Shown here: piece by piece, positions 1 to 29,708 of the stretch
Layout: the number at the start of each line of letters is the position of its first letter
Numbering within the stretch: position 1 is the first letter of the stretch
DNA from: a virus
IMG/VR virus record: IMGVR_UViG_3300017598_000430
Span: 1 to 29,708 of that record
Length of the DNA stretch: 29,708 nucleotides
Strand: one strand, 5' to 3'
Program-made: the position numbers and the translations under genes
The notes under the pieces: generated by a model
What the model was told of the DNA's origin: nothing
The model's input: the letters and a program-made list of their open reading frames with translations, nothing else
Database searches by the model: none

Positions 1-1
1 A

Positions 2-274
2 ACCGCCGGTAAGAAAAAAGAACTGCGTATTGAGTTCGCCCTGGCCCCGAGGTTTCGTGCACGGACAGTTTATTTTCCCGATTCTGCGCCGTGGTTATCG
101 GAATTAAAGACAGAGTTATCTACGTTTACTCCGCAGGGTGTGAAGTCATTATACGACGACGTGATTGATGCGTTTGCGTATATCGAACAGATTGCCGTGG
201 TGCCGGTAAGAAAATCTTCTTCTGCTTCCCAAAATATGCAACGAAAGGTAAATCTTGATACTGCAATCGGATAA
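2..274 (+). CDS. terL: Terminase large subunit, C-terminal end (partial)
   Basis: The left edge opens inside a + strand reading frame that runs from base 2 to a TAA at 272-274, about 90 residues. It carries LYDDVIDAFAYIEQIA, which matches the end of the phage terminase nuclease domain (the usual form is DDxxDAxAYxxQ, with a metal-binding Asp). TerL is the ATP-driven packaging motor and headful/cos nuclease docked on the portal. Its place directly before the portal block fits this. The ATPase part lies outside the window. G+C is visibly higher here (113 of 240 bases) than in the next gene. The frame overlaps the start of the following gene by 20 bases. The identification rests on one motif plus gene order, which together are strong. 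Confidence 0.82.
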   Translation, partial: TAGKKKELRIEFALAPRFRARTVYFPDSAPWLSELKTELSTFTPQGVKSLYDDVIDAFAYIEQIAVVPVRKSSSASQNMQRKVNLDTAIG

Positions 275-740
275 TGAAATTCTTACAAATAATAAATTGC
301 ATTTAAATCTTATCCCTAGTGATGATTTTGAATATTTATTTGCATTAACTCAACAATACCGCTATACTTTTAGTAATCGAGAGTTTGTAGAAGAATGTTT
401 CCCGAAAATCTTTTTGTTTTGGAAAGGATTTAGAAACGGCAAAAAGATCGGTGTTGTTTACATCATGCGGGAATATTACAGTGGACACACCTTCTACACA
501 TTTGACGCTTTTAAAGATTACCGTTTTAAAAACTCGATTGCTACTTCATTAGCTTCTGGTAAACTGGTAATTGATTACTTTAAGGAACGTATGCCTCATG
601 TAAGATTCATCTATTCCATGCACGACGAACGAAACGCATGGGCCGACCTCGCATTAAAAAAACTCGGATTTTTCTATACTAATGAATGGTTTGAACTTAG
701 ACATAATGTAACATATAATATTTTTGCAAAGGAGCTATAA
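255..740 (+). CDS. GNAT-like acyltransferase fold protein
   Basis: 161 residues. The only plausible start is TTG at 255, preceded by an AAAGGT-type ribosome binding site; the nearby ATG at 274 is in another frame and closes after a few codons. The C-terminal third, NAWADLALKKLGFFYTNEWF (about residues 126-145), has the N-x-x-A-x-x-x-x-x-KLGF arrangement of the GNAT acetyltransferase C-terminal region, and residues 56-70 form hydrophobic strands (KKIGVVYIM) like the central GNAT sheet. GNAT proteins move acyl groups from acyl-CoA to amines. The substrate is unknown here, and the acetyl-CoA pyrophosphate loop (Q/RxxGxG/A) is not clear, so it may be a GNAT-like structural or inactive relative. 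It sits between terminase and the portal block and ends in an overlap with the next start (TAATG). Confidence 0.5.
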   Translation: MILQSDNEILTNNKLHLNLIPSDDFEYLFALTQQYRYTFSNREFVEECFPKIFLFWKGFRNGKKIGVVYIMREYYSGHTFYTFDAFKDYRFKNSIATSLASGKLVIDYFKERMPHVRFIYSMHDERNAWADLALKKLGFFYTNEWFELRHNVTYNIFAKEL

Positions 741-898
741 TGGGCAAAGGCGGCGGAGGACAACCATATCAACCAGCACCAAAACCAAAACCGGAAAAGA
801 AAAAGAAAAAACGTGCACCGCGTAAGACACCGACTATTCTTTCTAAGCGGCTTGAAGATGAAGCTAATCTTGGTTCTAAATCTATTTTAGGAGGTTAA
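740..898 (+). CDS. Small basic virion-assembly-like protein with C-terminal LGG motif
   Basis: 52 residues, ATG at 740 overlapping the previous stop and preceded by AAAGGAG. The N-terminus is glycine-rich (MGKGGGGQ), followed by a Pro/Lys-rich basic stretch (residues 11-30) and the ending TPTILSKRLEDEAN...SILGG. The ending aligns with the C-terminus of the next gene product (TTLTSGLGDEEEAN...TVLGG). Small proteins with a T-x-L-T/S-x-x-L-G...LLG tail just upstream of the portal are common in podoviruses. T7 has the basic protein gp7.3, a minor tail/assembly component, at the comparable position before portal gene 8. Equivalence to gp7.3 is inference from position and composition only. The gene is real by spacing: it fills the gap exactly and a ribosome binding site for the next gene (GGAGG) overlaps its last codons. 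Confidence 0.72.
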   Translation: MGKGGGGQPYQPAPKPKPEKKKKKRAPRKTPTILSKRLEDEANLGSKSILGG

Positions 899-900
899 TT

Positions 901-1191
901 ATGGTTGTTGGCGCAATAATTGGAGCCGGTATTCTTGCTGCTGGAGCAATCGCATGGTCGTCTGCTTCATCTGCAAATAAACAAATGAAAGCGCAAAAGT
1001 CTCTTGCCGAAGATGCCCGTAATCAAGCAAAGTATATGGAAGATAAAGCCGAAGCCGCTGAACTCGAAGCGGAAACTGCTGCAAAAGACGAAGCACGCCG
1101 TAGATTAAAAGGTATGACAAAAACAACTTTAACCTCAGGACTTGGTGATGAAGAAGAAGCCAACGTCAAACAAACAGTACTTGGGGGATAA
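901..1191 (+). CDS. Small membrane-segment/coiled-coil protein with C-terminal LGG motif
   Basis: 96 residues. Residues 2-20 are a hydrophobic segment rich in Gly/Ala (VVGAIIGAGILAAGAIAW). Residues 25-75 are a charged Ala/Glu/Lys-rich helix of coiled-coil character. The end, TTLTSGLGDEEEAN..QTVLGG, is shared with the preceding small protein. Position before the portal and the T-L-T-x-x-LG...LGG tail recall small podoviral proteins that join the head-tail junction or ejected core. The Gly/Ala-rich hydrophobic start also recalls ejected membrane-active proteins. The start is supported by AGGAGG at 889-894. Function is unproven. Confidence 0.72.
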   Translation: MVVGAIIGAGILAAGAIAWSSASSANKQMKAQKSLAEDARNQAKYMEDKAEAAELEAETAAKDEARRRLKGMTKTTLTSGLGDEEEANVKQTVLGG

Positions 1192-1193
1192 TT

Positions 1194-2825
1194 ATGCTGG
1201 ACTTTAATGAACAAGCTCGCATAGAATCTAAAATACAATTCTGGAAAAAACTTAAATCAGGCCGTGCTAATTATGATGCATGGTGGAATGATTGTGCGCA
1301 TTATTGTATGCCGCATAAACGTGATACAGTTTCTATTCAAACACCAGGAACTAAATTACCTACTGATATCTATGATTCAACTGCCATTCATTCAAATATA
1401 ATCCTTGGGGCCGGACTTCATGGTTACCTTACCAACCCCGCTTCTAAATGGTTTACACTCCGTACACAAAACAAGAACCTTATGAATGACCAGGATATTA
1501 AGGAATGGCTTTACAACTCCGAACTTAAAATATATGATGTTCTTAATTCTTCAAATTTCTCTGAACAAATCCATGAAACGTATCTTGACCTTGGTTGTTT
1601 CGGTACGGCATGTTTATCGCTTGAAGAAGATCCAAAAACATACATTAGATTCTATACCCGCTTTATTGCTGAAATGTTTATCGTTGAGAATCCACAAAAA
1701 ATAGTTGATACTGCCTATCGGTATTTTAAATGGCCAGCGTGGCAGGCAATACGTGAATGGGGAGAAAAAGCCGGTGAGTTAATAACAAAAGCAATAGCTG
1801 ATCAGGAGTATATGAAAGAATTTGAGTTTCTTCATATAATTGAACCTCGTATTGTACGTGATATTACTAAAGAAAAACTTGCTACTAATAAAGCGTTTAG
1901 TTCTACATACATCAACATAAAAGAAAAAATCATTGTTGAGGAAAGCGGATACGATGAATTTCCTATTATGGTTCCACGATTCACTAAAAAATCAACTGAG
2001 ACTTATGGATATTCTCCGGCAATGTACGCACTCCCCGATATTAAAATGCTAAACTCAATGTCAAAGACAATTATCAGAAGTGCACAGAAAATAGTTGATC
2101 CTCCGTTGGATGTTCCACATGACGGGTACCTTATGCCCTTATCTTCCGGGCCAGGCGATATTAATTACTCTACTAGCGGTGATCCTAATATGCGTATGAA
2201 ACCATTAGAAACTAAAGGTAATATTCCCATTGGTCTTGAAATGGAAGATAGACGCAGAGAGTCAATTAAAAAACAATTCTTTACTGATTTATTTATGACA
2301 CTCGTTGACCGTAAGAACATGACCGCTACGGAAGTAGAAGAACGAGTTGCTGAGAAAATGTTAATGCTCGGGCCAACGCTTGGTCGTCTTATATCAGAAC
2401 TTCTTGATCCGCTTATTGAACGGACATTCAATATATTACTTCGTAAAGGTGTGATTCCCCCGCCCCCGCCGTTGTTGTTAGAAGCCGATTATGTAATCGA
2501 ATATGTTTCTCCCCTTGCAAAAGCACAGCGGGCCGCTGAAGTCGGTTCACTTAATCAATTAATGCAAAGTCTGCTTGTAATATCAGAACGTGATCCGTCA
2601 GTATTAGACGTAATTGAAATGGATGATGCTGTTAGATTAGAAGCAGATGTCTTAGGTGTACCGCCTACGGTTTTACGTTCTGAAAAAGATGTATCTACAA
2701 TTCGCCAAGCACGCGCAGAAGCACAGAAACAAGCGGCACAGTTGGAGGAAATGAAAACTCTTGCTGAAGCGAGTAAGAATCAGGCAACAGGAGTTAAAAA
2801 CCAAGCACAAGCACAGGTGGCCTAA
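1194..2825 (+). CDS. Portal (head-to-tail connector) protein
   Basis: 543 residues, close to T7 gp8 (536). The dodecameric portal sits at one capsid vertex, nucleates head assembly, docks the terminase and later the tail. The N-terminal part has the typical T7-type connector pattern: ANYDAWWNDCAHYCMPHK (about 22-39), then DIYDSTAIHSNIILGAGLHGYLTNPASKWF (about 59-88), followed by the mixed helical stem and FTDLFMTLVDRKNMTATEVEERVAEKMLMLGP near residues 363-394 (a characteristic connector region). The C-terminus is a Gln/Ala/Lys-rich helix, the usual portal crown/barrel. It overlaps the next gene by one base (TAATG), showing translational coupling. Confidence 0.95.
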   Translation: MLDFNEQARIESKIQFWKKLKSGRANYDAWWNDCAHYCMPHKRDTVSIQTPGTKLPTDIYDSTAIHSNIILGAGLHGYLTNPASKWFTLRTQNKNLMNDQDIKEWLYNSELKIYDVLNSSNFSEQIHETYLDLGCFGTACLSLEEDPKTYIRFYTRFIAEMFIVENPQKIVDTAYRYFKWPAWQAIREWGEKAGELITKAIADQEYMKEFEFLHIIEPRIVRDITKEKLATNKAFSSTYINIKEKIIVEESGYDEFPIMVPRFTKKSTETYGYSPAMYALPDIKMLNSMSKTIIRSAQKIVDPPLDVPHDGYLMPLSSGPGDINYSTSGDPNMRMKPLETKGNIPIGLEMEDRRRESIKKQFFTDLFMTLVDRKNMTATEVEERVAEKMLMLGPTLGRLISELLDPLIERTFNILLRKGVIPPPPPLLLEADYVIEYVSPLAKAQRAAEVGSLNQLMQSLLVISERDPSVLDVIEMDDAVRLEADVLGVPPTVLRSEKDVSTIRQARAEAQKQAAQLEEMKTLAEASKNQATGVKNQAQAQVA

Positions 2826-3115
2826 TGGATGATAAAAAACAACCGTTACAGAAGTCCTCAGTTGATATTACACGTAAACCTGGTGATCTGGAAAAACAGT
2901 CAAATGCAGTTATAATCGCCTATCGAAAAGTATTTGATACAGAACATGGCAGGCAAGTACTTGACGATTTAAAAAAAAGATGTTATTTTATTAATAGCAC
3001 TTTTGATGTCAATGCACTTTGCATGGCGCATAAATCCGGCAAACACGACGTTCTTTTGCATATTATGAATATGCTTCAAAGAAAACTTGAAGAAATACCA
3101 GATTCGATAACCTAA
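2825..3115 (+). CDS. Bbp19-like phage protein
   Basis: 96 residues, start overlapping the portal stop. The core VFDTEHGRQVLDDLKKRC (about residues 36-53), followed by YFINSTF, MAHKSGKHDVLLHIMNML, fits the pattern of the small Bbp19-type family found between portal and scaffold genes of podoviruses (Y..vF....G..vL.dL...c.......f......a...eG.r...l.i...l). The biochemical role of this family is not established; constant position in head gene clusters suggests a head assembly or minor structural role. Call is by pattern memory and location. Confidence 0.65.
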   Translation: MDDKKQPLQKSSVDITRKPGDLEKQSNAVIIAYRKVFDTEHGRQVLDDLKKRCYFINSTFDVNALCMAHKSGKHDVLLHIMNMLQRKLEEIPDSIT

Positions 3116-3137
3116 GCCCGTAACCAAAGGAGAACTT

Positions 3138-3968
3138 ATGGCCGAAGAACTTTTTTTAAAAGATGGAACACCGTATACACCACCGGTAAACGAAGATGCC
3201 GGGAATTGGCGTTCAGGTTTTGATGAAGCAATCAGGAATGATCCGTCATTGTCAAAATTCGACGATGTAGATAACAGAGTCGCAATGAACAAGATGGCTC
3301 ATTCTCATCTTGAAGCACAGAAACTTATTGGTAAAGACAAACTGGTTATGTTAACCGATTCGTCAACCCCCGACCAAGTAAAAGAGTTCTATACTAAACT
3401 TGGCCGGCCTATAACTTCCGATAAGTATACCACGCCTGCTGATGTAAAAATGGACGAAAATTTGTCATCTATTTTTACACCGGAAAAAATAGCTGAGTAT
3501 AAAAAACTTGCGTATGAACTTGGTATCACACAAAAACAGTTTGATGGTTGGTGGAAAAACGAGGTAAATGCCGCCAATGCTCTTTATAAACTCAGCGAAG
3601 AACAGGAAACTAAAGAAAATGCTGATGCTGATTTAGCACTTCGTACTGAATGGCAAGATACTTATCCGCAAAAAGTAGACCTTGCTAAAAAGGTTCTTTC
3701 ACAATATGGTTCAGATGAGATTAAAGATAAATACGGGAACGATCCCGATATTATTAAAATGTTCGCTAAAATAGGTAAGATGTTTTCTGAGGATCAGTTG
3801 CTAGGTAAAGGTCCAACATCTGCACAAACACCAGAACAAATACAAGCTGAAATCAATGAACTGCGTAAACCTGGTAGTGCATATTTTAATGAACTTGATC
3901 CGACACATAAACAAGTCGTTGAACGTGTTACTGAACTTTATAAAAAACTGGGCGGGGTGCAGAAATGA
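3138..3968 (+). CDS. Capsid assembly scaffolding protein
   Basis: 276 residues, acidic and mostly helical, placed between portal and capsid genes as T7 gene 9 (307 residues). It contains the typical scaffold pattern: KMAHSHLEAQKLIGKDKLV (residues about 52-70), then STPDQVKEFYTKLGRPITSDKY (about 76-97), seen in many podoviral scaffolds as 'sLl.aqKliGkdk...P....eeW..fy.klGrP..pdkY'. The C-terminal quarter (LRKPGSAYFNELDPTHKQVVERVTELYKKLG) resembles the helix-loop-helix that binds the coat protein. Scaffold directs procapsid shape and leaves before maturation. Start preceded by AAAGGAG at 3127-3133; the stop overlaps the next start as ATGA. Confidence 0.88.
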   Translation: MAEELFLKDGTPYTPPVNEDAGNWRSGFDEAIRNDPSLSKFDDVDNRVAMNKMAHSHLEAQKLIGKDKLVMLTDSSTPDQVKEFYTKLGRPITSDKYTTPADVKMDENLSSIFTPEKIAEYKKLAYELGITQKQFDGWWKNEVNAANALYKLSEEQETKENADADLALRTEWQDTYPQKVDLAKKVLSQYGSDEIKDKYGNDPDIIKMFAKIGKMFSEDQLLGKGPTSAQTPEQIQAEINELRKPGSAYFNELDPTHKQVVERVTELYKKLGGVQK

Positions 3969-4141
3969 CGCCGGCTCAGCAGTTAGTATATAAAATGCGC
4001 TGTGTTGAAATGGTGATGGCAAACGGTTCTAACGCAGACCGTTCTGATCCTTTCGTCAAAGCGCAGAAAATATGGGAATTTGTAACAAATGATTTAAAAG
4101 CGGATACCACTATCCCAGGTGCCCGCAAAAAGACGCAGTAA
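3965..4141 (+). CDS. Small hypothetical protein between scaffold and capsid
   Basis: 58 residues, starting in an ATGA overlap with the scaffold stop, which strongly suggests coupled translation. Features seen: MTPAQQLVYKMRCVEMVMANG at the N-terminus, a FVKAQKIWEFVTNDL helix in the middle (about 30-44), and a basic end (ARKKTQ). The amphipathic helix with aromatic residues suggests a partner-binding role, perhaps in head assembly. No family is recognised. No recognisable signal or membrane segment. Confidence 0.7.
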   Translation: MTPAQQLVYKMRCVEMVMANGSNADRSDPFVKAQKIWEFVTNDLKADTTIPGARKKTQ

Positions 4142-4147
4142 CAGCCC

Positions 4148-4214
4148 TTTCCTTGTAAGATAAGCTGTGCAGTATAACATTAATCTGTTTTATTAATTAT
4201 CTTAAACAAGGAGA
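4148..4214 (+). promoter_or_regulatory. Leader hairpin sequestering the capsid-gene ribosome binding site
   Basis: Bases 4148-4163 (TTTCCTTGTAAGATAA) pair with 4197-4214 (TTATCTT, bulged AA, ACAAGGAGA): 16 pairs, one of them G-U, with a two-base bulge and a 33-base loop. The 3' arm contains the AAGGAG ribosome binding site of the major capsid gene (start at 4221). The 79-base gap here is the longest in the head block. Seen directly: the complementarity. Inferred: that it controls or times capsid translation, marks a processing site, or stabilises the capsid message, as leaders in front of T7 gene 10 do. Confidence 0.5.
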
Positions 4215-4220
4215 AAACTC

Positions 4221-5093
4221 ATGGCTGTTGTCGATGTTGCCTTTATACGTCAATACAATGATAATTTAATGATGTTAGTGCAACAGAAAGGTTCTCGTCT
4301 TAGAGATACCGTTCAGGTTGATACTAATTTCACCGGTGAGTATAAATTCTACGATCAATTAGGGAAAGGTGACTTTGAACAGATTTTAAATCGTCATCAA
4401 GCTACCCCTATTCATGATCCTGCTCATGAAAGACGTAGACTTACCAAACAAACCTTTGTTCGTAATGTTCTGTTGGATAAGAACGACGAACTTAACATGC
4501 TTCTCGATCCTACTTCTAAGTATAGTCTTTCTTCTGCATATAGCGCTGGCCGTAAGATTGATAGTATTATTATCGCTGCTGCAGTTGCTACTGCTTACGA
4601 AGGAAAAGAAGGCGGAACAAGTACCACTCTCGCTTCTTATGATTCTGGTTCTCATGTAATAGCAAACGGCGGAACTTCATTAACATTAGCAAAAATTCTT
4701 CAAGTAAAGAAACTGTTTGACGTAGCTGATGTAGATCCCGATGAAGAACGCTATTGGATTACAACCGGTTATGAAATGGAAGATTTACTGAATGTAACCG
4801 AAGTAAAATCTGCTGATTACAACTCTGTTAAAGCTCTTGTCGAAGGTAAAGTAGATACGTTTTTAGGTTTTAAATTCAAAATGACCAATCTATTAACCCG
4901 CGCTTCAAGTATCACGACTAACCTTGCATATACCAAGACCGCTATGATGCTTGGTATTTCTAAAGAACTTGAAACACGCATAACAGAACGATCAGATAAA
5001 AACTATTCTACTCAGGTATGGACTATGCTTTCAGCTGGTGCAACTCGTTTAGAAGAAGAAAAACTTTGTTCAATCGGTTGTTCATCTTCATAA
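4221..5093 (+). CDS. Major capsid (coat) protein
   Basis: 290 residues, directly after the scaffold block. The sequence has the form of an HK97-fold coat of the 'phage capsid' type seen in podoviruses: an N-terminal arm with RQYNDNLMMLVQQKGSRLRDTV (residues about 9-30), FYDQLGKGDFEQIL (about 43-56), then an Arg-rich strand region HERRRLTKQTFVRNVLLDKND, the A-domain VKKLFDVADVDPDEERYWITTGYEMEDLL (about 166-194), and the C-terminal SAGATRLEEEKLCSIGC, where the 'GA.R......v..I.C' ending is typical of this coat group. Hundreds of copies would form the head shell. Strong AAGGAG site at 4208-4213, which lies inside the leader hairpin. Confidence 0.88.
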   Translation: MAVVDVAFIRQYNDNLMMLVQQKGSRLRDTVQVDTNFTGEYKFYDQLGKGDFEQILNRHQATPIHDPAHERRRLTKQTFVRNVLLDKNDELNMLLDPTSKYSLSSAYSAGRKIDSIIIAAAVATAYEGKEGGTSTTLASYDSGSHVIANGGTSLTLAKILQVKKLFDVADVDPDEERYWITTGYEMEDLLNVTEVKSADYNSVKALVEGKVDTFLGFKFKMTNLLTRASSITTNLAYTKTAMMLGISKELETRITERSDKNYSTQVWTMLSAGATRLEEEKLCSIGCSSS

Positions 5094-5148
5094 ATTAATG
5101 TTCTTTTAAAAACCGTAACTTTTAATATATAAAAAGGAGTGATAAATA

Positions 5149-5580
5149 ATGTCTGAGTTATATGGAGTGAATTATACGAAGTACAACTCCGGATTTCCAG
5201 CTGACATAATAGCCCGCGGACAAGGTGGCGGTATTCTTCAATGTATTTCTGATACATATGAGGCTTCTTCTACAACTGCCGAAGATACTGTTGCTATCGG
5301 TCATGATCTCAACGCAGGGGATGTAGTTCTTTTTTACATTCTTTCTTCTGATGATTGCGGTAATGATAATGCAATAGACATCGGTGATTCAAATGATCCA
5401 AACCGTTACGCAGATGGTATTGATAACGAATCTGCTGTTAGTGGTAATAAAGCTATTTTTGTCGATGGGATGGGGTATGTAATCGGTACAAATTCAGGGG
5501 ATGAAACAATTCTTCTGACTTTAACTGATAACGCCCATACTGGAACTATTAAAATTTCAATATTTTATTGTGCTGCTTAA
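5149..5580 (+). CDS. Decoration-type structural protein, copy 1
   Basis: 143 residues, mostly beta-strand in character. MSELYGVNYTK at the start, DIIARGQGGGILQC (about 19-32), VDGMGYVIGTNSGDE (about 104-118) and HTGTIKISIFY near the end. It is about 62% identical (hand alignment, about 90 of 144 positions) to the next protein. Small beta-rich proteins starting M(S/T)xLYGVNxTK and placed right after the coat gene are common in podovirus-like genomes and are thought to be head decoration or accessory virion proteins; the role here is inferred from position. Strong AAAAGGAG site upstream. Confidence 0.68.
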   Translation: MSELYGVNYTKYNSGFPADIIARGQGGGILQCISDTYEASSTTAEDTVAIGHDLNAGDVVLFYILSSDDCGNDNAIDIGDSNDPNRYADGIDNESAVSGNKAIFVDGMGYVIGTNSGDETILLTLTDNAHTGTIKISIFYCAA

Positions 5581-5604
5581 CTGAAATAAAAAAGGAGTAG
5601 ATTT

Positions 5605-6039
5605 ATGACTGAATTGTACGGTGTGAATTACACCAAACATAATAGTGGTACTCCAGTAGATATTATCGCGCGTGGTGTCGGTGGTGGAATCGTTCAATGT
5701 ATCTTTGATACATACGAAGCCGCTGCAACAACTGCCGCAGATACTGTTCTTATGGGTAGACCGCTTAATGATGGTGATGTTGTTATTGGTTTTATTCTTT
5801 CAACTGATGATATGGGTTCAAGTAACACATTGAGTATCGGCGATGGTGATAGCGCAACTCGTTACGCGAGTGCGATTGATACCAATGCCGCTGCTGTTAG
5901 CGGTAATACTGGCGTCTTGGTAGATGGTATGGGTTATGTTATTGGAACTGCAACTGATGATGATAAGATCACATTAACTCTTAATACTGCTGCTATGACT
6001 GGTACGATTAAAATTTGTGTTCTTTATATTGCTGCTTAG
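5605..6039 (+). CDS. Decoration-type structural protein, copy 2
   Basis: 144 residues, paralogue of the protein just upstream, with the same MTELYGVNYTK start, DIIARGVGGGIVQC, SGN..VLVDGMGYVIGTATDDD and MTGTIKICVLY. One extra Ala near residue 96 is the only length change in a hand alignment. Most differences lie in likely surface loops (residues 52-62, 72-95), while the N-terminal strand and the GMGYVIGT strand are kept, as expected of two subunits with the same fold but diverging surfaces. AAAAGGAG site at 5590-5597. Confidence 0.68.
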   Translation: MTELYGVNYTKHNSGTPVDIIARGVGGGIVQCIFDTYEAAATTAADTVLMGRPLNDGDVVIGFILSTDDMGSSNTLSIGDGDSATRYASAIDTNAAAVSGNTGVLVDGMGYVIGTATDDDKITLTLNTAAMTGTIKICVLYIAA

Positions 6040-6051
6040 TTATAACTCAAC

Positions 6052-6079
6052 GAGAGGGCGTCTTAACCGGCGCTCTCTC
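6052..6079 (+). terminator. Hairpin after the capsid/decoration block
   Basis: GAGAGGGCG (6052-6060) pairs with CGCTCTCTC (6071-6079): nine pairs including one G-U, with a ten-base loop. It follows the last decoration gene and precedes the lipoprotein gene. No U-run follows, so it is not a classic intrinsic terminator. It could act as a weak terminator, an attenuator, or an mRNA-end stabiliser. T7 has a terminator at the comparable place after its capsid gene. A short palindrome CCTTTAAAGG follows at 6082-6091 and overlaps the next ribosome binding site. Confidence 0.4.
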
Positions 6080-6100
6080 TAACCTTTAAAGGAGAAAGGT

Positions 6101-6844
6101 ATGAAAAAAAGATATTTATTATTTTTACTGATTCCTCTGTTTATTATAGGATGCCAATCTGATGCAGAATCTGGAGTAGCGACACAGGATGATGGCACTT
6201 ACTTGGGAGAATCTACACATATTAATTTTACTGGTGCCGCTACTACGTTTAGTAAAGATACCACAACTGTACCGCTCAATGTAGCCACTGATGATTTTTA
6301 CACCGAAGCGGGAGATTATAAATATGTATATATTCCTATTAGTGCTGTTCAAGCAGCAGCCGGAGGCGGTGCGGTTCGTGTTGATATGTTTCAAACATGC
6401 GGGATAGCATCACCACTTACAGCAAATGGTTTAACTGGTATACTTGAAATAGGTACTGCAGAAGGTTATGTAGATATGGCCGAAGCAGCAGATTCACTTA
6501 CTTTTTATCTTATGCTTCCTGAAACATTTTATGATTCTGGAACAGCTGGTGATTTGATATTAAGTTGGGATCTTTCTGAGGGTGCGGCTGCATCTGGTAC
6601 TGATACATTAGATATTAATATTTACGAAGATGGTTCTGAAACAGGTCTTATGCTTGCAGATGAACTTTCAATGAACGCTACTGCTAGAGCATGGGTAGAT
6701 GGTTCTGATCTTGGTGACGATGTAAGTATTAGTGGTGCCAATAAAGTTCTTATTGTACAAGTTACACCAGATAGCGCAGATGATGATGTACGTATTTACG
6801 GTGCTCGCTTAAAATACAGACCAGGTATAGATACATCTGAATAA
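6101..6844 (+). CDS. Predicted lipoprotein, beta-rich, in the virion gene block
   Basis: 247 residues. The N-terminus is a textbook lipoprotein signal: MKKR, hydrophobic LLFLLIPLFIIG, then Cys18 in the lipobox IIGC, followed by polar QSDAES. Sec export, lipidation at Cys18 and membrane anchoring would be predicted. The mature part is acidic and strand-rich (for example VYIPISAVQAAAGGGAVRVD, DSLTFYLMLPETFYDS, ending DDDVRIYGARLKYRPG), which looks like a beta-sandwich virion or surface protein. No family named. A lipoprotein between decoration genes and tail-tube genes is odd: it may be a surface protein that blocks further infection, or an envelope-docked assembly factor. Start has AAAGGAG at 6088-6094. 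Confidence 0.75.
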   Translation: MKKRYLLFLLIPLFIIGCQSDAESGVATQDDGTYLGESTHINFTGAATTFSKDTTTVPLNVATDDFYTEAGDYKYVYIPISAVQAAAGGGAVRVDMFQTCGIASPLTANGLTGILEIGTAEGYVDMAEAADSLTFYLMLPETFYDSGTAGDLILSWDLSEGAAASGTDTLDINIYEDGSETGLMLADELSMNATARAWVDGSDLGDDVSISGANKVLIVQVTPDSADDDVRIYGARLKYRPGIDTSE

Positions 6845-6856
6845 CAGGAGATTATT

Positions 6857-7420
6857 ATGCCAGCAATTTCAGAAGTCTCGATATGCAATTTAGCATTGTC
6901 ATATCTTGGTGAATATAGAATAACATCTTTAACCGAAGATGTAGAACGTGCTCGACGCTGTAATTCCGTTTATTCAATTCTCAGAGATCAACTTCTTGAA
7001 GAACATCCGTGGAATTTTTCAATTAAAACGGTTGATTTAGCACAATCAAGCACTACTCCAGCTTTTGGTTATGATTATTCTTTTGTTATTCCTGATGATT
7101 GTCTCCGTATAATTGGCCGTGAAGATGGTTCGTATGAATTTAATATTGAAGGTAGAGAATTTTTGTGTGACCAAACGACCGCTGCTATACGTTATATTGC
7201 TCGTATTACCAATCCAACAACTTTTTCTTACTCTTTCGTAAACGCTCTTTCCGCGCGTATAGCAGCACGTTTGGCATATGCAATCACTAATTCACGAACT
7301 CTTGCAGCTGATGTTTATACGATTACTGATAAAATTATATCCCGTATGAAATCAGTTGATGCACAAGAAGGAACGGCCCAAAGCTTTATTGACGATACAT
7401 GGATAAATGATCGTATTTAA
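6857..7420 (+). CDS. Tail tube protein A (adaptor, T7 gp11-like)
   Basis: 187 residues (T7 gp11 is 196). The pattern SEVSICNLALSYLGEYRITSL (residues about 5-25), then ARRCNSVYSILRDQLLEEHPWNFS (about 32-55), is the standard signature of podoviral tail tubular protein A / gp4-type adaptor ('n.aL..lG...I.sl.e....a..c......rd.lL..hpW.FA'). The middle FGYDYSFVIPDDCLRIIG fits the 'y.Y.LP.D.lrv' segment. The protein forms a ring under the portal and connects it to the nozzle. Immediately followed by tail tube B. Confidence 0.92.
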   Translation: MPAISEVSICNLALSYLGEYRITSLTEDVERARRCNSVYSILRDQLLEEHPWNFSIKTVDLAQSSTTPAFGYDYSFVIPDDCLRIIGREDGSYEFNIEGREFLCDQTTAAIRYIARITNPTTFSYSFVNALSARIAARLAYAITNSRTLAADVYTITDKIISRMKSVDAQEGTAQSFIDDTWINDRI

Positions 7421-7429
7421 GGAGTAATT

Positions 7430-9418
7430 ATGGCACAATCAGCACCATGGCTCAATAATTGGGCGAATGGAGAAGTCAGTCCAAAATTCTTTGGACGTTT
7501 TGACGTTACTGAAAAATATAATTCTTCTGCTGAAACCCTTGAAAATATAATTGTAAATCATTTTGGAAATGCACAGCGGCGGCCTGGTACCTATTATGTT
7601 GCCTCTGCTAAACATAAAGATATGAAATGCCGTCTTAAAGCATTTCAATTCTCTACTGTACAAAATTATATTCTTGAATTTGGACATCAATATATTCGAG
7701 TCTTTAAAGATTCTGGTAGAGTCCTCGATGCCAGTGATGTTGTTTATGAAATTTCAACTCCGTATCAAGAATCACATCTCTTTCAATTACAATTCGCACA
7801 AACTCATGACATAATGTATATAGTTCATAAAAACTATGCCCCTAGAAAATTGTCTCGTACCGGTCATGCGTCATGGTCATTAAGCATACCTAATATGAAA
7901 TGGGGTCCATTTAAAACAATGAATGTAACTGATACAACTATGGATGCTTCTGCTGTTACTGGTTCAATTACAATAACTGCTTCAGATGATTTTTTTACTG
8001 CTGATATGATAGGCGGGTACATTAAAATGCATTCTGGCTATGCAAAAATAACAGGGTATTCATCTGCTACAGTTATAAACGCAGTAGTAAAAGATGATTT
8101 TTCCGCACATACCGCAACTGCTGATTGGTATATTGGTGCTTGGTGTGATGAATATGGTTGGCCTAGTTGTATTACATTTTATGAACAACGGGCAATTTAT
8201 GCTTCAACCAGTGACGAACCTCAAACTCTTTGGGCTTCTCGTCCTGAAGAATATGAAAACTTTAATGTAGACGATGCTTCAGACGACGACGGTTATATCT
8301 ACACTATCGCAAGTGAACAAGTAAACTCAATTAAATGGCTTAATGCTGGACGGATTCTTGCTATCGGTACTGAAGGCGGTATCTGGAATATGTCATCAGG
8401 TTCAGACGCTAATGCAATCACTCCGTCAAACGTAGTAGTTAAACGTGAAACAACTTACGGCGCTAATTCTGTCTTACCAAAACGTATTGGTAACTATGTA
8501 TATTATATCCACCGTAATGGCCGTACTGTCCGTGAATTTTCTTATACATTTGAAGAAGATTCATACTCTGCACTTGATTCTACATTATTATCAGAACATA
8601 TAACCACATCAGGTATAGTAGACATGGACTACCAGCAATCTCCTGAGAACATTCTCTGGTGTGTTCGTGATGATGGAGTTCTTGCTACAATGACACGACA
8701 AATCCCGCAGAAAGTAACTGCATGGACACGACAAATAATAGGCGGTTCTTTTGGTACTGGTAATGCCGTAGTCGAATCAGTCGCTATTATACCCAACGGT
8801 GAAGAAGATCAAGTTTGGTTAGTTGTCAAACGTACAATTCTTAACGAAACAAGACGCCATATTGAATATCTTAAACCATACGATTGGGGCACTAATGACG
8901 AAGATATATTTTTCGTAGACTGTGGTTTGACCTACGACGGTGATGCCGCCACAACTCTTACCGGGCTTGGTCATTTACCTAATGAAACCGTTACTATTCT
9001 AGCCGACGGACAAACACATACAACTAAAGTAGTAAGTAACGAACAAATAACTCTTGATCGTGAAGCTAAAAAAGTTCATGTTGGATACAATTATAATTCT
9101 ACTTTACAAACACTTAAACTCGAAGCCGGTTCTAAAATCGGTACTTCACAAGGTAGATCAAAACGTACATCTTCAATTATGCTACGTTTATATAAAACTC
9201 TCGGTATGACATTCGGTACACCTACTCAACAAGACCGTATATCATTTCTTAAAGACGGTATTACAATGGGTAGTCCTTTGACTTTATTTACCGGTGATAA
9301 ACATTTAACATATCCTGGTGGTTGGGACCGCAATATGCAAATAAAAATAATACAAGATCAACCTTTGCCGATGACAATACTCGGTATCTTTCCGTGGATG
9401 TTTACGGCTGATAATTAA
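7430..9418 (+). CDS. Tail tube protein B (nozzle, T7 gp12-like)
   Basis: 662 residues (T7 gp12 is 794). The N-terminus, NNWANGEVSPKFFGRFDVTEKYNSSAETLENIIVNHFGNAQRRPGT, is the typical podoviral nozzle start ('f..GevSP.l.gR.D...Y..g...l.N......Gg..rRpGt'). Following segments also match: LKAFQFSTVQNYILEFGHQYIRVFKDSG, LQFAQTHDIMYIVHKNYAPRKLSR, and CDEYGWPSCITFYEQRAIYASTSDEPQTLWASRPEEYENF (about 240-280). It forms the hexameric tail tip through which DNA leaves and to which fibres attach. Confidence 0.94.
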   Translation: MAQSAPWLNNWANGEVSPKFFGRFDVTEKYNSSAETLENIIVNHFGNAQRRPGTYYVASAKHKDMKCRLKAFQFSTVQNYILEFGHQYIRVFKDSGRVLDASDVVYEISTPYQESHLFQLQFAQTHDIMYIVHKNYAPRKLSRTGHASWSLSIPNMKWGPFKTMNVTDTTMDASAVTGSITITASDDFFTADMIGGYIKMHSGYAKITGYSSATVINAVVKDDFSAHTATADWYIGAWCDEYGWPSCITFYEQRAIYASTSDEPQTLWASRPEEYENFNVDDASDDDGYIYTIASEQVNSIKWLNAGRILAIGTEGGIWNMSSGSDANAITPSNVVVKRETTYGANSVLPKRIGNYVYYIHRNGRTVREFSYTFEEDSYSALDSTLLSEHITTSGIVDMDYQQSPENILWCVRDDGVLATMTRQIPQKVTAWTRQIIGGSFGTGNAVVESVAIIPNGEEDQVWLVVKRTILNETRRHIEYLKPYDWGTNDEDIFFVDCGLTYDGDAATTLTGLGHLPNETVTILADGQTHTTKVVSNEQITLDREAKKVHVGYNYNSTLQTLKLEAGSKIGTSQGRSKRTSSIMLRLYKTLGMTFGTPTQQDRISFLKDGITMGSPLTLFTGDKHLTYPGGWDRNMQIKIIQDQPLPMTILGIFPWMFTADN

Positions 9419-9429
9419 GGAGTTTATAT

Positions 9430-10047
9430 ATGGCTATTAGTGGTGGTGGTGGAGTAGGAATGGGTGCTTCAGGTGGAGGAGGAGTTTCTTCTTCTGGTAG
9501 TAGTGCTGGCGGCGGTGGTGGCGGTGGTGCTGCTATGGCGGTTGGTGCCGGCATACAAATATTTCAAGCTGCTTTTAGTGCTTATTTATCAGCCCGTCTT
9601 TCAAAAGCAACCGCTGAATATAACTCTGCAATTATCCAAGCCAATAATAAAATTCAACAGGCCGCGTATAAATTTGAAGTAAAACGGCAACGTGCAAGAG
9701 GCGCTAAACTTGTCGGCGCACAACGCTCGGCATACGCTAAAGCCGGTGTACGTTTCCGCGGATCTCCCGTAGACGTCATGGTAGAGACTGTTAAACAAAT
9801 AGAACTTGATGTATTTACTACTGAATTCAATGCAGAAGCCTCGTCATTCCGCGCTTCAATGGATATGCGCCAACAGAATTACATGGCCCGGCAATTCGGG
9901 CGTGATTCTAAAGTGCAGCCGTGGGTTCAAGGAATAAATACTCTTGCTTCAAATGTAATTAGTACAGGCGCTGAATACTATAAAGGTAAAGACCAAAGTG
10001 GTGAATATTCAGGCCGTACTGCTGGACAATTTAAGGTAGGTCGCTAA
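9430..10047 (+). CDS. Internal virion protein (T7 gp14-like)
   Basis: 205 residues (T7 gp14 is 196). Residues 1-35 are extremely Gly/Ser-rich, with runs of five to seven glycines, followed by a hydrophobic Ala-rich segment (36-60) and a long charged helix. The pattern AEYNSAIIQANNKIQQAAYKFEVKRQRARGAKLVGAQRSAYAKAGVRFRGSPVDVM is typical of gp14-family core proteins ('...rr.g..l.GaqraayA.sGv...GSp.dv'). In T7, gp14 is ejected and forms the outer-membrane channel of the DNA ejection machine. The Gly-rich N-terminus is longer than usual. Ends in a TAATG junction with the next gene. Confidence 0.82.
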   Translation: MAISGGGGVGMGASGGGGVSSSGSSAGGGGGGGAAMAVGAGIQIFQAAFSAYLSARLSKATAEYNSAIIQANNKIQQAAYKFEVKRQRARGAKLVGAQRSAYAKAGVRFRGSPVDVMVETVKQIELDVFTTEFNAEASSFRASMDMRQQNYMARQFGRDSKVQPWVQGINTLASNVISTGAEYYKGKDQSGEYSGRTAGQFKVGR

Positions 10048-11612
10048 TGCCAAAAATACCAAGAGCACCCAATGTACCGTTATATAATGCACAAAAAACT
10101 CTAGGCACTAAACGTGATTTAATGACTGGTCATGTTGCAGGACAAAAACGTGTTGAAGAACGTGATCCTACTGCTGCATTACGAGGTATGGACCAACTTG
10201 GCAAAGCCCTTGTTCAAGCCGGAATACATATGAAACGGGTAGATGATTCACGTCATATAAACGCGGCTTCTACTTCCTTAGCACAACAACTTGAAGATTT
10301 ACGAGAAGAACGTAATCGCGACGGTAACCCTGACAATGAACAAGAATACGATAACAAAGCACAGGAAATCTATGACGATATTTCTGGTAAACTTCCCGGA
10401 CATCTTCAAGCACAGTTTGAAGGTAGAGGTAAAAACTCTGTTCTTGCTACACAAGTAAATATGAAACATACATCATGGAACTTTAAAAAGGAAGCCAGTA
10501 AACAAACTGTTGATGAGGCTTTTGCACAGGCGTTAAGAGATTACAGCAGCGGTAACCCGGAACTTCAAGCTAATGCACAGAAAGATTTTCTTAATGCGTT
10601 ACAACTTGCTAGAAATGACGGTACATATACCGAAACTATGGTAAGAGGTATGCAACAGAAATGGATTGAAAAAGCGCCCTTAGCACAAGTTGATGGTGAA
10701 ATAGCCAGAATACAAGATGAAGATGATCTTAATGAAGTTGTTGCAAGACTTAAAGATAATACATATGGTATTCTTGATGATAAAGACCTTGAATCAAGAC
10801 GTACTGAAGCAGTAGCACAACATAAAAAAGTTAAAGCATTACGTGATTATCAAATTAATCTCAAGCGTCAAGATGCTGCAATGGCTGTTAACAAAGAACT
10901 TGAACAAAATCCATTGGCATATACCGCACCGCAATTAAAAGATATGATCGAAGCTGGTGATCTTGATTCAGTACTTGGTAACTTAATAATTAGTGGAATG
11001 AGAAAATCACATCTTAACGGACGTAATGTAGAAGAAGTAATAACCGAATGGCACTCAGATATTTTTCAAAAAAAGAGAAGTAAATTCTTTGGCAAAAATG
11101 GTCCAAAACGTATGAACGATAAAGATAAATTTGATTATCTTGCAGAATGGTATCGTGAAGGACAACGTATGGTTAATAACGGTGTTATGACACGACCAGA
11201 ATTTGTTAGTTATACTCAAACATTATATCCATTTATGATGCAATATATGCATACATATCATATTGGACAAGCTGTATCAGATGTTCTTGATTATTACGAA
11301 AAAGAATATAAACGCAAAAATCCATTTGAAAAGTTTATGCGCAATATTAATCGTCTTGGTGTATTTGATTACCAAGGACAACAATTTGGTATTCTTAAAG
11401 AAGACATTGAAACAATTACTAAACGTATTTGGGATACTGCATTTTATCATGTGCGTCAATGGAATATGACTGATGGTAAAGCCGAACTTCATTTCTCGGG
11501 TGATAATGTTGATGCCAAAGCAAGTAAATCCTCATTTGAAATTTTCCCTACTTCACACAATCCTGACGATTATCCGTTTGGTGCAGACAACGGGAGCATA
11601 AAAAAGAAATGA
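10047..11612 (+). CDS. Internal virion/ejection protein (gp15-like by position)
   Basis: 521 residues, strongly helical and charged, no membrane segment and no signal peptide. It sits between the gp14-like and gp16-like genes, where T7 gp15 (747 residues) lies, and is coupled to both (TAATG before, ATGA after). Residues 1-30 (RAPNVPLYNAQKTLGTKRDL) resemble the starts of podoviral core proteins. The rest contains heptad-like helices (for example QYDNKAQEIYDDISG, RMNDKDKFDYLAEWYREGQRM). Role inferred: periplasmic tube/hub of the ejection complex. It is shorter than T7 gp15 and sequence identity is not recognised, so the call depends on synteny. Confidence 0.68.
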   Translation: MPKIPRAPNVPLYNAQKTLGTKRDLMTGHVAGQKRVEERDPTAALRGMDQLGKALVQAGIHMKRVDDSRHINAASTSLAQQLEDLREERNRDGNPDNEQEYDNKAQEIYDDISGKLPGHLQAQFEGRGKNSVLATQVNMKHTSWNFKKEASKQTVDEAFAQALRDYSSGNPELQANAQKDFLNALQLARNDGTYTETMVRGMQQKWIEKAPLAQVDGEIARIQDEDDLNEVVARLKDNTYGILDDKDLESRRTEAVAQHKKVKALRDYQINLKRQDAAMAVNKELEQNPLAYTAPQLKDMIEAGDLDSVLGNLIISGMRKSHLNGRNVEEVITEWHSDIFQKKRSKFFGKNGPKRMNDKDKFDYLAEWYREGQRMVNNGVMTRPEFVSYTQTLYPFMMQYMHTYHIGQAVSDVLDYYEKEYKRKNPFEKFMRNINRLGVFDYQGQQFGILKEDIETITKRIWDTAFYHVRQWNMTDGKAELHFSGDNVDAKASKSSFEIFPTSHNPDDYPFGADNGSIKKK

Positions 11613-14600
11613 GAAGATTATATCTTAACGATAAAGATGAAACCGTAGAGTTTCAAGGTTATCCCACTCCTCCTCGCATGCATCAGGATATTGCCAAACG
11701 ATTTTATCAACATGACATTTCTTTTTTAGAATCAACTGGTGAAGTTTCAAAATCTGCAGTACGCGGTACATTTGGTCTGCTTGGTAGTCTCGGTGTACTT
11801 ACCTCATGGTTAGGCGATGACTTACAACATGAACCATTAAAACAAATCGCTGGAAATATAGGTCGTGGAGCTCAAGAAGATATATCACCTTTATTAAATT
11901 TTAATACTGGTGGATTCACAACTGTCGGTGAACGCTGGTTTCGGACAGATCCAAAAAAAGTTAAGAACTCTGAGTTTATTAATAAAATAGGATTATCTCT
12001 TGTGGACAATGGTAACGCTTGGTTTAAAAAATTTCAGCAACTACAACACTCCACGAAAATATTCGGTGTTGATATAGCAAAAGCAGATCCTCGTATCTTT
12101 CAAGGTAGTTTTATGGAAAACCCTTCTTGGACACGCGGGATATCCGCCGTAACTGCTGCAGTACCCTCTCTCTTTACTGCTGCTGCAATTTCTGGTTGGA
12201 CAAAAAATCCTGTTGCTGGCGCTGTATTACTTGGCGGGAGTGAGGGTGCTGTACAACGTCAAGAAGCTATTGAAGCCGGTAAATCCCGTAAACAAGCTAA
12301 TGTAATCGGTACGTTATCCACAATAGGCACAACAATACTTGAAGCGATAGCCCTTGATAAACTAATGAACTTTGGTTTTGCCCGTAAACTACGCAATATG
12401 CCCCGCGAGAAAATAGCCGAAACAATAAAAGGATTAGTCCACGAAAAACAAATTATGGAAGCTATTCGTCAAATTGGAAAAGGCGCTACTGTTGAAGGTA
12501 TACAAGAAGGCACGCAAACCTTATTCCAAAATGCTATTGCAAGATATGGTTATGAACCAACACGGAAACTTACCGAAGGATTGATAGAATCAATAATAGG
12601 CGGTGCTGGAAGTGGTGGTATTCTCGGTGCAATCGTTCCCGGAAACGCACAGCACATAGACACCGCCATAGAAGAATATAAAGCACATGGCGCTACTGAT
12701 CGTGAAATTCGTATGTTATATAATGACATAGTTGGTATGATATTAGATAAAGCTGATATAGTAGATGAAAAAATCAAAGATAGAATATATAAAGATATAT
12801 CACGCGGTACTCCTACTGAGAATATATTTGAATCTATTAAAGATATACGTTCCGTAGTTGCCTCAAATAAAGAAGTATCAATACCCGCGTTAATGCAATA
12901 TCTTCCCAGTAAACAAAAAGAACGCGCCCGTTTTACCGCTATAACAGAACCTTGGTTTGCTATGCGGAATTTAGCTGAGCATAGATCAACAGTTAACACC
13001 GCGCGTTTACAATCACGTATTGCAGAAGCACTTGGTAAAAAGAAAAGTAAATTTGCTCAGGCATTAAGACTTGGTTATAACTATGATAAAGACGTACAAG
13101 AATGGGACGCAGCCATAGGAGTTGCTGTTGACTTAAAACGTGATCCTAGTGTATTGCAAAAAATAATTGCCAATAGAACAGACGGCACACCCGTTACAGT
13201 TTATGATGCACTATCAGATGAACAAAAACGTATAGCTGATAAAGCACAATTACTTCTTGAAGAAGAAGTAGAACCAACTGATAAGACTAATATAGTTATT
13301 AAAAAAGCATGGCATACACCCGATTTATCATTTATTAAAAAATTCTTACGAGCAAAATATTCTTATTATTCGAGGTCTTATGGTAAATATTATGCTCTTG
13401 ATGCACCATTTACTAAAGAAGGTGGTACTGCAGGACAAGAAACTGTTAATTATAATCCAGAAAAAATTTATGATCCAGATAGTATTCTCAAAGGAACAAA
13501 TAAAACAAAATCAAAACAAGATGCAGTTTATTTAGAACAAACAGTTGCAGCCTATAAAAGTAAAATAACTTTAGAAATAACAAAAATTATTCAGTATGAA
13601 ACTATCAGTGAAAAGGTAGCTCGCTTTCGTACAGAAAAATTACAAGAACTTGGTTATGATGGCGAAGTAGGAATTATTCCAGAAGGACTTGAACCAAATA
13701 AAGAAGGACATAGAGAGTTGATTTTGTTTTATCCAAAAACTAAGCAAAAACAAATTGCAACATCCAAAGAAATACAAGACCTTAAAAAAATTATGGATGA
13801 TATACAACAGGGTTTAACACGTCTTGGTACAAGTGCTAAAGAAGCAAAAGTTGGTATAAAGAATTTGCGCAGAAACTATTTTCCTCGCAAATATATTTTC
13901 AAACCAGCTGGTGGAAGTTATGCTGCACGCAATACTGCATTTACAAAACATAGTAAAGAAGCCAAGTTTAATACTCTTGTTGAAGCATGGGCTTTTGGTT
14001 ATACATCCCGTTATCTTGGCGCTACTACTGCGTTGCAAGCCTATACTGCTGAACTTAATATAGTTAAAGCCGATAAACTATTTGCTAGTCGTATTAAAAC
14101 AATGCGAACAATGTCAGGTGAACAGTTTGCCCGGCCAACTAAAGAAGATGGATTTGCTAAACTTAATGCGCCATTATTCGAAGGTATGTACGTGCCTAAA
14201 GAATATGCTTCTGTAATTAATAATATGTTCGATGAAAGTAAACTTAAAGGCATTGGTATTATAGATACCATTACTAAATACAACGCACTCTTTAAAGCTA
14301 TTCGTCTTACTTCCTCTGTATTTCATCACGTAGCTTTTTTTAACTCTTATTTTTATGGGGTACAAGGAAAAGCTAACCGCGCTCTTAAACTATGGCGTCA
14401 AGGTAAAATAAAAGAAGGCGCTAAAGCATGGAACGAAGATGTTAATCCATTTCGCGCTTATCAACTTGGCTATGACATGATCTATTCCTCAGCTGCACTT
14501 ATGGAACACGGTATTAAGAACGGCCTTACCTTCGGCCGTATTCAAGACTGGAATGAATCAATAGTTCGTGAACGAAATGCTATTTCAAAACTTCTCAATA

Positions 14601-15670
14601 AATGGGGTGCTTCAAAACAAGTTAAAGATACACTCGGTAAATTCCGTGAAGATTATACCCATTATTTATTTAATGTATGGGGTGCCGGATTAAAAGCAAA
14701 ATCATTTGCTATTGAATATGCACATCACTTACAACGTAATCCTGGTATAGACGAAAATCAAGCAGCACGTGAAGTAGCTGATTTAGTCAATGACGACTTC
14801 GGTGGTCTACATTTACGCCGTATGGGAAGGAATCCTACTGTTCAACATTTGAACAGACTTCTATGGCTAGGAGCCGACTGGACAGAATCTAATATCAGAA
14901 CAATGTATAAAGTATTTGGACCGGGAACAACAAGTAAAAGTCATCAAGAACTATACCGCCGTTTCTGGACAGGTGTTTTTATGAAAGGCGCTATGGTAAC
15001 GATCCTTGGTAACATGATGATGGCAATAGCACAGAGGGACGATGATGATAAAGATGAATTTGAAAATCTTCTTTCCAATTATGTGGATGCTTGGGAAAGT
15101 GGCAAACTTAATCTGCTTCGTGTTTACCTCAATCCTATGGTTGAGCTTTTCGGCGGTACTCCTCATGACGATTATTATCTTAACCCTATCGGACATTTTC
15201 TCGATCCTGTTAAATGGTTCACTCGAGATATAAAAAAAGGCGATGACATACTCGGTGCAACAGGACAACTTGTTGACCCAACACGATTATTTACAGGATT
15301 GGCAAAATCGGTTTATTATAAGTCAAGTATGGCTACCAAGCCAATTTACGACTTTCTTAAAGGTACAGATTATACATTCTGGCGAAAGTTCAAAACCCTT
15401 GATGAACTCATGACTGGCAAAAATTTGACAGCTGATGATAAAGCTTTACTTGTTCGCTGGAAAAAATGGAACGAACATGTTAAACTTGGAATAGAGCCTA
15501 ATCAATATTTAAGTTTTACTTTATATCAGCTTGCTCAGTTAGTACCAGTACCAATTCAAACTTTATGGTACTCAATATTTGGTGAGGCCGAAGCGATAGA
15601 AACGTTACCAAGATTATTTGGTCTTGATGTTAGACCAGCATATAACAAAAAAAAGAGGAGTAAGAAATGA
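11609..15670 (+). CDS. Large internal virion/ejection protein (gp16-like by position)
   Basis: 1353 residues (T7 gp16 is 1318). Starts in ATGA with the preceding gene. Residues about 175-245 hold Ala/Gly-rich hydrophobic segments (AVTAAVPSLFTAAAISGW, AGAVLLGGSEGA, TLSTIGTTILEAIALD) and about 325-345 another (GGAGSGGILGAIVPG), which suit insertion into the inner membrane. The C-terminal third has LTSSVFHHVAFFNSYFYGVQG (about 905-925), then RFWTGVFMKGAMVTILGNMMMAIAQRDDDDKDEF (about 1112-1146) and LNPIGHFLDP...DPTRLFTG, a layout common in very large phage virion proteins. No lytic transglycosylase motif is seen, unlike T7 gp16. Role inferred: inner-membrane part of the DNA ejection conduit. Coupled to the fibre gene by ATGA. 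Confidence 0.75.
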   Translation: MRRLYLNDKDETVEFQGYPTPPRMHQDIAKRFYQHDISFLESTGEVSKSAVRGTFGLLGSLGVLTSWLGDDLQHEPLKQIAGNIGRGAQEDISPLLNFNTGGFTTVGERWFRTDPKKVKNSEFINKIGLSLVDNGNAWFKKFQQLQHSTKIFGVDIAKADPRIFQGSFMENPSWTRGISAVTAAVPSLFTAAAISGWTKNPVAGAVLLGGSEGAVQRQEAIEAGKSRKQANVIGTLSTIGTTILEAIALDKLMNFGFARKLRNMPREKIAETIKGLVHEKQIMEAIRQIGKGATVEGIQEGTQTLFQNAIARYGYEPTRKLTEGLIESIIGGAGSGGILGAIVPGNAQHIDTAIEEYKAHGATDREIRMLYNDIVGMILDKADIVDEKIKDRIYKDISRGTPTENIFESIKDIRSVVASNKEVSIPALMQYLPSKQKERARFTAITEPWFAMRNLAEHRSTVNTARLQSRIAEALGKKKSKFAQALRLGYNYDKDVQEWDAAIGVAVDLKRDPSVLQKIIANRTDGTPVTVYDALSDEQKRIADKAQLLLEEEVEPTDKTNIVIKKAWHTPDLSFIKKFLRAKYSYYSRSYGKYYALDAPFTKEGGTAGQETVNYNPEKIYDPDSILKGTNKTKSKQDAVYLEQTVAAYKSKITLEITKIIQYETISEKVARFRTEKLQELGYDGEVGIIPEGLEPNKEGHRELILFYPKTKQKQIATSKEIQDLKKIMDDIQQGLTRLGTSAKEAKVGIKNLRRNYFPRKYIFKPAGGSYAARNTAFTKHSKEAKFNTLVEAWAFGYTSRYLGATTALQAYTAELNIVKADKLFASRIKTMRTMSGEQFARPTKEDGFAKLNAPLFEGMYVPKEYASVINNMFDESKLKGIGIIDTITKYNALFKAIRLTSSVFHHVAFFNSYFYGVQGKANRALKLWRQGKIKEGAKAWNEDVNPFRAYQLGYDMIYSSAALMEHGIKNGLTFGRIQDWNESIVRERNAISKLLNKWGASKQVKDTLGKFREDYTHYLFNVWGAGLKAKSFAIEYAHHLQRNPGIDENQAAREVADLVNDDFGGLHLRRMGRNPTVQHLNRLLWLGADWTESNIRTMYKVFGPGTTSKSHQELYRRFWTGVFMKGAMVTILGNMMMAIAQRDDDDKDEFENLLSNYVDAWESGKLNLLRVYLNPMVELFGGTPHDDYYLNPIGHFLDPVKWFTRDIKKGDDILGATGQLVDPTRLFTGLAKSVYYKSSMATKPIYDFLKGTDYTFWRKFKTLDELMTGKNLTADDKALLVRWKKWNEHVKLGIEPNQYLSFTLYQLAQLVPVPIQTLWYSIFGEAEAIETLPRLFGLDVRPAYNKKKRSKK

Positions 15671-16425
15671 CAATATCCACCGAAACTTCAAAACTTGTTT
15701 ATACATGTGATGCCTCAACTGTAATATTCCCATATACATTTTATATCATCGAGGACAGTAATTTAAAAGTTATCCTTTACACTATTGCCGACGGTACTGA
15801 AACAGAACTTACACTAACCACTCATTATACTGTATCAGGCGCAGGAAATACTACTGGCGGTAATGTTACAACTGTGGCCACTTACTCAGCTGCGTATAAA
15901 ATAATCATTGAGCGTGATATGCCATATACACAAACAGTAGATTATACAACTGCCGGCGACTTCTCTGCAAGTAATCATGAAACCGCACTTGATAAAATCG
16001 TTATGCAGATACAACAACTTCGTAACGATCTTAACCGTGCACTAATCCGCGACGTTACTCAAACTGCTCAATTACAATTACCTGACTTTGAAGCGGGGAA
16101 GTTTCTTTATACCGACGGCTCTACATTATCATGGGCTGATGATACCGACCTTTCTGGTATTACTACCTGGACCGGTACAATAGGCAACGGCCTCGATGCA
16201 AACAAAACCGCGACACCTACTAAAAATGATTTATACTATGCAACCGATACGCGTAAATGGTACTTCTGCTATGCCGATAATAATTGGCAAGATATGGCAC
16301 ACGTTGCAATAGCTTCAGGCAATACATTTAAAGTTATGGATTCAAGTTTAAATACAGTAATGGATATTGATGAAAATGGTAATATCCGTTGTACCGGAAC
16401 AGTAACCGCAAACCATACATTTTAA
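15667..16425 (+). CDS. Tail fibre anchor, T7 gp17 N-terminal-type
   Basis: 252 residues. Residues 1-125 match the T7 fibre N-terminal domain that binds the tail: FPYTFYIIEDSNLKVIL (about 21-37), LTTHYTVSGAGNTTGGNVTTV (about 50-70), YKIIIERDMPYTQTVDYTTAGDFSASNHETALDKIVMQIQQLRNDLNRAL (about 77-126). Residues 130-252 give a short fibre segment with DLYYATDTRKWYFCYADNNWQDM, a domain often seen in fibre shafts, then a repeat-like end SNT..DIDENGNIRCTGTV. It lacks a long shaft and receptor tip (T7 gp17 has 553 residues), so the fibre is probably completed by other subunits encoded downstream. No signal peptide. Starts in ATGA with the preceding gene. Confidence 0.88.
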   Translation: MTISTETSKLVYTCDASTVIFPYTFYIIEDSNLKVILYTIADGTETELTLTTHYTVSGAGNTTGGNVTTVATYSAAYKIIIERDMPYTQTVDYTTAGDFSASNHETALDKIVMQIQQLRNDLNRALIRDVTQTAQLQLPDFEAGKFLYTDGSTLSWADDTDLSGITTWTGTIGNGLDANKTATPTKNDLYYATDTRKWYFCYADNNWQDMAHVAIASGNTFKVMDSSLNTVMDIDENGNIRCTGTVTANHTF

Positions 16426-16435
16426 GGAGATACTT

Positions 16436-17050
16436 ATGAAAGATGTTATTATACTTACTGTACTTTCAGTAATTCTTTTATTTTTTGTTTCTATTGCTCA
16501 TGCTTTACCTTCTGAATTTAATGATCTTTCAGTATCAAATGACCTTAGTGTATGGGGCCAGGGTGTGTTTAATGATGATGCTTCAGTAGCAAGTGATTTA
16601 ACTGTTTCCCGTAATATGTCAGTAGACGGTACATTCTCCGCTGTACTTGATCTAGTTGATATTAGTAATGACTTTACCAGTGGTGGTGGTACGTTTACAA
16701 GTAATTCTTACGTTGATCTTGGGCCTGGTGCTGCGCCTGACCTTTCTATTACCACAACTATTGAACATGCTGACAATCCTATTATAATTGACTATGATGT
16801 TACTGCTACTAATTCCGGTTCAAATAATATGAATTATTTTATTCTTGAAATAGATGGTTCTGATATCACTGGTACTGAAAGTATTGAAACAATGGGCGCT
16901 GCAGCTGATTATGCACATCATGGCGGAACATGGAGTACAACACAAACTGCCGGTACACATGATTTTACTGTTCAATGTAAAACTCAAACTGGTACCTTAA
17001 CCGTTAATGATGGTACATTACGTGTTATAGAATTTAAAGAACGAAAGTAG
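16436..17050 (+). CDS. Fibre-like beta-rich protein with Sec signal peptide
   Basis: 204 residues. Residues 1-23 look like a Sec signal: MKD, hydrophobic VIILTVLSVILLFFVSI, then AHA before Leu24. After this come short repeats of the kind NDLSVSNDLSVWG, SDLTVSRNMSVDG (about 28-62), the same motif as in the large fibre-like protein at 18969. The C-terminal 130 residues are strand-rich (NYFILEIDGSDITG, AGTHDFTVQCKTQTGTLTV, LRVIEFK), resembling the small jelly-roll tips found on phage fibres. A fibre-tip role is inferred from this; export by a signal peptide is unusual for it. AAGGAG precedes the start. Confidence 0.72.
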   Translation: MKDVIILTVLSVILLFFVSIAHALPSEFNDLSVSNDLSVWGQGVFNDDASVASDLTVSRNMSVDGTFSAVLDLVDISNDFTSGGGTFTSNSYVDLGPGAAPDLSITTTIEHADNPIIIDYDVTATNSGSNNMNYFILEIDGSDITGTESIETMGAAADYAHHGGTWSTTQTAGTHDFTVQCKTQTGTLTVNDGTLRVIEFKERK

Positions 17051-17056
17051 GCATAT

Positions 17057-17872
17057 ATGCTTAGATTATTTAGAGGTATAGATCCAAAACTAAAAGAAGA
17101 AGAAATTAAACTAAGACATCAAGTTGAAATTATGCAACCCCTTGTTAAACAACTCGAAGCAAAACTTCTTGAAATTCAAGGATTATGCCAAAAAAAACAT
17201 AGAAAAATAATAAGTATAGATACTACTATTCGTGATCGTGTTCAAAGAGCAAACGAACTTATTATTACCGGTGAAGAAGCTTTAAAATCCAGGCAAGAAA
17301 AATTAAATTTAAAATGGAACGAACAGGAAAACTTACTTGAAAATCGTAAACGTGAATTATCCAGACTCTTTGATAATTTTGCTATTCTTAAAGCATCTAT
17401 TGGTAAACGTGAACAAGACTGTGAAGATGAAGAAAGAAATATATCACAAAAACGTATGGAATTACGCAAGCAAGAACTCCTACTCGAACCAAAATTAAAT
17501 CAACTTAAAAGAGAAAAAAATGCTATTACTGATGAAATCGCTAAACAAACTCGTCTTATACAAGAACTTTTTCTTGCTAAGAAAAATACTAGACATCAAC
17601 AAGAATTACTCGATACTAAAATTGAATCTTATAAACTTATTATAGCCGAAAAAGATAAAGTACTTGCTCAACGTAAAGCATTAATTGACGATAAAGCTGA
17701 TATTAAATATAATCTTAATTACAATAAAGAATGGGAAAAACGTAATCAAATTGAATCTAACCGTCTTAAAAAACTTAAACACGAACTTGAAGATTTAGAA
17801 CTTAAAGTAAATAAAGAAAAACAGGAAATTACCAAACGAGAAAAGAAATTAAAGGAGAAAAGAAATGGTTAA
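17057..17872 (+). CDS. Long coiled-coil protein of unknown function
   Basis: 271 residues made almost entirely of charged heptad-like helix from about residue 10 to 270 (Lys/Glu/Leu/Gln-rich; examples VKQLEAKLLEIQGL, LENRKRELSRLFDNF, LKKLKHELEDLELKVNKEKQ). No signal peptide and no membrane segment. It interrupts the run of exported fibre-like proteins, and its end overlaps the next start by eight bases, so it is clearly co-translated with them. It could be a fibre shaft rod, an assembly chaperone or a tape/spacer; nothing in the sequence decides. No family recognised. Confidence 0.7.
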   Translation: MLRLFRGIDPKLKEEEIKLRHQVEIMQPLVKQLEAKLLEIQGLCQKKHRKIISIDTTIRDRVQRANELIITGEEALKSRQEKLNLKWNEQENLLENRKRELSRLFDNFAILKASIGKREQDCEDEERNISQKRMELRKQELLLEPKLNQLKREKNAITDEIAKQTRLIQELFLAKKNTRHQQELLDTKIESYKLIIAEKDKVLAQRKALIDDKADIKYNLNYNKEWEKRNQIESNRLKKLKHELEDLELKVNKEKQEITKREKKLKEKRNG

Positions 17873-18332
17873 ACGTATTGTATTACTCACAGTATTATTC
17901 ATCTTTATTGCTTTACCGGCTTATGCTACTATCGAAAATATTGCCGGGTTTGAGATTATTCAAATCACTAATTGTACCTTAAGCGGTACTATGTCCGTTG
18001 GTACAAGTGCGACATTCTATTCCAACACCTTTAAACTACATCCTGATCATGATATGAGTTTGGCTTATCTATTCGTATCAAGCGGTTCAGTAAGTGTAAC
18101 TTTATCACTTGAACAAGGACTTGAAGCGCCCACTACTGAGGGTGATGTTGAAACTGCAAAGTATGATGTACCGGTCGGTTCATCTGCTATTGAAACATGT
18201 ACGGTCGAGACCATGCGTATTGCAACACTTTCGCCAAAAGTTACACCATATGCACGTATTAAAGCCGTAGGTGGAGCTGGTAATCATTCAAGTACAACAT
18301 TTACTGCGTATTTAATAATAGCTGAAAACTAA
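17865..18332 (+). CDS. Beta-rich protein with Sec signal peptide
   Basis: 155 residues. Signal peptide: MVKR, hydrophobic IVLLTVLFIFIALPAY, AYA at 19-21 and mature start at Thr22. Mature part of about 134 residues is strand-rich with MSVGTSATFYSNTFKLHPDHDMSLAYLFVSSGSVSVTLSLEQG (about 43-85), a pattern common to small hypothetical virion proteins of environmental phages ('..F.L.....falay...s.gsv.v.ie.eq....Pt.E'). Two cysteines remain in the mature chain. Part of the exported run; AAAGGAG site inside the end of the preceding gene. Confidence 0.7.
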   Translation: MVKRIVLLTVLFIFIALPAYATIENIAGFEIIQITNCTLSGTMSVGTSATFYSNTFKLHPDHDMSLAYLFVSSGSVSVTLSLEQGLEAPTTEGDVETAKYDVPVGSSAIETCTVETMRIATLSPKVTPYARIKAVGGAGNHSSTTFTAYLIIAEN

Positions 18333-18343
18333 GGAGTTTAATC

Positions 18344-18958
18344 ATGAAGAAAGTTATCATTTTCTTACTATTCTTTTCTCTTGTTTTTATATCAACTTCC
18401 CACGCCTTTGAAGTACAAGGTCGTATGAAACTTGTCGATAAAAACACACCAGGCGTTATGTTATCAATAGACGATACTGTTTCTGGCGCTGTTGTTATTG
18501 ATGTTATGCACCGCGAAATACATGAGGGTAATGCATTTACTGCTTTCATATCTGACCTTGCATTAGCCGATGATGCATCTATTAACATAGTATTAACAAG
18601 TACGGCTTCTGTACATCTAAGAGTTGAGGGTGAAGTCGGTGGAGATAGTCAATTTTTTATGTATGAAGGACCGACACTAGCAACAGGAGGCACAGACTTT
18701 ACACCGATAGCTCTTAATCGTGAAATAAATTCAGCATCAGCTACAACCGTTGGTATTAATGCAGAATACGGCGCAACGGGTACAACTATACTGGATAGAA
18801 TCATTCCTGCTGGAACAGGAATCGCTGGTATAGCCGGAAGTACTGGTTCTGATAATGAATATATACTAATGCCTAATACTATATATATGATAAGAATTGA
18901 AAACGAAGCCGGCGCAGCCGAACTTGCTGGAATAACATTGAATTGGTATGAAGAATAA
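18344..18958 (+). CDS. Phage hypothetical virion-type protein with Sec signal peptide
   Basis: 204 residues. Signal peptide: MKK, hydrophobic VIIFLLFFSLVFISTS, SHA at 19-21 and mature start at Phe22. The mature sequence shows a pattern seen in many uncultured phage genomes near tail genes: MHREIHEGNAFTAFISDLAL (about 50-69), VHLRVEGEVGGDSQFFMYEGPT (about 86-107), LNREINSAS (about 124-132), EYILMPNTIYMIRIENEAG, ending in NWYEE. That family is usually annotated hypothetical/structural and normally lacks a signal peptide in my experience, so the N-terminal extension stands out. AAGGAG site precedes the start. Confidence 0.72.
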   Translation: MKKVIIFLLFFSLVFISTSHAFEVQGRMKLVDKNTPGVMLSIDDTVSGAVVIDVMHREIHEGNAFTAFISDLALADDASINIVLTSTASVHLRVEGEVGGDSQFFMYEGPTLATGGTDFTPIALNREINSASATTVGINAEYGATGTTILDRIIPAGTGIAGIAGSTGSDNEYILMPNTIYMIRIENEAGAAELAGITLNWYEE

Positions 18959-18968
18959 GGAGTAATTT

Positions 18969-20702
18969 ATGAAGTATATATTGCCTGTTGTAATTATTTT
19001 ATTTCTATGCACATCTGCCGAAGCCTTTGAACGCGGTTCAGGATATAACGAAGGTGACCTTCTGATGAAAGGCCATCAAATATGCGGTGATCAATCTACC
19101 GGTATTCACTTTGATCCTGATTGCGATAATTCAGATGAGGCTACACTTAACACTAACGGTACTTTACAATTAGGTAATATAGTATATCCCGCTACTGACG
19201 GTAATGCTAATGAAGTATTAAAAACCGACGGTGCTGGTACTATTGGCTGGGTGGCACAAAGTAGTGGTGAAGCAAATTTACTTACATATTACGATTCTAA
19301 TACATTACAACCCTTAACTGTATCTGATGATCTTTCTGTTCATTCCGTGAATATAAACGCTGTTAGTAATACAGAATTACAGTATTTAGACGGCGTGACT
19401 TCCGCGATACAAACCCAATTAGATGCAAAAGCTATGAAATTAACATACTTAGATTCTGATACTTTACAACCTTTAACAAAATCTGACGATTTAAGTGTTC
19501 ATTCAATTAATGTTAATGCAGTAAGTAATACAGAATTTCAATATCTTGACGGTGTATCTTCTGATATACAAACTCAATTAAATGCACGATACGAAGCTAA
19601 TGATAATATCTCAGTAGGTACTATTGCGGCAAGCGGATTGGCTACCATTAATAATAACCTTACTGTGCGTGGTGATTTAACTGTTAGTGAGAATCTAATG
19701 GCAGTAACTTACGGTTCAGACGGTTCAGTAACAGACGCAGAACTCTTATTCTTAGATGCAACAAGTAGTATCCAAACACAATTAAATGCTAAAGGAACTA
19801 CCACACTTACTGATGAAGCAAGTTTGTATTCTACGCTTTCTGATGTAACACAATTCTACGAATCAGGTGATAAGGTCGGGGATGCAGATACTCTTGATAC
19901 TCACGATAGTACATATTTTCAAACTGACCTGACAAATGAAGCAAGTTTATATTCTGCTTTATCAGACGTAACAGAATTTCTTGAAACAAGTGATGCAGCG
20001 ACGCTTACTTCTTTAGATACGGGTGAGGGTGCAAATGAGCTTTTTGATATGGACCAGAATGTCAAAACAACCAATAGTGTTGTATTCAATGATTTAAGCG
20101 TAGGCACAGATTTAACGGTTAATAATAATGTAAAAATCAACAATGACCTTTCAGTTGATAATGATTTATACGTTGCCAACAATATCTATATGACGGATAA
20201 CGGTTCAGCAGGAGAAATAGAATCTGTCTATGGTGACACATTAGTTTGTGATGATAATTTGTCAATAAACGGTACAGCAAAAACATTAGGTGATACAGAT
20301 GTTGGCGGTGAATTAACTGTTAATGGCGTTCAAATGAACGAAGACGTTTGGGAACTTAATGTTTTAAGTCCAAGTGATGTATCAACGGATTTAAGTCAAA
20401 ATAGTACATATATAGGAACAAATATAAAAGGTGTAACCGTAACAATAACGGAAATAAAACTACACGCTGTTGGATATGACGACACAGCTTGTACCATTAA
20501 AGAGCATACCTCAACTACCGAACCTCTTGAAGATATGACAACAGTTGATGCTATTAACTGTACTACTGGAAGTGGTATCTATTACGACACAGAAACAACA
20601 ATAACTCACGCAACTATTGAGAACGGGCATGAAGTATGGATAACTCTTGATACTACTGACGACCCGTCAAGTTTAGCGGGGTATATAAAATATGAATGGT
20701 AA
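18969..20702 (+). CDS. Fibre-like repeat protein with Sec signal peptide
   Basis: 577 residues. Signal peptide: MKY, hydrophobic ILPVVIILFLCTS, AEA at 17-19 and mature start at Phe20. Residues 105-208 form two tandem 53-residue repeats with the tail-fibre motif NTELQYLDGVTSAIQTQLDA, well known from phage fibres, and a third partial copy (DAELLFLDATSSIQTQLNA, about 257-275). Later come two copies of EASLYSxLSDVTxF and a stretch of NDLSVGTDLTVNNNV-type repeats, likely beta-helix or triple beta-spiral shaft. The C-terminal domain (about 455-577) is non-repetitive and contains VTITEIKLHAVGYDDTACTIKEH, perhaps the tip. It probably trimerises as a fibre. Its stop overlaps the next start by 11 bases. 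Confidence 0.8.
   Translation: MKYILPVVIILFLCTSAEAFERGSGYNEGDLLMKGHQICGDQSTGIHFDPDCDNSDEATLNTNGTLQLGNIVYPATDGNANEVLKTDGAGTIGWVAQSSGEANLLTYYDSNTLQPLTVSDDLSVHSVNINAVSNTELQYLDGVTSAIQTQLDAKAMKLTYLDSDTLQPLTKSDDLSVHSINVNAVSNTEFQYLDGVSSDIQTQLNARYEANDNISVGTIAASGLATINNNLTVRGDLTVSENLMAVTYGSDGSVTDAELLFLDATSSIQTQLNAKGTTTLTDEASLYSTLSDVTQFYESGDKVGDADTLDTHDSTYFQTDLTNEASLYSALSDVTEFLETSDAATLTSLDTGEGANELFDMDQNVKTTNSVVFNDLSVGTDLTVNNNVKINNDLSVDNDLYVANNIYMTDNGSAGEIESVYGDTLVCDDNLSINGTAKTLGDTDVGGELTVNGVQMNEDVWELNVLSPSDVSTDLSQNSTYIGTNIKGVTVTITEIKLHAVGYDDTACTIKEHTSTTEPLEDMTTVDAINCTTGSGIYYDTETTITHATIENGHEVWITLDTTDDPSSLAGYIKYEW
19281..19592 (+). repeat. Two tandem 159-bp repeats inside the fibre-like gene
   Basis: Period of 53 codons. 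Unit 1 carries TYYDSNTLQPLTVSDDLSVH...NTELQYLDGVTS; unit 2 carries TYLDSDTLQPLTKSDDLSVH...NTEFQYLDGVSS. The protein repeats are more alike than the DNA, which has diverged at third positions, so the duplication is old or under selection for protein structure. A second, shorter repeat pair (DEASLYSTLSDVTQFYESGD and NEASLYSALSDVTEFLETSD) starts near 19812 and 19935. Confidence 0.75.
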
Positions 20703-21534
20703 GTATATATTATTAACAATATTGTTAATTTTGTTATTAACTATTCCTTCTGATGCTGTACTTATAATACAACCATATAGAAGTACAAGTTCAGATACTA
20801 CTATTGTTACAAAAGTGATGGATTTAGATGGTACGGATGATTTATTTGACGGTACTGATATAGCAGCCCTTGATTCTGCAACCCAATTAACTGTTGCTAC
20901 TTGGATTTATCTTGACGGAGCGACAGCAGATGGTGTGGTAACTAAAGCAAACGGCACAAGTGATGGTTGGATAATTTGGCGAGATAATAGTGGAGTATCA
21001 AGAGATAATACTTTTGTTATGTTTGTTGCTGACAGTTCTGACTCAAGTAACACTCGTCTTGAAATGGCGGAAAATGCCGCCGCTACAGGTTCGTTTCTTC
21101 ATGTAGTTTTTACATTGGATTTAACAGGTAATGATTTACGTGGTTATATAGGTGGGAGTGAAGATGCCAATAGCCCCGTAGATGTTTCTGCTATAGCCGC
21201 TATTGATGCAGGAGCGAATGTTGTTAAAGTTGGTATCTGGCCCGATGGTTCTTCCGAACTTGACGGGAAAATGGGTGAAGTTGCTATTTGGGATAAAGAA
21301 CTTACATCAGCTAATGTAACGACACTTTATAATGGCGGTACTTTTGTATATGACAAACCTCTTAGTGTTGAATCGGGTAATCTAGTTGCTTATTGGAAAT
21401 TTCCTTATACCCAATTAAATATCAACGATTCGGGTGATGGCATAGTATTCACAGACCATTCTGCTAATAGCAACACAATAACAGGGGATAATGGTGCAAA
21501 TAACACAGGGCTTACCTGTATAGCAGTACCATAG
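20692..21534 (+). CDS. LamG/concanavalin-like lectin domain protein with Sec signal peptide
   Basis: 280 residues. Signal peptide: MNGK, hydrophobic YILLTILLILLLTI, PSDA ending near residue 22. The mature part is a single LamG-type jelly roll: VMDLDGTDDLFDGTDIAALDSATQLTVATWIYLDG (about 42-76), HVVFTLDLTGNDLRGYIGGS (about 138-157), VKVGIWPDGSSELDGKMGEVAIWDKELTSANVTTLYNGG (about 180-218). The pattern 'l.G.iDEv.iwn.aLs...i..ly..g' is the LamG end. Such domains bind sugars or other surface ligands and occur on phage fibres. Likely role: receptor or cell-surface binding. Start overlaps the previous stop, ribosome binding site weak. Confidence 0.82.
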   Translation: MNGKYILLTILLILLLTIPSDAVLIIQPYRSTSSDTTIVTKVMDLDGTDDLFDGTDIAALDSATQLTVATWIYLDGATADGVVTKANGTSDGWIIWRDNSGVSRDNTFVMFVADSSDSSNTRLEMAENAAATGSFLHVVFTLDLTGNDLRGYIGGSEDANSPVDVSAIAAIDAGANVVKVGIWPDGSSELDGKMGEVAIWDKELTSANVTTLYNGGTFVYDKPLSVESGNLVAYWKFPYTQLNINDSGDGIVFTDHSANSNTITGDNGANNTGLTCIAVP

Positions 21535-21542
21535 GAGAAGTT

Positions 21543-22952
21543 ATGAAAAAAATAATCCTTACAATTTTATTTCTTTTAATACCAACGGTAGTATTTTCTG
21601 CAGACCCCGTTATAAATAGTGTCCTTTCAGAAAACGGATTCCTTACCATTACAGGAACAAACTTTACTGAAAAGACAAGTGGTGATGTACCCGATACATG
21701 GGATGATTTTGAAGGTGGAACAGATGGTAATGCACTAACAAGTCCATACTCAAATATGGGTGGGGGTACTGCTTATTATGACGATGCACAAGCCATAGAC
21801 GGCATTTCTTATTACTCTTATGGATGGATGGGAGAAAAGCGGAATTTAAGCAATACATCAGCGATAGAAAACTATACGTCAATGTGGGTACGTTGGAATC
21901 ATAAAACAGGTACGAAATCAGGGAATGTATTTCAAATTAAAGGTGCAAGGGTAGGGCTTACTGGTTCGTCTAGTTATAGTGATCCTTGCAATTTACTTGT
22001 TACTAATTTTCGTCCTTATATAACTAATTATTACACACGATTATCATGGCTATCTGATTGGAATGTTTTTAGAGAATGGATTAATAAAGCCACTATCCCA
22101 GAAGATACATGGGTATTTTTAGAATCTTATGTCTTATTATCAGACCCCGCAGGCACAGCTAACGGTGAATGGTATTTTAAAACTGACGGTACAACACAAT
22201 ACACAGTATCGAATGTCGTAACCCGTAAAAACGGTTCTTCTATAACATTTGCAAATTTATTTCTAGGGTTTATTGTTGATATAGTTTCAGGTCATGCAGT
22301 TGAATATTGGGTAGATGATTTATATTCAGATGATAGTAATGATAGAGTAATGCTTGGTACAAATGAAACATACGGTTCCAATGCAGGATTTGCTATGCAA
22401 GATTGTACTGATGTTACTCCTGATGCTGACGGATGGGATGATACTGAAATAGTCGTTAATTATAACCAAATATCAAGTTCTTTAACAGAGTACGTTTATG
22501 TAATAGTTGATGGTGTTGCTTCTAATAGTAAGGAGATTTTAGAAGGTGGCGTTGGCGGCCCTCAAGCACCGCCAATTTCAAATGATTGTACGGTTAATAA
22601 TGTAAATATCGCTGAATGGGACAACGGAGATTCCTGTACTGTTTCAGGCATAGGGTTTGGTGCTTCTGGAAACGAAGTATGGATATGCGACGATGCTGAT
22701 ATGGGCGGTAGTTTATCAGTTGAACAAACTATTACAAACGAAGGAACGACATCAATAGATTTTACAGCCGTTCAAAGTACATTTAGTGATGGTGACACTG
22801 CATACGTTTTTGTTAAAGATAACGCAAGTAAAATAAGTAATGGCTTACAAGGTTCATGGTACGAAGAACCTCCAGCAGAAGATGAAGCACCTATAACAAT
22901 TATATTCAAAGAAGTCATAATTAACGGTATTCGTTATAAACAAGAAGAGTGA
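21543..22952 (+). CDS. Surface-binding-type protein with Sec signal peptide and IPT-like ends
   Basis: 469 residues. Signal peptide: MKK, hydrophobic IILTILFLLIPTVVF, FSA at 18-20 and mature start at Asp21. The first mature segment DPVINSVLSENGFLTITGTNFTEK (21-44) and a segment near the end (CTVNNVNIAEWDNGDSCTVSGIGFGASGN, about 350-378) both look like IPT/TIG immunoglobulin-like strands ('P.I..v...g....itG.nFg'). Between them lies about 220 residues of lectin-like jelly-roll character (MWVRWNHKTGTKSGNVFQIKG, WVFLESYVLLSDPAGTANGEWYFKTDG, VEYWVDDLYSDDSNDRV). Probable cell-surface or sugar-binding protein. It closes the fibre block. Confidence 0.68.
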   Translation: MKKIILTILFLLIPTVVFSADPVINSVLSENGFLTITGTNFTEKTSGDVPDTWDDFEGGTDGNALTSPYSNMGGGTAYYDDAQAIDGISYYSYGWMGEKRNLSNTSAIENYTSMWVRWNHKTGTKSGNVFQIKGARVGLTGSSSYSDPCNLLVTNFRPYITNYYTRLSWLSDWNVFREWINKATIPEDTWVFLESYVLLSDPAGTANGEWYFKTDGTTQYTVSNVVTRKNGSSITFANLFLGFIVDIVSGHAVEYWVDDLYSDDSNDRVMLGTNETYGSNAGFAMQDCTDVTPDADGWDDTEIVVNYNQISSSLTEYVYVIVDGVASNSKEILEGGVGGPQAPPISNDCTVNNVNIAEWDNGDSCTVSGIGFGASGNEVWICDDADMGGSLSVEQTITNEGTTSIDFTAVQSTFSDGDTAYVFVKDNASKISNGLQGSWYEEPPAEDEAPITIIFKEVIINGIRYKQEE

Positions 22953-22953
22953 T

Positions 22954-23196
22954 ATGGCAAACGGTAAAAACGGAAAATTAATAATAACAGTAACACTTAT
23001 AGTATTTAGTGCAGGTGTAGCATGGGGCACAAACCGTTATGTAAGTTATAATAATGAACAAACCATAAAAAATACAAAAGAAACAGTAGCCAATCATTGT
23101 GTTTCAATAGGAAAAATAGAAACTATGCAAGAAACAACAAAACATCGACTTGAACGTATGGAGAATAAAATTGATAAAATATTGGATAAAATATGA
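22954..23196 (+). CDS. Small membrane-anchored coiled-coil protein, candidate lysis protein
   Basis: 80 residues. Basic N-terminus (MANGKNGK), one hydrophobic segment (about 9-25, LIITVTLIVFSAGVAWG), then a polar coiled-coil tail (about 45-80, VSIGKIETMQETTKHRLERMENKIDKILDKI). This layout is like phage i-spanins (Rz/gp18.5) or single-span lysis accessory proteins. Its place just ahead of a probable cell-wall peptidase supports a lysis role. Too short for a full Rz, and no o-spanin lipoprotein is seen, so holin or spanin identity is open. Next start overlaps its stop (ATGA). Confidence 0.6.
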   Translation: MANGKNGKLIITVTLIVFSAGVAWGTNRYVSYNNEQTIKNTKETVANHCVSIGKIETMQETTKHRLERMENKIDKILDKI

Positions 23197-23342
23197 ATCG
23201 TCTAAAGCAAATAGTATATCATTTTATATCAATAATTATAACTTGCTTTAATTGTAAAGACTTACGATTTTATATAAAAGGTATACTAAGAGCTTTATTT
23301 ATATGGCAAAAACAAGGAGAAAAAAATGAATCCACTCATTAA
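23193..23342 (+). CDS. Small hydrophobic protein in the lysis region
   Basis: 49 residues, ATG at 23193 overlapping the preceding stop as ATGA, TAA at 23340-23342. Sequence begins MNRLKQIVYHFISIIITCFNC and continues KDLRFYIKGILRALFIW. Residues 7-19 are hydrophobic and the middle is amphipathic and basic, which suits a membrane-associated peptide. It overlaps the start of the next gene by 17 bases. It has no own ribosome binding site beyond translational coupling, and it could be a chance frame, but coding junction geometry favours a real gene. Possible holin-like partner in the lysis cassette. Confidence 0.5.
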   Translation: MNRLKQIVYHFISIIITCFNCKDLRFYIKGILRALFIWQKQGEKNESTH

Positions 23343-23526
23343 TACTATCTGTAATATTTTTGAAAAATACATACTTCATTTACCAGAAATGGATGAAGAA
23401 ACATTTGATAAATTTATTATTCGTATAGAAAAATTTTCAAAAGCAATTTCACCAGTTGCCAAAGCTGTTGCTAAAGGTGTTGCTGAAGGTGGCGTAAAAG
23501 AATTGAGAAATAAATATGACATTTAG
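23326..23526 (+). CDS. Small helical protein in the lysis region
   Basis: 66 residues, ATG at 23326 with an AAGGAG site at 23314-23319. The N-terminal half is amphipathic helix (INTICNIFEKYILHLP), followed by DEETFDKFIIRIEKF and an Ala/Val/Gly-rich segment (ISPVAKAVAKGVAEGGVKEL). No clear transmembrane span of full length. Overlaps the peptidase gene by 11 bases. No family recognised; lysis involvement is by context only. Confidence 0.6.
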   Translation: MNPLINTICNIFEKYILHLPEMDEETFDKFIIRIEKFSKAISPVAKAVAKGVAEGGVKELRNKYDI

Positions 23527-24049
23527 ACCAGGTTCTATTATAATTGTAATTAAAGATTATACCCTTCGTTTATTACCAAAAGTAATTGAATTTTTTACTG
23601 ATACCGGAATCCATACCGCAAACTTTCACGGTAATGATCTTATTACCGAAGCATTATTTAAACAAGGTGTTGTGGAAAACTCCTTACAAAAATATTATGA
23701 CGGAAAAAGTGTATCTATTTTACTTGAACCGCGTATAGAATACTTTACAGATAAAACTCTCCAGACTGTCATTAAAAGGTGGAAGAAAGATATTGGAATG
23801 AAATATGATTATGGAAGTAATATTGGTACAGTCTTATGCACTAAAAGATTAAACTCGAAACACAGACGACGTTGTTCTGAACATACTGCACGAGGCTATA
23901 ATGGTATTTATTATTTTCTAGGTAGACAACATCCAGCAGTAACTCCTGCAGATATTTATACAGACGCACAAGCAACGGGGTTTAAATATTTTATGCCGTA
24001 TATATTACGAAGTTATTCCCCGCCCCGGCAAAGTGTCTTTACCCACTGA
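23516..24049 (+). CDS. YiiX/C92-type permuted NlpC/P60-like cysteine peptidase, candidate lysin
   Basis: 177 residues. The fold pattern is that of circularly permuted papain-like enzymes (YiiX/YaeF group): RPGSIIIVI (residues 4-12), then GIHTANFHGNDLITEALFKQGV (31-52) with candidate catalytic His33, then KYDYGSNIG (96-104) and RRRCSEHTA (117-125) with candidate catalytic Cys120, where the usual motif is 'yDy......C.rCSel'. Such enzymes cleave amide or peptide bonds, and NlpC/P60 relatives cut peptidoglycan peptides. Placed last in the late operon, after small membrane proteins, it is the best candidate for the endolysin. No signal peptide or amidase/lysozyme motif of other classes. The end runs into the convergent gene. 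Confidence 0.68.
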   Translation: MTFRPGSIIIVIKDYTLRLLPKVIEFFTDTGIHTANFHGNDLITEALFKQGVVENSLQKYYDGKSVSILLEPRIEYFTDKTLQTVIKRWKKDIGMKYDYGSNIGTVLCTKRLNSKHRRRCSEHTARGYNGIYYFLGRQHPAVTPADIYTDAQATGFKYFMPYILRSYSPPRQSVFTH

Positions 24050-24219
24050 TAAAATCTTTGCCATAAAGTCTTTTTTATTAGTACCTGTTTCTTTGGTTTC
24101 CATTTACTACCGCGTTTTTTTTTCTGCATACTAATTAAAAAGTTTTCAACTTCCCCGCACTTATTCATCTTTCGTATTTCATTTAAATCTTTTAACTCAC
24201 GTTTAGATAAAAGTGCCAT
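24013..24219 (-). CDS. Small basic hypothetical protein
   Basis: 68 residues, the last gene of the - strand operon. Start overlaps the stop of the helicase gene by one base (TAATG), so it is probably translated by coupling. Rich in Lys/Arg (KKKRGSKWKPKKQVLIKK in the middle), with MALLSKRELKDLNEIRKMNKCGEVENFL at the start. This basic character suits a nucleic-acid-binding or regulatory protein. Its last 12 codons lie antisense to the end of the peptidase gene (24013-24049). No family recognised. Confidence 0.6.
   Translation of the reverse strand: MALLSKRELKDLNEIRKMNKCGEVENFLISMQKKKRGSKWKPKKQVLIKKTLWQRFYQWVKTLCRGGE
24027..24062. terminator. Inverted repeat between convergent operons
   Basis: GGCAAAG (24027-24033) is matched by CTTTGCC (24056-24062), a seven-pair stem with a 22-base loop, at the meeting point of the + and - strand operons. 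No strong U-run follows on either strand, and the repeat lies within coding sequence of the - strand gene and partly the + strand gene. It may serve as a weak bidirectional terminator. Low confidence. Confidence 0.25.
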
Positions 24220-25181
24220 TATAATTCCCTTTCATCTTCTCGTTGGTGACGGAAATAATCTCCGTCTTTAATAATAGTATCACTGTCTTGTATATGTCCA
24301 TATACTGCACTATCTTTTAATTTCAATTTTTTCTTTATTTCTTTAATAGTTAATTTATTTTCTTTTAATAATAATAACTCAACTTTATTTAAATCATCAG
24401 GCTGTAACTCAAAAACAAGCCGGTTTCTTTTATCTCGTTGCGGTACTATCATTTTAAGTTTAATTTGATCGACTACATCACCTGAACGCTGATATGCATT
24501 ATTTAAATAATGCTTGCCATTTTTCTTTGTTAGTTTAAAAGCATGAGTAAAATAAGCACTCCAAAAAGTAGTACCAAGTAATGTATCAACTGCCTGTTTG
24601 TGCATTATACCTTTATTATCTACAAATCTTTTTTCACTATCATGATGAACTACAATAGCACTAGCACCGTACATACCAAGTAACTTATCAAAGTTATTAG
24701 CCCACGCAATACAAAAATCATCTTTGATTAAATTACCTCCATGAAGAAAACGATACAACGGATCCACAATAACAACATCTATATTTTTAACACCGGCTTT
24801 TTGTAATTGATTAGTTAATTTTACTAAATGATTATCTCTTTGTAAACCGTATCCACGAAGATTAGCATGAAACAATTTACCACGATTCAGTTTATTACAG
24901 CGTTCCATATCCAAAATACGCTTCTTTATCTCGCCTTTCGTAACTTCGCCCTGGAGCCATAATACGTTATATTGACCATGTACCCTGTATTTACCCAAAA
25001 AGTCCTCACCAGTGGTCAAATTGAAAGCCATTTGCTGTATCCAGACGGACTTTCCCATTTTTGGAACAGCTGCAAGACACGATTTATCGCCTCTATAAAG
25101 TAATCCTTCAATTAATGGTTGGTATGTAGTCTCACCTTCAATAAGTTGATCACCGGTAAAAATTCCAAATTCATTAGACAT
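24219..25181 (-). CDS. RepA/DnaB-type hexameric helicase (RecA-fold, AAA_25-like)
   Basis: 320 residues. Walker A near residues 38-45 (AVPKMGKS), preceded by LLYRGDKSCLA, the usual entry of RSF1010 RepA-like helicases; candidate catalytic Glu79 in WLQGEV; Walker B IDVVIVDPLYRF with Asp140; and VVHH (177-180) as in the RepA 'hH' sensor motif. The last 55 residues form a winged-helix-like domain (LTIKEIKKKLKLKDSAVYGHIQ). Likely the replicative helicase of the phage, unwinding DNA at forks. The first Walker A glycine is alanine, tolerated in this group. Overlaps the RusA-like gene by eight bases. Confidence 0.82.
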   Translation of the reverse strand: MSNEFGIFTGDQLIEGETTYQPLIEGLLYRGDKSCLAAVPKMGKSVWIQQMAFNLTTGEDFLGKYRVHGQYNVLWLQGEVTKGEIKKRILDMERCNKLNRGKLFHANLRGYGLQRDNHLVKLTNQLQKAGVKNIDVVIVDPLYRFLHGGNLIKDDFCIAWANNFDKLLGMYGASAIVVHHDSEKRFVDNKGIMHKQAVDTLLGTTFWSAYFTHAFKLTKKNGKHYLNNAYQRSGDVVDQIKLKMIVPQRDKRNRLVFELQPDDLNKVELLLLKENKLTIKEIKKKLKLKDSAVYGHIQDSDTIIKDGDYFRHQREDEREL

Positions 25182-25563
25182 TTCTTCTCAATTCTGTTGT
25201 AGACATAGTTACTATGGTAAATTCTTTTGTATCATTTTGTATTTTACAAAACGAACCATAAAAAGCAAAACTATCATCTATTCGTATTTTTTCAAAAATA
25301 GCGTCATAGAGTAGTTTATTAAAATTCTGTGCATCTTTACGCTTAGGTTTCTTTTCATTTTTAGTAAACCAATTACTATGATACTCTGCATGTACAGATA
25401 ATAAACTCCATTCAGGAAATGTCATACGTGGTGTAAATAATTTTACCTGATACTTAAATGCACGAGCTTTTGGATGTAAAGTAATTCTTCGCTGTCTGAA
25501 ATTAATAATATACATTTCGTTAGACGAAGGTGGTAACTGTGGGATTTTAAACTGGTATTTCAT
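25174..25563 (-). CDS. RusA-like Holliday junction resolvase
   Basis: 129 residues (E. coli RusA is 120). PPSSNEMY (11-18) at the N-terminus matches RusA 'PPs.N..y'; KPKRKDAQNFNKLLYDAIF (73-90) matches the 'kRDxDN..K...Da' segment; RIDDSFAF (94-101) matches the 'DDs.i' metal site. RusA dimers cut four-way junctions, needed for packaging branched replication products. The second Asp of the D-x-D-N motif is Gln79 here, while Asp77, Asp96 and Asp97 remain. Some phage RusA relatives vary at that site, so activity is uncertain. In the operon with helicase and recombinase. Confidence 0.75.
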   Translation of the reverse strand: MKYQFKIPQLPPSSNEMYIINFRQRRITLHPKARAFKYQVKLFTPRMTFPEWSLLSVHAEYHSNWFTKNEKKPKRKDAQNFNKLLYDAIFEKIRIDDSFAFYGSFCKIQNDTKEFTIVTMSTTELRRNV

Positions 25564-25571
25564 TTAATAAT

Positions 25572-25691
25572 TTATCTGTTAATTATTAACATTAATACTA
25601 CTGGTAATAATATAACACAACACACTATCATACATATCAACACAAGAAGTAAATTCTCACCTGGCGGTGATGGTTGGTTGTATTTGGTCAT
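25572..25691 (-). CDS. Small single-span membrane protein
   Basis: 39 residues. ATG at 25691 overlaps the previous gene's stop as ATGA (25688-25691), TAA at 25572-25574. MTKYNQPSPPGEN is polar, then residues 14-38 are strongly hydrophobic (LLLVLICMIVCCVILLPVVL and onward), ending NR. One transmembrane helix with the basic end last suggests N-out/C-in topology or a tail-anchored peptide. No family recognised. Without this gene the stretch 25564-25687 would be empty, unlike the rest of the tightly packed operon. Presence of a membrane peptide in a replication operon is notable; it might be a host-interaction protein. Confidence 0.55.
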   Translation of the reverse strand: MTKYNQPSPPGENLLLVLICMIVCCVILLPVVLMLIINR

Positions 25692-25900
25692 AATTTTCTA
25701 TTACTATCTGTTAAAGTTGAATATGCTTGTAATAATTCATCTAAATTACTATGTTTTCGGGTAGAAGCACAAATAGCAATATGTTGTGGTCCAAAACCTT
25801 TTTTTCTAAAGATTAAAATAAATTCTTCAGCGTCATTAAGATATTTTGTACCTTGCCTTTTTAATTCATCTTCATTATCGTAATTTCCATATAATGTCAT
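25688..25900 (-). CDS. Small hypothetical protein
   Basis: 70 residues, start overlapping the previous stop by one base. MTLYGNYDNEDELKRQGTKYLNDAEEFILIFRKKGFGPQHIAICAST includes a strand-helix pattern (EEFILIFRK, HIAICAS). Soluble, no signal or membrane segment. No family recognised. Flanked by the zinc-motif protein and the small membrane protein, all coupled by overlaps. Confidence 0.65.
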   Translation of the reverse strand: MTLYGNYDNEDELKRQGTKYLNDAEEFILIFRKKGFGPQHIAICASTRKHSNLDELLQAYSTLTDSNRKL

Positions 25901-26184
25901 TACCTACACCCCATACATTCTGATACGTCTGGGTACCTTACCCAAACAGGTTTAATAGTATCTTCCTTACAACAAGAGCAAAGCCCTTTATTAACCCATT
26001 CAACACCCTCGAGATACCGTTGCCATTTTATTACTTTTTGTATTGTTAATGTACTTGGTAAAAGATCATACTCAGTAAGTGCAATCACTTTAGCAACAAG
26101 GAAGGTAAGATGACTTTCTCTCATTAAATAACATATACGATTAATAGCTTTTCTTTCGGTGGGGTTTTTTATGATGTAGCTCAT
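25900..26184 (-). CDS. Small protein with C-terminal Cys-rich zinc-binding motif
   Basis: 94 residues. The N-terminal 60 residues are helical (NPTERKAINRICYLMRESHL..), and the C-terminal 30 carry LCSCCKEDTIKP (Cys69, 71, 72) and SECMGCR (Cys90, 93), a zinc-ribbon-like arrangement. This could be a DNA-binding or regulatory protein of the early operon. No named family. Start overlaps the stop of the gene before it as ATGA. Confidence 0.65.
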   Translation of the reverse strand: MSYIIKNPTERKAINRICYLMRESHLTFLVAKVIALTEYDLLPSTLTIQKVIKWQRYLEGVEWVNKGLCSCCKEDTIKPVWVRYPDVSECMGCR

Positions 26185-26345
26185 CTAATATGTCTCTTTA
26201 ATTGACTTATAAACGCTTTGGAAGGATTAGTTAAATCTAACTCATTATTACGTCTGATCCAATAACTACCATCACTACGTTCTTCAGTTAATGGATAAAC
26301 ATCTGAAGATGCTGTATCAATGAACTTATATTTTTTCTTTTTCAT
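26181..26345 (-). CDS. Small basic hypothetical protein
   Basis: 54 residues. ATG at 26345 has a good AAGGAG site in front (AAGGAGTTAT before ATG, on the - strand), and TGA at 26181-26183 overlaps the next start as ATGA. Sequence begins MKKKKYKFIDTASSDVYPL and contains ERSDGSYWIRRNNELDLTNPSKAFISQLKR. Resembles small proteins with a strand-turn-strand (SDGSYWIRR); no family recognised. The ribosome binding site and junction make it a confident gene despite its length. Confidence 0.7.
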   Translation of the reverse strand: MKKKKYKFIDTASSDVYPLTEERSDGSYWIRRNNELDLTNPSKAFISQLKRHIR

Positions 26346-26427
26346 ATAACTCCTTAAGTGGTAGCAAGGATTTTTTTTGGTATGGGAACCCTCGCCACTA
26401 AACCCATTTCTACCTTCGCTGGCAGAA
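26346..26427. other. Short non-coding gap in the replication operon
   Basis: 82 bases between the ssDNA-binding-like gene and the 54-residue gene, the longest gap of the - strand operon. It holds the AAGGAG site of the downstream gene and a run of eight A (read on the - strand) near 26371-26378. A 17-codon frame (ATG at 26407, TAA at 26354-26356, - strand) with a weak GAAGG upstream is possible but unsupported. No clear promoter or terminator hairpin is seen. Confidence 0.3.
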
Positions 26428-26991
26428 TTAAACTTCTTCTTGAACTGCTCTGAAATTCTTTACTTCATTAATCCTATCACCAGTCTTAACACGTTTGCCT
26501 TCTTCATTTTTAATAGTTTCATCAGACTGTGTAATATCAGCAGTTATAAATGATTTCTCTGCGTTCTGAATAACATCAGAGACTTTAAGATTATTAAGGT
26601 CTAATCCTATCGCAGACGCCAGCATTTTAAACTGTACCAAGTGCTGTTTTTTCTTAAAGAAATCTGAAACATATTTTTCAGAATTAGCGTAATAACAAAC
26701 AGTCTGAAACATCATCTTATTCTTATATTTCATAATTTCTTCTTCTTCGCCTGCATCATTCTTTGTTGTTCCGGGAATACCGTCCTCTATTGCAAGCTGT
26801 AATTTAATAAATCGGTAATCACGCAACTCACCGTTTTTATCTTTTTCATATCTATCAATCTTTGCAATAAAAAACTTTATACCACGTGCAGGCGGTATTA
26901 CAAATACCTCCTGTTTTACTGCAGACAAATCCATAGTTTCATCATCGACTATAGCATTGTCTCGTTCTAAATTTACATCTGGTTCATTCAT
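26428..26991 (-). CDS. Probable single-stranded DNA-binding protein, partner of Sak4-like ATPase
   Basis: 187 residues, one base after the Sak4-like gene. N-terminal 20 residues are acidic and probably flexible. The middle shows an OB-like strand pattern: GIKFFIAKIDRYEKDKNGELRDYRFIKLQLAIEDG (about 37-71), then MMFQTVCYYANSEKYVSDFFKKKQHLVQFKMLASAIGLDL (about 93-132), a layout of phage SSB-like proteins encoded next to Sak4/AAA_24 ATPases. End is charged. Inferred role: coats ssDNA and loads the recombinase. Direct SSB sequence motifs are not certain; partner position is the main support. Confidence 0.58.
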   Translation of the reverse strand: MNEPDVNLERDNAIVDDETMDLSAVKQEVFVIPPARGIKFFIAKIDRYEKDKNGELRDYRFIKLQLAIEDGIPGTTKNDAGEEEEIMKYKNKMMFQTVCYYANSEKYVSDFFKKKQHLVQFKMLASAIGLDLNNLKVSDVIQNAEKSFITADITQSDETIKNEEGKRVKTGDRINEVKNFRAVQEEV

Positions 26992-26992
26992 A

Positions 26993-27751
26993 CTACTTCT
27001 CCTTTCCGTTAATTGCTCGTTTCTGTTTTTCTATTTGTTCTAGAATCGTTTGGTAACTGATATTTTCTATTATATCTGGCAAATTAAATCTATTCTTTGC
27101 CAGTTTACCATTACCTTTATTAACCCTTGCCAAATACTGTGTCTTACCTTGTTTAACAATCTTATCAAGATACATAACTATATCAAATAATCCACCTATT
27201 TCATCTCTAAAACCACCGAGTATATTAGCCACTACGTCATACTGTTTCATTGACGCAGGCTTTTTTGCCATTGCTTCTTCATCTTCCTGAGCTATATGTA
27301 CTGTAACCACTACATTACCTGGAAAAGAAATCATATTTCTTAAAAAAAACCAATAAGCCCACCTACGCAATTCACCATACATACTACGCGTATCTTCCTG
27401 GCCTGTTTTACTAGATACTTGTTTCTGATATTTACGAATATATTCCCACCTATTTTTCATTAAATAGGTAGCATTATCTAAACCCAAAGTTTTAATTTTA
27501 TCATCTGCAAACAATTTGTGTGCTTCTGTGGTATATAATTCAATATTACTAAAAACGTCTTTTACGTCAAGAACAGGTGAAGGTATAGCATGACGTATTT
27601 CTCTGATATTTTTCCAAAGAGCAGGTTTATTTTCTAACGTAGTCTCACCACCTGGTTCAGTAATAATATCAAATACATCAGGATAGGTTCCTAAATAATG
27701 TGTTTTACCACCGCCTGTTTCTGCGATTACTAACGCTTTAATTTTTGTCAT
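26993..27751 (-). CDS. Sak4-like RecA-fold recombinase ATPase (AAA_24-like)
   Basis: 252 residues. Walker A at the very N-terminus (ALVIAETGGGKTHYL, Lys16/Thr17), then DVFDIITEPGGETTL (25-39), Walker B-like KTLGLDNATYLM with Asp92, and a later conserved VVVTVHIAQEDEE (about 147-159) as in 'vv.tsH...e'. AAA_24/Sak4 proteins are minimal RecA/Rad51-core ATPases that promote single-strand annealing and recombination. The Walker A is within the first 20 residues, typical of the family. Sits between the SSB-like gene and nuclease, so it likely forms the recombination core. It is overlapped at its start by a possible small gene. Confidence 0.78.
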   Translation of the reverse strand: MTKIKALVIAETGGGKTHYLGTYPDVFDIITEPGGETTLENKPALWKNIREIRHAIPSPVLDVKDVFSNIELYTTEAHKLFADDKIKTLGLDNATYLMKNRWEYIRKYQKQVSSKTGQEDTRSMYGELRRWAYWFFLRNMISFPGNVVVTVHIAQEDEEAMAKKPASMKQYDVVANILGGFRDEIGGLFDIVMYLDKIVKQGKTQYLARVNKGNGKLAKNRFNLPDIIENISYQTILEQIEKQKRAINGKEK

Positions 27752-27890
27752 AATTACCCTTTCCTATTATTGTTAAAAACCTACTTTTAACTGCTTGAAG
27801 GAATTTTCGTTTCATCATATCGATTCTAAGTTCAATATTACGTATTTCGTCACTATGAGCATAATATATTGTTTTATCATAATCGGTCAT
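27738..27890 (-). CDS. Possible small basic protein
   Basis: 50 residues from ATG at 27890 to TAA at 27738-27740, filling the otherwise empty 152 bases between nuclease and Sak4-like genes and overlapping the Sak4 start by 14 bases. Sequence starts MTDYDKTIYYAHSDEIRNIE and continues LRIDMMKRKFLQAVKSRFLT, basic amphipathic helix. No clear ribosome binding site (upstream is CCCGCTTAAAA), so it is uncertain; alternatively the space is leader for the Sak4-like gene, whose own site (AAAGGGTAATT) lies inside it. Confidence 0.45.
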   Translation of the reverse strand: MTDYDKTIYYAHSDEIRNIELRIDMMKRKFLQAVKSRFLTIIGKGNYDKN

Positions 27891-27903
27891 TTTTAAGCGG
27901 GAA

Positions 27904-28842
27904 TCATGATTCATCTTTTAAGTATTGGTAGGGATCCTTTTTTTCATATAAAGTTTCCATTATAGCTTCATCAAGATTCATTCCTATGGAAGTTTTACAT
28001 AATTCACGATACGGACAACCACTAAATGCTGAACATACTCTGCCAGCGTCTGCTTTAGGCCATTCATTAATAATACGATTATGCAAAATTATATTAATCC
28101 AATATCTAACATTTTGTTTCCAATCCTCAATCTCCTGTGGTGTTCTATCAATAACAGTTCGCTCTAATTTACAATTAAATCCAGAACAATAAGCCATTTC
28201 TTGTTTATAATATTTACTATACTTAAACTCAACATTAGAATATAATTTAATCTCAGGTGCATCAGGCTGAAATAATGCTGGTTTAGTTGTATGTTTAACT
28301 TGAAGTATATTAAGTATTACACCAGAACAATGTCCATACTTTAACTCTGTGCTATATGTCTGTATAGACGCCTGTGAGTTTATAAAGAAGCTATTAATTA
28401 CATTACCAACCCAAGACCGTGTAGTCTTGCTTTCAAAAGCATATATATTGCCTTGACTTTCTACAACAGCATCTCTTTTGACACACATATTGATACCATT
28501 AAGGTCAAAATAATGCACATCTTCGATTTCCTTAAATACTAAATTCTTGTCTTTATTCTTATATTCTTGGTGATATGCTTCACAAAGTCGAATACCATTT
28601 TGTTTTGTCTTAATTTCTTCATCTATAACATCTTCAAAAGAACTCCAAATATCCGGAATAACAACAGGTTCACCACTACTATATGCACGTAAAAACCTGT
28701 GGGTATAATCACCAAAATCTAAATCAACATAAGACTTATCCCTTCGTACTAACCCTAGTTCATATTGAAGATAATACAACATAGGACATTGCTGTATCGT
28801 TACTATCTGAGAATTATCAAAGATTTGCTTATAATTTCGCAT
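27904..28842 (-). CDS. PD-(D/E)XK nuclease, Cas4/RecB-like with probable Fe-S cluster
   Basis: 312 residues. Nuclease motif: KRDAVVE with Asp124, then YAFESKTT with Glu137 and Lys139, the D...ExK of the PD-(D/E)XK fold; GDYTHRFL with His48 fits the upstream RecB/Cas4 'H' motif; NSQASIQTYS near 155-164 fits the 'Q...Y' motif. One cysteine near the N-terminus (Cys19, TIQQCPMLYYL) and three near the end (Cys270, Cys276, Cys282, RVCSAFSGCPYRELC) match the four ligands of the 4Fe-4S cluster in Cas4/AddB enzymes. Such enzymes resect DNA ends to give 3' ssDNA for recombinases. With Sak4-like ATPase and SSB-like protein it suggests a recombination pathway. Overlaps the preceding gene by 14 bases. Confidence 0.8.
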   Translation of the reverse strand: MRNYKQIFDNSQIVTIQQCPMLYYLQYELGLVRRDKSYVDLDFGDYTHRFLRAYSSGEPVVIPDIWSSFEDVIDEEIKTKQNGIRLCEAYHQEYKNKDKNLVFKEIEDVHYFDLNGINMCVKRDAVVESQGNIYAFESKTTRSWVGNVINSFFINSQASIQTYSTELKYGHCSGVILNILQVKHTTKPALFQPDAPEIKLYSNVEFKYSKYYKQEMAYCSGFNCKLERTVIDRTPQEIEDWKQNVRYWINIILHNRIINEWPKADAGRVCSAFSGCPYRELCKTSIGMNLDEAIMETLYEKKDPYQYLKDES

Positions 28843-29134
28843 TGAATAAATCTCCTTCTTTCATATTAATATATTTATCGATGTTTCTATATAACCATTT
28901 AAAATAATGTACATCTACTGGTTTTTTATTAAAGTATTTATGGATATAAGCAACACGTATCATTAACATACCAAGATGTGGGTTCTTATCTATAGAGGGT
29001 AATGCTCGTACTAGAATATCAAGCAGGTCCTGAAACTCTTTTAATTCATAACAATCGTTACGAAAAATATCCACATAAATCGCCTGAGCACGACTTTCTG
29101 GTTTCCAAAATCTACGTTTTTTATTGTTCGACAT
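28829..29134 (-). CDS. Hypothetical protein
   Basis: 101 residues, basic, helical: MSNNKKRRFWKPESRAQAIY at the start, ELKEFQDLLDILVRALPSIDKNPHLGMLMIRVAYIHKYF in the middle. No signal or membrane segment, no known motif. Its end overlaps the nuclease start, which suggests coupling. Function unknown, possibly a nuclease or recombinase accessory. Confidence 0.6.
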   Translation of the reverse strand: MSNNKKRRFWKPESRAQAIYVDIFRNDCYELKEFQDLLDILVRALPSIDKNPHLGMLMIRVAYIHKYFNKKPVDVHYFKWLYRNIDKYINMKEGDLFNAKL

Positions 29135-29169
29135 TCAATCCTCGTTTGGTAGGTTCTTAAATCCTACAC

Positions 29170-29400
29170 CTAATATCTATAGTTGTCAAGGTCTTTTAAC
29201 TCGTTTAACCCGTATAATTTACGTAAATTATTTAATTCAACTAACGATAATCTGCGAAAAATATTTGAATAAGAAAACCCGCACTTTAAACAGTCGCCTC
29301 TTACATAATTTTTGGTAGACCTTTTAAATGGTGTTCTACGTATTAAACTTTTTGCCGAACAATGCGGACATATAATTGCGGTTGCTATTACTTCTGCCAT
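29170..29400 (-). CDS. Small zinc-ribbon protein
   Basis: 76 residues. ICPHCSAKS (Cys11, Cys14) and RGDCLKCGFSYS (Cys37, Cys40) form a clear four-cysteine zinc ribbon with a 22-residue spacer and basic loops (RRTPFKRSTK). The C-terminal half is helical (LVELNNLRKLYGLNELKDL). Small zinc ribbons in phage early operons often bind nucleic acid or act as transcription regulators (Ogr-like proteins are one example); which applies here cannot be told. Start overlaps the stop before it (TAATG). Confidence 0.68.
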   Translation of the reverse strand: MAEVIATAIICPHCSAKSLIRRTPFKRSTKNYVRGDCLKCGFSYSNIFRRLSLVELNNLRKLYGLNELKDLDNYRY

Positions 29401-29708
29401 TAATTTACTCCGAAGAACGTTACTAATTGATTTTGTACTCGTTCATCTAGCTTTACATACTCCTGTAAATTCTTAGTATGAAAAGCACGTCTAATTGAAC
29501 GATTAATATGATTATATAGTAACCATACATTACTAGCTTGATCAAGACCATACAGACTACCACGTTTTATATTACCTTCTTTAATTCTATTAGGACTAAA
29601 AATAGGTGTTTCAGGTTTAAGCTCATACAATTTCATATTTTGAATAAATTCTATACATTGATCTCTACTACACCCACGCTCTGCTAACTTTTTCCATAAT
29701 TCATATTC
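29400..29708 (-). CDS. Hypothetical protein, probably incomplete at the right edge
   Basis: From the ATG at 29636 the frame gives 78 residues, but it stays open upstream for 24 further codons to the window edge, and no ribosome binding site precedes the ATG (AATTTATTCAAAAT). The upstream part (ELWKKLAERGCSRDQCIEFIQN) looks like coding helix, so the true gene is probably longer and starts beyond the window. Contents: EGNIKRGSLYGLDQASNVWLLYNHINRSIRRAFHTKNL in the middle. No family recognised. Confidence 0.55.
   Translation of the reverse strand, partial: EYELWKKLAERGCSRDQCIEFIQNMKLYELKPETPIFSPNRIKEGNIKRGSLYGLDQASNVWLLYNHINRSIRRAFHTKNLQEYVKLDERVQNQLVTFFGVN

Follow-up and report, generated by a model that had tools for sequence, protein, structure and literature searches.

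In epsilon15-like and HTVC010P-like podoviruses the tail fibre or tailspike is one leaderless polypeptide that carries the virion-docking domain at its N-terminus, and neither epsilon15 nor HTVC010P showed leadered fibre genes. In Bordetella phage BPP-1, the adaptor Bbp9 is combined with a receptor-binding protein, Mtd, encoded by a separate gene, and no leader is known on Mtd. Phage proteins that leave the cytoplasm are of other kinds. Morons such as lambda Lom/Bor and T5 Llp are exported envelope proteins, superinfection-exclusion lipoproteins are known in phages, and SAR and signal-peptide endolysins are late proteins using host Sec, but these are lysis enzymes encoded by single genes. Filamentous-phage coat proteins are virion proteins made with signal peptides and assembled outside the cytoplasm, but they belong to a different virus realm, keep a membrane anchor and are extruded.

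The window analysed here is the whole 29,708-nucleotide stretch of IMG/VR virus record IMGVR_UViG_3300017598_000430, an uncultured tailed virus of bacteria. It has the epsilon15/HTVC010P-type portal, head protein and tail nozzle in that order (phrog_332, phrog_3437, phrog_376), and the nozzle is 43-46% identical to that of HTVC010P-group pelagiphages. The adaptor domain is homologous to those of epsilon15, HTVC010P and BPP-1, but the adaptor is short and the other modules are separate and carry predicted Sec leaders. The six leadered proteins are not lipoproteins or predicted outer-membrane proteins, come as a block of structural-type proteins, in part share modules with virion proteins and show no anchor, whereas the product of 6101 is a lipoprotein like Bor or Llp. 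In the literature searched, which left out most subscription papers, no precedent was found for tail fibres with signal peptides; signal peptides in two rumen Bacteroides phages are reported, apparently without further analysis (PMC5723332).

Predicted signal peptides in the window

An earlier note, made from the sequence alone, had claimed that six host-contact proteins in a row each begin with a charged residue or two, a hydrophobic stretch and an A-x-A-like end. This observation was confirmed for all six N-termini (Table 1; genes are named by their start positions). With a rule-based scorer (n-region charge, 9-residue hydrophobic core, -3/-1 rule), the six scored 5.97-8.83, whereas 23 known E. 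coli signal peptides scored 5.8-8.6. The lowest, 16436 (MKD..., net n-region charge 0), passed at 5.8 but failed the stricter cut-off of 6.5 used later. The highest 19-residue Kyte-Doolittle means in the mature parts were 0.62-1.53 (no window above 1.54), indicating that the mature parts look soluble. Among control structural genes upstream of the adaptor in relatives, 14 of 705 (2%) reached 5.8, and the probability of 6 of 7 consecutive genes by chance is about 4e-10.

Several points of the note were corrected. The run is not strictly six in a row, since leaderless 17057 lies between the first two. A seventh exported product, the lipoprotein encoded by 6101 in the head-tail module, had been missed. 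The note's statement that several products carry recognised fibre or binding domains was confirmed for LamG in 20692 but is thin for the others. In addition, 22954 scored high but looks like a short membrane-anchored lysis-region protein.

Table 1. Features of the leadered cassette and its surroundings (all + strand). SP, signal peptide score; SD, Shine-Dalgarno match.
Position	Product	Length (aa)	SP score	Predicted signal (residues)	Predicted leader	Mature start	Observations
6101..6844	Lipoprotein between the major head protein and the tail genes	247			lipobox FIIGC		Leadered genes lie between head and tail genes also in L016, L157 and L231
15667..16425	Short tail adaptor: N-terminal virion-docking domain of epsilon15/HTVC010P-type tail fibres, without the long distal part	252			none		phrog_1640 tail protein, residues 1-129, E 9e-41; homologous to the N-termini of the epsilon15 tailspike, the HTVC010P fibre and BPP-1 Bbp9
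16436..17050	Leadered fibre-like protein 1	204	5.97	23	MKDVIILTVLSVILLFFVSIAHA	LPSE	SD TAAGGAG 6 nt upstream; weak CBM_6 match below cut-off
17057..17872	Leaderless coiled-coil protein	271			none		No convincing family match; a leaderless, apparently coiled-coil protein of 285 aa lies in the L367 cassette too
17865..18332	Leadered protein 2	155	8.83	21	MVKRIVLLTVLFIFIALPAYA	TIEN	Residues 30-146 match phrog_28213 (profile positions 9-123), E 7e-13; the profile leaves room for only 8 residues before the match
18344..18958	Leadered protein 3	204	7.89	21	MKKVIIFLLFFSLVFISTSHA	FEVQ	phrog_5335, E 1.7e-10; leaderless homologues in 11 podovirus records, in the head-gene block
18969..20702	Leadered fibre protein 4 with YLDGV[TS]SxIQTQL repeats	577	7.49	19	MKYILPVVIILFLCTSAEA	FERG	Repeats at residues 138 and 191 match structural proteins of pelagiphages HTVC103P/104P; residues 57-104 match inner parts of fused fibres L058/L057/L071
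20692..21534	Leadered LamG/ConA-like lectin protein 5	280	6.74	22	...LLTIPSDA	VLII	Pfam Laminin_G_3, E 1.2e-14; overlaps the previous gene, no SD; a leadered LamG protein lies late in the L177 cassette too
21543..22952	Leadered protein 6	469	7.51	19-20	MKKIILTILFLLIPTVVFSA	DPVI	SD AGGAG 5 nt upstream; no family match
22954..23196	Protein with N-terminal hydrophobic helix, lysis-region type, not counted as a fibre protein	80	7.51				Helix follows MANGKNGK; no SD
23516..24049	C92/NlpC-like hydrolase candidate, end of the late operon						Pfam Peptidase_C92, E 0.043, below cut-off; phrog_1128, E 6e-8; L177 has the same order after its cassette

A gene-start artefact, in which translation really starts downstream and the leaders are untranslated in-frame sequence, was considered highly unlikely. 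Five of the six leader starts have a strong Shine-Dalgarno match 5-7 nt upstream, and five of six have no internal start near the mature end. Only 18344 has an internal ATG near the mature start, at codon 28 with a weak AAGG, and 20692 lacks a Shine-Dalgarno match. Leader function is also kept in pairs with divergent leader sequence.

Comparison with leaderless homologues and fused fibres

The comparison that the note had asked for, of the same genes with and without leader, was positive. Leaderless homologues of 18344 begin where its mature part begins. Parts of leadered proteins match inner parts of fused, leaderless, adaptor-bearing tail fibres in relatives (loci of relatives carry L numbers): residues 57-104 of 18969 with L058 584-627, and residues 547-624 of leadered protein 23539 of L016 with L087/L077/L092, although these matches are short (33-90 residues, E 1e-3 to 1e-10). 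The 717-aa leadered protein of L177 matches a virion structural family (phrog_24595). No distal module shared with tail fibres was found for 16436 and 21543, and since the leaderless relatives of 18344 are in the head module, 18344 need not be a fibre. None of the six matches the phrog_1640-type docking domain, which in the window was found only in the adaptor, and hence they were not filed as ordinary tail fibres.

In the pair L388/L389, the leaders are identical at 6 of 18 residues (33%) and the first 100 mature residues at 87 of 100, as for a discarded leader that drifts freely while the residues after the cleavage site are conserved. In L293 the virion-docking adaptor itself is leadered; it is 64% identical, from its first mature residue, to the leaderless adaptor of L307, and is the only adaptor found in that record, although this is a single record. 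Mature leadered proteins contain 0.93% cysteine against 0.40% in adaptors and fused fibres (p 3e-9, values pooled over related proteins).

These results bear on the reading that the hydrophobic N-termini are uncleaved anchors or assembly plugs, by which fibre trimers nucleate on the inner membrane or bind the virion. The hydrophobic cores are long and strong (mean Kyte-Doolittle 3.1-3.5), and L021 has a beta-helix-like protein behind what looks like a true membrane anchor. However, all six have good -3/-1 sites, the predicted mature N-terminus coincides with the start of leaderless homologues, and the leader drifts as described above, so this reading is very unlikely.

Distribution of the layout among relatives

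The layout of a short tail adaptor followed by leadered fibre-like genes recurs in diverged podoviruses, and at least a dozen distant relatives carry such leaders. Leadered genes were observed downstream of the adaptor in 11 of 25 loci with an adaptor under 500 aa, against 4 of 60 loci with an adaptor of 500 aa or more, and in control genes in 4 of 359. The 4 look like lysis or holin genes; single-gene high scorers in long-fibre phages (MIWAFVKAYWKQ..., MKVSENTS...) were set aside as such. On a 61-row tail-nozzle tree, at least 7 changes of state were found. Simple causation by the short adaptor was considered, but after phylogenetic pairing the association is only suggestive (all informative pairs agree, median p 0.125), and several short-adaptor phages have no leadered genes. 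Cassettes can also lie in the head-tail gap, away from the adaptor (L231, L157).

A scan with the window adaptor alone confirmed no relative and an alignment was needed; repeating the adaptor scan with a second alignment returned almost the same loci. A tblastn search of phages with 17865, 20692, 21543 and the 1353-aa internal protein gave no match. AlphaFold prediction of 17865 without alignment gave an uninformative model (pLDDT 38), and that of mature 18344 a predicted all-beta model (pLDDT 55) with only weak Foldseek hits, which were not used. For the host, L177 was binned with a Pelotomaculum MAG and the record vir555 is labelled Methanomicrobiales, both unsafe assignments for phage contigs.

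Discussion

The interpretation in the earlier note, that the leaders are a selected feature serving either export to the envelope or a membrane-associated fibre assembly route, is partly supported. The leaders are a selected feature and not chance, and they sit on fibre- and adhesin-like proteins. Of the two options the evidence leans to an export-linked assembly route, since the proteins look like soluble fibre modules next to the tail adaptor and in one relative the adaptor itself is leadered. Membrane-associated assembly is less likely than periplasmic pooling followed by assembly at lysis, because the mature parts have no anchor.

The six proteins are best explained, with moderate confidence, as accessory tail-fibre modules that this podovirus sends through the host Sec translocon. 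In this view, the adaptor and fibre genes are transcribed late, each fibre protein is made with a cleavable Sec leader, and the mature proteins fold in the periplasm, where disulfides can form. Filled virions carrying nozzle and short adaptor would be made in the cytoplasm, and at lysis the two pools would mix and the fibres attach to adaptor or nozzle, as tailspikes do in vitro. The leaders would have been gained repeatedly by ordinary fibre modules. The leaders themselves are shown by sequence, and cytoplasmic assembly of filled virions is established for related phages, whereas late transcription is inferred from gene order, and translocation (although well supported by sequence), cleavage, periplasmic folding, docking and presence in virions are all inferred, from sequences that include no cultured member with a known host. 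Some short adaptors end in what look like knob domains, so those virions may already have complete fibres.

An alternative that is somewhat less favoured but clearly possible is that the proteins are exported non-virion effectors, fibre and lectin modules used in the periplasm or at the surface to mask receptors, exclude other phages or stick cells together, or shed at lysis as decoys that keep progeny off debris. This is consistent with the soluble lectin-like LamG proteins in the window and in L177, the lipoprotein in the same phage, the lack of the docking domain in the six, and cassettes located away from the adaptor. On the other hand, no surface anchor, autotransporter or lipobox ([LVI][ASTVI][GAS]C) was found in the six by inspection, the lipobox being present only in 6101-6844, the proteins are in part homologous to virion modules, and the adaptor itself is leadered in L293.

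More tentatively, a family of tailed phages may assemble its tail fibres outside the cytoplasm, with the fibre modules, and in one lineage the docking adaptor, exported by Sec, maturing in the periplasm and joining the virion only when lysis mixes the two pools. Such a route would also warn that 'secreted' annotations in viral metagenomes may be virion parts. Tail fibres decide which bacterium a phage infects and, as far as is generally taught, they are made and attached in the cytoplasm. An export route would mean that fibres can be disulfide-bonded or otherwise modified in the envelope, that infected cells could show or shed fibres before lysis, and that fibre attachment can be timed by lysis.

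Genome organization and signal peptide prediction

The window, a 29.7-kb IMG/VR virus record, carries portal, scaffold/protease, major head, tail-nozzle and internal virion genes of the epsilon15/HTVC010P type of podovirus, and its DNA-metabolism genes run on the minus strand from about 24 kb. No large terminase was found in the window, indicating that the record is probably incomplete. Window genes are named here by their start positions, and the features noted in the window and in related loci are listed in the table.

To evaluate the predicted leaders, a rule-based signal-peptide scorer was written and checked on 23 known E. coli signals, which scored 5.8-8.6. The six window N-termini scored 5.97-8.83, and the other window genes reaching 5.8 or more were the lipoprotein gene 6101 and the short lysis-region gene 22954. 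Five of the six leader starts have a strong Shine-Dalgarno match, only 18344 has an internal start near its mature end, and the mature parts have no membrane helix. Among 705 control structural genes of relatives, 14 reached the same score, and six of seven genes by chance is about 4e-10. The observation of the earlier note, that six proteins in a row begin with Sec signal peptides, is therefore real, with two corrections: the run is broken by gene 17057, which has no leader, and a seventh exported product, the lipoprotein at 6101, lies in the head-tail module.

Features noted in the window and in related loci
Sequence	Position	Feature
Window	5149-5580 and 5605-6039	Two tandem, clearly related 143/144-aa genes (MNYTKYNSGFPADIIARG... 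/ MNYTKHNSGTPVDIIARG...) behind the major head gene, probably a duplicated capsid decoration protein
Window	6101-6844	Lipoprotein (FIIGC lipobox) between head and tail genes; the same gap holds leadered genes in L016, L157 and L231
Window	7430-9418	Nozzle protein, 43-46% identical to those of pelagiphages
Window	17057-17872	Leaderless, highly charged coiled-coil protein inside the leadered cassette; a chaperone or spacer role is possible
L367	4599-5456	Similar-looking protein in the L273/L367 cassette
L231	3281-8918	Five leadered proteins (one beta-helix-like, one lipoprotein) next to lysis genes, ahead of the nozzle gene and far from the adaptor
L272	3676-5444 and 19154-21255	Two further clusters of leadered genes in a 48-kb podovirus contig, one on each side of the nozzle gene
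L021	10001-11958	Two consecutive adaptor-domain genes (371 and 253 aa), followed by a beta-helix-like protein with an N-terminal membrane anchor

Comparison with leaderless homologues

The leaders look like additions to virion-type proteins. Homologues of the 18344 product (phrog_5335) in ten IMG/VR loci and in Methylophilales phage MEP301 have no leader, and their natural start aligns with the start of the window's mature protein. In those phages, the gene lies in the head block, between terminase and portal. The 17865 product matches phrog_28213 from profile position 9, indicating that this profile too has no room for a leader. Other leadered proteins share modules with the inner part of long, leaderless tail fibres that begin with the virion-docking domain, namely window 18969 with the loci L058/L057/L071, and the 768-aa protein of vir555 with L087/L077/L092 (L numbers denote the loci compared). 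These matches are short but fall where a split-fibre model predicts. AlphaFold models were too poor for conclusions, the model of mature 18344 being all-beta.

Recurrence of the layout in related podoviruses

To examine whether the layout recurs, adaptor and nozzle proteins were aligned, IMG/VR was scanned, and the regions behind the adaptor were retrieved. Leadered fibre-like genes follow the adaptor in vir555 (L016, three clear leaders and one probable), Manatee Spring ct8d5349 (L015, one of 912 aa), L177/L020 (six), L083 (four), L293/L362 (three plus the adaptor), L273/L367 (about four), and in L279/L369, L280/L376, L219/L375, L388 and L389/L390 (one fibre-like gene each). In L231 (five), L157 (two) and L272, clusters of leadered genes lie elsewhere; in L231 and L157 this is ahead of the nozzle gene, the same gap in which the window has its lipoprotein. 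The window and L177 share the order adaptor, leadered block, two small proteins and hydrolase candidate, although their nozzles are only 30% identical.

Three of the records call for comment. The record of vir555 (BK063671.1, L016) is labelled as a Methanomicrobiales virus although its virion genes are of the epsilon15/HTVC010P bacterial type, so this host label should be regarded with caution. Limnohabitans phage DC33 (PQ492659.1, L193) is filed under Inoviridae in its record but has a 39-kb podovirus genome with an adaptor-type fibre gene. The contig L025 (IMGVR_UViG_2639762794_000019) has exactly the same number of bases as the window (29708), which is a coincidence, since it is a different virus with an adaptor 45% identical and no appreciable shared 15-mers.

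Over 85 deduplicated loci, at least one leadered gene occurred among the first four downstream genes in 11 of 25 loci whose adaptor ORF is under 500 aa, and in 4 of 60 loci with a longer one (p 1.3e-4), while the upstream control was 4 of 359 genes. The four in the longer-adaptor group look like lysis or holin genes, and one of the 11, L021, is probably a membrane anchor and not a cleavable leader. On a 61-row nozzle tree, the state changes at least seven times, and phylogenetically independent pairs all agree in direction (4.2 against 0) but are too few for significance (median p 0.125). The link with short adaptors is therefore only suggestive, whereas the repeated appearance of the trait is firm.

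Sequence divergence of the leaders and composition of the mature proteins

In L388 and L389, the gene behind the adaptor is homologous. The leaders are 6/18 identical and the first 100 residues after the predicted cut are 87/100 identical, yet both leaders remain good signals. In L020 and L177, 12 of 21 nucleotide differences in the first cassette gene fall in the 72-nt leader, again without loss of predicted signal function. This is the pattern expected of a discarded targeting peptide and supports selection on the leader.

Mature leadered proteins have 0.93% cysteine against 0.40% in adaptors and fused fibres (p 3e-9). This is consistent with folding in an oxidising compartment, but the pooled sequences are related, so the p value overstates the evidence.

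A leadered tail adaptor

In L293/L362, the tail adaptor itself begins with MFRLLLILCLLTFTAPVHA, followed after the predicted cut by TISSTTSRMDYTGNG. From its first mature residue, it is 64% identical to the leaderless adaptor of L307 (MSISSTTNRNDYTGNG...), and the leader start has a GGAGG site. It is the only adaptor found in that record. A virion-docking domain behind a Sec leader is the best argument that the exported proteins are meant for the virion, although it rests on a single record and a further scan gave no second example. The chief rival explanation, that the proteins are exported non-virion effectors acting in masking, in exclusion or as decoys, remains possible, though it is held more tentatively than virion assembly.

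Predicted export route

The leaders, the absence of an anchor in the mature parts and the recurrence of the layout are shown by the sequence analysis, while export and cleavage, the location of the mature proteins and their presence in virions are inferred. Export itself is considered very likely, and assembly into virions about as likely as not. The interpretation in the earlier note, which proposed either export to the envelope or a membrane-associated route of fibre assembly, is supported in part. In the literature searched, no report was found of tail-fibre modules with Sec leaders; the fibre modules are of known kinds, and it is their predicted export that is new. Tailspikes of P22 attach spontaneously to finished particles. 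In the best supported mechanism, since the mature proteins are predicted to be soluble and without an anchor, in a Gram-negative host they would stay in the periplasm until lysis, when they would meet virions carrying nozzle and adaptor.
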